Source: Bradyrhizobium sp. 170
Lineage (GTDB): Bacteria > Pseudomonadota > Alphaproteobacteria > Rhizobiales > Xanthobacteraceae
Length of the DNA stretch: 64,000 bases
Assembly: GCF_023101085.1 (NCBI RefSeq)
Contig: NZ_CP064703.1
Coordinates: 1,054,001-1,118,000, forward strand
Reading direction: 5' to 3'
Position 1 is the first letter of the stretch; each line of letters opens with the position of its first letter. The notes below the pieces were generated by a model. It was not told the origin of the DNA. It made no database searches and worked only from the letters and a program-made list of their open reading frames with translations. This document shows, one piece after another, positions 1 through 64,000 of this stretch. The position numbers were made by a program, and so were the translations under genes.

Positions 1-1157
1 TCGAGCACGCCGGTCGGCTTGAGATCGACGCTCTCCTGGAATTTGCGCACGGCAGCGGCGACCTTGGCGTCGTAATGCGTGCCGTCGGGATTCTCGACGC
101 CGAGCTTGGCGCGCAGTTGCGGCACGCGCGGATCTTCCGGCGCGACTTCACCTTGCTTCTTGGAGGCGGCCTTGAACGCCAGCGCCGGACCTTCGGCGAT
201 GTGGATCATCGGTCCGTCGCCCTGACCGCGCAGCTCGGCGAGCTTGGCCTTCAAATCCCTGTAGGGCTTGTGTGGCGGGTTGTAGCCGTCGAGCGCTGCG
301 GAAGCGTCCTTGGCGGTCGAGATATTGGCGAGCACTTCCGCCGGATCGGTCGGGTGTTCGGGATAGAGGATGTCGGCAGCGACCTGCGACCAGTGCATCC
401 GGCCGCTCTGGGCCTGTCGCGCATAGTCGAACATGCTCGCGGTCAGTTTCAATTCGGCTTCGGCGAGCTGGTCCGGCGAAGCGCCGACCGAAAAATCCGG
501 CACCGGATAGTCGGTCGGATTGAGGCCCTCGGCGGCGGCGTCCTTCAGGCGGGCGATCACGCCCTTGCCGCTGTCGGTCAATTTGCCGGCCTGGGTCCAT
601 TGCGGCGCGTAGTCGCGTGCCGAATAGAACTTCTCGACGGCGGCGCGCTCGTTCTTGCGGTCGAAATAGCGCAGCGATTTGGCGCCGAGCATGTCGCGCA
701 GGCGGTCGGCGACCGGCTGGTCGGCCGGTGCGACGGTGCTTACCTTCACCGGTTCCCTGGCGGGTTCGGCGGCGGGCGCGGTGGCTGCCGCAGCCGGAGG
801 CGCGGCGGTTGCTGCGTCGTTGGCCGCAGGTGCGGTGACGGTCTCGGTGGCTTTGGGCCCAGCTGCCTTTGTGGCCGAACCGGGCTCGGCCGGCTTTTCG
901 ATTGCCTTGTCGAGTGCCTTGGCTGCGTCAGGCACCGAGGCGGTGGAGTCCATCTTGAAATCGCCGGCGGTCGGAGGCGGAACGTTGGCGGGTTCGGGAC
1001 GGGGAACTGCTGCGTCGATTGCGAGTTCGGCGGCGCTGGCGCGCGGCGTCGTCGACTGCGCCGCCAGTGTTGAGGTCGCGGAAACCGTGAGGAAGGTTGC
1101 CGCTACAGCTATCAGCACGCGGTCAAATCCTGCACGATTCGTCGAACAGTCACGCAT
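1..1157 (-). CDS. L,D-transpeptidase, YcbB/LdtD-like, N-terminal part (runs off the left edge)
   Basis: Murein-remodelling enzyme expected to make 3-3 cross-links in the periplasm. The frame is open from an ATG at 1157 to the window edge, giving 385 residues and no stop. It begins with a signal-peptide-like hydrophobic stretch (about residues 11-32), then a long Ala/Pro-rich linker, then a scaffold domain starting near LRYFDRKNERAAVEKFYSAR that is typical of the YcbB-type family. The last visible part (VRKFQESVDLKPTGVL) looks like a peptidoglycan-binding helix bundle. The catalytic YkuD domain with its Cys would lie beyond position 1, so activity cannot be judged. It is transcribed in the same direction as the sigma-54 regulator upstream, 365 bases away. 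Confidence 0.8.
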   Translation of the reverse strand, partial: MRDCSTNRAGFDRVLIAVAATFLTVSATSTLAAQSTTPRASAAELAIDAAVPRPEPANVPPPTAGDFKMDSTASVPDAAKALDKAIEKPAEPGSATKAAGPKATETVTAPAANDAATAAPPAAAATAPAAEPAREPVKVSTVAPADQPVADRLRDMLGAKSLRYFDRKNERAAVEKFYSARDYAPQWTQAGKLTDSGKGVIARLKDAAAEGLNPTDYPVPDFSVGASPDQLAEAELKLTASMFDYARQAQSGRMHWSQVAADILYPEHPTDPAEVLANISTAKDASAALDGYNPPHKPYRDLKAKLAELRGQGDGPMIHIAEGPALAFKAASKKQGEVAPEDPRVPQLRAKLGVENPDGTHYDAKVAAAVRKFQESVDLKPTGVL

Positions 1158-1522
1158 CGTCACACCCCCTTGGGCGAACTGCCCCGGCATGGAACAGTCG
1201 TTAGGTATCGTTCGTCACGGCTTGCGCGGGAAGCGCCGGCTCGATCGGTTTCTCAGTCGTACGCCTGCACGCCACGGTTCAAACGCAGACGATACATGTG
1301 CCCCTTTCATGCAGCCAGCGCCATGCGGGACAACTCACGACAAACTGACCTCAACCTACCCTTTGAACTCGGGTCCCGCGTTTTTGCCACGACCCCCGCC
1401 ATTTGTCTGTCACCGCCAAGCCACGGTTCAAAAGCTTCCGAACGATCGATGTCGTTGGTTTGCCACGATCTTTGCCACGTGGACGCCATAATCGCCCACC
1501 GGCCATCAGCTCAATTCGCGCC
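1158..1522. other. Intergenic region without a recognisable gene
   Basis: 365 bases between the sigma-54 regulator and the transpeptidase, both on the minus strand. It probably carries the transpeptidase promoter, but I see no convincing -35/-10 pair. The 13-mer GCCACGGTTCAAA occurs twice in direct orientation (1271-1283 and 1420-1432), and GCCACG occurs three more times nearby. Open frames here lack family resemblance. Confidence 0.5.
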
Positions 1523-3022
1523 TCAGTTCGCGTCCTGCGCGCCGCCTTCGGCCGGGTCGTTGTCGGCAGCTTCATCGAGCTTGCGGTAGAGCGTCGAGCG
1601 GCCGATCTTGAGCCGGCGCGCGACTTCCGACATCTGGCCGCGGTAATGCGAGATCGCGAAACGGATGATCTCGTTTTCCATATCTTCGAGCGGCCGCACC
1701 TCGCCGGTGGCGGTCAGCATCGCGAGGCTGCCGGCATTGGCGAACGGGGCGATGGGTATTTCACTACCCGAAACCATGGCGGGTGCCGTCGACGGCGCGA
1801 CGACCAGTGGTTCGCTGTGCGGGAACTGGCCGTCCGGTACGGGCTGGCCGAGGACTTGCGGGAAATCCGACAGGCCAAGCTGCTCGCTCTCGCTCATGAC
1901 GACGGCGCGATACACCGTATTCTCGAGCTGGCGGATGTTGCCGGGCCAGTCGAGCTGCGCGAGATGGGTCACGGCCTCGCCGCTGATGCCGGTGATGGTG
2001 CGGTTTTCCTCGGCGGCAAATCGCGCCAGGAAATGCCGCAACAGATGCGGGATGTCTTCGCGGCGCATCCGCAAGGGTGGGATCGTCAGCGGCAGAACGT
2101 GCAGCCGGTAGAACAGGTCCTCGCGGAACGCGCCGTTCTTCACGAGGTCGAGCAGCTTGCGGTTGGTCGCGGAAATGATGCGGACGTCGACCTTCACCGG
2201 CTTGCGGCCGCCGACCGCCTCGACGGTGCCTTCCTGCAGCGCGCGCAGCAGCTTTACTTGCGCCGCCAGCGGCAACTCGCCGACCTCGTCGAGAAACAGC
2301 GTGCCGCCGGAAGCCTCGACGAATTTGCCCATGTGGCGTTCGGTCGCGCCGGTGAAGGCGCCCTTCTCATGACCGAACAGGATCGATTCCACGAGATTGT
2401 CGGGGATGGCGCCGCAATTGACTGCGACGAAGGGTTTCGACTTGCGTTCGCTAGAGCCATGGATGGCGCGGGCGAACAATTCCTTGCCGACGCCGGACTC
2501 GCCCTCGATCAGCACCGGAATGCTGGAGGCTGCCGCCTTCTGCGCGGTGCGCAGCACGGCCGCCATGGCTTCGCTGCGGGTGATGATGTCGGCAAAGGTC
2601 AGCCGGCCTTCGCGGCTGTGGCGGATGCGCTGCAGTTCGCCCTTGAGCGCCGAGGTGTTGAGCGCGTTGCGCAGCGACACCTGCAGCCGTTCGAAGCTCG
2701 CCGGCTTGACCACGAAATCCTGTGCGCCTGCGCGCATCGCCGAAACCACATTGTCGATGCCGCCATGGGCGGTCTGCACGATGACGGGGATGCTCAGGCC
2801 TGCTTCACGCATTTTTGAAAGTACGCCGAGCCCGTCGAGGCCGGGCATCACGAGGTCGAGCACGACCGCGTCGATCGCCTGTGCATCCGGGGCGGTCAGC
2901 AAGGCCACGGCGGCATCGCCGCTGTCGACGACGAGGGGCTCATAGCCGCACTTCTGCACCATGTTTTCAACCAAACGGCGCTGCACTGCGTCGTCATCGG
3001 CAATCAAGATGGTGGCAGCCAT
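1523..3022 (-). CDS. Sigma-54-dependent response regulator (REC-AAA+-Fis HTH)
   Basis: NtrC-type activator of sigma-54 promoters, 499 residues. The receiver domain spans about 1-120, with the acidic pocket DDD at 9-11, phospho-acceptor Asp56 in VVLDLVMPG and Lys106. The AAA+ domain has Walker A GESGVGKE (174-181), the sigma-54-contact loop GAFTGA (221-226) and Walker B GGTLFLDEV (239-247). A Fis-type helix-turn-helix lies at the C-terminus (RRLKIGRSTLYRKLDE). All key residues are intact, so it should be phosphorylated and active. No histidine kinase gene is adjacent, so it is an orphan in this window. Target genes cannot be read from the sequence. Confidence 0.95.
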   Translation of the reverse strand: MAATILIADDDAVQRRLVENMVQKCGYEPLVVDSGDAAVALLTAPDAQAIDAVVLDLVMPGLDGLGVLSKMREAGLSIPVIVQTAHGGIDNVVSAMRAGAQDFVVKPASFERLQVSLRNALNTSALKGELQRIRHSREGRLTFADIITRSEAMAAVLRTAQKAAASSIPVLIEGESGVGKELFARAIHGSSERKSKPFVAVNCGAIPDNLVESILFGHEKGAFTGATERHMGKFVEASGGTLFLDEVGELPLAAQVKLLRALQEGTVEAVGGRKPVKVDVRIISATNRKLLDLVKNGAFREDLFYRLHVLPLTIPPLRMRREDIPHLLRHFLARFAAEENRTITGISGEAVTHLAQLDWPGNIRQLENTVYRAVVMSESEQLGLSDFPQVLGQPVPDGQFPHSEPLVVAPSTAPAMVSGSEIPIAPFANAGSLAMLTATGEVRPLEDMENEIIRFAISHYRGQMSEVARRLKIGRSTLYRKLDEAADNDPAEGGAQDAN

Positions 3023-3125
3023 GGTTTACCCCGCACGTTACACGACATGTACCGAATCGGGGCACTCTCGCCTATGGCGATTAACGCACGCTTAATGGTT
3101 GAGAAATGGCCTCATTGAGGCGGGG

Positions 3126-3800
3126 CTAAGCGAGGTGTGGCCAAACCTCCAGCACGCCGCGGTAGCACATGTCGAAGGCCACATAGAGAATGATCGCGAG
3201 GCCGACATAAGCGATCCAGCGGTGCTTTTCCAGGAGGCGCGCGATGAAGTTGGCGGCGAGCCCCATCAGCGCGATGGAGAGTGCCAGGCCGAATATCAGA
3301 ATCATCGGATGCTCGCGCGCCGCGCCCGCGACGGCGAGCACGTTGTCGAGCGACATCGAGACGTCGGCGAGCGTGATCTGCCAGACGGCCTGGCCAAGCG
3401 TCTTTTGATGGCCCGCAGGGGCTGCCCCATCGATCGTGCTTGCTGCCGAGAGACTCTGCAATTTCGGTTCATGATGATGCGACGTACGCAGCTCGCGCCA
3501 CATCTTCCAGCACACCCAAAGCAGCAGAACGCCGCCCGCGAGCAGCAGTCCGATGATTTGCAGCAGTTGAACCGTGACGGACGCGAAGCCGATGCGCAGA
3601 AGCGTTGCGGCCAATATGCCGATCACAATCGCTTTCTTGCGCTGACCCTCGGGAAGCCCGGCGGCTGCGAGCCCGATGACGATCGCATTGTCGCCGGCGA
3701 GCACCAGGTCGATCATGATGACCTGGAAAAGCGCTGTCAGGTGTTGCGAGGAGATTAGTTCCAGCATTCGGGCCACTCCGTTGAAGGTCCAATCCGACAT
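3126..3800 (-). CDS. TerC family integral membrane protein
   Basis: 224-residue polytopic inner-membrane protein of the TerC/YjbE family, whose members are linked to metal (often manganese) export or metallation. Two internally similar halves each hold an acidic membrane motif: DLVLAGDNAIVIGLA near residue 30 and DVSMSLDNVLAVAGAA near 145. About six or seven hydrophobic helices are visible, with a His-containing loop (TSHHHEP) between the halves. The start is the ATG at 3800. I looked for a yybP-ykoY manganese riboswitch upstream and could not support one. The substrate is not deducible. Confidence 0.9.
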   Translation of the reverse strand: MSDWTFNGVARMLELISSQHLTALFQVIMIDLVLAGDNAIVIGLAAAGLPEGQRKKAIVIGILAATLLRIGFASVTVQLLQIIGLLLAGGVLLLWVCWKMWRELRTSHHHEPKLQSLSAASTIDGAAPAGHQKTLGQAVWQITLADVSMSLDNVLAVAGAAREHPMILIFGLALSIALMGLAANFIARLLEKHRWIAYVGLAIILYVAFDMCYRGVLEVWPHLA

Positions 3801-3848
3801 CGCAGTTCGCTTGAACTGCCAGAGGGGCCCGGGCTTGGACGTGCGTAG

Positions 3849-3870
3849 AAAAAGACGCAGTCAGACTGCG
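3849..3870 (-). terminator. Rho-independent terminator after the small membrane protein gene
   Basis: Read on the minus strand, a perfect 6-bp stem CGCAGT-CTG-ACTGCG is followed directly by TCTTTTTCT. It lies 17 bases beyond the stop of the gene at 3887-4228 and before the TerC gene, so it should separate the two transcripts. Confidence 0.55.
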
Positions 3871-3886
3871 GAAAAATGCTTCCCCG

Positions 3887-4228
3887 TTACTCAGGTTGAT
3901 CCGAGAGGGCGAAGAGCCTGACCATCTGGTCCGGTTCGATCAGAACGGAGAGGACGATGCCGATGAACGTCAGGCTTCCGGCGAGGTCGAGCCACATGAC
4001 GCGGAAGCGATCGCGCCGGCAGAGCAGCGCGAAACCGGCCGTCAATGCAGCAACCGCAAAGAGCAGGGTGACGATCGCGGGTGCCAGGGCGTCCACTGGC
4101 ACCACGTTCCGGATACCCACGGTCGCCAGCAGCGCCACGAGCAGGATGCCGGCAAACAACTCCTTGCCGCGGGCCGCGGGGGGCCGGGGATTTGTCTCAA
4201 CAATCTGACTGCGGTCTAAGAAAGCCAT
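3887..4228 (-). CDS. Small membrane protein of unknown function
   Basis: 113 residues with three clear hydrophobic segments (about 27-45, 49-70 and 81-100) and a polar N-terminal tail. I recognise no family. It is divergent from the XRE regulator at 4308, with 79 bases between the two starts, and is followed by a terminator-like hairpin, which supports it as an independent gene. Function unknown; a small inner-membrane protein is the only defensible statement. Confidence 0.65.
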   Translation of the reverse strand: MAFLDRSQIVETNPRPPAARGKELFAGILLVALLATVGIRNVVPVDALAPAIVTLLFAVAALTAGFALLCRRDRFRVMWLDLAGSLTFIGIVLSVLIEPDQMVRLFALSDQPE

Positions 4229-4307
4229 CTGATTCTTATTCGCGAGCTGAGATTGTGGTAGGGAACATCACCTACCCGGTCATTTCACTCTAGATAGTTT
4301 AGTAATC

Positions 4308-4640
4308 ATGAAACGAGGAAAACATCAAGACGTTTTCACTGAACGTCTTCCCGGCAAGGCTGTGCCGGAGGCCAAGCAATTGCGGAAACTGGCTGGGGAT
4401 TGGCTCAAGCTGCGCAGGGCGGATGCCGAATTGTCGCAGGCGGATCTCGCTGCACGTCTTGGCCTGAAGTATTATACTTTCATCTCACAGGTCGAGAACG
4501 GCTTCAGCCGGGTTCCAACTGAAATCATGGGGGCATGGGCCAACGAATTGGGTATTGAACAGTCAGCCTTCGCGAAGCATCTGTTAATGTACTACGAGCC
4601 GGAATTGTACCGGCTGCTGTTCGGAGCGGAAAGCAAATGA
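4308..4640 (+). CDS. XRE-type helix-turn-helix regulator
   Basis: 110-residue DNA-binding protein. The helix-turn-helix lies at about residues 39-66 (LSQADLAARLGLKYYTFISQ), followed by an unusual C-terminal helix ending in YYEPELYRLLFGAES. Its stop overlaps the start of the next gene by four bases (ATGA), so the two are translationally coupled. An imperfect inverted repeat, GTAGG-N8-CCTAC, lies upstream at about 4258-4275, between this gene and the divergent membrane-protein gene, and may be its operator (inference). It resembles antitoxin-like regulators, but the partner is no known toxin. Confidence 0.85.
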   Translation: MKRGKHQDVFTERLPGKAVPEAKQLRKLAGDWLKLRRADAELSQADLAARLGLKYYTFISQVENGFSRVPTEIMGAWANELGIEQSAFAKHLLMYYEPELYRLLFGAESK

Positions 4641-5080
4641 GCGTCGTGGCGTTCGAGCGCAAACAGAACACCGGCGAATGGAGTGAAAGGGAACTGGGCA
4701 CCATCCTGGCGGCGCTGAGCGCGGCGACTGCGCCGGGGACCGGACGCGAATGGGAAACCGGCGTGACGGAAAAAGGCGACGTCCAGTTCTATCTGCTGAG
4801 CCCGCTTCCAGATCAGGCCTGCGAGTTGTGCGTGTCCCGGATAGGGGGCCGCTACATCCTGGAAGACGGATTCGGCCGGCTGCTGTTCGAGCATCGAAAC
4901 CTCGATCTCGTGGCACTGCACGCGAAGGCCGCAGTCCCGTCGACATCGTGGCTCATGGTCCGCATGATCACGTTGTGGTGTGCGATTCGCAGTGCGACCG
5001 ACGAAAAGCTTGAGCCAATGCTCCTCGAGGGTGAAGAACTTTTCGTTCAGTTCGTACCGCAGCTTGCGGCTTTCGCCTGA
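4637..5080 (+). CDS. Hypothetical protein coupled to the XRE regulator
   Basis: 147 residues of mixed alpha/beta composition, no signal peptide and no membrane helix. I recognise no domain. The start ATG at 4637 overlaps the stop of the XRE gene (ATGA), which strongly suggests co-translation and a shared job. The middle (ACELCVSRIGGRYILEDGFG) reads like a beta-rich core. A sensor, modulator or toxin-like partner for the regulator are all possible; nothing in the sequence decides. Confidence 0.75.
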   Translation: MSVVAFERKQNTGEWSERELGTILAALSAATAPGTGREWETGVTEKGDVQFYLLSPLPDQACELCVSRIGGRYILEDGFGRLLFEHRNLDLVALHAKAAVPSTSWLMVRMITLWCAIRSATDEKLEPMLLEGEELFVQFVPQLAAFA

Positions 5081-5124
5081 TCTCCCGCCCATTTCCTGGT
5101 CACCACTCCAATACTGAAATTGTC

Positions 5125-6999
5125 ATGACCGCAAAAACCGCGACATCCCGGGCCCATAAGGCGTCCCGCAAACCCGCCACGGGCAAGGCCGCCGCCATCA
5201 AGGCGACCGCAGCCAAATCAAAAACCGGCAGGCTGCCGGAATGGAATCTGGCCGATCTCTATTCCGGTATCGACGCGGCCGAAGTCGCGCGCGATCTGCA
5301 AAAGATGGATGCCGGCTGCGCAGCCTTTGAAACGGATTACAAGGGCAGGCTGGCGGAAAGTCTTGTCCGCGACGATGGCGGCCTTTGGCTCGCCGGGGCT
5401 GTCAGGCGCTACGAGGCGATCGATGATCTCGCTGGCCGGCTCGGCTCCTATGCCGGCCTCGTTCATGCCGGCGACAGCGTCGATCCGGCGATTTCCAAGT
5501 TCTATGGCGACGTCTCCGAGCGGCTGACGGCGGCGTCGGTACATTTGCTGTTCTTCGCCCTCGAGCTCAACCGCATCGACGATGCCGTGATCGAGCGCGC
5601 GATGCAGACGCCGGAGCTCGCCCATTACCGGCCGTGGATCGAGGATCTGCGCAAGGATAAGCCCTATCAGCTCGAAGATCGCGTCGAGCAGTTGTTTCAC
5701 GAAAAATCCCAGAGCGGCTATGCCGCCTGGAATCGGCTGTTCGACCAGACCATCTCCGGCCTGCGCTTCAAGGTCGGGGCCAAGGAGCTCGCGATCGAGC
5801 CGACGCTCAATCTGCTGCAGGACCGCGCGCCGGAGAAGCGCAAGGCCGCGGGTCAAGCGCTGGCAAAGACCTTCAAGGACAATGAGCGAACCTTTGCGCT
5901 CGTCACCAACACGCTCGCCAAGGACAAGGAGATTTCCGATCGCTGGCGCGGTTTTCAGGATGTTGCGGATTCGCGCCACTTGAACAACCGCGTCGAGCGC
6001 GAGGTCGTCGACGCGCTGGTCGGCTCGGTTCGCGCGGCCTATCCGCGGCTGTCGCACCGCTATTACAATCTCAAAGCCGGCTGGTTCAAAAAGAAAAAAC
6101 TCGCGCATTGGGACCGCAACGCGCCGCTGCCGTTTGCGGCGGCCGGCACGATCGCCTGGCCCGAGGCGCAGAAGATGGTGTTGACCGCGTATCGCGGCTT
6201 CTCGACCGAGATGGCTGCGATTGCGGAACGTTTCTTCACCGATCGCTGGATCGATGCGCCGGTGCGGCCGGGCAAGGCGCCGGGCGCGTTCTCACACCCG
6301 ACCACGCCCTCGGCGCATCCCTATGTGCTGATGAACTACCAGGGCAAGCCGCGCGACGTGATGACGCTGGCGCATGAGCTCGGCCATGGCGTGCATCAGG
6401 TGCTGGCGGCCAAAAATGGAGCGTTGATGGCGCCGACGCCGCTGACGCTGGCCGAGACGGCGAGCGTGTTCGGCGAAATGCTGACCTTCAAGCGGCTATT
6501 GTCGCAGACCAAAAATGCCAGGCAGCGCCAGGCGCTGCTCGCGGGCAAGGTCGAGGACATGATCAACACCGTGGTGCGGCAGATCGCGTTCTATTCGTTC
6601 GAGCGCGCCGTGCACACCGAGCGCAAGAACGGCGAATTGACCGCGGAGCGGATCGGCCAGATCTGGCTCAGCGTGCAGGGTGAAAGCCTCGGGCCGGCCA
6701 TCGACATCCGTCCTGGCTACGAGAATTTCTGGATGTACATTCCGCACTTCATCCATTCGCCGTTCTACGTTTACGCCTATGCGTTCGGCGATTGCCTGGT
6801 GAACTCGCTTTACGCAGTCTACGAGAACGCCTCCGAAGGCTTTGCCGAGCGTTATCTGGCGATGCTCGCGGCTGGCGGCACCAAGCATTATTCCGAACTG
6901 CTCAAGCCGTTCGGGCTCGATGCCAAGGATCCCAAATTCTGGGACGGCGGGCTGTCGGTCATATCAGGCATGATCGACGAGTTGGAAGAGATGGGCTGA
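5125..6999 (+). CDS. pepF: M3 family oligoendopeptidase F
   Basis: Cytoplasmic zinc metallopeptidase that degrades short peptides. 624 residues, slightly longer than usual because of an Ala/Lys-rich N-terminal extension of about 35 residues. The zinc motif HELGH is at 417-421, and the third ligand Glu lies about 25 residues later in LAETASVFGEM. The downstream substrate-binding region (PHFIHSPFYVYAYAFGD) is typical of the family. The start ATG at 5125 sits 45 bases after the preceding gene and has no strong ribosome binding site. Apparently monocistronic. Confidence 0.95.
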   Translation: MTAKTATSRAHKASRKPATGKAAAIKATAAKSKTGRLPEWNLADLYSGIDAAEVARDLQKMDAGCAAFETDYKGRLAESLVRDDGGLWLAGAVRRYEAIDDLAGRLGSYAGLVHAGDSVDPAISKFYGDVSERLTAASVHLLFFALELNRIDDAVIERAMQTPELAHYRPWIEDLRKDKPYQLEDRVEQLFHEKSQSGYAAWNRLFDQTISGLRFKVGAKELAIEPTLNLLQDRAPEKRKAAGQALAKTFKDNERTFALVTNTLAKDKEISDRWRGFQDVADSRHLNNRVEREVVDALVGSVRAAYPRLSHRYYNLKAGWFKKKKLAHWDRNAPLPFAAAGTIAWPEAQKMVLTAYRGFSTEMAAIAERFFTDRWIDAPVRPGKAPGAFSHPTTPSAHPYVLMNYQGKPRDVMTLAHELGHGVHQVLAAKNGALMAPTPLTLAETASVFGEMLTFKRLLSQTKNARQRQALLAGKVEDMINTVVRQIAFYSFERAVHTERKNGELTAERIGQIWLSVQGESLGPAIDIRPGYENFWMYIPHFIHSPFYVYAYAFGDCLVNSLYAVYENASEGFAERYLAMLAAGGTKHYSELLKPFGLDAKDPKFWDGGLSVISGMIDELEEMG

Positions 7000-7099
7000 C
7001 GGGCGCCGCGGCCACGAAACGGATTTGTGATGGGCGCGGACACAATTTCAGCCGCCGTCGCCCTTCATGATGACGGTGACGACAGGAGGGGAGTGCCCC

Positions 7100-7687
7100 A
7101 TGATCGACACCCCGACGCGGCGCGTTGTACTTGGAGCGGGAGTCTTCGCAGCCGGTTCGCTGCTCATGGTCGATGGCAGCGTGGCTCAGGCCCCGCTTGC
7201 GCCGACGCCCACATGCCACGACGGCGACGACGCCACCGTGCCGCAAACCGAAGGGCCGTACTTCAAGCCGTCGTCGCCTGAGCGAACCGAGTTGTTCGAA
7301 GAGGGCATGGCGGGACAGCCGATCGAGCTGGTTGGCTTCGTGTTCACGCGCGCCTGCAAACCGCTCGCTGGAGCCTTGCTGGATTTCTGGCAGGCGGATG
7401 ACAAGGGCCGCTACGACAATTCCGGCTTCCGCCTGCGCGGCCATCAATTCTCCGATGCGGAAGGCCGTTATCGGTTGCGCAGCATCGTGCCCGGCGTTTA
7501 TCCCGGCCGTACGCGCCATATCCATGTGAAGGTGCAGCCGCGCGACGGCCGCGTGCTGACCACCCAGCTCTATTTCCCCGGCGAGTCAAAAAACCGCTCC
7601 GACGGCCTCTTCCGCAAGGACTTGCAGATACGCACGGCCAAGAACGCGGGGTGGCTGGCCGGGCGTTTCGACTTCGTGGTCGGATAG
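7100..7687 (+). CDS. Tat-exported intradiol ring-cleavage dioxygenase-like protein
   Basis: 195 residues. I chose the ATG at 7100 because AGGAGG lies about ten bases upstream and a twin-arginine signal follows at once (TRRVVLGAGVFAAG). The mature part carries the intradiol dioxygenase metal site pattern: Tyr and two His within EGRYRLRSIVPGVYPG and RTRHIHVKV. Such proteins use Fe(III) to open catechol-type rings; an exported version may act on periplasmic aromatics (inference). It is short for a catechol dioxygenase and lacks the linker dimerisation domain, as in the exported subgroup. Confidence 0.88.
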   Translation: MIDTPTRRVVLGAGVFAAGSLLMVDGSVAQAPLAPTPTCHDGDDATVPQTEGPYFKPSSPERTELFEEGMAGQPIELVGFVFTRACKPLAGALLDFWQADDKGRYDNSGFRLRGHQFSDAEGRYRLRSIVPGVYPGRTRHIHVKVQPRDGRVLTTQLYFPGESKNRSDGLFRKDLQIRTAKNAGWLAGRFDFVVG

Positions 7688-7753
7688 AGCATCAATTGCC
7701 GCGGGCGAGACAGGAGGGCGGATAGGGTCAGCGGGGGCGACGTAATACATTTG

Positions 7754-7782
7754 TTGAACAGTTCGCTGGGCTGTGTTATACA
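7754..7782 (+). promoter_or_regulatory. Sigma-70-type promoter of the toxin-antitoxin operon with overlapping operator
   Basis: TTGAAC (7754-7759), a 17-base spacer and TATACA (7777-7782). The -10 box is embedded in an inverted repeat, GTTATAC-N5-GTACAAC (about 7775-7793, 6 of 7 pairs), the right place for autorepression by the antitoxin. Box matches are seen directly; regulation is inferred. Confidence 0.6.
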
Positions 7783-7802
7783 TTCCGTACAACGGAGCCC
7801 GT

Positions 7803-8087
7803 ATGATGAGCAAAACCCCTCGCGGCATGGAAGAGGCCTCTCGCGAATACAAGCTGGAGGACACCGCCCTTCAAATTCGGAAGATTGGCAATTCGGTTGG
7901 TGTCATCCTGCCGAAAGAGCTTCTTGCCCGGCTCAATCTCAAGGAGGGGGACAAGTTCTATCCGGTCGAGCAACCGGATGGCAGCCTGCGCCTTTCGCCA
8001 TTCAACCCCAAGCACGCGCGGACCATGGAAATCGCGCGCCAGGTTATGCACGAATATCGCGATACGTTTGCCGCGCTTGCAAAATGA
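7803..8087 (+). CDS. AbrB/MazE-type antitoxin
   Basis: 94-residue swapped-hairpin DNA-binding antitoxin. The core LQIRKIGNSVGVILPKELL is the classic AbrB/SpoVT motif and makes the DNA-binding half; the C-terminal tail should neutralise the toxin. Two adjacent ATGs (7803 and 7806) follow GGAG at 7794, and either could be used. An in-frame GTG at 7773 lies upstream of the likely transcription start and was rejected. The stop overlaps the toxin start (ATGA), a normal toxin-antitoxin arrangement. Confidence 0.9.
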   Translation: MMSKTPRGMEEASREYKLEDTALQIRKIGNSVGVILPKELLARLNLKEGDKFYPVEQPDGSLRLSPFNPKHARTMEIARQVMHEYRDTFAALAK

Positions 8088-8470
8088 GTGAGCCAGTTTG
8101 GCTCGATGTCGATGAAGTCATCGACATGCATGCCGAGCAACTGGCGATATTCGGCGGACCGGAAGGCATTCGGGATCATGGCCTTCTTGAGTCGGCGGTT
8201 TTGCGGCCGGTAAATCAATGGAATTACGGACAGACGGACATGGCTGCACTCGCTGCAGCCTATGCGTTCGGTCTGGCCCGCAACCATGCCTTCGTGGACG
8301 GCAACAAGCGTATCGCGTTTCACGCCATGATGGTCTTCTTGCGGGTCAACGACATACCATTTGCGCCCGACCCGGCGCACGCGACGTCGATCATCCTCTC
8401 CCTCGCCGCCGGCGAGGTCAGCGAGGAAAGCCTGACCCGCTGGATCCGGGATAATTGGCCTTCCGAATGA
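8084..8470 (+). CDS. doc: Doc/Fic-family death-on-curing toxin
   Basis: 128 residues. The Fic-type motif NHAFVDGNKRIAF holds the catalytic His, the Asp and the GNKR anion-binding loop. Doc proteins inactivate elongation factor Tu by phosphorylation, arresting growth until the antitoxin binds. It starts within the stop of the AbrB antitoxin (four-base overlap), so synthesis is coupled. The pairing of Doc with an AbrB-type rather than a Phd-type antitoxin is common in proteobacteria. All motif residues are intact, so the toxin is probably functional. Confidence 0.92.
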   Translation: MSEPVWLDVDEVIDMHAEQLAIFGGPEGIRDHGLLESAVLRPVNQWNYGQTDMAALAAAYAFGLARNHAFVDGNKRIAFHAMMVFLRVNDIPFAPDPAHATSIILSLAAGEVSEESLTRWIRDNWPSE

Positions 8471-8567
8471 CCCGATAAGCAGGGACGTGCGGCGCGTAGG
8501 CCGTTGCCCTGCCAGACGCTTTGCGGTAATTGCACGCGAGAAACGCGGATTTTGACTGGGGATACCG

Positions 8568-8720
8568 ATGGCAGACCATAACGAAGTGGCCTACACGACC
8601 GCTGACGGCAATGACTATGCGGCCCATGAGCAGACCTATGAAGGGTTCATCATGCTGGTGAAATACGGCACGGTCTCCGTGGTGATCATCGTCGCCTTGA
8701 TGGGCTACTTCCTGACCTGA
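8568..8720 (+). CDS. aa3-type cytochrome c oxidase subunit IV
   Basis: A 50-residue protein: short polar N-terminus (MADHNEVAYTTADGNDYAAH) then one transmembrane helix (about 30-48) ending YFLT. Length, the HEQTYEGF segment before the helix and the position just ahead of the transhydrogenase genes match the tiny subunit IV of alphaproteobacterial aa3 oxidases. It should sit in the inner membrane beside the oxidase core; the large subunits are not in this window. Confidence 0.82.
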   Translation: MADHNEVAYTTADGNDYAAHEQTYEGFIMLVKYGTVSVVIIVALMGYFLT

Positions 8721-8853
8721 CGCATCGCTGCCTGCACCGCCACCCCGGCGGTGGCTAGAAAATTGCACGCATGCCGGTTGCGAAACCGGTATCCAACTAA
8801 GCGAAAAAGACGCTAGTTTGCTTGCGCGCGCGCCCGCCGCGCCGGGAGGCCTC

Positions 8854-9981
8854 ATGAAGATTGCCGTTGCCAAGGAAATCGATCCGTCCGAACCGCGGGT
8901 CGCCGCTTCCCCCGACACCGTGAAGAAGTTCAAGGCGATCGGCGCCGAAGTCGCGATCGAGCCGGGCGCGGGCATCAAGTCGGGCCTGCCGGATTCCGAA
9001 TTCACCGCCGTCGGCGCCACCGTCAGCGCTGATGCGTTGAAGGACGCCGACATCATCATCAAGGTGAAACGGCCGGAGGCATCCGAGCTTTCGCAATACA
9101 AGCGCGGCGCGCTGGTCATCGCGATCATGGACCCCTACGGCAATGAAGCGGCGCTGAAGACGATCGCGGATGCCGGCGTCGCGGCGTTTGCGATGGAATT
9201 GATGCCGCGCATTACGCGCGCACAAGTCATGGACGTGCTGTCCTCGCAGGCGAACCTCGCCGGCTACCGCGCAGTGATCGAGGCGGCCGAATCCTTTGGC
9301 CGCGCCTTCCCGATGATGATGACCGCGGCCGGCACCGTTCCGGCCGCGAAAGTGTTCGTGATGGGCGTCGGCGTGGCCGGCCTGCAGGCGATCGCCACCG
9401 CCCGCCGGCTCGGTGCCGTGGTTACCGCGACCGACGTGCGCCCGGCCACGAAAGAGCAGGTCGAGTCGCTCGGCGCAAAGTTCCTCGCGGTCGAGGACGA
9501 GGAATTCAAGAACGCGCAGACCGCCGGCGGCTACGCCAAGGAAATGTCGAAAGAGTACCAGGCCAAGCAGGCCGCCCTCACCGCCGAGCACGTCAAGAAG
9601 CAGGACATCGTCATCACCACGGCCCTGATCCCGGGCCGGCCGGCGCCAAAGCTGGTCAGCGCCGAGATGGTGAAGTCGATGAAGCCGGGCTCGGTGCTGG
9701 TCGACCTTGCCGTCGAGCGCGGCGGCAATGTCGAGGGCGCCAAGGCGGGCGAAGTCGTTGATGTCGAAGGCATCAAGATCGTCGGCTACACCAACGTCGC
9801 CGGCCGCGTGGCGCAATCGGCCTCGAGCCTCTATGCCCGCAATTTGTTCAACTTCATCGAGACCATGGTCGACAAGCCGAACAAGGCGCTCGCGGTCAAT
9901 TGGGACGACGAACTGGTGAAAGCCACCGCGCTGACCAAAGACGGCGCCGTCATCCATCCGAACTTCCAGCCGAAAGCCTAA
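8854..9981 (+). CDS. pntAA: Proton-translocating NAD(P) transhydrogenase, alpha subunit part 1
   Basis: 375-residue soluble NAD(H)-binding domain I of transhydrogenase, which couples hydride transfer from NADH to NADP+ to proton entry. It begins [20 protein letters not shown], the typical alanine-dehydrogenase-like start, and has the nucleotide-binding segment [21 protein letters not shown]. The ATG at 8854 follows GGGAGG. The alpha chain is split as in Rhodospirillum: the membrane part is the next gene, 11 bases downstream. Three genes form one operon supplying NADPH. Confidence 0.96.
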
Positions 9982-9992
9982 GGAGAGAAGCC

Positions 9993-10310
9993 ATGGAGCA
10001 TGTAGCCCAAGCCGTCGATCCCTTCGTATTCCGGCTGTCGATTTTCGTCCTCGCCGTCTTCGTCGGCTATTTCGTGGTGTGGTCGGTGACCCCGGCGCTG
10101 CATACGCCGCTGATGTCGGTGACGAACGCGATCTCCTCGGTGATCGTGGTCGGCGCCTTGCTCGCGGTCGGCGTCCCGATGATCTCGAGCGGCAGCGGTT
10201 GGGCGCGCGGCTTCGGCTTCATCGCGCTGATCTTCGCCTGTGTGAATATCTTCGGCGGCTTCCTTGTCACCCAGCGCATGCTGGCGATGTACAAGAAGAA
10301 GGCCAAGTGA
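9993..10310 (+). CDS. pntAB: NAD(P) transhydrogenase, alpha subunit part 2 (membrane domain)
   Basis: 105 residues with three or four hydrophobic helices; the segment [27 protein letters not shown] is diagnostic of the membrane portion of the alpha chain and forms part of the proton channel with the beta subunit. AAGGAGAG lies just upstream of the ATG at 9993. The gene is a separate small reading frame between pntAA and pntB, confirming the three-subunit type of enzyme. Confidence 0.95.
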
Positions 10311-10352
10311 GCGGCGTGCACCTCGGGGTGACGAAGACAAAGGGGACCTGAG

Positions 10353-11750
10353 ATGAACGCCAATCTGGCTGCAATTCTGTATCTCGTGGCGGGTGTTTTG
10401 TTCATCCTGTCGCTGCGCGGTTTGTCCAGTCCGGCGTCATCCCGCCAGGGCAACCTGTTCGGCATGATCGGCATGGCGATCGCAGTCGCCACCACGCTCG
10501 CCAGTCATCCGCCGGCGGACGGCGTCGCCTGGCTGCTGGTTATCCTCGGCATCGCCATCGGCGGCGGCGTCGGCGCGGTCATTGCGCGGCGGGTGCCGAT
10601 GACCTCGATGCCGGAACTGGTCGCGGCCTTCCACTCGCTGGTCGGCATGGCCGCGGTGCTGGTCGCCGCCGGCGCGTTCTACGCGCCCGAAGCCTTCGAC
10701 ATCGGCAAGCCCGGCGCGATTCACGCCTCGAGCCTGGTCGAGATGTCGCTCGGTGTCGCCATCGGCGCGCTGACCTTCACCGGCTCGGTGATCGCGTTCC
10801 TGAAGCTTTCCGCGCGCATGAGCGGCGCGCCGATCATCCTGCCCGGCCGCCACATCATCAACATCGCGCTCGCGCTTGCGCTGGTGTTCTTCATTTTCGG
10901 CCTGGTCCGGTCCGGCAGCGCGATCGACTTCTGGCTCATCACCATCATTGCGCTGGTGCTCGGCGTGCTCATGATCATCCCGATCGGCGGCGCCGACATG
11001 CCGGTCGTGATCTCGATGCTGAACTCCTATTCCGGCTGGGCTGCGGCCGGCATCGGCTTCACGCTCGGCAACTCCGCGCTGATCATCACCGGTGCGCTGG
11101 TCGGCTCCTCGGGCGCGATCCTGTCCTACATCATGTGCCACGCGATGAACCGTTCCTTCATCTCGGTCATCCTCGGCGGCTTCGGCGGCGAGACGGCGGC
11201 CGCAGGTGGCGGCAGCGGCGAGCAGAAGCCTGCAAAACTCGGCTCGGCCGACGACGCGGCCTTCATCATGAAGAACGCGCAGAAGGTGATCATCGTGCCG
11301 GGCTATGGCATGGCGGTGGCGCAGGCCCAGCATGCGCTGCGCGAAATGGGCGACCTCCTGAAGAAGGAAGGCGTCGAGGTGAAGTACGCGATTCACCCGG
11401 TTGCCGGCCGCATGCCCGGCCACATGAACGTGCTGCTGGCGGAAGCCAACGTGCCCTACGACGAGGTGTTCGAGCTCGAGGACATCAATTCGGAGTTTGC
11501 GCAGGCCGACATCGCCTTCGTGATCGGCGCCAACGACGTCACCAACCCGGCCGCGGAAGAAGACAAGACCTCGCCGATCTACGGCATGCCGGTGCTGCAG
11601 GTCTGGAAGGCGGGCACCGTGATGTTCATCAAGCGCTCGCTGGCCTCGGGCTATGCCGGCATCGACAATCCGCTGTTCTACCGCGATAACACCATGATGC
11701 TGCTCGGCGACGCCAAGAAGGTCACCGAGAGCATCGTCAAGGGGATGTAA
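10353..11750 (+). CDS. pntB: NAD(P) transhydrogenase, beta subunit
   Basis: 465 residues. The N-terminal two thirds hold about nine transmembrane helices (domain II), followed by the soluble NADP(H)-binding domain III with VIIVPGYGMAVAQAQHALRE and the lid motif VAGRMPGHMNVLLAEANVPY. Full length for the family. It lies 42 bases after pntAB in the same operon. The alpha/beta hydrolase gene starts 18 bases after its stop, so that gene may share the transcript. Confidence 0.97.
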   Translation: MNANLAAILYLVAGVLFILSLRGLSSPASSRQGNLFGMIGMAIAVATTLASHPPADGVAWLLVILGIAIGGGVGAVIARRVPMTSMPELVAAFHSLVGMAAVLVAAGAFYAPEAFDIGKPGAIHASSLVEMSLGVAIGALTFTGSVIAFLKLSARMSGAPIILPGRHIINIALALALVFFIFGLVRSGSAIDFWLITIIALVLGVLMIIPIGGADMPVVISMLNSYSGWAAAGIGFTLGNSALIITGALVGSSGAILSYIMCHAMNRSFISVILGGFGGETAAAGGGSGEQKPAKLGSADDAAFIMKNAQKVIIVPGYGMAVAQAQHALREMGDLLKKEGVEVKYAIHPVAGRMPGHMNVLLAEANVPYDEVFELEDINSEFAQADIAFVIGANDVTNPAAEEDKTSPIYGMPVLQVWKAGTVMFIKRSLASGYAGIDNPLFYRDNTMMLLGDAKKVTESIVKGM

Positions 11751-11768
11751 CGCGCTCCCAGGAAATTC

Positions 11769-12575
11769 ATGACCGTACTGAAATGGCTACTGATCGTCGT
11801 CTCAGTCGGTTATGTCTGCGGACTGCTCGCGTTGTTCTTCGCGCAGCGCGCCGTCCTGTTTCCGGCCCCGACGGGTGCGCGCACGGCGCCACAAGCAGCG
11901 GGCTTTCCGGAGGCCGAAGAGCATATTCTGACCACGGCTGACGGTGAGAAGGTCATCGTCTGGCACGTTCCGGCCAGGCCGGGCCGTCCGGTCGTGCTCT
12001 ACTTCCATGGCAATGGCGACTATCTCGCCGGCTTCTTCGGCCGCTTTCGCAGCATCATCGCCGACGGGACCGGGGTCGTTGTATTGTCCTATCGCGGCTA
12101 TGCGGGCTCAACCGGGCAGCCGAGCGAGCACGGATTGCTGCAGGATGCCGCGGCGGCCTATGCCTTTACGGCCGCGCGCTATCGCGCGGACAACATCGTC
12201 GTCTGGGGCTTCTCGCTTGGCACCGGCGTTGCGGTGGCGCTTGCGGCAGATCAGCGGATCGGGAGGTTGATCCTGGAAGCTTCCTATACGTCGATCACCG
12301 ATGTCGCCGCGTCGGCGTTCTGGTTTGCACCCGTGCGTCTATTGATGCGGGATCAGTTCCGTTCCGACGCGCAGATCGCGAGGGTCAAGGTTCCGCTGCT
12401 CGTGATGCATGGCGCGCTGGATCCCACGATACCCGTTGCCTTTGGCGAGCGGCTGTTTGCGCTGGCGAACGAGCCGAAACGGTTTGTCCGCCTTGCCCGA
12501 GGCGGTCATAACGATCTGGATAATTTCGGCGCGATTGAAATCGCGCGAAATTTCATCAACCTTGCGAGGGGGTGA
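11769..12575 (+). CDS. Membrane-anchored alpha/beta hydrolase, BEM46-like
   Basis: 268 residues: an N-terminal membrane anchor (about 5-25), then an alpha/beta hydrolase fold. The nucleophile Ser149 is in GFSLGTG, the acid is Asp218 in HGALDPTIP and the base His247 in RGGHNDL; the oxyanion segment is YFHGNGD. The substrate is unknown; BEM46-type proteins are orphan serine hydrolases at the membrane. Close spacing to pntB suggests co-transcription but no obvious metabolic link. Confidence 0.88.
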   Translation: MTVLKWLLIVVSVGYVCGLLALFFAQRAVLFPAPTGARTAPQAAGFPEAEEHILTTADGEKVIVWHVPARPGRPVVLYFHGNGDYLAGFFGRFRSIIADGTGVVVLSYRGYAGSTGQPSEHGLLQDAAAAYAFTAARYRADNIVVWGFSLGTGVAVALAADQRIGRLILEASYTSITDVAASAFWFAPVRLLMRDQFRSDAQIARVKVPLLVMHGALDPTIPVAFGERLFALANEPKRFVRLARGGHNDLDNFGAIEIARNFINLARG

Positions 12576-12629
12576 TGGCTGTTATGGTGGGCGCATCCTG
12601 CGTCCACGAACCTGTTGGGATTTGATCGC

Positions 12630-13727
12630 ATGAGCGCACACGGACCGATGCCGCGATCGGCCTGGATATTCCCGGCGCTGGCGATGCTGCTGTTTGCCGT
12701 GGCCATCGCCCTCGGGCTCAACTTTACGCCGTCAGTCGGTGGGTTCTTGTTCGCGGTGGTGCTGCTGGCGATCCTGTTCGGCACCGTGTTCGCAGCCGTG
12801 CATCATGCCGAGGTGATCGCCGAGCGAATCGGCGAGCCCTACGGCACGCTGCTGTTGACGCTTGCGGTCACCATCATCGAGGTCGCGCTGATCGCCACCA
12901 TCATGCTCGGCGACAAGCCGCAACCGGCGCTGGCGCGCGACACCGTGTTCGCGGTGGTGATGATCGTGTGCAACGGCCTCGTCGGCCTCTGCATCTTCAT
13001 CGGCGGCCTGCGCTACCGCGAGCAGGATTTTCAGGTCTCGGGCGCGAACCTTTATCTCAGCGTGCTGTTCGTGCTGGCGACCATCACGCTGATCATGCCG
13101 AACTATACGCTGACGGCGCCGGGGCCGATCTATTCAGCGGCCCAGCTCGGATTCGTCAGCATCGTCACCCTCGTTCTCTATGCCGTGTTTCTCTATACCC
13201 AGACCATCCGGCATCGTGATTATTTCATCAACCAGGCCAAAGGCGAGGCGGCCGGCGAATCCCGACTGTCCAACCGGATGCTGGCGCTCAGCATCGCGCT
13301 GTTGCTTGTGTCCCTGCTGGCGGTGGTGCTGCTGGCCAAGAAATTTTCGACGGTCGTCGATGCCGTGACCGCGATGATTGGCGCGCCGTCCGCCTTCGCA
13401 GGCGTGATCGTGGCGGCGTTGATCCTGCTGCCGGAGGGCGTTGCGGCGGTCGGCGCCGCGCGCAGGAACGACCTGCAGAAAAGCATCAATCTCGCGCTCG
13501 GCTCTTCGCTCGCCACGATCGGGCTGACGGTGCCGGCGGTCGCAGTCGTCGCCTACACGCTCGACAAGCAGCTGGTGCTCGGGCTCAATGCGCCGGAGAT
13601 GGTGCTCTTGGTGCTGACCTTCGTCATCAGCATGCTCACCTTCGGCACCGGCCGCACCAACATCCTGTTCGGGCTCGTGCACATGCTGGTATTCGCCGTG
13701 TTCCTGTTTATGGTGTTCGTGCCGTAA
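12630..13727 (+). CDS. Calcium:proton antiporter, ChaA/CAX type
   Basis: 365-residue polytopic cation exchanger. The two signature repeats are present: HHAEVIAERIGEPYGTLLLT followed by TIIEVALIATI, and later LLPEGVAAVGAARRNDLQKS followed by NLALGSSLATIGLTVP, both with the conserved acidic residue in a helix. About 11 transmembrane segments. I chose the ATG at 12630 (MSAHGPMPRSAW); an in-frame TTG lies 15 bases upstream. Probable role is Ca2+ or Na+ export and pH homeostasis. Confidence 0.9.
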   Translation: MSAHGPMPRSAWIFPALAMLLFAVAIALGLNFTPSVGGFLFAVVLLAILFGTVFAAVHHAEVIAERIGEPYGTLLLTLAVTIIEVALIATIMLGDKPQPALARDTVFAVVMIVCNGLVGLCIFIGGLRYREQDFQVSGANLYLSVLFVLATITLIMPNYTLTAPGPIYSAAQLGFVSIVTLVLYAVFLYTQTIRHRDYFINQAKGEAAGESRLSNRMLALSIALLLVSLLAVVLLAKKFSTVVDAVTAMIGAPSAFAGVIVAALILLPEGVAAVGAARRNDLQKSINLALGSSLATIGLTVPAVAVVAYTLDKQLVLGLNAPEMVLLVLTFVISMLTFGTGRTNILFGLVHMLVFAVFLFMVFVP

Positions 13728-13748
13728 TTCCCCTGGAGTGAATCTGAT

Positions 13749-14033
13749 ATGATCGCCGCCAAATCCGACATTCAGGTCGATACATCAGAAGTCCGCGTTA
13801 CCGAGTGGCGGCTGCCGCCGGGCAGCGCTACCGGCCATCACACCCACGGGATGGATTATGTGATCGTGCCGGTGACCTCGGGCGAGATGACCATCGTCGC
13901 GCCGAACGGCGATCGCACCAAGGCGCAGCTCGGGGCCGGCAAATCCTATTTCCGGAAAGCCGGCGTCCAGCACGACGTGCTCAACGAGACGGCAGCCGAG
14001 ATCGTGTTTCTGGAGGTCGAACTGAAGCCCTGA
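13749..14033 (+). CDS. Small cupin-domain protein
   Basis: 94 residues forming a single conserved beta-barrel cupin. The motif GSATGHHTHGMDYVIVPVTSGE supplies two His and the Glu for a metal site, and KAGVQHDVLNETAAE supplies the second-motif His. It lies 21 bases after the antiporter gene on the same strand, so probably co-transcribed. Stand-alone cupins of this size are often small-molecule binders or isomerases; no specific function can be assigned. Confidence 0.85.
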   Translation: MIAAKSDIQVDTSEVRVTEWRLPPGSATGHHTHGMDYVIVPVTSGEMTIVAPNGDRTKAQLGAGKSYFRKAGVQHDVLNETAAEIVFLEVELKP

Positions 14034-14238
14034 CCATCCGCCGTGGAGCCGTGGCCCGGGGCCGGGCGGCGGCGGGAACCGTTAACCTCCCGGAAACGAA
14101 ACCTGGATTTTCCGGCTCGATCCAGGCCGGCGTTGCCCGGCCTGCACGGGAACTGCTGAATTGCCTCCGATCCGTCGCAGTTGATCCCTCAATGTGCCTC
14201 AAAGTTCCGGCAATTGAAGGACCGCGGGGAGGGTCGGA

Positions 14239-15282
14239 ATGCTGAATTACCTGAAGAAGTTCGCCGTAGACATCTTTCCCTCGGTCGCTGCGACCGTCAT
14301 CGGGGCGTACATCGTCAACCACTACATCGTGAGCAAGCCCAACGCGGACGCTCCTGCCGCTGCGGTGTCGACCGCCAACCCCAAGGGGGAAGGCAAGGCT
14401 GAAGCCAAATCCGACGCCAAGTCGGCCGACACCACGGCCAGTGTCAGCAATCTCCCGGCTGCCGGCGTCAAGGCGAGGGGAATCTCCGAGAAGGCCATCA
14501 TGGAAAAGACCGCTGCCGAGCGGCCGGCGGTGGTCGAAAAGGCCCAGGAAAAGACCGACGCAAAAGCCGAAGCGAAGGCTGACGCCAAGCCCGACACCAA
14601 GTCCTCCGACACCAAGTCCGCCGATTCCAAGTCCTCCGATTCCAAGTCGGATGTGAAATCGGCCGAAAGCCCGGCCGAGGCCCGTCATGCAGCGGCGCCG
14701 CGTGAAAAGGAAAAGATCAGAGTCATACTGCCGTCACCCGTGCAGCCCGTGAATTCCTCGGCGGCTCCGGTTGCGGCGACAGCACCGGCCGCCCCGGTCG
14801 AGACTGCGGCTGCGCCGGAAGAAAGGCGCGATGCCAACGATCTGGCGCGCGCCGCGATCGAGCGCCTGCGCGTCAATGGCGAAACCTCTCCGCGCGCGCC
14901 TGAGACGGCCCGCGCCCCCGAAGCGCCCAGGGTTGCGAATGCGCCCGTGGTGACGAACGCGCCTGTGGTCGCCAATGCACCTGCCGCCGCGAATGCGCCC
15001 GCCCTTCGTCCGCTGCCGCCGCCCATCATGGTCTCGGGCTCGCCGGCGGGCGACCCCTATGGTCAGCCATCGTCTGGTCAGACTTCGTCGCAGGCGCGGC
15101 CGCCTTATGCCGAAGCCGTCAATCCGAACCGCCCAACGCCGCCTGCCGAAATTCCGGTCTCGCGCCCGCTCGATCTGCGTGCCGAAGTGGCCGAACCTTC
15201 CGTGCGCGAACGCGCCACGGCGGCCGCCGAGGACGCGTTGTCGACCGCCAAGTCACTCTTCCACGCGGTGCTGCCGAAATAA
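14239..15282 (+). CDS. Membrane-anchored Ala/Lys/Pro-rich protein of unknown function
   Basis: 347 residues. One N-terminal hydrophobic segment (about 9-30, VDIFPSVAATVIGAYIVNHY) is followed by a long low-complexity region: Ala/Lys/Asp repeats (about 55-145, with DTKSSDTKSADSKSSDSKSD) and an Ala/Pro/Val region holding repeated NAPVV/NAPAA units (about 232-255). No catalytic domain is visible. It looks like a disordered periplasmic or cytoplasmic tail tethered to the membrane. The repeat-rich DNA is prone to slippage, so length may vary between strains. Confidence 0.8.
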   Translation: MLNYLKKFAVDIFPSVAATVIGAYIVNHYIVSKPNADAPAAAVSTANPKGEGKAEAKSDAKSADTTASVSNLPAAGVKARGISEKAIMEKTAAERPAVVEKAQEKTDAKAEAKADAKPDTKSSDTKSADSKSSDSKSDVKSAESPAEARHAAAPREKEKIRVILPSPVQPVNSSAAPVAATAPAAPVETAAAPEERRDANDLARAAIERLRVNGETSPRAPETARAPEAPRVANAPVVTNAPVVANAPAAANAPALRPLPPPIMVSGSPAGDPYGQPSSGQTSSQARPPYAEAVNPNRPTPPAEIPVSRPLDLRAEVAEPSVRERATAAAEDALSTAKSLFHAVLPK

Positions 15283-15408
15283 GTCTATGACCTCTTCGGG
15301 CGAGGCAGGTCCTCGGACTTGATCCGAGGGCTTTTGTCTGGCGCAAGGAAACGCGCCAGCAAAGCTGCAGCCCGGCTCCTCACTCAATCAAAAACCGCGA
15401 AGACCCTG

Positions 15409-15475
15409 GAGCCTCATTCCGATGGAATCGGAATGAGGCTCTGGATTTTTGATTTGACGCGTATTCTTGACGCTC
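15409..15475. repeat. Palindromic repeat (family 1), acting as terminator between convergent genes
   Basis: A perfect 15-bp stem: arms 15409-15423 and 15427-15441 (GAGCCTCATTCCGAT and its complement) around loop GGA, followed by TGGATTTTTGATTTGACGCG. The reverse complement of the flank (GCGTCAAGAATACGCGTCAAA) matches the element at 17661-17760, so this is one copy of a dispersed family. It lies between the gene ending at 15282 and the TPR gene read from the other side. Confidence 0.8.
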
Positions 15476-15479
15476 ACAT

Positions 15480-16124
15480 CTAGCCGCCGGTGCGCGCGAG
15501 GCCGCTTCGCGCGGCTTCGTCCTTGGGGCGGAGCGCGAGCGCACGGCCGTAGGAGGTGAACGCCTTGGCCTTGTCGCCGAGACGTTCATAGGTGACGCCA
15601 CGAGCCGACCAGGCTTGCGCGCTGTTGGGATCGGCCTGCACCGCCTCGTCCAGATCGGAAGCGGCCTCCTTTGTCTTGTCGATGGCGAGGTAGCTGGTTG
15701 CACGCGCCAGCAGCGGCTCGACCCGTTGCGGCGTCAGGCCGTTGGCCGCAGTGAAATCCGCGATCGCTTGCTCATGCCGCTTGTCGGCCTGATAGATCAG
15801 GCCGCGGCCGTACAGCGCCGGCACGCTGTAGGGATCGAGTGTGAGCGCGCGGTCGAATTCCGCCAGCGCTTCTTCGGGCTTGCCGGATTTGGCGAGAGTT
15901 TGGCCGCGCGTAGTGTAGCCTTGGGCGTCGCTGACGCTTTGTCCGCTGATCGTGCCCGTCGGTTTCTGCTCGACGGCCTGTGGCTTCTCCTTGTCCGATC
16001 CCCATGATCCCAGGTCGAACGAACAGCCACCGAGAGGAACAGTGAGAACGATCGCCAGCAGCGCGATGGGTACGGCCGTGAAGCGCGAAGCGCAGGGAAG
16101 GGCATTGTAATCCGTAACGGCCAT
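15480..16124 (-). CDS. TPR-repeat lipoprotein
   Basis: 214 residues from the ATG at 16124, chosen over one 69 bases upstream because it puts a lipoprotein signal at the N-terminus: a hydrophobic core and the lipobox LGGC, Cys34. Then come about four tetratricopeptide repeats, for example AQGYTTRGQTLAKSGKPEEA and ALYGRGLIYQADKRHEQAIA. It should be anchored in a membrane and mediate protein contacts, as NlpI-like scaffolds do. No enzymatic domain. Convergent with the Ala/Lys-rich gene across a hairpin. Confidence 0.88.
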   Translation of the reverse strand: MAVTDYNALPCASRFTAVPIALLAIVLTVPLGGCSFDLGSWGSDKEKPQAVEQKPTGTISGQSVSDAQGYTTRGQTLAKSGKPEEALAEFDRALTLDPYSVPALYGRGLIYQADKRHEQAIADFTAANGLTPQRVEPLLARATSYLAIDKTKEAASDLDEAVQADPNSAQAWSARGVTYERLGDKAKAFTSYGRALALRPKDEAARSGLARTGG

Positions 16125-16293
16125 GCAGCGGAATACTCTCGCGTGTTCAATACGGCATAGGTAACCCGATGAGCCGCAAAATGCATCGGTCAAAATAGCC
16201 GCAACGGCCGGCGAAGGAGATGCGAGTGATCGAGCACGCCGCTCGCACCGGCGCTGATTATCCCATCCTGCCGGATCTGCGATGGCGAAAACA

Positions 16294-16320
16294 AAAACGC
16301 GGGCCTGAGGCCCGCGTTTT
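16294..16320 (-). terminator. Strong bidirectional rho-independent terminator after rpsU
   Basis: Arms AAAACGCGGGCC (16294-16305) and GGCCCGCGTTTT (16309-16320) form a perfect 12-bp stem with a 3-base loop. On the minus strand it is followed by TTGTTTTCG and ends rpsU 26 bases after its stop codon. The A/T-flanked GC stem is symmetrical, so it can also stop transcription from the other side. Confidence 0.88.
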
Positions 16321-16345
16321 CAACTCAAATCTTTCTAGAACGCGC

Positions 16346-16651
16346 TCAGCGCGGTCCGCGCGGACCTGCGCCCGGGCCACCACGACCGCCAGCGCCGCCA
16401 CGGTCGCCACCGGGACCGGCGCCGAACACCGGCTTCGGCTTCATCGGCAGCAGGCCTTCGCGCTGCAGCTTCTTGCGGGCCAGCTTGCGCGCGCGGCGCA
16501 CGGCTTCGGCCTTTTCACGGGCCTTCTTTTCGGAGGGCTTTTCGTAGTGCCCGCGGAGCTTCATCTCGCGGAAAATACCCTCGCGCTGCATCTTCTTCTT
16601 CAGCGCCTTGAGGGCTTGATCGACATTGTTATCGCGGACGAGAACCTGCAC
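16346..16651 (-). CDS. rpsU: 30S ribosomal protein S21
   Basis: 101 residues starting at a GTG (16651): the protein opens with [20 protein letters not shown], exactly the S21 start, and AGAGGA lies six bases before it. S21 helps the small subunit with initiation on Shine-Dalgarno mRNAs. The conserved domain ends near residue 75; the last 25 residues are a Gly/Arg/Pro tail ([25 protein letters not shown]), an extension seen in rhizobial S21 proteins. A strong terminator follows. Confidence 0.95.
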
Positions 16652-16907
16652 GCGGCATCCTCTTTCAATTGATCGGATAGGAATTCTGGTAAAGTTAAAG
16701 GGCCGGCGAAAGGCCTGGCCCTTAACCCTGAACGCGGGCATGTAGCAGACAAATCCGCTATTGTCCACCTGAGAAGCCGGTTTCCCCGCCCCGGAAAGCC
16801 ACGAAAATCGGCGGGATCCGGCACCGGTGCGACCCTGGTTCCTCAAATAACGAGCCCATCACGGGCTCCCCCTAGCATCCGGCAACCTAAACATGCGGGA
16901 GGCGAGT

Positions 16908-17630
16908 ATGAATACCAAAAAATATACCGCTGAAGCGATCGGCACGTTTTGGCTCACGTTTGCGGGATGCGGCAGCGCGGTCATCGCCGCCGGCTTTCCT
17001 CAGGTCGGCATAGGCCTGGTCGGCGTGTCCTTGGCGTTCGGCCTGAGCGTCGTGACGATGGCCTATGCGATCGGCCACATCTCCGGCTGCCATCTCAATC
17101 CCGCCGTCACGATCGGCCTCGCGGCCGGCGGACGGTTTCCGGTGCAGCAGATCGTTCCTTACGTGATCGCGCAGGTGATCGGCGCGGTCGTTGCCGCGGC
17201 GCTGCTCTATGTGATCGCAAGCGGCGCGCCCGGCTTCGATCTGGCCAAGGGCTTTGCCTCCAACGGCTATGACGCGCATTCGCCCGGGCAGTACAACATG
17301 ATGGTCTGCTTCATCACCGAAGTGGTGATGACCATGATTTTCCTGTTCATCATCATGGGCGCCACCCACGGCAAGGCGCCCGCGGGCTTTGCGCCGCTCG
17401 CCATCGGATTGGCGCTGGTGATGATCCACCTTGTCAGCATTCCCGTCACCAACACGTCGGTGAATCCCGCGCGCAGCACCGGACCCGCGCTGTTCGTCGG
17501 CGGCTGGGCGCTGGCGCAACTCTGGCTGTTCTGGGTTGCGCCGCTGATCGGCGGTGCGCTCGGCGGTGCGATCTATCGCTGGCTCAGCGAGGAGCCGGCC
17601 GGCATTGTGGAAGGCCTGAAGAGGGCCTGA
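16908..17630 (+). CDS. aqpZ: Aquaporin Z
   Basis: 240-residue water channel with six transmembrane helices and two half-helices. Both NPA boxes are intact: [12 protein letters not shown] and [12 protein letters not shown], the latter followed by the selectivity-filter Arg. The ATG at 16908 follows GGGAGGCG; an upstream ATG at 16893 has no ribosome binding site. It works in the inner membrane in osmotic water movement. The gene is convergent with purK and ends in a palindromic repeat. Confidence 0.95.
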
Positions 17631-17660
17631 TCTTTCAAACGCGCCCGGCGAGAGCACGGG

Positions 17661-17760
17661 TAGAGCGTTTTCGAGCGAAGTGGACACCCGGTTCGCGTCA
17701 AGAAAACGCGTCAAACAAGAATCTAGAGCCCGGTTCTGATTAGATCAGAACCGGGCTCTA
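17661..17760. repeat. Palindromic repeat (family 1), full copy, between aqpZ and purK
   Basis: About 100 bases with two parts: a block containing AGCGTTTTCGAGCGAAGTGG and GCGTCAAGAAAACGCGTCAAA, then a perfect 17-bp stem (17724-17740 / 17744-17760, TAGAGCCCGGTTCTGAT) with a TAG loop. The whole is shared in part with 15409-15475, 39968-40029 and 50068-50141. It ends three bases before the purK stop and can terminate both convergent genes. Confidence 0.85.
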
Positions 17761-17763
17761 GCG

Positions 17764-18867
17764 CTATTTCTTGCTGGCCGGGGACACCTCGGTGACATGG
17801 CCCATCTTGCGGCCCGGCCGCGGCGGGCCCTTGCCGTAAAGGTGCACGGTGGCGCCGGGCACCGTCAGCCATTGCTCGTAGTCGAGGATATCGTCGCCGA
17901 TCAGGTTGGTCATGGTGACCTCGCCGTGACGAACCGGCTTGCCGAGCGGCCAGCCGGCGATCGCCCTGATGTGCTGCTCGAACTGGGAGATCGAGGCGCC
18001 GTCCAGCGTCCAGTGTCCGGAATTATGCACCCGCGGGGCAATCTCGTTGACCAGCACGTGCGGCCCGCCGTTTCCGGCAACGACGAACAATTCGACTGCG
18101 AGCACGCCGACATAGTCGAGCGCGTTGGCGATCTTCTCGGCGACGGCACGCGCGTCTGCGGCCAGCGCATCCGAGATCGCGGCGGGCGCGCGCGAGAATT
18201 TCAGGATGTGATCGCGGTGTTCGTTTTCGGTGACATCGTAGCATTCGACCTCGCCGTCCGCCGAGCGCGCGGCGATCACGGAGATCTCGCGCTCGAAGGG
18301 AACGAAGGCTTCGAGGATCGCGGATTTGGTGCCGAGGTCTTCCCAGACTTGAGCGGGGTCGTCGCCTTCGCGAATGATCGCCTGGCCCTTGCCGTCATAG
18401 CCGAAGCGGCGGGTCTTGATCACGGCGGGAAGGCCGATGCGCGCAATGGCGCTCTGCAGCGTTTCCACCGACGACACGTCGGCATAGTCGGCGGTGTCGA
18501 TGCCGAGCCGCTTGACGAAATCTTTTTCGATCAGCCGGTCCTGCGTGGTTTCGAGGATCCTCTGCGCCGGCAATACCGGACGCCGCGCGGCGAGCACCAT
18601 GGCGGTGGCGGCCGGCACGTTCTCGAATTCATAGGTGATGACGTCGACATCGTTGGCGAACAACTCCAGCGCCTCGACGTCGGCATATTCGGCACAGGTC
18701 GCGTTCAGCACAACGTCGAAGGCGGGCGAGTCCGGGTCCGGCGAAAACACCTGGCATTTCAGGCCAAGGCGCGCCGCCGCCATCGCCAGCATCCGGCCCA
18801 ATTGTCCACCGCCGAGAATTCCGATGGTGTCGCCCGGCTTCAGCTTCACCTTGCCTGAAGCCGTCAC
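17764..18867 (-). CDS. purK: N5-carboxyaminoimidazole ribonucleotide synthase
   Basis: ATP-grasp enzyme of purine synthesis that carboxylates AIR with bicarbonate to give N5-CAIR. 367 residues from a GTG at 18867, whose GTGA overlaps the purE stop. The N-terminal [20 protein letters not shown], central RFGYDGKGQ and the metal-binding ELFV...[14 protein letters not shown] segment are all present. The product goes to PurE encoded immediately upstream; the overlap supports equimolar synthesis. Confidence 0.96.
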
Positions 18868-19352
18868 GCCGATCCCTCCGGACGCTCCTTGACGGCGTCG
18901 GTCTGCTGCTTGCGCCACGCAGCCAATCGCGCTGCCAGCGCCGCGTCATTCAGCGCGAGCACGCTTGCCGCAAGCAGCGCGGCGTTGATGGCGCCGGCCT
19001 TGCCGATCGCGAGTGTTCCAACGGGAACGCCGGCCGGCATCTGCACGATCGAGTAAAGTGAATCGAGCCCCGACAGCGCCTTCGATTCGACGGGAACGCC
19101 GAACACCGGCAGTTCCGTCAGCGCCGCCGCCATGCCCGGCAGATGGGCTGCTCCGCCGGCGCCGGCGATGATGACCTTGAAGCCTGCGGCCTTGGCGCCT
19201 TTGGCGAAGGCAAACAGCCGGTCCGGTGTCCGGTGGGCCGAGACGATGCGCTTTTCGCAGTCGATCCCGAGCGCCGTCAGCGTTTCGGCGGCATGGCGCA
19301 TGGTCTCCCAGTCGGACTGGCTGCCCATGATGATGGCGATGGGTGTGGTCAT
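18864..19352 (-). CDS. purE: N5-carboxyaminoimidazole ribonucleotide mutase
   Basis: 162 residues, class I PurE. It moves the carboxyl group of N5-CAIR to give CAIR. Motifs: [12 protein letters not shown] at the N-terminus (phosphate site), SAHRTPDR with the catalytic His, and [11 protein letters not shown]. Full length. The last codons overlap purK by four bases, so purE-purK form one coupled operon. A divergent GGDEF gene lies about 150 bases upstream. Confidence 0.97.
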
Positions 19353-19503
19353 CTCGTCAATTCTGTTCGGGAATCCAGAAACATAGGCCGATTATAGGGT
19401 CGGCCCGGGGCTCATCCAAGGCGTGGCAAGGGATCAGGAATGGACTATCCTGTCTTGGTGAATCCCGGCAAGCCTTCATAAGCAAGCCTGCACAGGGAAG
19501 GCC

Positions 19504-20187
19504 ATGAAGAAGAAAACCAGGGCGACCGCCTCCAGGGCCGGAAAACGCCCCAAAACCGCGGTTTCCGGGCGAAAAACCGCCCCGCGGCGGTCATCCGCCC
19601 CGGGATCCCGGCCGCCGGCGGTGTCCAACGGCACCAAGGCGACGATTCGCCGGCTGAAGGCGGAACTGGCCCGGACGCAGACGCAGATCGAGGAACTTCA
19701 GGCCTCCGCCGATACCGATTTCCTGCTGGGCATTCCAAACCGGCGCGGCTTCGAGCGCGAACTCAGTCGCGCGATCGCCTACATCAAACGCTATCGCGCC
19801 GGCGGCGCCCTAGTCGTGCTCGATGTCGATCGCTTAAAGCCGATCAACGACGCCTTCGGACACGCCGCAGGCGACCAGGTGCTCAAGGCTATCGTCACGG
19901 CGCTGCTCGCGCAGGTGCGCGCTTCCGACGTGGTCGGCCGGCTGGGCGGCGACGAGTTCGCGCTGCTGTTGTGGAATCTCAGCGAGACCGACGCCAAGGC
20001 AAAGGCAGCCGCGCTGGAGGAGGCGATCGATCGCCTCACCTTCGTGTTCGATGGCCGCACCATTACCGCGGGCGCCTCCGCGGGTGTCTCCATTCTCGAT
20101 ACCCATTCCGAAGCCGGCCGCGCGCTGGAAGCAGCCGACAGCGCCATGTATGTCCGCAAGGCGCTGCGGCGGCATGAGATGTCGTGA
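19504..20187 (+). CDS. GGDEF-domain diguanylate cyclase
   Basis: 227 residues. A basic, disordered N-terminus (1-45) and a short coiled coil (about 46-70) precede a GGDEF domain. The active-site motif GGDEF is at 148-152, and an inhibitory I-site RASD (139-142) lies exactly five residues upstream, so it should make c-di-GMP from GTP under product feedback. No sensor or membrane domain, so control may come through the N-terminal region. A palindromic repeat follows its stop. Confidence 0.92.
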   Translation: MKKKTRATASRAGKRPKTAVSGRKTAPRRSSAPGSRPPAVSNGTKATIRRLKAELARTQTQIEELQASADTDFLLGIPNRRGFERELSRAIAYIKRYRAGGALVVLDVDRLKPINDAFGHAAGDQVLKAIVTALLAQVRASDVVGRLGGDEFALLLWNLSETDAKAKAAALEEAIDRLTFVFDGRTITAGASAGVSILDTHSEAGRALEAADSAMYVRKALRRHEMS

Positions 20188-20195
20188 ATTCGCGC

Positions 20196-20309
20196 GTCGT
20201 CATTGCGGAGCGAAGCAATCCATCGCACGGCATAACGGATAGATGGATTGCTTCGTCCGCTTCGCTCCCTTGCGCAAACGCTTCGCGTTTGTCGCAGGCA
20301 ATGACGACG
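20196..20309. repeat. Palindromic repeat (family 3, CATTGCGnnGCGAAGCAATCC type)
   Basis: Arms starting GTCGTCATTGCGGAGCGAAG and ending GCAGGCAATGACGACG, with internal complementary blocks GCAATCCATC and GATGGATTGC. A second, shorter copy lies at 43454-43536. It fills the junction of two convergent genes and could act as transcription stop or mRNA-end stabiliser. Confidence 0.8.
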
Positions 20310-20561
20310 CTACAACCCGCTAAGGTCATCCGGCACATTGCCGAACTTGCGCAGCAATTTCGCGTCGCCGAATTCGCCGATCATCGGATCGCCGCTGCGG
20401 CTGAAGGCGACGGCGCCGATGCTGCCGGCCATTCGCGACATCGTCTCGGCGCGCCGTAACGCGGTCGTCGGGCTCTGGCATTCTTCCGCGGCTCCCGCCA
20501 TCGGCGTGCCGCTATCATCCTGCAGGAATGGCATTGCGACGTAATATGTGACATCGGCCAT
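20310..20561 (-). CDS. Conserved small protein of unknown function
   Basis: 83 residues from the ATG at 20561 (MADVTYYVAMPFLQDDSG). The pattern, with RRAETMSRMAGSIGAVAFSR and a C-terminal LLRKFGNVPDDLSGL, resembles a small protein I recall as widespread in Bradyrhizobium genomes without a known role. The gene lies 23 bases after the next upstream gene on the same strand, so the two probably form an operon. No signal or membrane segment. Confidence 0.7.
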   Translation of the reverse strand: MADVTYYVAMPFLQDDSGTPMAGAAEECQSPTTALRRAETMSRMAGSIGAVAFSRSGDPMIGEFGDAKLLRKFGNVPDDLSGL

Positions 20562-20584
20562 TGGTTCGCTCCGGTGGTGATTGA

Positions 20585-20797
20585 TCAGGCCGCGTCGCTC
20601 TCCGCATGGGAGGTTCTCGCCGGCACGCAGCCGGCGGCGATGGCCGCCTGCAATTCCTCCAGTTCGGTTTCCAGATACTCGTTCGCCATGATCAGCGCCT
20701 TGATGGTCGAGCGCAGATTGCCGTCGCACATCGCGATGGCTTGATCGCAGGCCTGCTCGTAGCGGCTGTTGTCGGACAGGGGTGAGGTGACGGACAT
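20585..20797 (-). CDS. Small helical protein of unknown function
   Basis: 70 residues, mostly helical: a region around YEQACDQAIAMCDGNLRSTI and then an acidic amphipathic helix (MANEYLETELEELQAAIAAG). No known domain recognised; two Cys and a short coiled coil suggest a small adaptor. Codon use matches the neighbours. Probably in one transcript with the 83-residue gene downstream. Confidence 0.65.
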   Translation of the reverse strand: MSVTSPLSDNSRYEQACDQAIAMCDGNLRSTIKALIMANEYLETELEELQAAIAAGCVPARTSHAESDAA

Positions 20798-21023
20798 GGC
20801 GGGACTCCCGAGGCTGGCGGCAGGACGGCATGTTCTCTTTTTGTTCTCAAGGAGTCAAGCCGCATCCGCCAACCGGAAACCTGTTTTTCGGTCGGCCGTC
20901 CGGCAGGATCTTCGCTACGCCGGGCTGTGTGATGTCGCGGGTTGTGTGGATGTCGGGGAAAAGATCTGCCGGAAGGCGGACGTTTTGGCGAGCCGAATTG
21001 GCCGAACGAGGCAAGCGCAACGA

Positions 21024-21230
21024 TCAGGCGATGATATCAGGCGTGATCTGGTCTTCGATGAAGGCGATGCGGTCGCGCAATTGCAATTTGCGTTTCTTCA
21101 GCCGCTGCAGCCGCAGCAGGTCCGGCGCCGGCGACTGATGCAACGCGTCGATCGCCGCATCGAGATCGCGATGCTCCTGCTGCAGCCGGGCGAGCTCGTT
21201 TTCAAGCTCGCGCTCATCATCGTCGGTCAT
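21024..21230 (-). CDS. DUF465 (YdcH-like) protein, copy 1
   Basis: 68 residues: an acidic N-terminus, then a helical hairpin with the family pattern (LQQEHRDLDAAIDALHQ) and (RLKKRKLQLRDRIAFIEDQI). YdcH-like proteins are small coiled-coil proteins of unknown function, abundant in alphaproteobacteria. A second member lies at 21572, in the opposite orientation, with a double-hairpin repeat between them. Confidence 0.85.
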   Translation of the reverse strand: MTDDDERELENELARLQQEHRDLDAAIDALHQSPAPDLLRLQRLKKRKLQLRDRIAFIEDQITPDIIA

Positions 21231-21275
21231 GGTGTACGTTAGCTGAAAGCATGATGAGGTTGTGAACGGATTATC

Positions 21276-21379
21276 CTAGAGCGTGATGACTTTTCTTCGA
21301 ATTGTCATCCCGCTCTAGCTCTTTGATTTGAGCATGATCTCCGCGCAAACCGGAACGCGTTTGCGCGGAGATCATGCTC
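21276..21379. repeat. Double-hairpin repeat (family 2, GAGCATGATC type)
   Basis: Two adjacent hairpins. The first pairs 21276-21290 (CTAGAGCGTGATGAC) with 21304-21318 with one mismatch. The second is a perfect 20-bp stem, 21330-21349 (GAGCATGATCTCCGCGCAAA) with 21360-21379. Lies between two divergent DUF465 genes. Elements starting GAGCATGATC are common palindromes in rhizobial genomes. Confidence 0.85.
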
Positions 21380-21571
21380 AAGGCTGGCAGTGAATATCGT
21401 CCCTGCGAGGCTGGTCCGCAAGCTGACCGGGTTCCCATACTCACGATTGGTTACAGATAAATCCGAAAATATGACAGGCGCGATTCTGGATACCCATCGA
21501 CAGATTCGTCGTCTGGTGTACACTCCCGCGTCCGGATCGAATCTGAGGTTCAACCACCGAGGAGATTTCGT

Positions 21572-21757
21572 ATGGCACTACAGGCGCATCTTGTTGAACT
21601 TGAACGTAAACACAAGATTCTCGAGAATGAATTGCACGAAGCGCTCGTGCACCTTTCCACAGACGACCTGCAAATTGTCGAGTTGAAGCGCCGCAAGTTG
21701 ATGGTCAAGGATGAGATTGAGCGGTTGAAGCATACCGCCAGCGAAACTCTCCACTAA
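21572..21757 (+). CDS. DUF465 (YdcH-like) protein, copy 2
   Basis: 61 residues, MALQAHLVELERKHKILENE then LKRRKLMVKDEIERLKH: the two-helix coiled coil of DUF465. The two copies share the family layout but only weak sequence identity, so they are old paralogues rather than a recent duplication. GGAG at 21561-21564 lies seven bases before the start. Function unknown; possibly a small adaptor. Confidence 0.88.
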   Translation: MALQAHLVELERKHKILENELHEALVHLSTDDLQIVELKRRKLMVKDEIERLKHTASETLH

Positions 21758-21783
21758 CAGTCCCAGCAAAAGTATCGAAAGTC

Positions 21784-21831
21784 CCCACACGGCCGGATGG
21801 GCGCCGATGCGCTCATCCGCCCGCATGTGGG
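21784..21831. terminator. Two-tier hairpin between convergent genes
   Basis: Outer arms CCCACA (21784-21789) and TGTGGG (21826-21831) enclose an inner stem GGATG-G-GCGC / GCGC-T-CATCC (21795-21818). It lies 27 bases after the DUF465 stop and just before the end of the oxidoreductase gene, so it may end both transcripts. No T-run, so it may be an RNA-end structure rather than a classical terminator. Confidence 0.5.
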
Positions 21832-21836
21832 CTCTG

Positions 21837-22940
21837 TCAAAGCTCCACCAGCGCGCCGACATGATCGGCGATCGCGAGCGATGACGTCAGTCCCGGCGAT
21901 TCGATACCGAACAGATTGATCAGCCCGGCGACGCCGTGATCGGCTGGGCCCTGGATCAGAAAATCCTGCGTGGCAACTGCCGGCGGCACGATCTTCGGCC
22001 GGATTCCGGAATAGCTCGGCATCAGTGCGCCGTCCGGCAGCGTCGGCCAGTAGCGCCGGATCGCGGGGTAGAATCGCTCGGCACGAGCAGGATCCACCGC
22101 ATAGTCGATGCTCTCGATCCATTCCACGTCGGGGCCGAAACGAGCCTGTCCCGCCATGTCGAGCGTCAGGTGCACGCCCAGCCCGCCGGGCTCCGGCACC
22201 GGATAGATCAGGTGTGAAAACGGGGCCCGCGCGCTGCAACTGAAATAATTGCCCTTGGCCAGATAGGCGCAGGGGATCAGCCCGACCGGCATGCCTTCGA
22301 TGCTGCGCGCCACTGCGGGCGCGCTTAAGCCCGCCGTGTTGACGAGCAGGTTGCATGCAAGCGTCATCGGCGCGTCACCGCCGGCTTCGATTTCGATCCG
22401 GCCGCCACCGGCCCGGGCGCGCAACAGCGGCGTGTGGAACGCATAGGCCGCGCCCGCTTCCTCCGCGTCGCCCCGCAGCGCCAGCATGTAGGCGTGGCTG
22501 TCGATGATGCCGGTGGTGGGCGAGAGCAGGGCCGCATCGCAGTTGAGCGCCGGCTCCAGCGCGCGCGCGGCCTCGCCCGTCAGCAACTGCAGATCGTCGA
22601 CGCCATTGGCTTCGGCATGCGCGCGGATCGACTGCAGCTTTTCGGTTTCGCCTGGTGTCGTCGCCACGATCAGCTTGCCGCAATTGCGATGGGGAATGCC
22701 GTGGTCGCGGCAATACTGGTAGAGGGCGCGCTTGCCGCTCACGCACATCTGCGCCATCAGGCTGCCGGCGCGGTAGTAGATACCGGCGTGAATCACCTCG
22801 CTGTTGCGGGAGGAGGTGATGGTACCGATGCCCTCAGCGGCCTCGAGCACGATCACTTCGCGGCCCGCCTGGGCCAGCCGCCGTGCGATCGCGAGCCCGA
22901 TCACTCCCGCTCCGATGACGACGCAATCGACCTTGTCCAT
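21837..22940 (-). CDS. FAD-dependent oxidoreductase, L-2-hydroxyglutarate oxidase type
   Basis: 367 residues from the ATG at 22940 ([20 protein letters not shown]), an FAD-binding Rossmann start. The next segment [20 protein letters not shown] is diagnostic of the LhgO/L2HGDH branch of the DAO superfamily, and the C-terminus [18 protein letters not shown] closes the FAD site. It probably oxidises L-2-hydroxyglutarate or a related 2-hydroxyacid and feeds electrons to the membrane. An in-frame start 84 bases upstream lacks support. Confidence 0.9.
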
Positions 22941-23198
22941 GTCAGCTTCGGACCTGGGAATCTGGCGTGGAAATCGGCGCCTGCCACGCCCGGCAATCAT
23001 CGTTTCGTCCGCCCGAGCAGTCAAACAACCCGTTGGTTTGCCTCGAAATACGCCGCGAACGCAGTCCCGTTAGTGAAGCATTAATCATGTCAGGCCAATT
23101 GCCGTAATTTGGGTCATATTTTAGAATTGTACGGGTAGTCATTTACCCGATCCAAACCCGTCAAGCCAGACACTCCGCCCGCAAACCTTGGGTGGGTA

Positions 23199-25901
23199 AT
23201 GGCTGACAGGAACCGGCAGGCAGGACGGAAGAATTTGATTCCGGCGCAGGCCCTCGTCTGTCTGCTCGCCATGGCTGCGCCGTGCGGACTTGCGTGGGCC
23301 GCGGCTTCCGCGGGCTTTGCGCCGGCGAGCTATATCGGCGAATTCGATCCCAATCAGGTGTGGGAACTGCTGCTCGGGGGGATCGCCGTCGTTTCCTTCC
23401 TGGTTGCGATCGGGATCTGGATACTGGCGGCGTTGCGCGGGGCCAAGAGCGCACAATTGCAGCGCAGCGCATTCATCGGCTCGGCGCTCAACACGCTCAA
23501 CCAGGGCGTGATGATAACCAACGCGCAAAACCGCGTGGTCTTCTGCAACGACCGCTTTCTCGAAATGTACGGGCTCAGCCGCGCCGAGATTTCGAGCTCG
23601 ATGACCGGCCGCCAACTGGCCGAACTGCGTCTCGCACGCGGCCTGATCAATCTTACCGTCGACGAGTTCAGCAAGCTTGCCCGCCGCCCGGAAGGCGTCG
23701 TCACCGAACTGCCGGGCGGGCGATCGGTGCTTTCGAAGATCTTCCGCCTGCCCAATGGCGGGACGATCGGAACGCATGAGGATTGCACCGAGCAGCGCCA
23801 GCTGTCGCGCAAACTGGCATCGACCACCAAATTTCTGGAATCGGTGCTCGACAACGTTCCGGTCTGCGTCGCCGCCAAGAACATCGAGGACGGCCGCTAT
23901 ATCTTCGTCAACCGCGCGTTCGAGCGATTCTCGCGCTTCTCACGCGATCACATCATCGGCAAGCGCGCCGACGAAATCTTCCGGCCCGAAACCGCGAAGA
24001 GCATCGAGACGGCGGACCAGGCGGCGGTAACGGCGCCGGAAGGCTATCACCGCGGCGAATATTTCGTCGAACGGGGCGACGACAGGCGCGTTCTCTCCTC
24101 CAACCGCGTGGTCGCGCGCAACGAGAACAACAAGCCGGAATTCCTGATCGCGCTGTTCGATGACGTCACCGACCGGCGGTCGCTGTCGCGCGAACTCGAA
24201 AACACCAAGAAGTTCCTCGAACTGGTGGTCGACAACATCCCGGTGTCGCTGATCGTGGAGCGCGTCAGCGACGGGCGGTATCTGCTCGCCAACCGCAGCG
24301 CCGAGACAATTCTCAATCGCCGCCGCGAGGATGCCACCGGCCTGACCGCCGCCGACATCTTCAATCCGCGCGAAGCCAAGCTGATCATCGCGCGCGACGA
24401 GGCCGCGATCAAGAAGCGCGGCCTGCTCACCGAAGAGCACCCGATCTCCACCAAGGATGGACTGCGGCTGTTCCTGACCCGCCGCATGACTGTTCTCGAC
24501 GAGGCCGGCGAGCCGCAATATCTGATCAAGACCCACGAGGACGTCACCGACCGCCGTCAGACCGAATCGCGGATGGCGCACATGGCCTATCATGACGGCC
24601 TGACCGATCTGCCGAACCGCGCCGCCTTCCTGCAGGCGCTGGCGCAGATGATCGAGGCCTGCGCCGGCACCGACGAGGAATTCGCGGTGCTGTGCGTCGA
24701 CCTCGATGGCTTGAAGGAAATCAACGACGTGTTCGGCCATGGGATGGGCGACAAGCTCCTGATCGAGGTCGCGGGCCGCATCCAGGCTTCCGCCCGTGGC
24801 GGCGTGGTAGCCCGGCTCTCCGGCGACGAGTTCGGCCTGATCATCGACGGCAAGCAGCCTGAGGCCGGCAAGGCGCTGGCCGAACAGCTCGCGCAAGCCC
24901 TGTCGGACGAATTCCTGATCGACGGCAAGTCGGTGCGCACCGGGGTCACCACCGGCATCTCGGTATTTCCGCATCACGGCGCGGACGCGGCTTCGCTGCT
25001 GGCCAATTCCGGCGCGGCGCTGTTCCGCGCCAAGCAGAAGTCGCGCGGCTCGATCAGCATTTTCGCGCCCGAGATGGACCAGCAGATCCGCGACCGCCGC
25101 GTGCTGCATCAGGACCTCTCGATGGCGATCAGGAACGGCGAATTGTCGTTGTACTATCAGCCGCAGGCCGCGTCGGGCGCAACAGTCGCCGCCAGCAAGA
25201 TCATCGGCTTCGAGGCGCTGGCGCGCTGGATGCATCCGGTGCGCGGCTTCGTGTCGCCGGGCGAGTTCATCCCGCTGGCGGAAGAAAGCGGCCTGATCGT
25301 CGAAATGGGCGTCTGGATCCTGCGCGAAGCCTGTCGCGAGGCCGCCTCCTGGCCGGTACCGATGCAGATCGCCGTCAACCTGTCGCCGGCGCAGTTCATG
25401 CGCGGCGACGTGGTCAGCCTGGTGCATTCGATCCTGCTCGAAACCGGCCTGGCTCCCGACCGGCTCGAGCTTGAAATCACGGAAGGCGTGCTGATCGAGG
25501 ATTTCGATCGCGGCCTTGCGCTGCTGCGGCGGCTGAAGGCGCTCGGCGTCCGCATCTCGATGGACGATTTCGGTTCCGGCTACTCCTCGCTGAGCTATCT
25601 GCAGGCGTTCCCGTTCGACAAGATCAAGATCGACCGCGCCTTTGTCATGAACCTCGGGCGCAACCCGCAATCGGCGGCGATCGTGCGCGCCGTCATCGAC
25701 CTCGGCCACGGCCTCGAAATGTCGATTGTTGCCGAGGGCGTCGAGACCCAGGAACAGCTCAGCTTCCTGTCGGAAGAGGGATGCGACGCGGTGCAGGGCT
25801 ATTTCCTCGGCAAGCCCCTGCCGATCGGGCAATACGACGCGCTGGTCGGCCGCAGTGCCGCAAACGACGTCGAAACGGCGCGCAAGCTCGCCAGCGCCTG
25901 A
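23199..25901 (+). CDS. PAS-PAS-PAS-GGDEF-EAL signalling protein
   Basis: 900 residues. Signal-like hydrophobic stretch at about 16-36, a second membrane helix at about 56-78, then three PAS domains (about 95-205, 215-330, 340-455), a GGDEF domain (about 460-620) and an EAL domain (about 640-885). The cyclase motif is SGDEF (541-545) and no I-site Arg-x-x-Asp is found five residues before it. EAL motif at 672-674, and DDFGSGYSSL and later acidic residues are intact, so c-di-GMP hydrolysis is likely; cyclase activity is less certain. Confidence 0.94.
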   Translation: MADRNRQAGRKNLIPAQALVCLLAMAAPCGLAWAAASAGFAPASYIGEFDPNQVWELLLGGIAVVSFLVAIGIWILAALRGAKSAQLQRSAFIGSALNTLNQGVMITNAQNRVVFCNDRFLEMYGLSRAEISSSMTGRQLAELRLARGLINLTVDEFSKLARRPEGVVTELPGGRSVLSKIFRLPNGGTIGTHEDCTEQRQLSRKLASTTKFLESVLDNVPVCVAAKNIEDGRYIFVNRAFERFSRFSRDHIIGKRADEIFRPETAKSIETADQAAVTAPEGYHRGEYFVERGDDRRVLSSNRVVARNENNKPEFLIALFDDVTDRRSLSRELENTKKFLELVVDNIPVSLIVERVSDGRYLLANRSAETILNRRREDATGLTAADIFNPREAKLIIARDEAAIKKRGLLTEEHPISTKDGLRLFLTRRMTVLDEAGEPQYLIKTHEDVTDRRQTESRMAHMAYHDGLTDLPNRAAFLQALAQMIEACAGTDEEFAVLCVDLDGLKEINDVFGHGMGDKLLIEVAGRIQASARGGVVARLSGDEFGLIIDGKQPEAGKALAEQLAQALSDEFLIDGKSVRTGVTTGISVFPHHGADAASLLANSGAALFRAKQKSRGSISIFAPEMDQQIRDRRVLHQDLSMAIRNGELSLYYQPQAASGATVAASKIIGFEALARWMHPVRGFVSPGEFIPLAEESGLIVEMGVWILREACREAASWPVPMQIAVNLSPAQFMRGDVVSLVHSILLETGLAPDRLELEITEGVLIEDFDRGLALLRRLKALGVRISMDDFGSGYSSLSYLQAFPFDKIKIDRAFVMNLGRNPQSAAIVRAVIDLGHGLEMSIVAEGVETQEQLSFLSEEGCDAVQGYFLGKPLPIGQYDALVGRSAANDVETARKLASA

Positions 25902-26003
25902 TTTCGCGAAAGCGCGTTGCGCTGCATCGGATGCAAGGCCCGGAGATGCGAAGGCATGCCTGACCTCGAGCTCTTCGCGATTTGATTTCGACGGGACCTT
26001 GGC

Positions 26004-26032
26004 TTGCCTTCCCTCGAGGGCCCGGCTATTTT
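26004..26032 (+). promoter_or_regulatory. Candidate promoter of the ABC-F leader
   Basis: TTGCCT (26004-26009), a 17-base spacer and TATTTT (26027-26032). A start near 26039 would give a leader of about 270 bases before the ABC-F start codon. Box matches are moderate. Confidence 0.35.
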
Positions 26033-26068
26033 GGCTCGATAGCTGATCGAGATAGGGAGGGCTGCGCG

Positions 26069-26140
26069 GTGACGACATTTTTGCGGCACTATCGCCAGCT
26101 CGGCCCTGTCAACGCCCTGCAAATGAGTTTGCAGGGCTGA
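26069..26140 (+). CDS. Possible 23-residue leader peptide of the ABC-F gene
   Basis: A short frame from GTG at 26069 to TGA at 26138-26140. AGGGAGG at 26054-26060 lies eight bases before the GTG, a very good ribosome binding site. The last codons (NALQMSLQG) are encoded by the first hairpin of the leader, so a ribosome stalling here would disrupt that stem. Small size means it could be chance, but the combination of site, spacing and hairpins is suggestive. Confidence 0.4.
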   Translation: MTTFLRHYRQLGPVNALQMSLQG

Positions 26141-26309
26141 CCAGAGACTTTTCCGAGAATCTCTTCCTGGTCTGCCCCGTGGCAATGCGGCGTCGAACGT
26201 CTGATCGTTCGCGACCGCATTTTGTAGCTCGCCGCGCTCCAACACGAACATCCGATGACGGCTGCATGCCCCGGACGCCGTGTTTGGCCGGCAAGACCCG
26301 GAAACGATC

Positions 26310-27836
26310 ATGACCCTTATCAATATTCGCAATCTTGGCGTGACGCTGAACGCGCCGCTGTTTTCCCGACTGGACCTTTCCGTCAATCCCGGTGACCGCA
26401 TCGGGCTCGTCGCAGCCAATGGACGCGGCAAGACCACGCTGCTGCGCTGTATTGCAGGCATGGCGGAGCCGAGCGATGGCGAGATCACCCGGTCGCGCGG
26501 GCTGACCATCGGCTATGTCGAGCAGGATGTACCGTCCGCGCTCGCGGATATGCCGTTTTATGCGGCGGTGCTCGACATGCTTCCCGTCGAACGACGGGCA
26601 AGTGAAAGCTGGAGGGTCGACGTTGCCCTGGAATCGCTTGAGGTGCCCGAGGCGCTGCGACAGAGGCCGCTGAAGCAGCTGAGCGGCGGCTGGCAGCGGT
26701 TTGCCATGCTTGCCCGCATCGTGGTGGCCGACGCCGACGTATTGCTGCTCGACGAGCCGACCAACCATTTGGACCTCGCCAGGATTTGTCAGCTTGAAGC
26801 CTGGCTGAACGCGCTGCCACGGGAAATGCCGGTCGTCATATCGAGCCATGACCGCGCCTTTCTCGACGCAACCACGAACCGCACGGTATTTTTGCGACCC
26901 GGGCGGTCGCAGATATTTTCGTTGCCCTATACGCAGGCTCGCGCTGCGCTGGGCGAGGTGGATGCCTCGGATGAGCGGCGTTACCGGCGTGACCTGAAGG
27001 CTGCCGGGCAGCTTCGTCAGCACGCTGCAAAGCTCAACAATATCGGCGTCAATTCCGGCAGCGATCTTCTGTTGCAGAAGACGAAGCAGCTGAAGCAGCG
27101 GGCCGAGAAGCTGGAAGATGCGGCAAAGCCCGCCCACCTCGAGCGATCCGCCGGGACGATCAAGCTCGCCAACCGCGGAACGCACGCCAAGGTTCTGATT
27201 GCGCTGGACGATGCCGCCGTCGCTACCCCCGACGGCAGGTTGCTGTTCAAGACCGGCAAGCAGTTCATCTGCAAGGGAGACCGGATCGTGCTGCTGGGGC
27301 CGAACGGGGCAGGCAAGACCCGGTTCGTGGCGATGCTGCGTCAAGCGATCGAAAACCCGGAAGCCACGCAGGCCGGCATCAAGGTCTCGCAGTCGCTCGC
27401 CCTCGGCTATTGTGAACAGAATCTTGCCGATCTTGCCGATGCTGACACGCCGATGCACACGATCGTCAGCCGTTTCGAGGTTGGCGATCAGCGTGCGCGC
27501 GCGTTGCTCGCCGGCTCCGGCCTGTCGGTTGCGATGCAAACCCGTCCGATCGGCCGGCTTTCCGGCGGACAGAAGGCGCGTCTCGGTATGCTTTTGCTGC
27601 GGCTCGCCGAGCCAAACTTCTATCTGCTCGATGAGCCTACCAACCACCTGGATATCGAGGGGCAGGAAGCGCTGGAAGACGAATTACTGGAGCATCAGGC
27701 AAGCTGCGTGCTGGTTTCACACGACCGCAACTTCGTACGAACGGTGGGAAGCCGGTTCTGGCTGATCGAAAGGAAGAGGCTGGTGGAACTGGAAGGACCG
27801 GAGCGCTTCTTCGCATCGATCGGTGCAACGAGCTAA
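26310..27836 (+). CDS. ABC-F family ATPase (ribosome-associated type)
   Basis: 508 residues from ATG 26310, with two ABC cassettes and no membrane segment. First cassette: Walker A AANGRGKTTLL, signature LSGGWQRFAMLARIV, Walker B VLLLDEPTNHLD. Second: GPNGAGKT, LSGGQKARLGMLLL, FYLLDEPTNHLD. The inter-domain linker around residues 215-290 is charged and helical, as in ABC-F factors that enter the ribosomal E site. Members either help translation or protect ribosomes from antibiotics; the leader and hairpins upstream are reminiscent of the latter. The substrate cannot be assigned. Confidence 0.92.
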   Translation: MTLINIRNLGVTLNAPLFSRLDLSVNPGDRIGLVAANGRGKTTLLRCIAGMAEPSDGEITRSRGLTIGYVEQDVPSALADMPFYAAVLDMLPVERRASESWRVDVALESLEVPEALRQRPLKQLSGGWQRFAMLARIVVADADVLLLDEPTNHLDLARICQLEAWLNALPREMPVVISSHDRAFLDATTNRTVFLRPGRSQIFSLPYTQARAALGEVDASDERRYRRDLKAAGQLRQHAAKLNNIGVNSGSDLLLQKTKQLKQRAEKLEDAAKPAHLERSAGTIKLANRGTHAKVLIALDDAAVATPDGRLLFKTGKQFICKGDRIVLLGPNGAGKTRFVAMLRQAIENPEATQAGIKVSQSLALGYCEQNLADLADADTPMHTIVSRFEVGDQRARALLAGSGLSVAMQTRPIGRLSGGQKARLGMLLLRLAEPNFYLLDEPTNHLDIEGQEALEDELLEHQASCVLVSHDRNFVRTVGSRFWLIERKRLVELEGPERFFASIGATS

Positions 27837-27948
27837 AGCGGCGGTTGCCGGTTCTTGTCCGGACTGATTCATTTCCGGGAGCGACATCCACTTTTGGCCA
27901 TCATGCCCTAGTGTAGTGAGGTCAGATTCTCACCAGTAGCCCTTGCGT

Positions 27949-29409
27949 ATGGCGGACTACGATCTCGCGATCATTGGCGGCGGATTGAACGGCGTCAGCA
28001 TCGCGCGCGACGCCGCCGGACGGGGCTTGCGCGTGATCCTGGTGGAGCAGGGCGATCTCGGCGCGGGCGCCTCCTCGGCCTCGCCGCGGCTGATCCATGG
28101 CGATCTCGCCGGGCTGGAGCGCCGACATTTTCTTCGCGTCCGTTCGGCGCTTGCCGAGCGCGACGTCTGGCTCAGGATAGCGCCGCATCTGGTGCGCCCG
28201 ATGCGGTTTGCCATCCCTGCGCATTCGGACGAGCGTCCGGCCTGGCAGTTGCGCTCATGGCTGCTGTTGTACGACCGGCTGGCCTCGCGCAACGGCCTGC
28301 CGGCCTCGGCGACCGTCGACGTCACCCACCATCCCGTGGGCAACGCGCTGAAGCGCCCGTTCGGCACCGCCTTCGAATATTCCGACTGCGTCGTGGACGA
28401 TTCTCGGCTGGTGGTTCTCACCGCCGTCGATGCCGCGGCGCGCGGCGCGGTGATTCGCACCGGCGCACGCTGCACCCGGGCCGAACGCGGCAAGGAGTGG
28501 CGGCTGGTGACGAAAGATCGCGGCTTTCGCCAGGTGATCACGGCACGGGCGGTCGCCAACGCCACCGGCGCCTGGACGCCGTCCGTCGCCGAGACGGTGT
28601 TGCGCGTGCCGCCGCCGAGGGTGGCCGCTGTACAGATGGACCAGATCGTCGTCCGCCGCCTGTTCGACAGCGACAACGTCTATGTATTCCAGAACAGCGA
28701 CGGACGGCTGATCTTCGCAAGTCCCTATCAGCGCGATTTTACCCTGATCGGCACCGTCAGCCATGCCTTCAAGGGCGATCCCGCCATCGTTGCGATGGCG
28801 GCAGGCGACGTCGCCTATCTCTGCGATGCGGCGAACCGCTATTTCCGCGAGCGGATCGAGACGGTCGACGTGGTGCGCACGCTTTCCGGCGCCAACATGG
28901 TGCGGAATCCTGCGAGCAGCGGCGACGGGGCGATGGCGCTCGACTACGGACGCGGCAAGGCGCCGCTGATCACGGTTTTCGGCGGCGACGTCACCACCTC
29001 GCGGCTGCGCGCGGAAAGGGCGGTCTCCAAGCTGACGCCATTCTATCCGATGTCGGCGCGCTGGACCGCGAAGGCGGCGCTGCCCGGCGGCGATTTTGCG
29101 TGGGACCGCTTCGATAACGAGGTCGACGAAGTGCGCGACCGCTGGCGGTTTCTCGGCGAGGACCAGGCGAGGCGTCTGGTCGCCGCCTACGGGTCGAACG
29201 CCAAGGTTATCCTCGGCGACGCCAAAGCGCGGAGCGACCTCGGCCCTGCCTTCGGACCGGAATTGACGGGCGCCGAAGTACGCTATCTCATGCAAAAGGA
29301 ATGGGCCCGATTTCCTGATGACATCCTGTGGCGGCGCACCAAGCTCGGCCTGACCATGCATCCTTCGGATCGCGAGGCGCTGGCTGCGTTGATGGCGGCG
29401 CCCGTGTGA
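27949..29409 (+). CDS. Glycerol-3-phosphate dehydrogenase-like FAD protein (GlpD family)
   Basis: 486 residues. FAD-binding start [20 protein letters not shown], then [17 protein letters not shown] at the place where GlpD normally has SSKLIHGGLRYLE; the altered loop may change substrate handling. The remaining family landmarks (VNATGAW-like [26 protein letters not shown], the C-terminal [11 protein letters not shown]) are present. It should oxidise glycerol-3-phosphate to dihydroxyacetone phosphate at the inner membrane. Its stop overlaps a GTG of the downstream cyclase (GTGA). Confidence 0.9.
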
Positions 29410-29423
29410 AGAATGGATCGGAC

Positions 29424-30440
29424 ATGCGGCGTGTGATCAGGCCAACTGTTTTCCTGGCCATTATCGGTTTGCTCGGGGGCATAGCCTATCGCTACTTCAT
29501 TGACGATCCGATCGAAGCAACGCTGCCGTACTATCTCCGGAGCAGCTTGCATGGGATGGGCATAACACTGGCCGCCTGGGGTGTTCATCTCTACTTCACG
29601 TCGCGACGAAGTGCGTGGATCAGCAAATGGCCGCTGCTGATGGATCTGGCGGTGCGCTCCGCGACCATGGCTATCGTCGTCGCGAGCGCGGCGCTGGTGT
29701 TGCAGGTGACACTGTACTGGGAATGGATCGAGACGAAGTGGCTGATTGAGAAGTTTCCCATTGCCGTTGCATTTAGCTTCTTCGCGTCCCTGCTGGTCCT
29801 GTCAACCTTCGAACTGACACGACTGGTCGGCAGTCGTGTGTTGTTCAATATAGTGCTCGGGCGATACCGAAGCCCAGTGCGGGAAGCGCGCGTGCTGATG
29901 TTTCTCGACCTGGCAGGTTCGACATCGCTCGCCGAGTCGATGGGAGAATTGCGCGTGCAAAGCCTGCTTACCCGGTTCTTCTTCGACATCGACGGCGCGA
30001 TCGTTGCGCATGGCGGCGAGGTTCACGCCTATGTCGGCGATGAGGTCATCGTGACGTGGCCGCTCGACGAGCGGATGTCGGGGGGACGCTGCATCGACTG
30101 CTTCTTCGCGATTGCCGACAGCATCGCGGAACGGGCGGACTCGTACCGTAAGGAGTTCGGCATGGTGCCGAATTTCCGCGCCGGCCTGCATGCCGGTCAC
30201 GTGGTGATTAGCGAGTGCGGCAGCTCACGCCGCCAGCTTGCCTATTTCGGCGATACCGTGAACGTGACGGCGCGGCTGCAGGAGCACTGCAAGGAGGTTG
30301 GCCGGAATTTGCTGGTGTCGGCGGACCTGTTGGGCCGCATGAAGCCCAAGCCGGCTTTCGCCGTGGAAGCACTTGGGGAGGTCCGCTTGCGGGGTCGCGC
30401 GGCCGCTATCGAGGTATTTGCCGTTGATCGCCGTAGCTGA
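29424..30440 (+). CDS. Membrane-bound adenylate/guanylate cyclase
   Basis: 338 residues from ATG 29424 (alternative GTG at 29406, overlapping the dehydrogenase stop). About four hydrophobic helices at the N-terminus, then a class III cyclase domain. The metal Asp residues are in [10 protein letters not shown] and [12 protein letters not shown], and the nucleotide-site segment is [13 protein letters not shown] with the transition-state Asn and Arg. It should make cAMP or cGMP. The tight link to a GlpD-like enzyme is unusual and may reflect metabolic sensing (inference). Confidence 0.9.
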
Positions 30441-30466
30441 TCTCATAGCTGATCTCCCGGATGGCT

Positions 30467-31777
30467 TCAGTTTCGCTGCGCCTGCCGCGACCAGGCCTCG
30501 TCGCGCGCCGAAGGCCTGCAGTCGAGCCGCGTCGAGATGCGCCGGGCGGCCTTGTCGCCGTGACCGGCGCGCATATAGGCGACGATCAGCGTGTCTTCCC
30601 ATAGCTGACGCTGGGCGTGGCTGCCGCCGATCCGCGTCAGTTCGGAAATCGCTAGCTCGAGCAGGCGTACCGCACCGTCATTGTCGCCTTCGGCAAATGC
30701 CCGGATGCCGCGACAGAGGTCGATCGCGCAGCCGCCCGGCGCCAGCTTGCCGTCGGCCGCGCGCGCTTCCAGTTGGGCCAATCGCGCGTCCAGCGCATCG
30801 CCGCCTGCCATTGCCGCGGCCAGTGCAAAATGCACGTCGGCGAAATGCGCCCCGGCCTGTGGAAAATATTTCTCGCCATAGGCCGCAACGTCCCGCCAAT
30901 GCGGCTCCAGCCCGGTTTGGCCGGCCAGCGACAACCGCCACAGCAGCGAGGCGCCGTCGGTGAAGATGTTCAGCGGTGGGTAGGGCCGGCCTGCCGGCTT
31001 GATATGCTGTTCATAAATCGCAAGCGCACCATCGAGATCGCCTTCGTCGAGGTTGGTCAGCGCGACGTGCCAGGCAAGATGCCCATGCAGAAAACTCTTG
31101 CGACCATGCGAAGGCATCCATTGCGCGAGAAATTTGCGGCCCACCGCCATGTCGCCTTGCTCGAACATCGCGTGCGAGAGGCCATGCGCGGCGTTGGCGT
31201 TCTCCGCACGCAGCGCCATGGCGCGCTCGGACAGTGTCCGGCCGGTGGAGAGATTTCCCGCCTCGGTGTGCGACCAGCCGAGGTAACTGACGAACCACCA
31301 GTCCTCGCCATAATGCCGCGCGTGGCGTTCGCAGATCGCGAGCTTGGCGGCATCGTGGTCGGGACGGCCCGAGAACGCGTAGAGGCCGAATGCGCCGAGC
31401 AGGATCGACAGCACCTGCGCATCGCGCGGATATTCTTCGAGATGCGCCTCGGCGCCGGTCACGGCGACTTTCGGCTTGCTCTCGATCACGGCGGCCATGA
31501 TCTCGACATGGCTTTTTTCGCGCTGGTTCGCGCCGGCCGCCAGTTCACGGGCCCGCGCCGCCATGGCGCGCGCCTTGCCGCCCTCCATGTTGAGCTGATG
31601 CAGCCGGGCGCGCCCGATATGCGCCAGCGCAAAGCCCGGATCTTCCGCGATCGCCTGGTCGAAGGCATCCTCGGCGCCGTGCCAGGCCGACAGCATGCAG
31701 TCCACGCCGTCGCGGTAATGCGCCGCGGCGCGGTCCGAGGCGGTCGTCAGCGGAAGATCGTATCTGTCCCGGTTCAT
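30467..31777 (-). CDS. TTC38-like tetratricopeptide protein
   Basis: 436 residues with helical repeat pairs throughout, for example FALAHIGRARLHQLNMEGGK, WFVSYLGWSHTEAGNLSTG and LHGHLAWHVALTNLDEGDLD. Overall layout matches the TTC38 family, whose bacterial members are of unknown biochemical function. It is cytoplasmic, without a signal. Convergent with the cyclase gene with only 26 bases between stops. Upstream is the LysR gene in the same orientation. Confidence 0.88.
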   Translation of the reverse strand: MNRDRYDLPLTTASDRAAAHYRDGVDCMLSAWHGAEDAFDQAIAEDPGFALAHIGRARLHQLNMEGGKARAMAARARELAAGANQREKSHVEIMAAVIESKPKVAVTGAEAHLEEYPRDAQVLSILLGAFGLYAFSGRPDHDAAKLAICERHARHYGEDWWFVSYLGWSHTEAGNLSTGRTLSERAMALRAENANAAHGLSHAMFEQGDMAVGRKFLAQWMPSHGRKSFLHGHLAWHVALTNLDEGDLDGALAIYEQHIKPAGRPYPPLNIFTDGASLLWRLSLAGQTGLEPHWRDVAAYGEKYFPQAGAHFADVHFALAAAMAGGDALDARLAQLEARAADGKLAPGGCAIDLCRGIRAFAEGDNDGAVRLLELAISELTRIGGSHAQRQLWEDTLIVAYMRAGHGDKAARRISTRLDCRPSARDEAWSRQAQRN

Positions 31778-31821
31778 TGTTCTTGTCCTTGGGCAGCGAG
31801 GGCAGGTATCTGGTGCGACAG

Positions 31822-32745
31822 CTAGGCTGCTTTCGTTCCGAGCTTTTGCAAATGCCGACGGTCATGCGCCGCTTCGGCCAGCAACCAATCCTGAAACAGC
31901 TTGATCTTGGGAAGGTCGGACGTGGCCTTCGGGCACACGATCCAGTATGTCCTGGAAAGCCGGCTTGCATCCTTGAACGGCCGAACGAGGCGCCCAGAGA
32001 TGAGATCCCACGCTGCAAGCGTGGTGCGCGCGAGTGCTATTCCCTGGCCGTCGACCGCGGCATCGATAACCATGCTGGCGCGGTTTAACACCGGCCCTTG
32101 CGAAGGCTCTGCGTTGGGAACGCCGGCAACTTCGAGCCACCTTGTCCACGCCTTGCGATCGTCAAGGTGGAGCAGGGGAAATTTCAGAACATCCGAAGGC
32201 CGGACCAGACGGTGACGCCCCGCAAGGAGTTTGGGACTACAGACAACGAATAATTGCTCGGGAGACAGCCGTATCACATCGTGCCCGGGCCAGCTGCCGT
32301 CGCCGTGCCGGACCGCAAGATCGACATCCTCTCGCGCGAAGTCGACATGGTGCATGGTCGCCGAAATTCGCAGATCGATTTCGGGATGGGATTCGGAAAA
32401 ACGACCCAGCCTGTGCACCAGCCACTTGGCCGCGAAGTCAGGCGAAGTGCTGACCGTCAGAACACCCGAACTCTGGCGCTGCATCAAGCGCTCCGTGCCA
32501 ACGGCGATACGGTCCAGTGCATCGCGCACGACATTGAGGTAGTCGCGGCCGGCTCCGGTGATGACCAGTCGCTGGCGTTCGCGGTTGAACAGCTTGATGC
32601 CGAGCTCCGCTTCCAGCGCCTTGACCTGATGGCTGACCGCGCCCTGCGTGACGCATAGTTCTTCGGCAGCGCGGGTGAAGCTTTCATGCCGCGCGGCGGC
32701 CTCGAAGGCCTTGAGCGCATTCAGCGGCGGCAGGCGGCGAAGCAT
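31822..32745 (-). CDS. LysR-type regulator, GcvA-like
   Basis: 307 residues. Winged helix-turn-helix at about 5-65 (FEAAARHESFTRAAEELCVT, then QGAVSHQVKALE), followed by the two-lobed effector-binding domain. The opening MLRRLPPLNALKAFEAAARH is typical of the GcvA branch. It is divergent from the DUF1127 and glutathione transferase genes with 131 bases between starts, the usual position of a LysR regulator and its targets, so it most likely controls them. Confidence 0.93.
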   Translation of the reverse strand: MLRRLPPLNALKAFEAAARHESFTRAAEELCVTQGAVSHQVKALEAELGIKLFNRERQRLVITGAGRDYLNVVRDALDRIAVGTERLMQRQSSGVLTVSTSPDFAAKWLVHRLGRFSESHPEIDLRISATMHHVDFAREDVDLAVRHGDGSWPGHDVIRLSPEQLFVVCSPKLLAGRHRLVRPSDVLKFPLLHLDDRKAWTRWLEVAGVPNAEPSQGPVLNRASMVIDAAVDGQGIALARTTLAAWDLISGRLVRPFKDASRLSRTYWIVCPKATSDLPKIKLFQDWLLAEAAHDRRHLQKLGTKAA

Positions 32746-32876
32746 GACCCGACCTTCATGAGAAAAACTCGGTCAGGCTAGAGAAACGATGCTTTGCGCG
32801 CAAGCCTTGCGTGGCTCTATTTGTCCAGCTTCTCGCCGGAGCCCGAAATGCTTCGGCGCATTCTGGAGCCTTTGTC

Positions 32877-33125
32877 ATGTCAAATTACTCTCGGCAGGGA
32901 TTGGCCCTGCCGCGCGAAGCCGCCGGCATGCGGACCTTTCGTCAACTATCTGTCTCATCAAGTTCGGCTGGCGGCTGGTTGCGCACGCTGGGATTCTGGA
33001 TCGACCGGAGCCGCCAACGAAAGCAACTCGGCGAATTGGCCGAGTTGAACGACTATCTTCTCAAGGACATCGGTGTGTCCCGGGAGGAGGCATTGCGCGA
33101 AGCGGAAAAGCCGTTCTGGTGTTGA
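32877..33125 (+). CDS. DUF1127 protein
   Basis: 82 residues from ATG 32877. The C-terminal 40 residues are the DUF1127 motif (LAELNDYLLKDIGVSREEAL then REAEKPFW), an Arg-rich helical domain. Small DUF1127 proteins influence RNA turnover and phosphate or nitrogen responses in several alphaproteobacteria. The N-terminal half is a variable Ser-rich linker. It lies 11 bases before the glutathione transferase gene and opposite the LysR gene. Confidence 0.88.
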   Translation: MSNYSRQGLALPREAAGMRTFRQLSVSSSSAGGWLRTLGFWIDRSRQRKQLGELAELNDYLLKDIGVSREEALREAEKPFWC

Positions 33126-33136
33126 GGGAGCGTTCT

Positions 33137-33835
33137 ATGGGCAACGTCACTGTTTACGGCTTTCCGGTCAGCACCTTCGTGAACATCGTCCGGCTCGTGC
33201 TGACCGAGAAAGGCGTGCCGTTCACGTTCTGCGATCTGGAGCAGGAGATGGGCAGCCCACGCCATCTCGCGCTGCATCCGTTCAACCGCGTCCCGATTCT
33301 CGACCATGACGGGTTCGTGACCTACGAAACCTCCGCAATTGCAGCCTATGTCGATCAGGCGTTCGATGGACCGCGGCTTCAGCCCGACGACGCGCGAGAG
33401 CGGGCGCGGATGAACCGGTGGATCAGCGCGTTGAACAACTATTATTATCCCTACATTGCCTATCATCTCAGCCATGAGCGTTTGATCTACCCGGCTCTCG
33501 GCATCGCGCCGGATGAAAAGGTCGTCGCCGCCGCGCTGCCGAAGATCGCGATCGGCCTCGACGTCATGGAAAATGACCTCGATCCCGGCCGGAAATTCCT
33601 GGTCAATGACCGGCCAACGCTCGCCGACTTCTTCATGTTGCCGACGATGACGAGCCTCAGCCTCACGCCGGAAGGACAGCAGATGCTGCGCAGCAAACCA
33701 CGCATCGCTGCGTGGCGTGCGGCCATGGAGGCGTTACCGAGCGTCGTTGCCGTGCGCGCGATGGTGATGCCTCACGTCGGAAGGCCCGTCGAACACGCGC
33801 GCCAATGGGTGGTCGATCATCGGCCGAGATACTAG
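33137..33835 (+). CDS. Glutathione S-transferase family protein
   Basis: 232 residues. Thioredoxin-like N-terminal domain with VTVYGFPVSTFVNIVRLVLT, the cis-Pro segment NRVPILDHDG and the glutathione-contact ETSAIAAYVDQAF, followed by an all-helical C-terminal domain with the N-capping box RPTLADFFMLP. Predicted cytoplasmic detoxification enzyme. The ATG follows GAGGGAG. It is probably co-transcribed with the DUF1127 gene and controlled by the divergent LysR regulator. Confidence 0.93.
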   Translation: MGNVTVYGFPVSTFVNIVRLVLTEKGVPFTFCDLEQEMGSPRHLALHPFNRVPILDHDGFVTYETSAIAAYVDQAFDGPRLQPDDARERARMNRWISALNNYYYPYIAYHLSHERLIYPALGIAPDEKVVAAALPKIAIGLDVMENDLDPGRKFLVNDRPTLADFFMLPTMTSLSLTPEGQQMLRSKPRIAAWRAAMEALPSVVAVRAMVMPHVGRPVEHARQWVVDHRPRY

Positions 33836-34117
33836 TTCAGGGTTCCGTCGCCTGATTGTTACAGCGCGTGAGATTGACAGGGCAGGTCCCTGCTGGTGTC
33901 ATCCTTGCCATGGGGAAGCGATCTCCCCACGAGGCGACATGCCGAAGAATCGCGTCCGGTTTTGAAAACCATCCAGGGACGCAGTGTGTCAGCCGCTAAT
34001 CCAATCTCATTTCACGCTTTTTCTCGCTCCGTCGTGACCACGATGCGCCCATGGCGCGTCCGAGCCGCGATGGGCGCCGCGACGAATCTGGGGCAGGGCA
34101 AACCCGGAGAGTGAACG

Positions 34118-34840
34118 ATGGCAGAAAACATGGAACGTCGGGATTTCATCAAGAGCGCCGGGCTGGTCGCCGGGATCGCGGCGGCCTCGACGCTCGGTCA
34201 ACGATCCGCGAATGCAGAGACCGCGCAGCCAGGAGCAAAGCGCATGGCCTATGAGATCAAGCCGTTCTCGCTCGATCCGAAGTCGGTGAAGGGAATTTCC
34301 GAGAAAATTCTCGTGAGCCACTATGAGAACAACTATGTCGGCGCGGTGAAGCGTTTGAACGCCATCGCGGTCCAACTGGCGGAACTTGACTTTGCCAAGG
34401 CGCCGAATTTTCTGATCAATGGCCTCAAGCGCGAAGAACTGGTTGCGATGAACTCAATGATTCTGCACGAGGCGTATTTCGACAGTCTCGGTGGCGGCGG
34501 CGCGGCCCGAGGCTCGCTGGGAGACGCGATTGCGCGCGATTTCGGCAGCGTCGATCGCTGGCGCGCGGAATTCTCCGCGATGGGCAAGGCGGAAGGTGGC
34601 GGTTCCGGTTGGGTGCTGCTGTCTTATTCGCCTCACGACAGGCGACTGGTCAATCAATGGGCTGCCGATCACACCAATGCCGTCGCCGGCGGCCGGCCGG
34701 TGATTGCGCTCGACATGTACGAGCACGCCTATCACATGGACTATGGCGCCAAGGCTGCTGCGTATGTCGATGCCTTCATGGAGGCCATCAATTGGGATAA
34801 CGCCGCGAAGCTGTACGACCGGCTCAGCCGCGAGGGCTGA
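34118..34840 (+). CDS. Tat-exported Fe/Mn superoxide dismutase
   Basis: 240 residues. The N-terminus has a twin-arginine signal (ERRDFIKSAGLVAGIAAAST), then a complete Fe/Mn-SOD fold. Metal ligands are in SHYENNYVGAV (His), MILHEAYFDSLG (His) and ALDMYEHAYHMDYG (Asp and His), so all four are conserved. Export places it in the periplasm, unlike the usual cytoplasmic enzyme, so it should remove superoxide made outside. The start ATG at 34118 follows GGAGAG. Convergent with a heme-binding-type gene 16 bases away. Confidence 0.92.
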   Translation: MAENMERRDFIKSAGLVAGIAAASTLGQRSANAETAQPGAKRMAYEIKPFSLDPKSVKGISEKILVSHYENNYVGAVKRLNAIAVQLAELDFAKAPNFLINGLKREELVAMNSMILHEAYFDSLGGGGAARGSLGDAIARDFGSVDRWRAEFSAMGKAEGGGSGWVLLSYSPHDRRLVNQWAADHTNAVAGGRPVIALDMYEHAYHMDYGAKAAAYVDAFMEAINWDNAAKLYDRLSREG

Positions 34841-34856
34841 GCGGCGCGGCACGAGC

Positions 34857-35360
34857 CTAGAAATCGAGCTTGTCACGCACGGCGTCGATGCCCGCCTTGG
34901 CGCAGGCTTCGTCTGCGTCGCCGCCGGGAGCCCCGGAGACGCCAATGGCGCCCAGCAGCGAGCCTGCCGCCTCAACCGTCAAGCCGCCGCCGATGATGAC
35001 GGCGCCGGGCAGGCTGCGGATTCCGGCCTGCATCATCCCGGGCTGGCTGATGGCGTTGAGCTCGGTCGTGCTGGTGCGAAAGCTGACCGCGGTCCATGCC
35101 TTGCCTGAAGCGGTCGACACCGTGTGAGGGCCTGCAAAGCGGTCGCGCAGCAGCACTTGCGTGACGCCGAAGCGATCGACGACGGCGACCGTCACCTGAA
35201 AGCCGCGCTTCCGGCAATCCGCCAGCGTCGCTTTGGCCAGATCTTGCGCCAGTTCGGGACTCAACGATTTGTAGCTCACGATGGCTTCCTGGGCGGCGGC
35301 TGCGCCGGCAAGCAGGGTAGAAAACGCGGCCGCAGCCAGCAGAATCCGAGCGGTCATCAT
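34857..35360 (-). CDS. GlcG/HbpS-family heme-binding-type protein, exported
   Basis: 167 residues. N-terminal signal peptide (ILLAAAAFSTLLAGAAAAQ) then the DUF336 domain: VTVAVVDRFGVTQVLLRDRF, PGAVIIGGGLTVEAAGSLLG and GAIGVSGAPGGDADEACAKA are diagnostic. HbpS relatives bind heme in the periplasm and signal oxidative stress; others have unknown ligands. Neighbourhood with an exported superoxide dismutase fits an oxidative-stress role (inference). The start may be either of two adjacent ATGs. Confidence 0.88.
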   Translation of the reverse strand: MMTARILLAAAAFSTLLAGAAAAQEAIVSYKSLSPELAQDLAKATLADCRKRGFQVTVAVVDRFGVTQVLLRDRFAGPHTVSTASGKAWTAVSFRTSTTELNAISQPGMMQAGIRSLPGAVIIGGGLTVEAAGSLLGAIGVSGAPGGDADEACAKAGIDAVRDKLDF

Positions 35361-35533
35361 AATCCTCCACGATCATCTCTATCGTACCGCGAGCAAGAGT
35401 TGGCTTTCTGTGAGCTCCGAACCTTACCAGAGCCGTGACCCGCATCCATAATATTGTGGCTGCTTGTTCCCGGCCGGTTGAGCGAATGCCGATCCGCCGC
35501 TAGCGTGCGAGCCACACGAGGCTGGCAGGTGGC

Positions 35534-36727
35534 ATGACCGAGGAATCGCCCGAGATCGACACGCCGAAAACCGAAATGCCTGCGACGCCGGCCAGTCCCG
35601 CGCCGCCGGCCGCGGCGGCGGACGACATGCCCTTGCTTCGGATCGAGGGGGTCTCCAAGAATTTCGGCAGTTTCCGTGCGGTGGACCAGCTCTCGCTCGA
35701 GATCAGGGCGGGTGAATTTTTTGCACTATTGGGCCCGAGCGGTTGCGGCAAGACCACGCTGCTGCGCATGCTTGCCGGCTTCGAGACGCCCGACGAGGGC
35801 CGCATCCTGCTCGGCGGCCGCGACATCGCGCCGGTGCTGCCGCATGAGCGGCCCGTCAACATGATGTTCCAGAACTACGCGCTGTTTCCGCATCTCAACG
35901 TACGGGACAATATTGCGTTCGGGCTGAAGCGCGCCGGCATGCCGCGCGCCGCCATCGACACCCGCGTCGCCGAGATGGTGGCGCTGGTCAAGCTCGGGGG
36001 CATGGAGAAGCGCAAGCCCGATCAGCTTTCCGGCGGCCAGAAGCAGCGCGTGGCGCTGGCGCGCTCGCTGGCGCGGCGGCCCAAGGTTCTGTTGCTCGAC
36101 GAGCCGTTGGCCGCGCTCGACAAGAAGCTGCGCGAGAGCACGCAGCTGGAATTGATGGAGCTGCAGCGCCGGCTCGGCATGACCTTCATCATCGTCACCC
36201 ACGACCAGGAGGAGGCGATGACGATGGCCAACAGAATCGGCGTGATGGATGCCGGCCGGCTCCAACAGGTCGCGACCCCGCGCGACCTTTACGAAGCGCC
36301 GGCCTCGCGCTGGGTCGCCGAGTTCGTCGGCGACGTCAATTTGTTCGACGGCGAGGTCTCCTCGCACGAGCATCATCGCCTGACGGTTGCGACCCGGGAT
36401 GGCGGCGCCATCGTGGTCGCGGAGCCGCGTCAGCCCATCACCAAGCCTGTCGTCACGGTCGCGATCCGCCCCGAAAAGGTAAAACTGTCGCGCCGTGGCC
36501 CGGCGTCGGACGCGGTCAATTCGCAGGCGATCAACCGGCTCGAAGGCGTCGTCACCGATGTCGGCTATCTCGGTGGCTCGACCGTCTACAAGATCAAGCT
36601 CGATTCCGGCGCGGTGGTGCGCGCGTCGATGGCCAATACCGCGCGGCTCGATATCGATACCCTTAGCGCGGGCCAACGCGTGGTGGCGTGGTTCACGCCC
36701 GATGATTGCGTGGTGCTGGAGCAATGA
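35534..36727 (+). CDS. potG: Polyamine ABC importer ATP-binding protein
   Basis: 397 residues. An extra 35-residue Pro/Ala N-terminus precedes the ATPase: Walker A GPSGCGKTT, signature LSGGQKQRVALARSL, Walker B VLLLDEPLAALD, then a TOBE domain. Segments NMMFQNYALFPHLNVRDNIAF and KKLRESTQLELMELQ closely follow PotG. It powers uptake of putrescine or related polyamines through PotH and PotI. Its ATGA overlap with the next gene shows coupling. No PotF-type binding-protein gene lies in the window. Confidence 0.93.
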   Translation: MTEESPEIDTPKTEMPATPASPAPPAAAADDMPLLRIEGVSKNFGSFRAVDQLSLEIRAGEFFALLGPSGCGKTTLLRMLAGFETPDEGRILLGGRDIAPVLPHERPVNMMFQNYALFPHLNVRDNIAFGLKRAGMPRAAIDTRVAEMVALVKLGGMEKRKPDQLSGGQKQRVALARSLARRPKVLLLDEPLAALDKKLRESTQLELMELQRRLGMTFIIVTHDQEEAMTMANRIGVMDAGRLQQVATPRDLYEAPASRWVAEFVGDVNLFDGEVSSHEHHRLTVATRDGGAIVVAEPRQPITKPVVTVAIRPEKVKLSRRGPASDAVNSQAINRLEGVVTDVGYLGGSTVYKIKLDSGAVVRASMANTARLDIDTLSAGQRVVAWFTPDDCVVLEQ

Positions 36728-37638
36728 GCGCGCGCCGCATCTTCGCACAGCCGGCGCGCTATGCCGCCATCGCGCCCTATGTTTGGATGGTGCTGTTCTT
36801 CCTGGTGCCGTTCGGCTTCGTGCTGAAGATCAGCCTGTCGCAGACCGCGATCGCGCAGCCGCCCTATGTGCCCTTGTTCGACTTCACCGAAGGATGGGCG
36901 GCGATCAGGGCGGCCTTCGCGCAGCTCTCGCTGGATAATTTCAGGCTGCTGGTCTCGGACAATCTCTATATCAGCTCCTATCTTCGCAGCCTCGTCGTCG
37001 CCGTGACGTCGACATTGATCCTGCTGTTGATCGGCTATCCCATCGCCTATGGCATGGCGCGGCTGCCGCAACGCTGGCAGGCGATTGCGATGATGCTGGT
37101 GATCGTGCCGTTTTGGACCTCGTTCCTGATCCGCATCTACGCCTGGATAAATATCCTGCAGCACGATGGCCTGCTGAACAAAATTCTGCTCGCGCTGCAT
37201 CTGGTCTCGGCGCCAGTGGTGTGGCTCTCGACCGACACCGCGATGTATATCGGTATCGTCTATTCCTACCTGCCGTTCATGATCCTGCCGCTCTATGCGA
37301 CGCTCGCCAAGATGGATCCATCGCTGCTGGAAGCCGCAAGCGACCTTGGCGCGTCGCCGGGGAGAGCGTTCTGGCTGGTGACATTTCCGCTGTCCTTGCC
37401 GGGGGTCGGCGCCGGCGCGTTGTTGTGCTTCATCCCGATCGTCGGCGAGTTCGTGATCCCTGACCTCCTGGCCGGCTCCGGGTCGATGATGATCGGCCAG
37501 ACGCTGTGGCTGGAATTCTTCACCAACAAGGACTGGCCGGTCGCCGCCGCGGCCGCGGTCGCGCTGCTGGTGCTGCTGGTGCCGCCGCTATTGCTCTACG
37601 ACCGGCTGCAGCGCCGTCAGCTCGGAGGGACGAACTGA
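36724..37638 (+). CDS. potH: Polyamine ABC importer permease 1
   Basis: 304 residues, about six transmembrane helices. The cytoplasmic loop EAASDLGASPGRAFWLVTFP is the EAA motif that contacts the ATPase. The start ATG at 36724 overlaps the stop of the ATPase gene by four bases. It has the C-terminal ABC permease core GEFVIPDLLAGSGSMMIGQT typical of PotH/PotB. Forms a heterodimer with the next gene product. Confidence 0.92.
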   Translation: MSARRIFAQPARYAAIAPYVWMVLFFLVPFGFVLKISLSQTAIAQPPYVPLFDFTEGWAAIRAAFAQLSLDNFRLLVSDNLYISSYLRSLVVAVTSTLILLLIGYPIAYGMARLPQRWQAIAMMLVIVPFWTSFLIRIYAWINILQHDGLLNKILLALHLVSAPVVWLSTDTAMYIGIVYSYLPFMILPLYATLAKMDPSLLEAASDLGASPGRAFWLVTFPLSLPGVGAGALLCFIPIVGEFVIPDLLAGSGSMMIGQTLWLEFFTNKDWPVAAAAAVALLVLLVPPLLLYDRLQRRQLGGTN

Positions 37639-38453
37639 TGGCCGGCAAGGTCAACAGGCTGTCGCCATTCAACATCACCGCGCTCACGCTCGGGATGGCG
37701 TTTCTGTACCTGCCGATCGTAATCCTCATCATTTATTCCTTTAACGCCTCGCGGCTGGTCACGGTGTGGGGCGGCTGGTCGCTGCGCTGGTACCATGAGT
37801 TCTTCAACGATCGCGCGATGCTGGATGCGGCATGGATGAGCCTTCGTGTCGCCGCGGTATCGGCCACGATCGCAACGCTGCTCGGTACGCTGGCTGCTGT
37901 CGGGCTGGTCCGCGGCGAGCGCTTCAAGGGACGGTCGCTGTTTTCCGGCATGCTTTATGCGCCGCTGGTGATGCCGGAGGTGATCTCGGGACTTTCGCTG
38001 CTGTTGCTGTTCGTGGCGCTGAACGCCGAGCGCGGCTTCTGGACGGTGACGATCGCCCACACCACGCTGACCATGTGCTTCGTGACCGTGGTGGTGCAGT
38101 CGCGCCTCGCCTCGCTCGACCGCAGCCTCGAAGAGGCCGCGATGGATCTCGGCTGCGATCCGGTGCAGGCCTTTCTTCGCGTGACCTTGCCGCTGATTAT
38201 TCCGGCGATTGCCGCCGGCTGGATGCTGGCCTTCACGCTCTCGCTCGACGACGTCGTGATCGCGAGTTTCACCACCGGTCCAGGCTCGGCGACGCTGCCG
38301 ATCCGGATCTATTCCGAGGTGCGGCTCGGGGTAAAGCCCGAGATCAACGCGATCTGCACCATGGTGATCGCGCTGATCGCGGTGGTCATCGTGATCGCTT
38401 CGCTCGCCTCGAAACTGTCGAGCTCGCAGGCCAAGAGCGCGGCGCCGCTGTAA
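37638..38453 (+). CDS. potI: Polyamine ABC importer permease 2
   Basis: 271 residues with six hydrophobic helices. EAA motif EEAAMDLGCDPVQAFLRVTL is intact, and LDDVVIASFTTGPGSATLPI matches PotI/PotC. The start ATG at 37638 shares one base with the stop of the previous gene (TGATG), after GGAGGGA. It completes the potG-potH-potI operon. No further gene of this system follows; about 240 bases separate it from the peptidase gene. Confidence 0.92.
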   Translation: MAGKVNRLSPFNITALTLGMAFLYLPIVILIIYSFNASRLVTVWGGWSLRWYHEFFNDRAMLDAAWMSLRVAAVSATIATLLGTLAAVGLVRGERFKGRSLFSGMLYAPLVMPEVISGLSLLLLFVALNAERGFWTVTIAHTTLTMCFVTVVVQSRLASLDRSLEEAAMDLGCDPVQAFLRVTLPLIIPAIAAGWMLAFTLSLDDVVIASFTTGPGSATLPIRIYSEVRLGVKPEINAICTMVIALIAVVIVIASLASKLSSSQAKSAAPL

Positions 38454-38689
38454 GAGCCACCGCCTGTTTCGCAAAGCGCTGACGCCTCGGGTCTGAAGCC
38501 CCGCCGCGCGCCCATCACGGAATCGTGCGGACAATTTTCTATCTGAACGTGCGCCAGTTCATACTCCTTCGCTTTCGTTGCAACGCAAAAGTGATGGCGT
38601 TTGGATTTGCTGGGAAATCGTTTCCAAAATTCTTGTCGGCCTTCCGCGATTTTTTCGCGTGGTTCCTCATGTCACCAGGAGAATTCATC

Positions 38690-39523
38690 ATGGCCAAGTC
38701 CAAGAAAGTCCTCGACAAGTCGTCGAGTTCGAGACCGGAGTCGCATCGCATTTGCAATGTGGTGCCCTCGCGCAATACCGAAACCGACTGGGCGGCGGAA
38801 GATGCCATCGCGGCCGGTGCTGCAGCGGCACCGCTCGCCGCGCCGCCGGCCAGCGTCGATCTTCGCCAGCCTTGGTGGGATATCGGCAATCAGGAATCGA
38901 CCGGCTCCTGCGTCGGCTGGGGTTCGACCGATGGCGTCGCCCGCTATCATTTCGTCAAGGCCAATAGGCTCGCCCAGAACGCAAAGCTTTCGCCGCGGTT
39001 TACCTGGATGGGGTCGAAGGAAACCGACGAATTCACCTCCAGGCCGGAAACGATGATCGAAGGCGCCGGCACCAGCCTGAAGGCCGCGGTGGAGATCTTG
39101 CGGAAATACGGCGCAGTGCCGGAGACGCTGATGCCCTTCCACATCCAGACCAACATGTATCTGGGCAATGAGAACACGTTCTACGCCACCGCGGCGACGC
39201 GCAAGATCGCCTCCTATGTCAACATGCAGCGCAATCTGGCGAGCTGGCGGTCGTGGCTGGCAAGCAATGGTCCGATCCTGGTGGCGCTCAGTGTCGACCA
39301 GACCTGGGACAACGCGACTGCGACGCGTGGCAAGCTTGATACGTTCATGCCGGCGACCGCTCGCGGCGGCCATGCCGTCTGCTGTGTTGGATATACCGCC
39401 GACCGCCGCTTCATCCTCCGCAACAGCTGGGGTACGGCTTGGGGCGACAAGGGCTTTGCCTATGCCAGCGAGGCCTATATCAATGCAGGGTTCTTTAACG
39501 AGAGCTATGGCGTGACGATTTGA
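38690..39523 (+). CDS. Papain-like (family C1) cysteine peptidase
   Basis: 277 residues from the ATG at 38690 (AGGAG six bases upstream). The papain triad and oxyanion residues are all present: Gln68 and Cys74 in GNQESTGSCVGWGS, His228 in RGGHAVCCVGY and Asn245 in FILRNSWGTAWGDKGF. There is no signal peptide and no typical pro-domain, only a Ser/Ala-rich 55-residue N-terminus. A chagasin-type inhibitor gene follows after 21 bases, so the two form an operon. Natural substrates are unknown. Confidence 0.9.
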   Translation: MAKSKKVLDKSSSSRPESHRICNVVPSRNTETDWAAEDAIAAGAAAAPLAAPPASVDLRQPWWDIGNQESTGSCVGWGSTDGVARYHFVKANRLAQNAKLSPRFTWMGSKETDEFTSRPETMIEGAGTSLKAAVEILRKYGAVPETLMPFHIQTNMYLGNENTFYATAATRKIASYVNMQRNLASWRSWLASNGPILVALSVDQTWDNATATRGKLDTFMPATARGGHAVCCVGYTADRRFILRNSWGTAWGDKGFAYASEAYINAGFFNESYGVTI

Positions 39524-39544
39524 CCGCAGGAGATTGACGACCCC

Positions 39545-39967
39545 TTGAGCCGATGGAACCTTCCCGTCCGGGTGCGCGTTGCCGCGCTGTTGGGTGCAAT
39601 CCTGTTGCACGCCACCGGCGCGGTCGCTGCCGAAACCGGGACACGAATCATGCAGTCGCTGACAGAGGCGGACAACGACCGGACGGTCGACTTGCGCGTC
39701 GGCGAGAGCGTGCGCGTCAGCCTGCCGGAGAACGCGACCACCGGCTACCGGTGGGCGGTCGATCGTCTCGATCAGGCCGTCGTCGAGCCGGCCGGGTCGG
39801 AGCAGACCTATCCCGGTGGCGCCATAGGCTCTGCCGGTCATGTCACGTTCGATTTCAGGGCGAAGAAGGCCGGCAGCGGCGAGATCGCACTGAAATACTG
39901 GCGGCACTTCGAAGGCGAGGGATCGATCGTCAAGCGATTTCGCTTCCGTCTCAATGCGAAGCCGTAG
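39545..39967 (+). CDS. Chagasin-type (I42) cysteine peptidase inhibitor, exported
   Basis: 140 residues from a TTG at 39545, about 11 bases after an AGGAGA site; no better start is available because it leaves the signal peptide intact (VAALLGAILLHATGAVA, cleavage near residue 29). The mature part has the inhibitor loops of family I42: NATTGYRW (63-70) and, later, a variant of the Arg-Pro-Trp loop (KYWRHFEG, 117-124). It should block papain-like enzymes in the periplasm. Encoded directly after a C1 peptidase, its likely target. Confidence 0.85.
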   Translation: MSRWNLPVRVRVAALLGAILLHATGAVAAETGTRIMQSLTEADNDRTVDLRVGESVRVSLPENATTGYRWAVDRLDQAVVEPAGSEQTYPGGAIGSAGHVTFDFRAKKAGSGEIALKYWRHFEGEGSIVKRFRFRLNAKP

Positions 39968-40029
39968 ATTCTTGTTTTGACGCGTTTTCTTCACGCGAAC
40001 CGGCATCCACTTCGCTCGGAAACGCTATA
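39968..40029. repeat. Palindromic repeat (family 1), partial copy
   Basis: The reverse complement contains AGCGTTTCCGAGCGAAGTGG, CCGGTTCGCG and GAAAACGCGTCAAAACAAGA, matching the left half of the element at 17661-17760. The distal hairpin is missing. It fills the junction between the convergent inhibitor and sugar-permease genes. Confidence 0.75.
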
Positions 40030-40035
40030 GCCGCA

Positions 40036-40887
40036 TCACGACTTCACGGCGCCCGCGGTCAGTCCCCCCACCATGTAGCGCTTGAACGCGTAATAGATCG
40101 CGGCCGGCGGCAGCGCGTAGATGAAGCCGGTGGTCATCAGCAATTCCCACGGCGAGTCGTCCGCGGCCAGGAAGTTGCCGAGGGCCACGGGCAGCGTGAT
40201 CTCGGTGTCCTTGGAGAGCAGCAGAAAGGCGTAGAGATATTCGTTCCAGGCGAGCAGGATCGCGTAGGTGCCGATCGCGACCAGCGACGGCATCATCAGC
40301 GGTACATAGACCAGCCGGAACAATTGCAGCGTGGTGGCGCCGTCCATGGTGGCGGCTTCGTCGAGTTCGACCGGCAGTTTGTCGGACGCCTGCTTCAGCA
40401 CCCAGATCGCGTAAGGCGAGGCGATCGTCACCATGGCAAGAATCAGCGACCAGTGATTGTTCAACAGGCCGTAAGTGCCCATGGTTCGGTACATCGGAAC
40501 GGCGAGGAACGCCGCCGGAATGAAATAGGTGAACAGCGCCAGATTCATCACCCAGCGCCCGCCGGGGACGCGCAGCCGCGAGATCGAGAATGCGGCCGCG
40601 GTCGCGATCATCAAGGTCAGCGCGCCCGCCGAAAGCGCGATCACCACCGAATTGAGAAACTGGATCCAGAAATCGCGCAGGAAGTAATGCTGCTGGTGGA
40701 ACACGATGTTGAAATTATTCAGCGTCGGATGCGTAGGCCACAGCTTGCCTGAAAACGCGTCCTCCTTTGGCGAGATCGCGAACAGGAACATGTGATAGAT
40801 CGGCACCATGGTCCAGATGAACACGGGGATGCCGATCAGCAGCAGTTTGGCTTCGGTGCCGATTTCGCGGAGTGTTGGCAGCTTCAT
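40036..40887 (-). CDS. Sugar ABC transporter permease, MalG-like
   Basis: 283 residues, six hydrophobic helices. EAA loop DEAATMDGATTLQLFRLVYV. Typical MalG-family C-terminus (LLAWNEYLYAFLLL then LPPAAIYYAFKRYMVGGLTAGAVKS). The start overlaps the stop of the upstream permease gene by four bases (ATGA), so the two permeases are co-translated. Carbohydrate import with the binding protein encoded further upstream; the specific sugar cannot be told. No ATPase gene follows. Confidence 0.92.
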   Translation of the reverse strand: MKLPTLREIGTEAKLLLIGIPVFIWTMVPIYHMFLFAISPKEDAFSGKLWPTHPTLNNFNIVFHQQHYFLRDFWIQFLNSVVIALSAGALTLMIATAAAFSISRLRVPGGRWVMNLALFTYFIPAAFLAVPMYRTMGTYGLLNNHWSLILAMVTIASPYAIWVLKQASDKLPVELDEAATMDGATTLQLFRLVYVPLMMPSLVAIGTYAILLAWNEYLYAFLLLSKDTEITLPVALGNFLAADDSPWELLMTTGFIYALPPAAIYYAFKRYMVGGLTAGAVKS

Positions 40888-41756
40888 CGCGACAACCGTT
40901 TCATCATGAAATAGACCAGCGGCAGCACGAACGGCAGCGCGCAGACGATCGAGGCCATCGCCAGCGAGAGCTGATCGAGCCGGAGATAGCGGATGCCGAG
41001 CGTGGCCAGCACGTGGGTGAGGTCGGCGGGGCCGCCGCCGGTCAAGAGGTAGACGCTGTTGAAGTCACCGAGCGTCCAGATCATCGAGAGCAGCGTGCAG
41101 GTGATGTAAAGCGTCTGCATCGACGGCCAGGTGATGAAGCGGAACTTCTGCCACCAGCTCGCGCCGTCGACCTCGGCGGCTTCATACAGATCATGCGAGA
41201 TCGCGAGGCGTCCCGTCATCAGGATCAGCGTCCAGAACGGCAGCGATTTCCAGATGTGCACGCCGATTGCCATCGAAAGCGCCACCGTCGGGTCGTTCAG
41301 CCAGTTCGGGCCGTCCTCGCCGGTGAACTTGAAGATCAGCTGGTTGACCACGCCCCATTCCGGATTGAACATGAAGCGCACGGAGAGAATGGTCGGAATC
41401 GACGGCACCGCCCAGGGCAGGATGAACAGCACCGACAGCCATTTGATCCAGGTGCGCTGCTGCGCGAAGAAGCCGGACAAAAACAGCGCGATCGCCATTT
41501 TGATGTTGATGCCGACCACGAGGAAGATCAGCGTGTTGACGGCGGCGCGCGCGAAGATCGGGTCGTGCCAGAGCGCGACATAGCTCGCCGGATGCCGCGC
41601 CAGCCACAGCCCGTAGCCGACCGGATAGACCACGAACGCCAGGAACACGAGGATATAGGGCGCCAGCAGCACGATGCCCCAGACCTGCGGGGTGGTGAGC
41701 CGGGCTGATAATGGCGGGCTGGGTAGTGCGTGATCGCCCGAAAGCGTGATTGCCAT
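40884..41756 (-). CDS. Sugar ABC transporter permease, MalF-like
   Basis: 290 residues, six helices after a short N-terminus. EAA loop YEAAEVDGASWWQKFRFITW, and TGGGPADLTHVLATLGIRYL near the C-terminus, both typical of MalF/UgpA-type sugar permeases. It pairs with the MalG-like gene product. Between it and the binding-protein gene is a 197-base gap filled by a palindromic repeat, which may lower permease expression relative to the binding protein. Confidence 0.92.
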   Translation of the reverse strand: MAITLSGDHALPSPPLSARLTTPQVWGIVLLAPYILVFLAFVVYPVGYGLWLARHPASYVALWHDPIFARAAVNTLIFLVVGINIKMAIALFLSGFFAQQRTWIKWLSVLFILPWAVPSIPTILSVRFMFNPEWGVVNQLIFKFTGEDGPNWLNDPTVALSMAIGVHIWKSLPFWTLILMTGRLAISHDLYEAAEVDGASWWQKFRFITWPSMQTLYITCTLLSMIWTLGDFNSVYLLTGGGPADLTHVLATLGIRYLRLDQLSLAMASIVCALPFVLPLVYFMMKRLSR

Positions 41757-41795
41757 ACGTCTACTCTTGGAACGAGATGCGGGCCGTCGCTACGC

Positions 41796-41917
41796 CGTCG
41801 TCCCTGCGAACGCAGGGACCCATAACCACAGGCCGTTGTTGTTGTGCAAGGTCGTCGACCAGCATCCTTCAAAACGGCCGCCGCGGCGTATGGGTCCCTG
41901 CTTTCGCAGGGACGACA
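41796..41917. repeat. Palindromic repeat (family 4, CCTGCGAACGCAGGGACCC type)
   Basis: Arms GTCGTCCCTGCGAACGCAGG...CCCATA and TATGGG...CCTGCTTTCGCAGGGACGAC form a long imperfect palindrome over about 120 bases, each arm itself a small hairpin. It lies between the solute-binding-protein and permease genes of one operon, where such elements can protect the upstream mRNA. Confidence 0.8.
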
Positions 41918-41953
41918 GACAACATACGTTCGCAGCGGCCGGCATCGCTTGCC

Positions 41954-43339
41954 TTAGCCCGCGACCTGCTTGATGCGGGCGATCAGTTCGTCGACGGCCT
42001 TTTCGACCGGCACCTTCTCGCTCACCACGCGGTTCATCGCCTTGGCCCAGACGTTCTCGTTGTTCAAAATCGTGAACTTCCAGTTCTTGGTGAAGTCGAA
42101 CGGCGTGGTGCCGCCGGCGAACTGGTTGTACACGGCCTTGCGATGGCGGTCAGCCTGCCAGAACGGGCTCTGCTGGCTGGCCGTCGTCACCGGGAACCAG
42201 CGGCCGAGCGCGCCTTCGATATAGGGCCGGACGTTCTCTTCCTGCAGCAGGAACTTGATGAACTCCTTGCCCTCGGCCTTGTTCTTGGCGACCGTGAACA
42301 TCAGCCCGGTCTTGACGTCGGAGCGGTACTTGATCGGCGTACCGTCCGGCTTGTTCGGGAACGAGGCGGTGATGATGGTCTCGTCATAGTTCTTCTTGCC
42401 GAGCGCGCGCTGTTCCGGCGTCAGCGCCGGGTTGTTGGCGTCGTCGAGCCATTTCGCCGCGATCGAGATCGTGAAGTTATGCGTCATCACGATCGTCTTG
42501 TTGTGGAAGGCGACGTTGTTGTCCGGATCCTTCCAGGTGGTGGAGGAGGGCGGCGAGCAGGTCCTGGTGTAGGTATCGGTGTAATCCTTCATCGCCTTGA
42601 TCAGGTTTTCCCGCACCTTGGGATCGTCGACCGTAAGCTTGCCGTCGTCATCGACCAGCTTGACGTTGTAGGCGTCCATGAAGGTGTAGAACGACTGGAA
42701 CGAGTCGGTTGATTCCACGCCCATCGGCTGGCCGACGGCGTAGACGCGCTGACCGGTGGCCTTGCGGATCGCCGGCTGCACCTTGTCGCACCAGAACGAC
42801 CAGTAATCTTCCCACTTGGTCGGGATGTCGCTTTGCTTGAAGCCGGCCTGCTCCAGCATGTCCTGCCAGATCTGGACGTGCATGCTCTGTTGCTTCAGCG
42901 GGAAGCCGTAATAGGCCTTCTTCTTGGCGACGTCGTTATAGAGCAGCGCGGTTTCCAGCGTGTTCGGCGCGAATGCCGATTTCATCGGCGTCAGGATGTC
43001 GCCGAGATCCTCGAGCTTGCCCTCGAACGCCCATTTGCCCTGCGCCTGCACGTCATAGCTGTCGGAATAGGCGACGTCGGGCACGGTTCCGGAATCCAGC
43101 GCCGCCACTGTCTTCGGGATCATGTCCTGGATGGCGTATTGCGACAGTTCGACCTTGATGCCGGTCTTGGCCTCGAATTTCTTGATCGCTTCCAGGAGGG
43201 CGTCGTCCTCGGATTTGTAAAAGCCCTTGCCGAACCAGACGGTGATGGTTTTTTGCTGGGCCAGCGCGGGTGCAGTGGCGTAAAACAGCCCGACGGCTGC
43301 GACCGCGAGTGAAAGCCCACCTAATTTCTTGGATATCAC
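41954..43339 (-). CDS. ABC transporter sugar-binding protein (family 1)
   Basis: 461 residues from a GTG at 43339 with GGGAG seven bases upstream; a TTG 15 bases earlier was rejected. Signal peptide with core LGGLSLAVAAVGLFYATAPA. The mature protein starts QKTITVWFGKGFYKSEDDAL, as family-1 extracellular sugar-binding proteins do, and the segment FPLKQQSMHVQIW is in the binding cleft. It is periplasmic and supplies the two permeases. It is the first gene of the operon; an ATPase must come from elsewhere. Confidence 0.93.
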   Translation of the reverse strand: MISKKLGGLSLAVAAVGLFYATAPALAQQKTITVWFGKGFYKSEDDALLEAIKKFEAKTGIKVELSQYAIQDMIPKTVAALDSGTVPDVAYSDSYDVQAQGKWAFEGKLEDLGDILTPMKSAFAPNTLETALLYNDVAKKKAYYGFPLKQQSMHVQIWQDMLEQAGFKQSDIPTKWEDYWSFWCDKVQPAIRKATGQRVYAVGQPMGVESTDSFQSFYTFMDAYNVKLVDDDGKLTVDDPKVRENLIKAMKDYTDTYTRTCSPPSSTTWKDPDNNVAFHNKTIVMTHNFTISIAAKWLDDANNPALTPEQRALGKKNYDETIITASFPNKPDGTPIKYRSDVKTGLMFTVAKNKAEGKEFIKFLLQEENVRPYIEGALGRWFPVTTASQQSPFWQADRHRKAVYNQFAGGTTPFDFTKNWKFTILNNENVWAKAMNRVVSEKVPVEKAVDELIARIKQVAG

Positions 43340-43453
43340 GTTGTTCTCCCTCAAAATCCCGGCTTTTTAACCGGTTGGATAATGATAGCGCAACCATGCG
43401 GCGTTATCCAGATGGCAAATCCCAGACTTGCGTAGGGGGAGCCGATGTTTGTG

Positions 43454-43536
43454 GCGTCATTGCGAGCAAAGCGAAGCAATCCATCTTTCCGTGCAAGAGG
43501 TGACAATGGATTGCTTTGCTTCGCTCGCAATGACGG
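43454..43536. repeat. Palindromic repeat (family 3), short copy
   Basis: Begins GCGTCATTGCGAGCAAAGCG and ends CTTCGCTCGCAATGACGG, with AAGCAATCCAT / ATGGATTGCTT inside. Same family as 20196-20309. Confidence 0.82.
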
Positions 43537-43559
43537 TGGATACAGTTTCGCGATCTCGC

Positions 43560-44160
43560 GGCGCGATGCGCCCGAGGCTTGACCGAAGCTCTCGCCCAAT
43601 GAGGGCGCAGGGAAGACCGGGTGCGCGCTGCACCCGCGGTCTCGTGTGCAATGTGCACAAGGAAGTGCGCACACGAGCATACAGGTCCAGCGGAGAGCAT
43701 CCGGCCTTCCCTGCGCAATGGCTTTACGGCTTATGCCGCGCTCTCCCCGGAGACGAATTCCTCTTGCCTCCGTCATCGGCGAATTAGCGGTTTTGCGAGA
43801 CCCGGTTGGGCTCGCGAAAACCTCCGCCGATTTGACACCAGCCACGGGTGCCAGGACCACACGGTTTTGCCGTACGCAGCTTCCTTCACCAAACCATCCG
43901 ACCGGCCATTTGCGACCGGCCGAAGTTCTGGCGGAGGCGTTTTAGCGCCGTTCGTCTACACGCTGTCGATCGCTCACGGAAAACCGCCCTGCGAACATGC
44001 CTGCGCGCCCAACGCTGCCGCGTCCATCGCGCCCCATCCCAACGTTTCGTGACGATCGCGATACGTCCCTCGTTCAAGGGGATGAGGTGCGCGAGTTATG
44101 GGGGTGATTTGGGGGAAACGGGAAGGGGAATATTTTTGGGGCGAGGGCTGGACGGGTAAA
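43560..44160. repeat. Nested inverted-repeat block, probably a dispersed repeat
   Basis: Contains several long complementary segments: CGCAGGGAAG near 43609 with CTTCCCTGCG near 43708, CTCGTGTGC near 43641 with GCACACGAG near 43670, and GGAGAGC near 43690 with GCTCTCC near 43740. Open frames through it (for example HEHTGPAESIRPSLRNGF) resemble spurious hypothetical proteins that I recall from many Bradyrhizobium genomes. Dispersed-repeat status is from memory and needs a search. Confidence 0.45.
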
Positions 44161-44226
44161 ATCGGGTTGATTTGGTTCAGGAAATTAGTGTTTTGGCGCA
44201 ACGGGCCTGTGGTCGAAAACGCTGCA

Positions 44227-44305
44227 AGTAGCCCGCATGAGCGTTAGCGATATGCGGGGAACCAGATAGCGAAGGCGCCGGATGTTGCCGCGTTCATCCG
44301 GGCCG
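44227..44305. repeat. Palindromic repeat (family 6), full copy 1
   Basis: AGTAGCCCGCATGAGCGTTAGCGATATGCGGGG, a spacer, then CCGGATGTTGCCGCGTTCATCCGGGC. Each half is an imperfect hairpin. Other copies at 46665, 47619, 50546, 50986 and 51394. It abuts the decayed antitoxin gene. Confidence 0.8.
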
Positions 44306-44443
44306 CAAGCTCGGCCTGCGACAGCCCCGCGCGCAAACAAGCCCTGGGTAACTCTGCGGCAATCTCGAACTCCGGCATACTCGGCCTTGACCTTCGGCTT
44401 GGCGAGCAGGCGGGCCTTTAGCTTTTCAAAACTGGATGGTCAT
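44306..44443 (-). pseudogene. Decayed HigA-like (XRE) antitoxin gene, copy 1
   Basis: Reading from ATG at 44443, the DNA parallels the copy at 47651-47749 (MTIPFEKLKARLLANPKVKA-type start), but has one extra T in the sixth codon and an 11-base deletion after GAGTATG. The frame recovered later reads AGLSQAELAARM, the helix-turn-helix of XRE antitoxins, and stops where a family 6 palindrome begins. Upstream, a short frame GDPWFAEIELALRRAKYIT that ends at 44445 could be the tail of the partner toxin, but this is uncertain. Confidence 0.6.
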
Positions 44444-44541
44444 GTGATGTACTTTGCTCGCCGCAACGCCAGTTCGATCTCGGCAAACCAAGGGTCACCA
44501 CCACTCGTCGTTGATCGGGAGAATCGATTGGTTTGATTCGT

Positions 44542-45036
44542 TTATTCAAACCAAGAAGACCGGATCGGAATACCCCAGTTTCTCCTTGCTGCCGCCTTGG
44601 CTGAACGGAATGCGGAGACATTCTGAGAATATCCAGAAATTTCTCGCAGATCCTCGTCTGCCAAATCGGGAGTAAACTCGATTGCCCCGCGTCTTTTCAA
44701 TAAAAGTTCAGCCAACAACTGAAGTTCAACGCGGACGGTAATCGCGAGCAGCATCTCCTCGTAGGTGAAGTTGGTCCCGACACTCAGCATCCGCTTCAAA
44801 CGCGAGACATTTTGCTCCGCCTCAGCGAGGGCCTTCCTATACATCTCATCGGATATCGCCTCTTTCTGAACGATCAATGCCCACTCGTGTGAAATCGGCC
44901 ACGTCGCACCTTCTTGGCTCAGGATATTATCCATTTCGGCGAGTCGGACGAGTGCGGCATAAGATGCGCAGACCTCGAGCAGCCGCTGGTACTCTGTCCA
45001 TCGGTTCTGGAGCAAGCTTTCGGTCACGTCGCTCAT
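44542..45036 (-). CDS. Hypothetical helical protein
   Basis: 164 residues, largely helical and acidic (MSDVTESLLQNRWTEYQRLL, later FTYEEMLLAITVRVELQLLA), with no signal, no membrane helix and no known domain. Base composition is visibly more AT-rich than the neighbouring operons, so it may be an acquired gene. It stands alone at the edge of the repeat-rich zone. I cannot assign a function. Confidence 0.6.
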   Translation of the reverse strand: MSDVTESLLQNRWTEYQRLLEVCASYAALVRLAEMDNILSQEGATWPISHEWALIVQKEAISDEMYRKALAEAEQNVSRLKRMLSVGTNFTYEEMLLAITVRVELQLLAELLLKRRGAIEFTPDLADEDLREISGYSQNVSAFRSAKAAARRNWGIPIRSSWFE

Positions 45037-45095
45037 GGTCGGTCTTTGCGGTCAGGCAACACCAGCATAGCGAATGCGACCTCAATTAGCCGGTG

Positions 45096-45938
45096 CTAAC
45101 CTTTTTTCGGTGACCAGCCATAGGCCTTGGCGCAGGCGCCACCCATCAGCATGGCCCGCTCGGTGTCGCTCAGGCGGTCTGTCCTCATGAATGGTTCGAC
45201 GGCCTGTTCGTAGTTGACGACGGCGAACGCGCGCGTCCAGTCCGTGCCCCACAGGCAGCGATCGAAACCCCAGGCATCAAATACGCGGGCAAGCGGGTCC
45301 CAAATGTCCGGGAAGGGATACGGCTCCCGCGAGAGCGTGCAGGCGCCGCTGACCTTGATCACGGCGTTCGGGCGCCTGGCGAGTGCAAGCACCTTCGGGA
45401 GGTCGGCCCAGGGTTGGGGAGGTGCAGGCGGCACGCGTGGCTGCAGGATGCCGAGATGGTCGACGATGAACCGCGTGTCGGGATGGCGATCGATCAGCGC
45501 GATGCCCGCGTCCAGATTGTCCCAGCACAGGATGTTGAGTGGAAAGTCGTAACGAACGGCCGCGCGCGCAATCCGGTCAAGGCCGGGATCATCGGTCGCG
45601 CGCTTCTCCTCTTTCCTCAGCATGGTGCGGATTCCGACCGCGCCCGGCGTCTTCTTCCAGTCGGCGACGACATCGGCCACATCTGGATCATCAGGGTCGA
45701 CCGGCTTGACGATGGCGAGCCGGCCGGGATGGGCCCGCTGCACTTCGACGGCGTAGCTGGCGTCGTAGCGGTACAAGGAAAAGGCGGAGATGAAGATCGC
45801 GCCGTCTACGCCGACCTTGTCCATCGCCGCCACCATCTCGTCACCCGTGACGTGATCCGGCCAGTTCGGCACGCTGTGCCAAGGTCGCTTCGGCGTGTTG
45901 GCCTCATAGGCGTGGACCTGGGAGTCGATAATCGTCAT
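45096..45938 (-). CDS. Amidohydrolase-2 family metal-dependent hydrolase
   Basis: 280 residues from ATG 45938. TIM-barrel hydrolase of the lactonase/decarboxylase type: the first metal motif reads IDSQVHAYE, with Gln in place of the first His of DxHxH; later landmarks RFIVDHLG (His) and CLWGTDWTRAF (Asp) are kept. The changed first ligand is common in this family. Substrate unknown; possibly a lactone or carboxylated aromatic. Same strand as the YdhR-like gene 46 bases upstream, probably an operon. Confidence 0.88.
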   Translation of the reverse strand: MTIIDSQVHAYEANTPKRPWHSVPNWPDHVTGDEMVAAMDKVGVDGAIFISAFSLYRYDASYAVEVQRAHPGRLAIVKPVDPDDPDVADVVADWKKTPGAVGIRTMLRKEEKRATDDPGLDRIARAAVRYDFPLNILCWDNLDAGIALIDRHPDTRFIVDHLGILQPRVPPAPPQPWADLPKVLALARRPNAVIKVSGACTLSREPYPFPDIWDPLARVFDAWGFDRCLWGTDWTRAFAVVNYEQAVEPFMRTDRLSDTERAMLMGGACAKAYGWSPKKG

Positions 45939-45984
45939 CGGATCAGTTTCCTTGATCAGTTTCCTTGCGCCGCGGTCAGGTTGA

Positions 45985-46323
45985 TCAGGCCACGGCCTCA
46001 ATCGCCTTGCCGTTGACGCGGGTCTCGCCCTTCAAATTGTCGACCGTCACGTATGTGTCGTACCAGGTGAGGCGAGGCCGGACCCCAAAGCGCTCGGTCA
46101 AATCCGCGATGCGCGCTTCTGTAAACCAGGCTTCCGCCGATTCACGGCTGTCCCAGAGATAAACGCCGCCGGTGCCGCTTTCGCCATTCAGGTAGTCCTT
46201 TCGGATCAATCCTCTCCTGGCGAGGCCGCGATAGGTCGGCGCGGTCGAAGTGCCGCCTTTCACCGCCAGCTCCTCGGAGCGCTTTGGCAAATCGAACTGA
46301 ACGACAACGATGCAATTGGGCAT
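45985..46323 (-). CDS. YdhR-like antibiotic-biosynthesis-monooxygenase-fold protein
   Basis: 112 residues from ATG 46323 (MPNCIVVVQFDLPKRSEELA). The dimeric ferredoxin-like fold and features such as LIRKDYLNGESGTGGVYLWD and EAWFTEARIADLTERFG match YdhR/monooxygenase relatives. They may oxidise or decarboxylate small ring compounds. The pairing with an amidohydrolase downstream suggests a short catabolic module (inference). Confidence 0.85.
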   Translation of the reverse strand: MPNCIVVVQFDLPKRSEELAVKGGTSTAPTYRGLARRGLIRKDYLNGESGTGGVYLWDSRESAEAWFTEARIADLTERFGVRPRLTWYDTYVTVDNLKGETRVNGKAIEAVA

Positions 46324-46439
46324 GGATGGTCCTCCCGTCAGGTCGGCAATCATGCGCTGAATTCGGGTAGACGGTCAAAGGCTGACCTCGCGGCGACGAC
46401 CGCTTCTGGCGCAAGGCGGCCATTCCGAACATCGGCTGC

Positions 46440-46567
46440 GCCCGGTGCGGGACGCGCGACGAGATCAAGATGATCTCAAGCTTTTGACCGGATGCGCCGA
46501 CTTCATCCCCAACAGCTTTGCCCATCAGAAGCCTTGCCACCGGTGATGCGAACGAAGGTTGTCGGCG
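46440..46567 (-). pseudogene. Fragment of a GreA/GreB-type C-terminal domain
   Basis: On the minus strand the frame reads QPSFASPVARLLMGKAVGDE followed by GQKLEIILIS, the strand-helix pattern of the transcription elongation factor GreA C-terminal domain (SPVARALLGKxVGD...). The rest of the gene, including its coiled-coil start, cannot be found, so this is a remnant. Resemblance is from motif memory only. Confidence 0.45.
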
Positions 46568-46664
46568 AGTGGCGCGACGTGGGCATTCGTCGCGCGTAAA
46601 TGATCTGAAGAGGAAGCGCGCGCCCGCAAGACGAAAGCGTCAGTTCGGCTTCGTTGCCGTAGCA

Positions 46665-46697
46665 AGTAGCCCGCATGAGCAGAGCGATATGCGGGAT
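46665..46697. repeat. Palindromic repeat (family 6), half copy
   Basis: AGTAGCCCGCATGAGCAGAG followed by CGATATGCGGGA: only the left half of the family 6 element, in the forward orientation. Confidence 0.75.
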
Positions 46698-46853
46698 CCA
46701 CTTGCTGGCTGAGTGGCCGTCAGCGAATGCCGCCAGGCCGAAGCCATGGACGTGGGCGGCGTTGCATAGGACGGCAGAGGGCGATGCCGCAAGGCCTGAT
46801 CTGTGCTAAGCTTCTTTCAACATGGTTGGTCGCGGAGAGGCGCGGAGAGGATT

Positions 46854-47609
46854 GTGAGGCGACGTGAGTTCATCGCGCTCCTCGGCAGCGCGGCGGCAAT
46901 GCGATCAGTCAGCGCGCATGCGCAGCGCCCGCCAGAGCGGATCCTCTATTTCACATATTCGGCCGGCTACCGGCATGATGTCATACCGCTTTCCAAGGCA
47001 ATCCTGGCCCAGCTTGGAAGCAATTCGGGTGTCTTTGAAGTCACTGCAACGGAAGACACGTCTGAATTTTCCCCCGAAAACCTCGAGCGCTACGCCGCGG
47101 TGATGTTCTACACGTCAGGCGAACTTCCGATGAGCGACGCGCAAAAGACGGCGCTTCTCAATTTTGTGCGCTCAGGCCGCGGGTTCCTCGGCGTTCATTC
47201 GGCGACGGACACATTCTACACTTGGCCGGACTATCTCGATCTGGTCGGCGGCTACTTTAATGGTCATCCCTGGCATCAGGCCGTGACGATCGAGGTGGTC
47301 GATTCCCGCGATCCCCTGGTGGCTTTTCTCGGGAATTCATTGCAAGTCGAGGACGAGATCTACCAAATCAGCGACTTCGACTATCGTGGATCACGCGTGC
47401 TCCTGCGCCTCGACCCAGGCTCGGTGGACCTTGGCAAGAGCGGCGTGCATCGACGATTCTATGGTTGGCCGCTCGCATGGACGCGAACTTACGGCGACGG
47501 ACGCGTATTCTATACGGCGCTGGGCCACGAGCCGTCAGTCTGGCAGGACGCCCGCTACCAGCGAATCCTCACCAACGCTATCCTCTGGTCTACTCGACGG
47601 TCGCCCTAG
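46854..47609 (+). CDS. ThuA-domain protein with Tat signal
   Basis: 251 residues from a GTG at 46854 (GGAGAGG just upstream). It begins with a twin-arginine signal (RRREFIALLGSAAAM), so the mature protein is likely periplasmic. The body is a glutamine-amidotransferase-like ThuA domain: ILYFTYSAGYRHDVIP, FVRSGRGFLGVHSATDTFYT and later GRVFYTALGHEPSVW. ThuA relatives take part in sugar (trehalose) use; the role here is unknown. A half-palindrome follows the stop. Confidence 0.88.
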   Translation: MRRREFIALLGSAAAMRSVSAHAQRPPERILYFTYSAGYRHDVIPLSKAILAQLGSNSGVFEVTATEDTSEFSPENLERYAAVMFYTSGELPMSDAQKTALLNFVRSGRGFLGVHSATDTFYTWPDYLDLVGGYFNGHPWHQAVTIEVVDSRDPLVAFLGNSLQVEDEIYQISDFDYRGSRVLLRLDPGSVDLGKSGVHRRFYGWPLAWTRTYGDGRVFYTALGHEPSVWQDARYQRILTNAILWSTRRSP

Positions 47610-47618
47610 CAAGCGGCA

Positions 47619-47650
47619 AGTAGCTCGCATGAGCACAGCGATATGCGGGA
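47619..47650. repeat. Palindromic repeat (family 6), half copy ending the antitoxin fragment
   Basis: AAGTAGCTCGCATGAGCACA followed by GCGATATGCGGGA. Its edge coincides with the premature stop of the antitoxin fragment at 47651, so its arrival could have cut that gene. Confidence 0.75.
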
Positions 47651-47749
47651 TCAGGCGATCTCGAACTCCGGAGCGAGCGCGTCATATTCGGCCTTGACCT
47701 TGGGGTTGGCGAGCAGTCGGGCCTTCAACTTTTCGAACGGGATTGTCAT
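47651..47749 (-). pseudogene. Truncated HigA-like (XRE) antitoxin gene, copy 2
   Basis: A 32-codon frame from ATG 47749 (MTIPFEKLKARLLANPKVKA, ending DALAPEFEIA). It matches the N-terminal extension of XRE antitoxins and copy 1 at 44306-44443, but stops at the edge of a palindromic repeat before the helix-turn-helix. It starts nine bases after the PHB depolymerase-type gene. Not functional as an antitoxin. Confidence 0.6.
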
Positions 47750-47757
47750 GTGATGTC

Positions 47758-48960
47758 CTACTCCTCCGGGAGCGAATGCTCGAGGAAAAAACGAAGCATT
47801 TCCCTCGTTGCGTCCGGTCCTCGCGGATCCGTGTAGGAGCCCGCAGGGCTGCCTCCGGACCATGCGTGTCCTGCTCCGTGGATATTCCAGTGCTCCAACA
47901 TTCCCCGTCCACTCGCGTCACTCAGGATCGTTCTTGTATAGGCATGCCCTCCCTGTATCTGCCCGCGATGCACCTTCCTTTGTGTGCTCATCGTTCTCAC
48001 AGACTGCTCAAGGATTTGACCGCCGTTATTTGGATGTACGGTAGTGTCGCGATCGCCGTGAAAAACAATGGTCGGGACAGGTGGCCGGTCACCTGAAATT
48101 AGCCTGTGATCGGACCCGCCACCTTGTCGCATGGCGACAAACGCGGAGGGAAGGTCCGTGGCAACCCCACACGCGAGGCCAGAGTGTATGCCGATTGCCG
48201 CGTACAGATCGTTGTATGTTGCTCCCATGATAGCGGCGGCAGCCGCTCCGGCCGACAGTCCACCAACGTAGACGCGCTTTGGATCAACCAAATAGTCGCG
48301 CATGATCTGGCGAGTGATACCCGCGATCAGCGAGGGTTCGCCTCTGCCTCGCTGCTGGTCGGCAGTGCGAAACCAGTTCCAGCATTTCGCCCGGTTTGCC
48401 TCGCGGGGCTGTGCAGGATAGGCCACGAAGCAATTCTGTTCTTCTGCGATAAAGTTCATTCGCGTACCGGCGGCGAAATCGTCCGGCGACTGGGTACAGC
48501 CGTGAAGCATGACGACCAAAGGAAGCGGTTGTTCCTGATAGCGGCTCGGAATGAAGAGCCTGTAGGTACGGCTTCCCACCGCACTGCTGAACGTGCTTTC
48601 GATGAACCGGGCGCCCTGCGGTACGATGTCTGATGTTGACGGCGGGGCGCGCTTGATTATGCCTCGCAGTCCGATTTCAGAGCGCCCCTCTTTGCGATCC
48701 AGTAACGCCCGGAGCATGCGCGGTTGTGCGGATGTGGCTGGCTCTGATTGCGGATGACTATCCGTCTCCTCAACATTGGCCTTGGCATCAATAATGAGCG
48801 GCCCTGCAAGAGCGATGCGACCTCTGGCATGCGATGGCGCGTCTGGCGCATTCTCGCCGCGAAGCATGCGCTGAAGGAGCGCGGTGGCCTCAACGAGTTG
48901 GCCCGCGCGCGTGAGGCGTGTCGCCTCCCGAATGATGTCCTGGTTCAGCATCGCCTTCAC
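47758..48960 (-). CDS. PHB depolymerase-family esterase
   Basis: 400 residues from a GTG at 48960 that overlaps the stop of the ribbon-helix-helix gene (alternative ATG at 48951). The N-terminal 110 residues are a variable linker; then the hydrolase: VVMLHGCTQSPDDFAAGTRM, the nucleophile box GGLSAGAAA, FHGDRDTTVHP (Asp) and HGAGHAWSGG (His). No signal peptide, so an intracellular polyhydroxybutyrate or related polyester depolymerase. Translational coupling to the regulator suggests joint control. Confidence 0.9.
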   Translation of the reverse strand: MKAMLNQDIIREATRLTRAGQLVEATALLQRMLRGENAPDAPSHARGRIALAGPLIIDAKANVEETDSHPQSEPATSAQPRMLRALLDRKEGRSEIGLRGIIKRAPPSTSDIVPQGARFIESTFSSAVGSRTYRLFIPSRYQEQPLPLVVMLHGCTQSPDDFAAGTRMNFIAEEQNCFVAYPAQPREANRAKCWNWFRTADQQRGRGEPSLIAGITRQIMRDYLVDPKRVYVGGLSAGAAAAAIMGATYNDLYAAIGIHSGLACGVATDLPSAFVAMRQGGGSDHRLISGDRPPVPTIVFHGDRDTTVHPNNGGQILEQSVRTMSTQRKVHRGQIQGGHAYTRTILSDASGRGMLEHWNIHGAGHAWSGGSPAGSYTDPRGPDATREMLRFFLEHSLPEE

Positions 48961-49376
48961 CGTGTCCTGTCGGCGAGGGCGGCCTTCACGGCTGGACTGG
49001 CATGCAATGCGCCCAGCACGGAGACCGAGGCAATGGTGGCGCGAGCAAGCTCAGGCGTGACGTCTTGGGCGATGCTGGCAAGGCCCAGAACATTGATGTG
49101 CAGCATCTCGCCGGCTTGCTGCACCGCTTCGAGATCCTCGCGGCTGTAGTTCCGGAGTCCGAGGTCCAGACTTTTTCGGACCGTTGACTGCTTTACGACG
49201 TCGGCATGACGTTCGAGTTGGTTCCGGATCGCTGTTCGAATGAAATCGGTGCGGTTCGAGTAGAACCCTTCCTGAACCATCAGATCGACGTGACCAAGGT
49301 CGACATAACCAAGATTGATCGTGATTTTCTCTGTTTCAGGCGGCTTGGGTCGAAGTTCCCGGACATTGGTTGCCAT
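48957..49376 (-). CDS. Ribbon-helix-helix (CopG-type) regulator
   Basis: 139 residues. Three ATGs lie close together; I chose the third, at 49376, because GGAGGG is then seven bases upstream. The N-terminal domain EKITINLGYVDLGHVDLMVQ then FYSNRTDFIRTAIRNQLE is a ribbon-helix-helix; the C-terminal 80 residues are unassigned. It probably represses its own operon and the coupled PHB depolymerase gene, linking polymer breakdown to regulation (inference). Confidence 0.85.
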   Translation of the reverse strand: MATNVRELRPKPPETEKITINLGYVDLGHVDLMVQEGFYSNRTDFIRTAIRNQLERHADVVKQSTVRKSLDLGLRNYSREDLEAVQQAGEMLHINVLGLASIAQDVTPELARATIASVSVLGALHASPAVKAALADRTR

Positions 49377-49387
49377 AATCATACCCT

Positions 49388-49420
49388 CCATACGCCATCT
49401 GTATGGATGGCATATGGATG
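49388..49420. promoter_or_regulatory. Candidate operator of the ribbon-helix-helix regulator
   Basis: Overlaps the region just before the chosen start. CCATAC and GTATGG repeat in inverted order (TCCATACGCCATCTGTATGG, then ATGGCATATGG), the spacing of a short-repeat operator used by ribbon-helix-helix repressors. Regulatory function is inferred. Confidence 0.4.
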
Positions 49421-49470
49421 TCCCCGAGATCCTTTCAAGGGCTTATCTTGTTGAAGCAGCAGCCGATCGC

Positions 49471-49650
49471 TCAGAACGAATTCGCCAGCTCGATCTCCGC
49501 CTTCAGCGCCGCGATCCGTCGCTCGGCTTCCCTTGCCGTCAGACCCTTCTCGAACAACTTCGGCTGATACGCCTCGGCGCTGAGGGTGCGGAGCGTCGCC
49601 AGTTGGCGCGGCGTCATCGGCGCGTCGACCTGGCCGGGGAGGCGGGGCAT
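49471..49650 (-). CDS. DUF3072-like small protein
   Basis: 59 residues (MPRLPGQVDAPMTPRQLATL then LSAEAYQPKLFEKGLTAREA, ending LKAEIELANSF). The TPRQLATLRTLSAEA and AEAERRIAALKAE segments match DUF3072, a small helical family. The gene is in the same orientation as the regulator downstream but about 95 bases away. Function unknown. Confidence 0.72.
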   Translation of the reverse strand: MPRLPGQVDAPMTPRQLATLRTLSAEAYQPKLFEKGLTAREAERRIAALKAEIELANSF

Positions 49651-49747
49651 CGGGTAACTCCAAAGAATCTTTAATCTGGGCTCGACTCTTAACTTGAAAT
49701 TTGTTCTTTATTTGTTCTTATAGGGTTCAACCCTTGCGAGGTGGCCC

Positions 49748-50158
49748 ATGGACAACAAATTGAACGAAATTCGTAGAAAAATCAGGTTCTTGCGGGCGGA
49801 GATGCTGAGTGCGGAGGATAATATCCGCAAACGGGTCAACCGGGATGAGGACTGCTCGGAGGCCGCCGTTCACCTGATGTCCATGCGGGTCGTCATGCTC
49901 GGCCTGATCGGCGAGCGGAATCGGCTCGGCGGCGAAGAGCGGCTGCTCAATGTCGACGAGCGGCTGAAGCTGGATGTCCGCGCAGCCAGCAGAAAATCCT
50001 CGAACGGGGCGCCAGTGCGTTTTCCGGCGAAAGCCGGCCCCGGAGTTGGTCCGGGGTGGGGAGCGGCTCGCGTCACGAAGACGCGTCCAATCAAGAAGCC
50101 AGAGCCTCGTTCCGATGCAACCGGAACGGAAAAGGCTCGAGGCCGCCGTGAGCGATGA
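49748..50158 (+). CDS. Small helical protein with repeat-derived C-terminus
   Basis: 136 residues. The N-terminal 85 residues form two helices (NKLNEIRRKIRFLRAEMLSA and HLMSMRVVMLGLIGERNRLG), not assigned. From about residue 108 the frame reads through a family 1 palindromic repeat (50068-50141), so the last 30 residues are repeat-derived and the natural stop has probably been lost. Overlaps the next gene by 11 bases. An AT-rich stretch upstream fits a promoter. Confidence 0.65.
   Translation: MDNKLNEIRRKIRFLRAEMLSAEDNIRKRVNRDEDCSEAAVHLMSMRVVMLGLIGERNRLGGEERLLNVDERLKLDVRAASRKSSNGAPVRFPAKAGPGVGPGWGAARVTKTRPIKKPEPRSDATGTEKARGRRER
50068..50141. repeat. Palindromic repeat (family 1), copy inside a coding frame
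   Basis: Contains GCGTCACGAAGACGCGTCCA, then GCCAGAGCCTCGTTCCGATG and CCGGAACGGAAAAGGCTC. Same layout as 17661-17760 but with a degraded stem. It lies within the frame 49748-50158 and just before the GTG start of the next gene. Confidence 0.72.
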
Positions 50159-50360
50159 TCCGATTCAAGCCCTGCGCCGGCGGATTGGCGAACTGGACCA
50201 GCTTGCGCGCCGGCTCGATCAATCCGGCCTCGACAATGCGCGGGCGCAGCTTTTGCTCTCGCGCAAGCGGGCGGAGCTGGAAGACTTCATCAACAGGGGC
50301 CAGCGATGTCAGGACCGCTCAGATGGTACGACCATAACGCGGATAATCCGCCATGGATAA
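50148..50360 (+). CDS. Small coiled-coil protein of unknown function
   Basis: 70 residues from a GTG at 50148 (VSDDPIQALRRRIGELDQLA). A heptad-like helix continues as RLDQSGLDNARAQLLLSRKR. No assigned domain. The start is uncertain: an ATG 32 bases earlier lies within the palindromic repeat. It overlaps the next small gene by 55 bases in another frame, as in a compact cluster of three small genes. Confidence 0.55.
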   Translation: MSDDPIQALRRRIGELDQLARRLDQSGLDNARAQLLLSRKRAELEDFINRGQRCQDRSDGTTITRIIRHG

Positions 50361-50533
50361 AAGCCCTGGCGGAGGTTCGCATCCAGGCGACGCGCGAAGG
50401 CTGGTGCCACGCGCATGTGCAGGCGATCATCGTTGCGATCGATCAATATGCCGAAGCGGCGTTGGGTAACCGGAGTTATTTTCTCAACAAGCCGTATGGG
50501 GTTGGTGGTGGCCGGAGCAATGACGTTCCCTGA
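50306..50533 (+). CDS. Conserved small protein of unknown function
   Basis: 75 residues (MSGPLRWYDHNADNPPWIKA then VRIQATREGWCHAHVQAIIV, ending NKPYGVGGGRSN). I recall near-identical proteins as common in Bradyrhizobium, always unannotated. One helix, a central Trp/Cys/His group and a Gly-rich tail. Good ribosome binding site (AGGGG). No function assigned. A full family 6 palindrome follows. Confidence 0.75.
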   Translation: MSGPLRWYDHNADNPPWIKALAEVRIQATREGWCHAHVQAIIVAIDQYAEAALGNRSYFLNKPYGVGGGRSNDVP

Positions 50534-50545
50534 AGGGTCATGTTC

Positions 50546-50619
50546 GTAGCCCGCATGAGCGTAGCGATATGCGGGATCGCAGATGAGACCCCGGATGTCG
50601 CTCCGCTCATCCGGGCTAC
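50546..50619. repeat. Palindromic repeat (family 6), full copy 2
   Basis: GTAGCCCGCATGAGCGTAGC-GATATGCGGGA, spacer GATGAGAC, then CCCGGATGTCGCTCCGCTCA-TCCGGGCTAC. Both halves are present, and the ends GTAGCCCG / CGGGCTAC are complementary. Confidence 0.85.
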
Positions 50620-50679
50620 GGCTGACGAAGCGATTCATCAAATTGTGAAGCAGCATGGTTTGTGCGAAGTAATCCAGAA

Positions 50680-50982
50680 ATGGAGTTCGCCGTGTCCAGT
50701 TTCTCTCTTGAGTTGCCCACGGACTTTGAGGATTACGAATGGACGTTGGAGTCCAAGGGGTGGTTTTCCGAGGCACGGATCGTCGTGACGGAAAGGCGGT
50801 ACCAGATCAACTTCTATGATTTAGCGCGTTTTACCCAAACGGTTGAAGGTGAGTTCGAGCGTGGCCAAATATTCTTTGAGCCAAACCTGGTGATTGTGCC
50901 GTCTGTAACAAGAGCTCACATGGAACGAGCCGCCGAAGAGTTAGTGCAGTCGGGTCAGATCCTATCTCTTGTGGCAGAGTAA
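50680..50982 (+). CDS. Hypothetical protein
   Basis: 100 residues from ATG 50680. Beta-rich core: SSFSLELPTDFEDYEWTLES, then RRYQINFYDLARFTQTVEGE and FFEPNLVIVPSVTRAHMERA. No signal, membrane helix or known domain. Flanked on both sides by family 6 palindromes, and more AT-rich than the neighbouring core genes, so it may belong to a mobile or decayed segment. Function unknown. Confidence 0.65.
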   Translation: MEFAVSSFSLELPTDFEDYEWTLESKGWFSEARIVVTERRYQINFYDLARFTQTVEGEFERGQIFFEPNLVIVPSVTRAHMERAAEELVQSGQILSLVAE

Positions 50983-50985
50983 GGT

Positions 50986-51016
50986 CCCGGATGTCGCTCC
51001 GCTTATCCGGGCTACG
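50986..51016. repeat. Palindromic repeat (family 6), right half copy
   Basis: CCCGGATGTCGCTCCGCTTA followed by TCCGGGCTACG: only the right half of the element. Confidence 0.75.
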
Positions 51017-51059
51017 CACTGAGCAAGCGCGGACGGCGTTGAGGAGAGTGGAGAGACAG

Positions 51060-51371
51060 ATGGCGGCGAAGACAGGAAGCTTCAAGGAATTGGTGCAGAC
51101 CCGCGCCAAGAACGACAAGAAGTTTGCCGAAGCGCTTCTTCGTGAAGGCATCGATGCGATGCTGAGCGGGGATGTCGAAACCGGCAAGACGATCCTGCGC
51201 GACTATATCAAGGCAACCGTCGGATTTGAAAAGCTTGGCGAAGCGACCGGGACCCAGCCCAAGAGTCTTATCCGGATGTTCGGTCCGCGCGGTAATCCGC
51301 AGGCCAAGAATCTCTTTAGCGTTCTCGGTTATCTTCAGAAGCGCGCGGGTTTGGAACTTCACGTTGCATAG
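51060..51371 (+). CDS. Addiction-module antidote-like DNA-binding protein (orphan)
   Basis: 103 residues from ATG 51060. The C-terminal half (FEKLGEATGTQPKSLIRMFG, then PRGNPQAKNLFSVLGYLQKR) has the helix-turn-helix and GNP turn of HigA-2-type antidotes. No toxin gene is adjacent: the preceding gene does not look like RelE/HigB. It may be a leftover antidote or an independent regulator. Family 6 palindromes lie on both sides. Confidence 0.75.
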   Translation: MAAKTGSFKELVQTRAKNDKKFAEALLREGIDAMLSGDVETGKTILRDYIKATVGFEKLGEATGTQPKSLIRMFGPRGNPQAKNLFSVLGYLQKRAGLELHVA

Positions 51372-51393
51372 CGGGCGCGGGGCCCCGACAGCA

Positions 51394-51466
51394 AGTAGCC
51401 CGCATGAGCGCAGCGATATGCGGGAGAACAAGACCCCGGATGTCGCTAACGCTCATCCGGGCTACG
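51394..51466. repeat. Palindromic repeat (family 6), full copy 3
   Basis: AAGTAGCCCGCATGAGCGCA-GCGATATGCGGGA, spacer, CCCGGATGTCGCTAACGCTC-ATCCGGGCTACGC. Ends the repeat-rich zone; it lies 20 bases before the AsmA gene stop. Confidence 0.85.
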
Positions 51467-51486
51467 CATCCGACCGAGACAGAAAG

Positions 51487-53424
51487 CTAATTCGCCTTCG
51501 CCCCGTCCGCCGTCTCCGGCGCCGCTGGCTTCTGCCCACCACCCGTAAACCGCTCGATCACCGAGCGTACCGCATCGCGCGTCTTGCGGTCCTTCACGGC
51601 ATCGAGCAGTGGCGCTGCGCCGGGCGAGCGGCGGATCAGGCTTTCGGGATCGGGAAACACCAGCGGATCGTCCCATGGGCCCTGCACCACGAAGGGGAGT
51701 TCAAATCCCTTGTCGCCGCCGGCTGCCGCAGGCGTCAGGCTGGCGACGCCCTTGAGGTCGTATTCGCGGGCCGGCACGGAAGCGGTGCCGGTTAGCGTCA
51801 GGCGCGTCGTCGGCCCGTCGACGCGGACGTCCTCGACGGTGGCTATGCCGTCGTTGAAGCGCACCGAAACCGTGAGATTGTCGTAGGGCGTCGAACCGCT
51901 GCGCAGATTGCCGCCGCCGGATAGCGGCCGGCGCTCCAGCCGCTTCAGCAGTTGTTCGACATTGAAGCCGGCGATCGCGCCGTCATGGCCGATCATCGTC
52001 GCGGTGCCGTCGAGCGAGGAAGCGAGTCCGAACGGGCTCGAGCCGGAGGCCGTCAGCGAAACCCCGAGATTGCCGCGGCCGGAGAGTTTTGTGATCCCGA
52101 ACAATTCGCCGGCGCACGCCTGCAGATCGACATCGGTAAACTGGAATTGCGCCTTGACGTCGGCGATCGCATCCGAACGCGCGATCCCGATCGAGCCCTT
52201 GGCGATGCCGCCATACATCTGCGCTTCGCCGATCGAGAGCGCCAGCGCGCCGCCGCGCAAATTGGCGCCGAATGCGGTGCGGCCGAGTTTTGTCGGGCCG
52301 ACCGTCACCCGCGCCGCCGACAGGCGCATGTCGAGATCGGTGGCGGACAACGAGGTGAGGTCGAACAACTGCCGGTTCCAGTCGCGCGCGCCGCTCGCCA
52401 GCAGGCGCACGGTCGAGATGTAGGGCGTGAAATCCAGATTGCCGGCGGCGAGCGTGGCCTGCAGCGTCTGACGGCCGTTATTGGCCACCGTCATCACGCC
52501 CTCGGCGACATTGCCGTCGAGTTCGACATTGACGTTGGTAAGCGCAACCGAGGCGCCGACGACATTGGCGCGGGCTTTCAGCGCGAAGCGGCCGAACCCG
52601 CCGCTGCCGGGCACCGGCTGTCCCATCCAGCGCATCGCGTTGCGCAGCGACAGGCTGTCGACGGTCACCGTGCCTTCCATCATCAGGCTGGTGCGGTTGG
52701 CGACCGAGCCGTCGAAGGCCAGTTTCAGCGGCGCGCTGACGATGCGCGCCTTCAGGCCCGAGCGGTCGCCCGACAGCATCGCGACGAAGTCGCTGGCCGA
52801 GATCGAGCCGTCGACGCGTTCGCCGCGCCAGTCGAATTGCCCGGTCGCCGCGAACGAGCGCGAGATCGACGGCCAGGCCAGCGAGAGATCGATGTCGCTG
52901 AGCTGTTCCTTGACGTTGTTGGCGGCGTCCTCGTATTTGAGCACGCCGTCCTGGATCCTGATTTCGGAAAACGACACCTGGTTCTCGGCGCCGGGCTTCA
53001 TCGTGCGCGCGATCCGCTCGACGAACGGCGTCCAGTTGCTCTCGCCGCCCGCTTCCCTGATGACGCGGATATGCGGCCGCAACATCATGACATCTGCGAT
53101 TTCGAAGCGGCGCAGCAGCAATGGCAGCAGGCGCAGGTTCGCGGTCAGCACATCGACCTGCAGCGCGGGGTCCATGGTGCCGCCGCCCTTCAGCCCGACA
53201 TTGTGAAAGGAGACGTAGCTTCCCGGAAATACCGAAACGTCGATCGCGCCGGCGACGACCAGATCGAGCCCTGTGACATCGCGGATCTGCGCCTCGACCG
53301 CCTGCCGCAGCGCGTCGCGGTTGAGGAACCAGGAGGTTCCGATCAGGGCGAGCACGGCCACGCCGAACAGCGCCGCAATCGGCATCCCGAGGCGCTTCAT
53401 TCCTTGGGCCATCGTCAATGACAT
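51487..53424 (-). CDS. AsmA-family protein
   Basis: 645 residues. One N-terminal transmembrane helix (about 14-30, PIAALFGVAVLALIGTSWFL), then a long beta-rich periplasmic part with the AsmA pattern: DVTGLDLVVAGAIDVSVFPG near the start and DVRVDGPTTRLTLTGTASVP near the end. Such proteins span the periplasm and are implicated in lipid transport to the outer membrane. Start among closely spaced ATGs (53424, 53412, 53400) is uncertain. Single gene, divergent from scoA. Confidence 0.9.
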   Translation of the reverse strand: MSLTMAQGMKRLGMPIAALFGVAVLALIGTSWFLNRDALRQAVEAQIRDVTGLDLVVAGAIDVSVFPGSYVSFHNVGLKGGGTMDPALQVDVLTANLRLLPLLLRRFEIADVMMLRPHIRVIREAGGESNWTPFVERIARTMKPGAENQVSFSEIRIQDGVLKYEDAANNVKEQLSDIDLSLAWPSISRSFAATGQFDWRGERVDGSISASDFVAMLSGDRSGLKARIVSAPLKLAFDGSVANRTSLMMEGTVTVDSLSLRNAMRWMGQPVPGSGGFGRFALKARANVVGASVALTNVNVELDGNVAEGVMTVANNGRQTLQATLAAGNLDFTPYISTVRLLASGARDWNRQLFDLTSLSATDLDMRLSAARVTVGPTKLGRTAFGANLRGGALALSIGEAQMYGGIAKGSIGIARSDAIADVKAQFQFTDVDLQACAGELFGITKLSGRGNLGVSLTASGSSPFGLASSLDGTATMIGHDGAIAGFNVEQLLKRLERRPLSGGGNLRSGSTPYDNLTVSVRFNDGIATVEDVRVDGPTTRLTLTGTASVPAREYDLKGVASLTPAAAGGDKGFELPFVVQGPWDDPLVFPDPESLIRRSPGAAPLLDAVKDRKTRDAVRSVIERFTGGGQKPAAPETADGAKAN

Positions 53425-53612
53425 ATCCGGATCTGGCTAAACCGAACTCGGGTTGATGCTACGGGGACTTGTTGATTAAGGGTCTATCTTGATCAGGGCA
53501 GGCGCCGTATCGGTAAGCCCGTGCCAACCCACACAACTTGAAGGGTTTTCTTGACGCTTTCAAGGCCGAGGTGGCGCCCGGCGGGCGGTTCGGGGGCATA
53601 ATCCACCCGTCA

Positions 53613-53642
53613 TTGACGCACCGCGAAGAATTCGCCTAATAA
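53613..53642 (+). promoter_or_regulatory. Candidate promoter of scoA-scoB
   Basis: TTGACG (53613-53618), an 18-base spacer and TAATAA (53637-53642), about 50 bases before the scoA start. The -35 box differs from consensus at one base. Confidence 0.4.
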
Positions 53643-53693
53643 TCCGGACATAATGCCGGCTTACGGCCGTTCCCCTCCATCAGGTCATATTCC

Positions 53694-54401
53694 ATGAACA
53701 AGGTCTATCCCGACGCCAAATCGGCACTCGATGGCGTTCTCAAGGACGGCATGATGATCATGTCCGGCGGCTTCGGTCTGTGCGGTATCGCCGAAACCCT
53801 GTCGGATGCGATCCGCGATTCCGGCGTCAAGGGTTTGACGGTTATCTCCAACAATGCGGGCGTCGACGGCATCGGGCTCTCCAGGCTGCTGGAGACGCGG
53901 CAGATCAAAAAGATGATCTCGTCCTATGTCGGCGAGAACAAGCTGTTCGCGCAGCAATACCTCGCCGGTGAGCTGGAACTCGAATTCAACCCGCAGGGTA
54001 CGCTGGCCGAGCGCATCCGCGCCGGCGGCGCCGGGATCCCGGCCTTCTACACCAAGACCGGCGTCGGCACGCTGATCGCCGAAGGCAAGGAAGTGAAGGA
54101 ATTCGACGGCGAGAAATACATCATGGAGCGCGGCCTGTTCGCTGACCTCGCCATCGTCCACGCCTGGAAGGGCGACACCGCCGGTAACCTGATCTACCGC
54201 AAGACCGCGCGCAACTTTAACCCGATGATGGCCACCGCTGCGAAGATCACGGTGGCCGAGGTCGAGCAACTCGTGCCGGCCGGCGAACTCAATCCCGACC
54301 ACATTCATACGCCCGGTATTTTCGTCAAACGCATCATCGAGGTCGGCACGGGCAAGAAGCGGATCGAGTTCCGCAACACCCGCCCGCGGCCCGCCGCTTA
54401 A
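53694..54401 (+). CDS. scoA: Succinyl-CoA:3-ketoacid CoA-transferase subunit A
   Basis: 235 residues. Transfers CoA from succinyl-CoA to acetoacetate or related 3-ketoacids. Motifs: [20 protein letters not shown] with the CoA-binding glycine run, [17 protein letters not shown], and [20 protein letters not shown]. The B subunit gene follows after 23 bases. This pair takes part in ketone body or polyhydroxybutyrate use; the PHB depolymerase gene earlier in the window fits that, but is not an operon partner. Confidence 0.96.
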
Positions 54402-54424
54402 ACCCAACTCTTCAGGAGAGCCTC

Positions 54425-55075
54425 ATGGCCTGGACCCGTGAACAGATGGCTGCGCGCGCCGCAAAAGAGTTGCGCGACGGCTATTACGTCAATCTCGGCA
54501 TCGGCATTCCGACGCTGGTCTCGAACTACATCCCCGACGGCATCGACGTGAACCTGCAGAGCGAGAACGGCATGCTCGGCATGGGACCGTTTCCTTACGA
54601 GGGCGAGGAAGACGCCGACCTCATCAACGCCGGCAAGCAGACGGTGAGCGAACTGCCGTCGACCAGCTATTTCTCCTCGGCCGATTCCTTCGGCATGGTG
54701 CGCGGCGGGCATATCGATCTGTCGATCCTAGGGGCGATGCAGGTGGCGCAGAACGGCGACCTCGCCAACTGGATGATCCCCGGCAAGATGGTGAAAGGCA
54801 TGGGCGGCGCGATGGACCTCGTCGCCGGCGTCAAGCGCGTCGTGGTGGTGATGGAGCATTCCGCCAAGGACGGCCCGAAGCTTTTGAAGACGTGCAATCT
54901 GCCGCTGACCGGCGAGAAGGTCGTCGACATGGTGGTGACGGATCTGGCCGTCTTCACCATCGACAAGCACGGCAAGGACGGCATGGCGCTGATCGAGCTC
55001 GCCGACGGCGTCACGCTCGACGAGGTGAAGGCCAAGACCGAAGCCGAGTTTCGTGTCGCGCTGAAGAACGCCTGA
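54425..55075 (+). CDS. scoB: Succinyl-CoA:3-ketoacid CoA-transferase subunit B
   Basis: 216 residues. The catalytic Glu47 is in [15 protein letters not shown], and [20 protein letters not shown] with the downstream [20 protein letters not shown] completes the active site. Full length. AGGAGAG lies before the ATG. The GNAT gene begins two bases after its stop, so it is probably part of the same transcript. Confidence 0.96.
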
Positions 55076-55076
55076 C

Positions 55077-55733
55077 GTGGTGGCGGGGCGGTCGCGGCCT
55101 GCGATCCGTCCCGCGCGCACTGACGACGCAAGCTTCATTGCCCGCAACATCCTGGCCTCGCAGCGCGGCCCGCTGCCGCGCGGCTGGTTCGACATCGCGC
55201 TCGGCTGGGGCGAGCCGCAATGCCTTGACTTCGTCGAGCGGATCGCTGTCGCGCCAACGCCATCCTGGTGGCACGTCTCGCAATTCATCATCGCCGAAGT
55301 CGACGGCAAACCGGCGGCCTCGCTGTGCGCGTTGCCCGCCTCCGGCACCGGCCCTGCCGCGAAAGCGGCGATCGAAGCGGCTGCCGGCGAATCCGGCCTC
55401 GAAGCATCGGAGGTGGAGGCGATCTTCCAGCGTGGCGCCTACACCAGGAATTGCTGGGTGCAAGGCGGTGAGGGCGACTGGCTGATCGAACATGTCGCCA
55501 CGCTCCCTGCGTATCGCGGGCGCGGACTGGTGCAGGCGCTGATCGATCACGCGCTCGCGGCCGGAAGGGCTTCAGGATTCAAGCAGGCATCGATCTCGTT
55601 CCTGATCGGCAACGAAGCGGCGGAGCGGTGCTATGCCAAGGCTGGCTTTGCATTCGCCGAAGAGAAGCGCGCTTCCGAATTCGAGGCGATCACAGGTTCG
55701 CCGGGCTTCCGGCGCTTCACGCGCGCGATCTAG
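55077..55733 (+). CDS. GNAT family N-acetyltransferase
   Basis: 218 residues from a GTG at 55077. The acetyl-CoA-binding region LIEHVATLPAYRGRGLVQAL shows the R/Q-x-x-G-x-G/A motif A, followed by FLIGNEAAERCYAKAGFAFA with the motif B Tyr. The N-terminal half holds a longer insert than in small GNATs. Acceptor unknown. It may follow scoB in the operon; a palindromic repeat lies after its stop, before a convergent permease gene. Confidence 0.88.
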   Translation: MVAGRSRPAIRPARTDDASFIARNILASQRGPLPRGWFDIALGWGEPQCLDFVERIAVAPTPSWWHVSQFIIAEVDGKPAASLCALPASGTGPAAKAAIEAAAGESGLEASEVEAIFQRGAYTRNCWVQGGEGDWLIEHVATLPAYRGRGLVQALIDHALAAGRASGFKQASISFLIGNEAAERCYAKAGFAFAEEKRASEFEAITGSPGFRRFTRAI

Positions 55734-55736
55734 TTG

Positions 55737-55831
55737 CGTAGGGTGGGCAAAGGCGCACTTGCGCCGTGCCCACCATCCATCCTCGATCATCATCCTGAAT
55801 GGTGGGCACGCTTCGCTCTGCCCACCCTACG
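55737..55831. repeat. Palindromic repeat (family 5, GTAGGGTGGGCAAAG type)
   Basis: Arms CGTAGGGTGGGCAAAGGCGC and CTTCGCTCTGCCCACCCTACG are complementary at both ends, with inner GCCCACCAT / ATGGTGGGC pairs. Fills the convergent junction of the acetyltransferase and iron permease genes. Confidence 0.82.
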
Positions 55832-55840
55832 AGGTCAGCG

Positions 55841-57487
55841 TTACGCCGGCCCTGACGGAATGTCCGAAAACCGCGTCAGCCATGCCACGGGACCGATGCT
55901 GGCGGCGACGATCAATAGCGCCGCCAGCGCGCCTTCCTCAAAACTGCCGCGGCTGGCGTATTGGTAGATCGAGGTCGCCAGCGTTTCGACGTTCAGCGGC
56001 CGCAGCAACAGCGTCGCCGGCAACTCCTTCAGGCAATCCACGAACACCACGATGACAGCGCCGAGCATGGCAGGGCGCAGCAGCGGCAGATGGATCAGCC
56101 GCATCGTCGTGGCCTGGCCGGCGCCGACGGCGCGCGCGCTGTCGTCGTAATCGCGCGGGATCCGCTCGAACCCTGCCTTGATGAATCCGGTCGGCACCGC
56201 CAGAAAGCGGATCACATAGGCGATGACAACGGCGGCGCCGGAGCCGATCACGATCAGTCCCGGCAGCGATTGTCCGAGCGATGCGGCGAGCGCGTTGACC
56301 GCGTTGTCGATGGCGAGCAGCGGCGCCAGCAGCCCGAGCGCCAGCACGAGCCCCGGCAGCGTGTAACCCAGTTGCGCGATGTTCATCGCGACGAAGCGCA
56401 GCCTGGTCGGCCGCCAGCGCCAGGCCAGAATGGTCGCAAAGCCGAGCAGCAGTGCGGCGAGCGTAGCGAGGCTCGCGAACGCTATCGAGTTGAAGGCATC
56501 GCGCCACAGCGCCATATCGAAATTCGCAAACAGCCCACGCTTGAAACTCTGATGCGCGAGATACAATAGCGGCACCAGGAATCCGAGGCAGACCGGCAGC
56601 AGGCAGGCGGCGAATGCCAAACCGCCCTTGATGCCGGCAAGCGGCGTCCGTTGCGTCAGCCGCGGGCTTTCGGCGGAAAATTCCGTCGTGACGTTGCGCC
56701 GTCCGTAGCGTTCAATTGCGATAAGTCCGGCCACGATCGCCAGCATGAAACACGACAACTGCGCCGCGCCGGCAAGGCTGCCGCGGTTGAGCCAGGTCGT
56801 GAACACCGAGACCGTGAGCGTGCGGACGCCGAGATATTCGCTGGCGCCGATGTCGTTCAGCGTTTCCAGCGATACCAGTGCTGTGCCGACGGCCAGCGCG
56901 GGACGCGCCATCGGCAGCGAGATGCGCCAGAAGGTGGTCCAGCGCCCGGCGCCGAGCGTCTTCGCGGCCTCGGCGAACTCCGCGCTCTGGAACTGGAACA
57001 TCGTGCGGGCCGAAAGATAGACGTAGGGGTAGAGCACCAGCGCGATCACGATGATGGCGCCGGGCAGCGAGCGCAAATTGGGAAGCACGCGCACCGCGTC
57101 CTGCAGCGGCAGCCAGAGTGCGAGCGTCTTGTGGATCAGGCCGAGCGGCTCGAACAAATCGACATAGACATAAGCCGCGAGGTAGGTGGGGATCGCGAGC
57201 GGCAGCGGCACCAGCCAGAGCAGCATTTTCCGGCCGCGGAATTCATGCAGCGAGATCATCCACGCCGCGCCGGTGCCGATCGCGAGCGACAGGGCGGCGA
57301 CGCCGAAGAGCAGGAGCGCGGTGTCGAGAAGGCTCCGCGGCAGCACGTATTCGATGAGAGGCTGCCAGACGTCAGGCGCCGGCTGCAGCGCCAGCGCGAT
57401 GATCGAGATAACGGGCGCGGCCACCAGGATGGCGGTCGCGACCGCGATCACGGCGGCGATCCGGCCCGAGCGCGTGGTCCGGGTCAC
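55841..57487 (-). CDS. Fe(3+) ABC transporter permease, FbpB-type
   Basis: 548 residues from a GTG at 57487, a fused double permease with about 12 helices. Each half carries an EAA loop: AEAAKTLGAGRWTTFWRISL and DDSARAVGAGQATTMRLIHL. This two-in-one layout is typical of ferric-iron uptake systems (FbpB, AfuB, SfuB). It takes iron from the binding protein encoded upstream. The ATPase is missing from the window. A short palindrome lies between the two genes. Confidence 0.93.
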   Translation of the reverse strand: MTRTTRSGRIAAVIAVATAILVAAPVISIIALALQPAPDVWQPLIEYVLPRSLLDTALLLFGVAALSLAIGTGAAWMISLHEFRGRKMLLWLVPLPLAIPTYLAAYVYVDLFEPLGLIHKTLALWLPLQDAVRVLPNLRSLPGAIIVIALVLYPYVYLSARTMFQFQSAEFAEAAKTLGAGRWTTFWRISLPMARPALAVGTALVSLETLNDIGASEYLGVRTLTVSVFTTWLNRGSLAGAAQLSCFMLAIVAGLIAIERYGRRNVTTEFSAESPRLTQRTPLAGIKGGLAFAACLLPVCLGFLVPLLYLAHQSFKRGLFANFDMALWRDAFNSIAFASLATLAALLLGFATILAWRWRPTRLRFVAMNIAQLGYTLPGLVLALGLLAPLLAIDNAVNALAASLGQSLPGLIVIGSGAAVVIAYVIRFLAVPTGFIKAGFERIPRDYDDSARAVGAGQATTMRLIHLPLLRPAMLGAVIVVFVDCLKELPATLLLRPLNVETLATSIYQYASRGSFEEGALAALLIVAASIGPVAWLTRFSDIPSGPA

Positions 57488-57529
57488 GCCGGCTCACATC
57501 GGCAAGAAGCCGCAAGCCCATGCAGCATT

Positions 57530-57558
57530 ATGCCCTCTCCCGGGGAGGGAGAGGGCAT
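57530..57558. repeat. Short palindrome between iron-binding-protein and permease genes
   Basis: ATGCCCTCTCCC, loop, GGGAGAGGGCAT: a nearly perfect 12-bp stem. In the operon it lies downstream of the binding-protein gene and upstream of the permease gene. Confidence 0.75.
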
Positions 57559-57590
57559 GTTGGCGGAATTACTGTCGCGACTTGGTGCGA

Positions 57591-58616
57591 TCAATTATCA
57601 AACCCGACCTTGTCCACCAGCGTCGAGGCTGCCTTGCGGTTGGCGGCGATCTTGGCGATCGGGAGCGGATCGGCGGTGAGCTTGCCGTAACCCGCAATCG
57701 TCGGGTTGACGGCGACGCCGGCACGAACCGGGTACTCGTAGTTGGAATCCGCGTAGATCTGCTGCGCCTTGTCGCCGACGAGCCACTCGATCAGCTTGAC
57801 GCCATTGGCCTTGTTGGGCGCGTTCTTCGCCAACAGGACGCCCGACAGATTGACGTGGGTGCCGCCGCCCTCGAAGGTCGGCAGGACCACCTTGGTGGCT
57901 TCCGCCCACGGCTTCTTCTCGGGATCGTTGTTCATCATCAGCGCCCAGTAATAGGTGTTGCCGATGCCGATGTCGCACTTGCCGGCCGCGACGTCGCGCG
58001 CCGCTTCGCGGTCGCCGCCCGAGGGCTTCTGCGCCAGATTGGCCTTCAGGCCTTTCAGCCATTCCTCGGCCTTGGCCTCGCCGTACTTCGCCGTGTAGGC
58101 CGCGAACAGGCCATTGTTGTAGATGTGCTGGCCGGAGCGGATGCAGATCTTGCCCTTCCACTTGGGATCGGCGAGCTCTTCGTAGGTGATCTTGTCCTGC
58201 TTGACGCGATCCTTCGAGGCGTAGATCACGCGCGCTCGCATGGAGATGCCGGCCCAGTGTCCATCAGGATCGCGGTATTGCGCCGGCACGATTTCGTCGA
58301 TCACCACGGACTTGATCGGCTGCGTGACCTCGGCCTTCACGGCCTCGTCCATGCGGCCGATGTCGACCGTCAAGAGCACGTCGGCGGGGCTGTTGGCGCC
58401 TTCCGCCTTCATGCGCTGCTCGAGGCCAGAGCTTGCCGAGACGACGTTGACCTTGATGCCGGTGTCCTTGGTGAAAGCGTCGAACAGCGGCTGGATCAGC
58501 TTGGTTTCCCGATAGGTGTAGACGTTGACCTCGCCGTCGGCGGACGCCGGCGAGGCTCCGAAAGCGGTGAAACAAAGCAACGCTGCGGTTGCGGCGGTAG
58601 CGCGAAGGTTGATCAT
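57591..58616 (-). CDS. Fe(3+) ABC transporter binding protein, FbpA/FutA-type
   Basis: 341 residues with a signal peptide (ATAATAALLCFTAFGASPAS then ADG). The mature start EVNVYTYRETKLIQPLFDAF is that of iron-binding FbpA proteins, and the Tyr-rich iron site is seen in IGNTYYWALMM and ADSNYEYPVRAG, plus Tyr near the start. It captures ferric iron in the periplasm. Two Irr-type control elements lie upstream (58708-58748), so it should respond to iron. Confidence 0.94.
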   Translation of the reverse strand: MINLRATAATAALLCFTAFGASPASADGEVNVYTYRETKLIQPLFDAFTKDTGIKVNVVSASSGLEQRMKAEGANSPADVLLTVDIGRMDEAVKAEVTQPIKSVVIDEIVPAQYRDPDGHWAGISMRARVIYASKDRVKQDKITYEELADPKWKGKICIRSGQHIYNNGLFAAYTAKYGEAKAEEWLKGLKANLAQKPSGGDREAARDVAAGKCDIGIGNTYYWALMMNNDPEKKPWAEATKVVLPTFEGGGTHVNLSGVLLAKNAPNKANGVKLIEWLVGDKAQQIYADSNYEYPVRAGVAVNPTIAGYGKLTADPLPIAKIAANRKAASTLVDKVGFDN

Positions 58617-58707
58617 GAGAGCTGCCCGGCAATAGTGGTGAAGATGCCGGTCTCAGTAGCGCAGCGACTGCCATGCCGTCAGCGACTGGATGTCGCGAAC
58701 GGGTCGA

Positions 58708-58724
58708 TTTAGAAGGATTCCAGC
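58708..58724 (-). promoter_or_regulatory. Iron control element (ICE) 1, for Irr
   Basis: TTTAGAA-GGA-TTCCAGC on the plus strand, to compare with the ICE consensus TTTAGAA-N3-TTCTAAA; left arm perfect, right arm starts TTC and then diverges. Lies 92-108 bases before the iron-binding-protein start. Confidence 0.6.
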
Positions 58725-58731
58725 GTTGTGA

Positions 58732-58748
58732 TTTAGAGTGATTCCAAA
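58732..58748 (-). promoter_or_regulatory. Iron control element (ICE) 2, for Irr
   Basis: TTTAGAG-TGA-TTCCAAA, 6 of 7 matches in each arm to the ICE consensus. Its centre is 24 bases from that of ICE 1, about two helical turns, so two Irr dimers could bind on one face. Confidence 0.68.
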
Positions 58749-58788
58749 GTGGACGTGCCGCCATGCGCGGGGACGCAACCACCGGCGC

Positions 58789-59745
58789 TCAATGGCTGAG
58801 GTCGAAATTGACGGCGGCAGTGTTGCCGCCGCTGATGATGACGGCAACGCGCTCGCCCGCGACGGGCCTGTAGGCGCCCGACAGGATCGCCGAGAATGCC
58901 GCAGCGCCACCCGGTTCTGCCACGATGCGCAAGGCACGCCAAAGCGTCGCCTGCGCCTCGGCGATTGCGGCGTCGGAAACCAGCGCGGTTTGCCGCGCGT
59001 ATTTTTGTACGATCGGAAAGACCTGTTCGCCGACCCGCCGCGGCGCCAGCGAATCCGCCGCCAGACCGCCGGCCTCCGCATCGACCGGCCGGCCGGCTTC
59101 AAAGGCTCTGGTCAGCGTCGGCGATGCCAGCGGTTCGACGCCAATCACCTTGATACGGCCGGCGTACCAGGCGGCGATTCCTGCGATCAGCCCGCCGCCG
59201 CCCACCGATACCAGCAGCGTATCGATATCCGACGCCTGGCCAGCGAGCTCGAGGCCGAGCGTTCCCTGTCCCATGATGGTTTCGTTCTGATCGAAGGCCG
59301 GCACTTGCAGTGCGCCGGTTTGCTGCGCCCATACTTCGCTTGCCGCGAGCGCATCGGCATAGCGGTCGCCCTCGATCGCGAGGTCGGCGCCATAGTCGCG
59401 GATCCGCTGCAGCTTCGCCGGCGAAGAGATGTTTGGCACGAAAATCTTGGCCGGCTTGCCAAGCTTCATCGCGGCATAGGCGACCGCCGCACCATGGTTG
59501 CCGCCCGACGCTGCGACCACGCCGGCCTTCGGTACCTCGCGGGTCAGCAAATTGGCGAACGCGCCGCGCGCCTTGAACGAGCCGGAGTACTGAAGCAGCT
59601 CCAGCTTGAGCGTCAGCGTATGGCCGGGAAGGCCGAACTCGGCCGCATCGACGTCGACGACCGGCGTTCGCCGGATGAAGGGCCGAATGAGCCTCTCGCA
59701 TTGGGCGATCGTTTCCGAAGTTACTGCATCCACCGGCGCGTTCAT
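58789..59745 (-). CDS. PLP-dependent threonine/serine dehydratase-like enzyme
   Basis: 318 residues from ATG 59745. PLP-binding Lys in YSGSFKARGAFANLL, ASGGNHGAAVAYAAMKLGKP, and the phosphate-binding run VSVGGGGLIAGIAAW. Fold type II pyridoxal enzyme that deaminates threonine or serine, or racemises; no regulatory ACT domain, so biodegradative or racemase type. The start region is covered by a perfect 14-base tandem duplication carrying the ribosome binding site. Divergent from an ArsR gene. Confidence 0.9.
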   Translation of the reverse strand: MNAPVDAVTSETIAQCERLIRPFIRRTPVVDVDAAEFGLPGHTLTLKLELLQYSGSFKARGAFANLLTREVPKAGVVAASGGNHGAAVAYAAMKLGKPAKIFVPNISSPAKLQRIRDYGADLAIEGDRYADALAASEVWAQQTGALQVPAFDQNETIMGQGTLGLELAGQASDIDTLLVSVGGGGLIAGIAAWYAGRIKVIGVEPLASPTLTRAFEAGRPVDAEAGGLAADSLAPRRVGEQVFPIVQKYARQTALVSDAAIAEAQATLWRALRIVAEPGGAAAFSAILSGAYRPVAGERVAVIISGGNTAAVNFDLSH

Positions 59746-59772
59746 TCCAAAGCACTCCTTCCAAAGCACTCC
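59745..59772 (-). repeat. Perfect 14-base tandem duplication at the dehydratase start
   Basis: TTCCAAAGCACTCC occurs at 59745-59758 and again at 59759-59772. On the minus strand each copy contains GGAGTGCTTTGGAA, so the duplication gives the gene two ribosome binding sites, one nine bases and one 23 bases before the ATG. Confidence 0.9.
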
Positions 59773-59780
59773 TGGGCGTG

Positions 59781-59809
59781 TTGACAGGAATTAGTCATTT
59801 AGCTAATTA
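59781..59809 (+). promoter_or_regulatory. Promoter of the ArsR gene, predicting a leaderless mRNA
   Basis: Consensus -35 TTGACA (59781-59786), 17-base spacer, TAATTA (59804-59809). The start ATG at 59815 lies where transcription should begin, and there is no Shine-Dalgarno site. TTAGCTAA and CTAATTAG palindromes (about 59799-59810) overlap the -10 box, suitable for ArsR binding. Confidence 0.55.
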
Positions 59810-59814
59810 GCAAT

Positions 59815-60132
59815 ATGCCTTCATTGGAAGACGACGTCGAGTCTGCTTTTCGCGCGCTCGCCAGCGATCGGCGGCTCCTGATCCTGGAATGGCTGAAACG
59901 CCCCCGGGCGCATTTTCGCGAGCAAGTCGACGGCGACCTGGTCAAGGACGGGGTCTGCGGGGCGTTGATCGCCGAAAAGCTCGGCGTCAGTCAGCCGACC
60001 GTCAGCGAGCACTTGAAGATACTGTCGCAAGCCGGGCTGTTGAGCGCCAAGCGCGTCAAGCAGTGGACGTTCTACAAGCGCGATGAAGCGCGCATCGCGA
60101 AGCTGAAAACGGCAATGCTCGCGAAGATCTGA
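59815..60132 (+). CDS. ArsR-family winged-helix regulator
   Basis: 105 residues. Winged helix with recognition helix KLGVSQPTVSEHLKILSQAG and wing LLSAKRVKQWTFYKRD. It has no CxC metal-binding pair, so it is probably not an arsenic or heavy-metal sensor. Divergent from the dehydratase gene with 69 bases between starts, and likely controls it and itself. Candidate leaderless transcript. Confidence 0.9.
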   Translation: MPSLEDDVESAFRALASDRRLLILEWLKRPRAHFREQVDGDLVKDGVCGALIAEKLGVSQPTVSEHLKILSQAGLLSAKRVKQWTFYKRDEARIAKLKTAMLAKI

Positions 60133-60256
60133 AGTTCGGCCTAGCGTGCGGCCGCCGGACTTGCCATGCCGACATTTTGAGCAGCGAAGCGCACCTTATC
60201 CGTTCGACCTTGGCATCGTCAGTGCCTAGTCTTGGCCGACAGGGAGATCATGCTGG

Positions 60257-60742
60257 ATGCGCGCGGTTCTGGATTATTGCACCGGAGGAATTCAGCGGGC
60301 CGTGCCGGCGGGTACGCTCGTGCTCCATGAGGGCGGCAAGACCGGACATCTGTTCGTGCTGCTCGAAGGACGGCTGGAGGTCATCAAGGGCGATAGCGTC
60401 GTCGCCGTTCTGACCGAACCGGGGGCGATGCTGGGCGAAATGTCGGTGCTGCTCGAGCAGCCCCACACCGCGACCGTGCGCGCCGCCGCCGATTCCGTCG
60501 TCTACGAGTTCGACGACGCCGCGGCTTTCCTGCGCGACCAGCCGGCGGTGGCGCTGTTGATCGCGCGCTTGCTGGCGCAGCGCCTCAACGTCGCCAACAC
60601 CTATTTGGCCGACCTGATGCATCAATATGCCGGTCAGGGTAACCATCTCTCGATGGTCGGCGAACTCCTGCAGAGCATGATCAACCTGCCGCCGACGCAG
60701 GTTTCGCCAGGCTCGGATCGGCAATCCGACCCAAGGATATGA
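60257..60742 (+). CDS. Cyclic-nucleotide-binding-domain protein without DNA-binding domain
   Basis: 161 residues: a cNMP-binding beta barrel (LVLHEGGKTGHLFVLLEGRL and the phosphate cassette MLGEMSVLLEQPHTATVRA, with the key Glu and Arg). The rest is helical. There is no Crp-type helix-turn-helix, so it is probably a stand-alone effector or membrane-associated sensor. Its last 62 bases overlap the convergent metallophosphoesterase gene. Confidence 0.88.
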   Translation: MRAVLDYCTGGIQRAVPAGTLVLHEGGKTGHLFVLLEGRLEVIKGDSVVAVLTEPGAMLGEMSVLLEQPHTATVRAAADSVVYEFDDAAAFLRDQPAVALLIARLLAQRLNVANTYLADLMHQYAGQGNHLSMVGELLQSMINLPPTQVSPGSDRQSDPRI

Positions 60743-61508
60743 GCCAGGGCGGCGGGTTCTCGATTTCCGCCGCCGGCCGAGCCAAGGGCGCGCGCAGGTC
60801 GATGCGTTGCGCTTCGCCGGCCGAGAGCCAGAAAGCTGTGTCCTCATCGAGGTCGAGCACGATATAGACCGGCGGGCGGCCGTGCTGCAGGCCGGTGTTG
60901 AAGATCCAGGTGGTGCCGAGCCGGTCGAACCACGAGCCGTCGGGAATGAAGGGCGACTGATGCACATGGCCCGAGATCACCATCGACGGCTGATACTGCG
61001 CGATCCATTGCACCAGTTCGACGTCGCCGAAGAACCGCTTGCCGCCCCAACTTGTCGGCGAATTCGCCGGCGGCGCGTGATGGACCCAGATCCAGCGTTG
61101 CGCCCGCTCGAGCGCGGCATCGCGAAGCTGGGCTTCAATGCGGCTCTTGACCAGTGGCCCGTCCCACCACGGACACACCGTGAAGCGCGTGCCCCCGATG
61201 GTGAGGCTGTCGCCGTCGCAGGCGATGCCGAGTTCTCTGACATCGCCTATCCAGCGCGCGATCTTCTCGCCTTCCGCGCTGCGTTCGTCGAGGTCGTGAT
61301 TGCCCGAGCAGAGAATGACGCGCGTCATGCCTGACAGCAGCGACAGGTATTTTTTCACCACCAGAATCTGCGCGCGGAAATCGACGAACGATCCGATGTC
61401 GAGCGCGTCGCCAGCGAAGATGACGACGTCGAACTCAGGGGCCGCCGCCAGCAGCCAGTCGAACTGCGGCAATGAATAATGCAAATCGGCAACGACAAGG
61501 CAGCGCAT
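60681..61508 (-). CDS. Calcineurin-like metallophosphoesterase
   Basis: 275 residues. The metal-site blocks are all present: VVADLHYS, FAGDALDIG, CSGNHDLDE, WVHHAPPAN and SGHVHQSPF. The arrangement resembles class III cyclic nucleotide phosphodiesterases (CpdA) and small phosphoesterases, but the substrate is open. Its 3' end overlaps a cNMP-binding gene by 62 bases on the other strand; if it hydrolyses cAMP the two would be functionally linked (inference). Confidence 0.9.
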   Translation of the reverse strand: MRCLVVADLHYSLPQFDWLLAAAPEFDVVIFAGDALDIGSFVDFRAQILVVKKYLSLLSGMTRVILCSGNHDLDERSAEGEKIARWIGDVRELGIACDGDSLTIGGTRFTVCPWWDGPLVKSRIEAQLRDAALERAQRWIWVHHAPPANSPTSWGGKRFFGDVELVQWIAQYQPSMVISGHVHQSPFIPDGSWFDRLGTTWIFNTGLQHGRPPVYIVLDLDEDTAFWLSAGEAQRIDLRAPLARPAAEIENPPPWLISLGRIADPSLAKPASAAG

Positions 61509-61831
61509 AATGATTCAAATCCAAAAATGCCCAGGAAACGGGCGATCCGCAGGCGGATGCATTCAGGCATAGCGGATTCGAGCAAGAATTGTGCCGGTCG
61601 GGACTTCAAACGGGCCTATCGCCCCGCTGGAAGGACCAGGGCGCGTACCCATAAATTGAGCTTGATGGCTACTCGATGTCCGATATGCGCCGATGACTTG
61701 TCCCAACTGCCAACAAGAGGGCCGCAACGCTTCACACACGTGCGAGAGCTAAGAGCCATACCGGGAATGGGATTTCTCCTCTAACGTGCGCCGGGAGTAT
61801 ACGGCTTGGACATTGACAGAACACCATGGCC
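61509..61831. other. Intergenic region, nothing recognised
   Basis: 323 bases between the phosphoesterase start and the end of the DUF4242 gene. A short frame at about 61665-61784 begins MATRCPICADDLSQL with a CxxC pair, like a zinc ribbon, but has no ribosome binding site and is not supported. Confidence 0.5.
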
Positions 61832-62086
61832 TCATTGCTCGCCAAGCACGTCGGCGGCCCAAGCCCGGTCGAACTTGGCGTTAGCCTCCCGCTGGACATT
61901 GCGCACGCTCGCCACGTCCGCCGCATCGTATTCGCAGACCATACGCAGCCGGTTGGCGGACCAGTAGCTGCGGATCCAACGGACGTTGTAGAGGTCGAGG
62001 CAGGGCCCCATTCGAGCCTCGACCGCACTCAATTCCTCCTGGGTGAACGGCGTTTCGAAATTCCGCTCAACAATAACGCGGGGCAT
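61832..62086 (-). CDS. DUF4242 protein
   Basis: 84 residues from ATG 62086 (AGGAGAAAA upstream). MPRVIVERNFETPFTQEELS, LYNVRWIRSYWSANRLRMVC and EYDAADVASVRNVQREANAK are typical of DUF4242, a ferredoxin-like small family that includes nickel-binding relatives. It is 23 bases after the large AAA/TPR gene on the same strand, probably in one operon. Function unknown. Confidence 0.88.
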   Translation of the reverse strand: MPRVIVERNFETPFTQEELSAVEARMGPCLDLYNVRWIRSYWSANRLRMVCEYDAADVASVRNVQREANAKFDRAWAADVLGEQ

Positions 62087-62109
62087 GGGTTTTCTCCTGT
62101 TGTTCGAAT

Positions 62110-64000
62110 TCAACCTGCCGGCTTGGCGTGGGAACCGCCGTTGGAATCGCGCGGACGGGCTTGCGATGCGAGTAACGCCGCGCGCGCCCTGACGCTGAGG
62201 TCATCCCGGCCTGACGCCGCCTCGATGTCCTGTGCCGAAGCCGTTTCACCGGCCGGAGCGAGCAATGCCCGCGCAATTGCAATCTCGCTATGCCTCCGCA
62301 TGACCGAGGCAACCGTCAAAGCTTCGCTGGCGCAGAGACGCGCCTGGCTGGTGCGTCCCGCCTGGCGGTAGAGGTGCGCCGCGCTATTGAGCGCGTAAGC
62401 CAAGTAAGATTTATCATCCACCGCACGGAGCCGCGTTAGCGCGCTGGCCAGCGCATCGTCGGCAGAAGCCTCCTCTGTGGCCAATCCGGCCAGCGCCCTC
62501 AACGTCTTGACGAATGGCGTTTCATCGTCGCCCAGCCGCGCCGCGACCGTTTCCAGCTCCGCGCAATGGGCGTGCATGTCGGCATATCGGCCCCGCTCCC
62601 GCTCGAGCATCGCGAGCCAGGTCAGGCATTTGTATTCGCGCCAGCGATCCTTGTCCCGGCGCGCCAGATCAAGTGCACGCCCCAGCGAAGAGACGGCGTG
62701 ATCCTCATTGCCGTCCCATCGCTCCAGGAGACCGCGGGCCCAGTACAGTTCGCACAGCTCAAGACTGATGGGCCCGGCGATCGCGCTGGCCTCGGCGATC
62801 AGCGCGCGCGAACGCCCGATCTCAGTCTCCAGTTCGAGCAGGCAACGGGCGGTGTTCGCGAGCTGACGCGCTCGCGTCGTATCGTCGGCGGCGCGGCCGG
62901 CTTCGGCGGCGCGCAGCGTACTTGTCTCCGCCTGCTGAACGTCGCCGGCTTCCTGATGCAGCACGGAAAGCAGGTAGTGGCCGGTCGCGGCCGCGGTTTG
63001 AAGGCCGAGCGCTTCGGCGTCGCTTGTTGCCTCGGCAATCGTGTCCGCCAGCGGCGGGAGCGGCCGAAGGCCAGGACCGGTCGCGCCAAGCACACGTATC
63101 TTGAGCATGGCGATGCGGAGCTCCAGCCTGGCTGGACCCTCCGCAAGCCGCTCGGCATGACGGAGACCCCGTTCGGCGAAGCTGGCCGCTTCCGCATTGG
63201 CGAACAGCCGCAGCGCGCGTTCACCTGCAAGTCTGCACGCGTGCGCTGCCATATCGTCATCCTCAGCAAGCGCGGCATGATGAGCAATGTCCGCTGCGAA
63301 GGCGCCGTCGCGCCCGATGACGGCATCCAGGGCGCGTGCAATTCGCCGATGCAGTAGCTTTCGCCGCGGCTGCGAGAGCGCACGATAGGCCGTCTGGCGG
63401 ACGAGATCGTGCGTGAAGTCGTAAGCATCGCCGCCGACCGGCCGGATCAGCCCGCGCCGCTCCAATTCGCCAAGGGCCGTGAGAAGCTCGGTATCATCGA
63501 GACGCGCAGATCGCGCAAGGTCGTCCGGCGTGAAGGCGCGGCCATGGGCTGCCGCCCAGACCAGCGTCTCGCGTATTCCTTCCGCAAGCGGCGCGAGTTG
63601 GCCGGCGATCAGGGCTTCGACGGTCCGACCGGGGCCCGCGTCCCCACGGCGGTGCGCATGGGCGAGCTCCAGACTGAACAGCGGGTTGCCGCCGCTTTCG
63701 GCAAAGATCTTGGCCGCGTCGAGTGACGGGTCGACCTGCCGGATGAGCTGCGCCGTTTCCGCTTCGCTCATGGCCGCAAGCTCGATCTCTCTCAGCCGCC
63801 CGTCGCGGGCCAGCGAGCGCAATACGCGCGACGCGGCGCTATTGTCTTCGATCTCTCCCGCTCGCGCCGCACACACAATCAGCAGGCCGGGGGTGGTATC
63901 GATATGGCGCGCGACGTAGTGAAGGAGCGAGGACGAGCCCTCGTCGGCCCATTGCAGATCGTCGAGGATGACGGCCGCAGGTCGCATTGACACAACCTGC
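62110..64000 (-). CDS. Large AAA-ATPase/TPR signalling protein, 3' part (runs off the right edge)
   Basis: At least 630 residues, open to the window edge, so the start and the Walker A are missing. The visible part begins inside an AAA_16-type ATPase (Walker B VILDDLQWADEGSSSLLHYV), with a winged-helix-like end (DLVRQTAYRALSQPRRKLLH), then about 300 residues of tetratricopeptide-like helical repeats. The same layout occurs in LuxR-type, SARP and class III adenylate cyclase proteins; which one cannot be told here. Followed by DUF4242. Confidence 0.85.
   Translation of the reverse strand, partial: QVVSMRPAAVILDDLQWADEGSSSLLHYVARHIDTTPGLLIVCAARAGEIEDNSAASRVLRSLARDGRLREIELAAMSEAETAQLIRQVDPSLDAAKIFAESGGNPLFSLELAHAHRRGDAGPGRTVEALIAGQLAPLAEGIRETLVWAAAHGRAFTPDDLARSARLDDTELLTALGELERRGLIRPVGGDAYDFTHDLVRQTAYRALSQPRRKLLHRRIARALDAVIGRDGAFAADIAHHAALAEDDDMAAHACRLAGERALRLFANAEAASFAERGLRHAERLAEGPARLELRIAMLKIRVLGATGPGLRPLPPLADTIAEATSDAEALGLQTAAATGHYLLSVLHQEAGDVQQAETSTLRAAEAGRAADDTTRARQLANTARCLLELETEIGRSRALIAEASAIAGPISLELCELYWARGLLERWDGNEDHAVSSLGRALDLARRDKDRWREYKCLTWLAMLERERGRYADMHAHCAELETVAARLGDDETPFVKTLRALAGLATEEASADDALASALTRLRAVDDKSYLAYALNSAAHLYRQAGRTSQARLCASEALTVASVMRRHSEIAIARALLAPAGETASAQDIEAASGRDDLSVRARAALLASQARPRDSNGGSHAKPAG

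Follow-up and report, generated by a model that had tools for sequence, protein, structure and literature searches.

In Bradyrhizobium sp. 170, a gene for a papain-like peptidase and a gene for a chagasin-type (family I42) inhibitor together form an accessory two-gene cassette. We regard it as an about even prospect that this cassette is a mobile, cognate enzyme-inhibitor pair whose inhibitor gene has two starts, one for a form that is exported and one for a form that stays in the cytosol. The window in which the pair was found is a stretch of 64,000 nucleotides (contig NZ_CP064703.1, positions 1,054,001 to 1,118,000), and all coordinates given here are positions within it.

The first gene (38690..39523, + strand; ATG start, TGA stop) encodes 277 residues in which no signal peptide was seen. 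Its product matches PF00112 with E 2.2e-16 and 61.1 bits, against a curated cut-off of 20.7, and the complete triad named in a preliminary description of this DNA (Cys74, His228 and Asn245) is present together with the oxyanion residue Gln68; by these marks the protein belongs to the C1A (papain) family. The gene thus encodes an intact C1A peptidase of putative proteolytic activity. Its nearest solved structure is xylellain (3ois), the best match both structurally and by sequence in the PDB, and here the N-terminal extension aligns as well; identity to xylellain, and to short bacterial C1A peptidases, is only 20-22%. This conserved extension of about 50 residues aligns in the structural model with the xylellain N-terminus and with part of zymogen propeptides. 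Taking first and last aligned residues only, model residues 10 to 279 fall on xylellain 23 to 290, and model residues 11 to 280 on procathepsin B 31P to 254. The alignment of cassette peptidases shows a conserved N-terminal motif at residues 20-34 (RICNVVPSRNTETDW; 38747..38791, + strand). Xylellain's own N-terminus partly covers its active site. Since the alignment with the xylellain N-terminus and with propeptides begins at residue 10, the motif may possibly act as a short, built-in autoinhibitory segment, and the earlier statement that the enzyme has no pro-domain may be only half right.

The second gene follows after 21 bases, and the coordinates first given for both genes proved correct. 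In its long form, with leader, the inhibitor runs from a TTG start to the end of a 140-residue frame (39545..39967, + strand) and matches PF09394 with E 1.8e-19 (70.2 bits; curated cut-off 27.2); its PDB relatives are 2wgn, 2cio and chagasin. Membership in I42 is further borne out by the three inhibitory loops, NATTG, GSAG and RHF, the third of them unlike RPW. Loop L2 (NATTG, residues 63-67; 39731..39745, + strand) is invariant in 22 of 22 aligned inhibitors, as are G95 and G98 of loop L4 (GSAG, residues 95-98; 39827..39838, + strand). The third loop, L6 (WRHFEG, residues 119-124; 39899..39916, + strand), had been called changed. It does read RHF where chagasin has RPW, but it is not peculiar to this gene, because all 22 of the 22 near relatives share WRHFEG without change and the loop differs between clades; more distant cassette inhibitors have R-x-W, in which x is H, S, Q, R or, in several, P. 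We take the L6 aromatic to be the equivalent of chagasin W93, and at this putative W93 place the Bradyrhizobium group has Phe and most other cassette inhibitors have Trp. The W93A exchange in chagasin lowers its affinity for cathepsin L 100-fold (PMC2607524).

The linkage between protease and inhibitor is well supported by sequence data. The 9.2 Mb genome holds a single PF00112 match and a single PF09394 match at E <= 0.001, and both lie at this locus, so that chance adjacency is very unlikely. With only one C1 peptidase in the genome, the earlier suggestion that the inhibitor guards against a secreted sister enzyme falls away here. Scanning a species-genome collection with an alignment of 28 peptidases yielded 65 homologous loci (49-90% identity). 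Conserved adjacency, which the preliminary description had proposed to look for in related genomes, was evident: an I42 frame follows directly downstream on the same strand at 40 of the 65 loci. These 40 share the adjacent, co-directional and recurrent arrangement of staphopain-staphostatin genes, and are presumably co-transcribed like them. At the other 25 there is no I42 frame directly downstream, six of these having less than 1 kb of downstream sequence. The paired rows span five named phyla, Chlorobi and Cyanobacteria included, with isolates from Pseudomonadota, Acidobacteriota and Actinomycetota; many other paired rows are metagenome bins, which can hold foreign contigs. The cassette apparently spreads horizontally between distant bacteria, a reading for which tree group counts by themselves are no proof.

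The peptidase tree comprises 64 rows, namely the window's and those of 63 of the 65 loci; left out were L109, in which two frames share the peptidase between them, and L114, which matched only in part. In its large clade the partner lies directly downstream in 39 of 50 rows, and in a basal clade of 14 rows it does so in none of the 11 that were testable (three were untestable). Two basal loci, L103 and L110, instead have an I42 frame upstream of the peptidase on the opposite strand. Cassette-clade peptidases with no downstream I42 frame tend to sit on longer end branches (for example 0.82 for L097, 0.67 for L099 and 0.58 for L096), in a tree uncorrected for uneven sampling. Loss of catalytic residues in partner-less enzymes can be ruled out, because the Gln, Cys, His and Asn are kept in all 64 aligned rows, the window's among them. 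Among the 25 loci whose cassette-type peptidase has no I42 downstream, 22 genomes were searched and 11 of them had an I42 gene somewhere, these 11 including the I42 beside the peptidase in L103 and, probably, in L110. The corresponding figure among phylum-scan genomes was 29 of 398 (Fisher 4.9e-7), a rough comparison since the 22 genomes span many phyla. With no I42 directly downstream at 25 of 65 loci, and none anywhere in 11 of 22 genomes, the enzyme can evidently exist without the partner.

Within the same family, C1 was found in 24 and I42 in 25 of 248 genomes, and both in 11. In six of these 11, the window's own included, the two genes lie on one contig within about 1.5 kb; in one of the six the genes converge, and three of the six C1 genes are only distantly related to the cassette type. 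Seventeen other paired genomes were selected from among the 40; in 13 of them the cassette supplies the sole C1 peptidase, which speaks for that enzyme as the inhibitor's target. Several loci show other arrangements. At L058 (7998-11856), two different C1-I42 pairs stand in tandem, the first of cassette type and the second consisting of a 672-residue C1 protein and a second, divergent I42 frame. Two further genomes show the reverse order, with a distant C1 gene directly preceded by an I42-like frame: L049 (583-2453) in G168, of the same family, and L167 (808-2505) in G784, of the same class. Linkage of C1 and I42 may therefore have arisen more than once. In Edaphobacter aggregans (L109, 7791-8796), the inhibitor frame is open beside the peptidase split over two reading frames.

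Distances between peptidases and between inhibitors are correlated across 39 pairs (r 0.62, 0 of 2000 permutations), and in 459 cross-phylum comparisons as well (r 0.47), the inhibitor diverging faster (median distance 0.60 versus 0.33 for the peptidase). This co-divergence bears on the possibility that the inhibitor is aimed at foreign papain-like proteases, of plants or competitors, and that the neighbouring enzyme is a separate tool. Stand-alone exported I42 genes do occur in the same family and phylum, and Cip1 of Pseudomonas syringae inhibits tomato immune proteases (PMC5014320). What speaks against such a target is that cassette inhibitors are paired in a fixed order, and co-diverge, with a single type of enzyme in several phyla, Chlorobi and Cyanobacteria among them, as does the tendency of L6 to differ, with overlap, between cassette and stand-alone inhibitors. 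We therefore give the foreign-target explanation little credence.

A cassette-type inhibitor was found in five of 242 same-genus genomes, the window's own included, and the peptidase lies beside it in the other four. We scanned 24 same-genus relatives with 4.5 kb of the window and worked out flank spacings from the match coordinates. One relative (G268) carries the whole stretch at 90% and another (G263) a diverged version at 77%. In 19 of the 24, both flanks lie on one contig and the cassette is absent, none of these 19 matching the inhibitor profile; two further relatives have the flanks on different contigs, and one has no clear flanks. The flanks are at most 112 bases apart in six of the 19 (G251, G255, G256, G257, G259 and G262), and the remaining empty sites hold about 0.3 to 4.3 kb of other DNA. 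Measured against the empty site in G257, where the flanks match query positions 1-1450 and 3024-4494 with a 4-base overlap, the cassette extends over 38450..40022. An element of about 75 bases at 39957-40033 overlaps the end of the inhibitor gene and lies at the cassette's right edge. It has many dispersed copies in this genome and in relatives, mostly at 85-98% identity, with a second copy of the core at 17688-17712.

Large general families aside (for example ABC ATPases, at 16 loci), the neighbours that recur beside the cassette do so mainly in groups confined to Chlorobi or to Mycolicibacter. A phage origin gained no support, as viral contig scans with both alignments confirmed no relative; INPHARED gave two distant matches, and the plasmid set gave ten, the best at 49% identity. 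The idea of a defence island likewise drew no support from PADLOC or from looks at the neighbours. PADLOC matched neither the window's pair nor one Mycolicibacter pair, and in a set of 54 neighbour proteins, chosen by eye out of 144, eight of its families match one to five members each, with RtcR-type sigma-54 regulators in five and mad proteins in one or two. A separate case is L103 (2334-3140), from a Chloroflexi bin in the basal clade, where the I42 gene just upstream on the opposite strand is joined by a gp19-type tail tube gene (T4; PF06841, E 1.8e-41) just downstream; this homologue is possibly the cargo of a contractile injection system.

A hydrophobic N-terminus is absent from all 64 peptidases when the Met closest to the RICN motif is taken as the start. 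The claim that the window's enzyme lacks a signal needs qualifying, since its frame is open upstream as far as a GTG at 38525, but it holds in that this extension nowhere becomes strongly hydrophobic (maximum over 12 residues 1.45). In 37 of the 64 rows the peptidase could not begin further upstream; in 27 it could. Eight of these 27, the window not among them, have an upstream hydrophobic stretch, and the stretches share no visible homology; export of the enzyme is thus conceivable at some loci, and a hidden exported peptidase is impossible in the 37 and unconvincing in the other 27. Most of the peptidases (57 of 64) hold just two to four cysteines, which fits a reducing compartment.

The inhibitor is a different matter. 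That it is exported, as first described, agrees with the leader encoded at 39545..39649 (+ strand), which is open in frame and hydrophobic and comprises a Sec-like signal peptide (RVAALLGAILLHATGAVAAE, by eye) and a variable linker; the frame opens with the TTG at 39545. Among cassette inhibitors generally, the leader is Sec-like (as in the window), lipobox-like or missing. We assessed the leader's reading frame at 32 loci with at least 60 bases between the peptidase stop and the ATG of the domain; five loci with fewer than 60 bases and four with no such ATG fell outside this set. Of the 32, 25 have an open region in the inhibitor frame and 27 a hydrophobic one, and 21 have both features. For the two remaining frames the numbers are 10 and 5 open and 2 and 2 hydrophobic, and neither frame combines the two features at any of the 32 loci. 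Four groups of close relatives were aligned; three of them show internal leader indels, each 3 bases long, and one shows none. A lipobox-like cysteine, by a loose pattern, ends 19 of 26 hydrophobic leaders. These comparisons show the leader to be in-frame coding sequence in most members.

Its substitutions tell less of constraint. In the Bradyrhizobium set, rates by codon position are nearly flat in the leader (0.24, 0.24 and 0.28), as against 0.03, 0.07 and 0.38 over the 60 bases that open the domain, and leader omega ranges from about 0.4 to above 4, with many values near 1, compared with 0.11-0.34 for the domain. The leader thus appears to be translated yet under loose constraint, in contrast to the tightly conserved domain and its ATG. 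Because leader substitutions hardly respect codon position, it may be decaying or weakly used. This would suit an inhibitor that is cytosolic only, with the internal ATG as its true start and the upstream frame either mis-called or a vestigial leader. Omega near 1 is in keeping with that explanation, as are cassettes with no usual upstream start codon (L052 and L055) or no clear hydrophobic stretch (L052 and L053), and the six relatives of 104-105 residues, the length expected from the internal ATG, among the 120 database relatives listed. It is hard to reconcile with the frame test, which finds an open and hydrophobic leader in frame at 21 of 32 loci and at none in each other frame, and with leader indels in multiples of three and recurring lipobox-like cysteines; we consider it distinctly improbable.

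The internal ATG itself, at codon 36, would open a proposed short cytosolic form of 105 residues (39650..39967, + strand), its use as a start being suggested by conservation. Among distinct inhibitors with a hydrophobic leader, a Met at the domain boundary is present in 28 of 30 with a C1 gene as neighbour (27 of 29 if the second, unlike pair of L058 is left out) and in 7 of 41 stand-alone ones (Fisher 4.8e-11, which, like the binomial value below, overstates the evidence because the rows are related). In six of those seven stand-alone cases the methionine falls, by eye, within the hydrophobic core. A second, overlapping count gave 35 of 39 cassette and 9 of 45 stand-alone inhibitors, the latter set leaving out two cassette copies and one convergent neighbour. 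From the boundary Met to the conserved loop there are 29, 30, 31, 32, 34 or 35 residues, and such a varying distance fits a start codon rather than a buried structural residue. Five leaderless inhibitors point the same way. In L070, L073, L074, L075 and L076, three of them from Mycolicibacter, the boundary Met is the first Met after the peptidase. Four members count against it: in leaderless L077 and L091 the first Met lies about ten residues upstream of the boundary, and in L085 and L086 a leader is present and the boundary Met is absent.

Ribosome-binding signals were less uniform. A strong Shine-Dalgarno sequence, in the best tenth of the locus background, precedes the internal ATG at 8 of 26 leader loci (binomial p 0.003) and at 2 of 11 other loci. 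Averaged over loci, pairing ahead of the internal ATG is no stronger than the background (mean percentile 0.46), and the window's own is only moderate (-4.0 kcal/mol, percentile 0.26); the Shine-Dalgarno sequence is therefore no general proof of an internal start. Internal starts give cytosolic forms of HBP35, for which PilB is cited as a like case (PMC2907840). The inhibitor gene appears able to yield both an exported and an internal form, of which the internal one would explain how the inhibitor meets an enzyme that stays inside the cell.

These features also weigh on the simpler view that the inhibitor is exported only and the internal Met unused, the enzyme acting after lysis or leaving by a non-Sec route while a periplasmic or lipoprotein inhibitor shields survivors and kin. 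The 21 of 32 in-frame, hydrophobic leaders and the 19 of 26 lipobox-like cysteines agree with it, and Bacteroides C10 proteases share operons with exported or lipoprotein inhibitors (PMC3462683). It leaves the boundary ATG at varying offsets and the leaderless members unexplained, and limited looks beside the cassettes turned up no recurring secretion system. Tat hitch-hiking of the enzyme with the inhibitor was set aside for the window, whose leader has by eye no twin arginine. We hold export alone to be unlikely, if worth keeping in mind.

On the reading we favour, the cassette would couple a C1A peptidase of xylellain type, resident in the cytosol, with an I42 inhibitor dedicated to it, both probably made from one transcript. 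Initiation at the upstream TTG (39545) would give the form with a signal peptide, elsewhere a lipobox, which would guard the envelope, perhaps against peptidase set free when sister cells lyse. Initiation at the internal ATG (39650) would give the leaderless form, restraining the co-made enzyme in the cytosol up to the moment of its use or release; members that have no leader, those of Mycolicibacter and a few more, would retain the cytosolic form alone. We infer, for the window, binding of the enzyme by the inhibitor, the use of both starts, co-transcription and a trigger. Two natural pairs folded as one chain gave confidently modelled domains (mean pLDDT values of 90.2 and 91.8) and pTM values of 0.68 and 0.73, about what we would estimate for two undocked domains; the fused chains were not confidently docked, and the models speak neither for nor against binding. 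Self-protection, as the preliminary description had proposed, fits the pair. The opposition it drew between a signal-less enzyme and a periplasmic inhibitor is probably false, since most inhibitor genes hold the internal ATG and some members have no leader at all. A bolder version, to which we attach only a very slight probability, casts the pair as a mobile addiction- or sentinel-like module with the cytosolic protease as poison and an antidote split by the two starts between cytosol and envelope, sensing the state of export or of the envelope. Were this true, a shift in translation start or in export would alter the level of free enzyme.

Bacterial C1A peptidases are spottily distributed, and the intracellular ones lack signal peptides (PMC10380794). 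In the literature titles and abstract openings covered, which leave most subscription journals outside, we found no description of an I42-C1 operon. Through a recurring cassette that pairs it with an endogenous C1A enzyme, I42 would gain a natural bacterial target, unlike host-directed Cip1, and kinetics and structural work would gain a cognate pair. If both starts are used, the cassette would also show clearly, in a bacterium, how a single inhibitor gene can protect two compartments.

Known protease-inhibitor pairs offer several points of comparison. Staphopain- and SpeB-type enzymes are secreted, and cassette peptidases do not show the combination of signal peptide and pro-domain that marks a secreted, staphopain-type enzyme. 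In the staphopain-staphostatin and SpeB-Spi systems, the genes for protease and cognate inhibitor are contiguous and co-transcribed, and inhibitors of this type are thought to shield the producer's cytoplasm (PMC3462683); they belong to other, unrelated families, and the cassette enzyme has no signal. The C10 proteases of Bacteroides and their inhibitors Bti and Bfi also have adjacent genes, with exported and lipoprotein inhibitors, but those enzymes carry a leader and propeptide, and both the peptidase and the inhibitor families differ from those of the cassette (PMC3462683). Cip1 is an exported bacterial I42 protein like the window's long form; it acts on plant immune proteases, and no partner enzyme is described in the passages covered (PMC5014320). 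Chagasin has the three-loop set in common with the window's inhibitor, whereas the latter adjoins its presumed target, has a leader and an internal ATG, and carries RHF rather than RPW. Chagasins of protozoa are made with no signal peptide and keep the organism's own enzymes in check, and those of Pseudomonas carry a putative signal (PMC5014320). The cassette inhibitor gene seems to unite both habits, the signal-less one of protozoa and the signal-bearing one of Pseudomonas.
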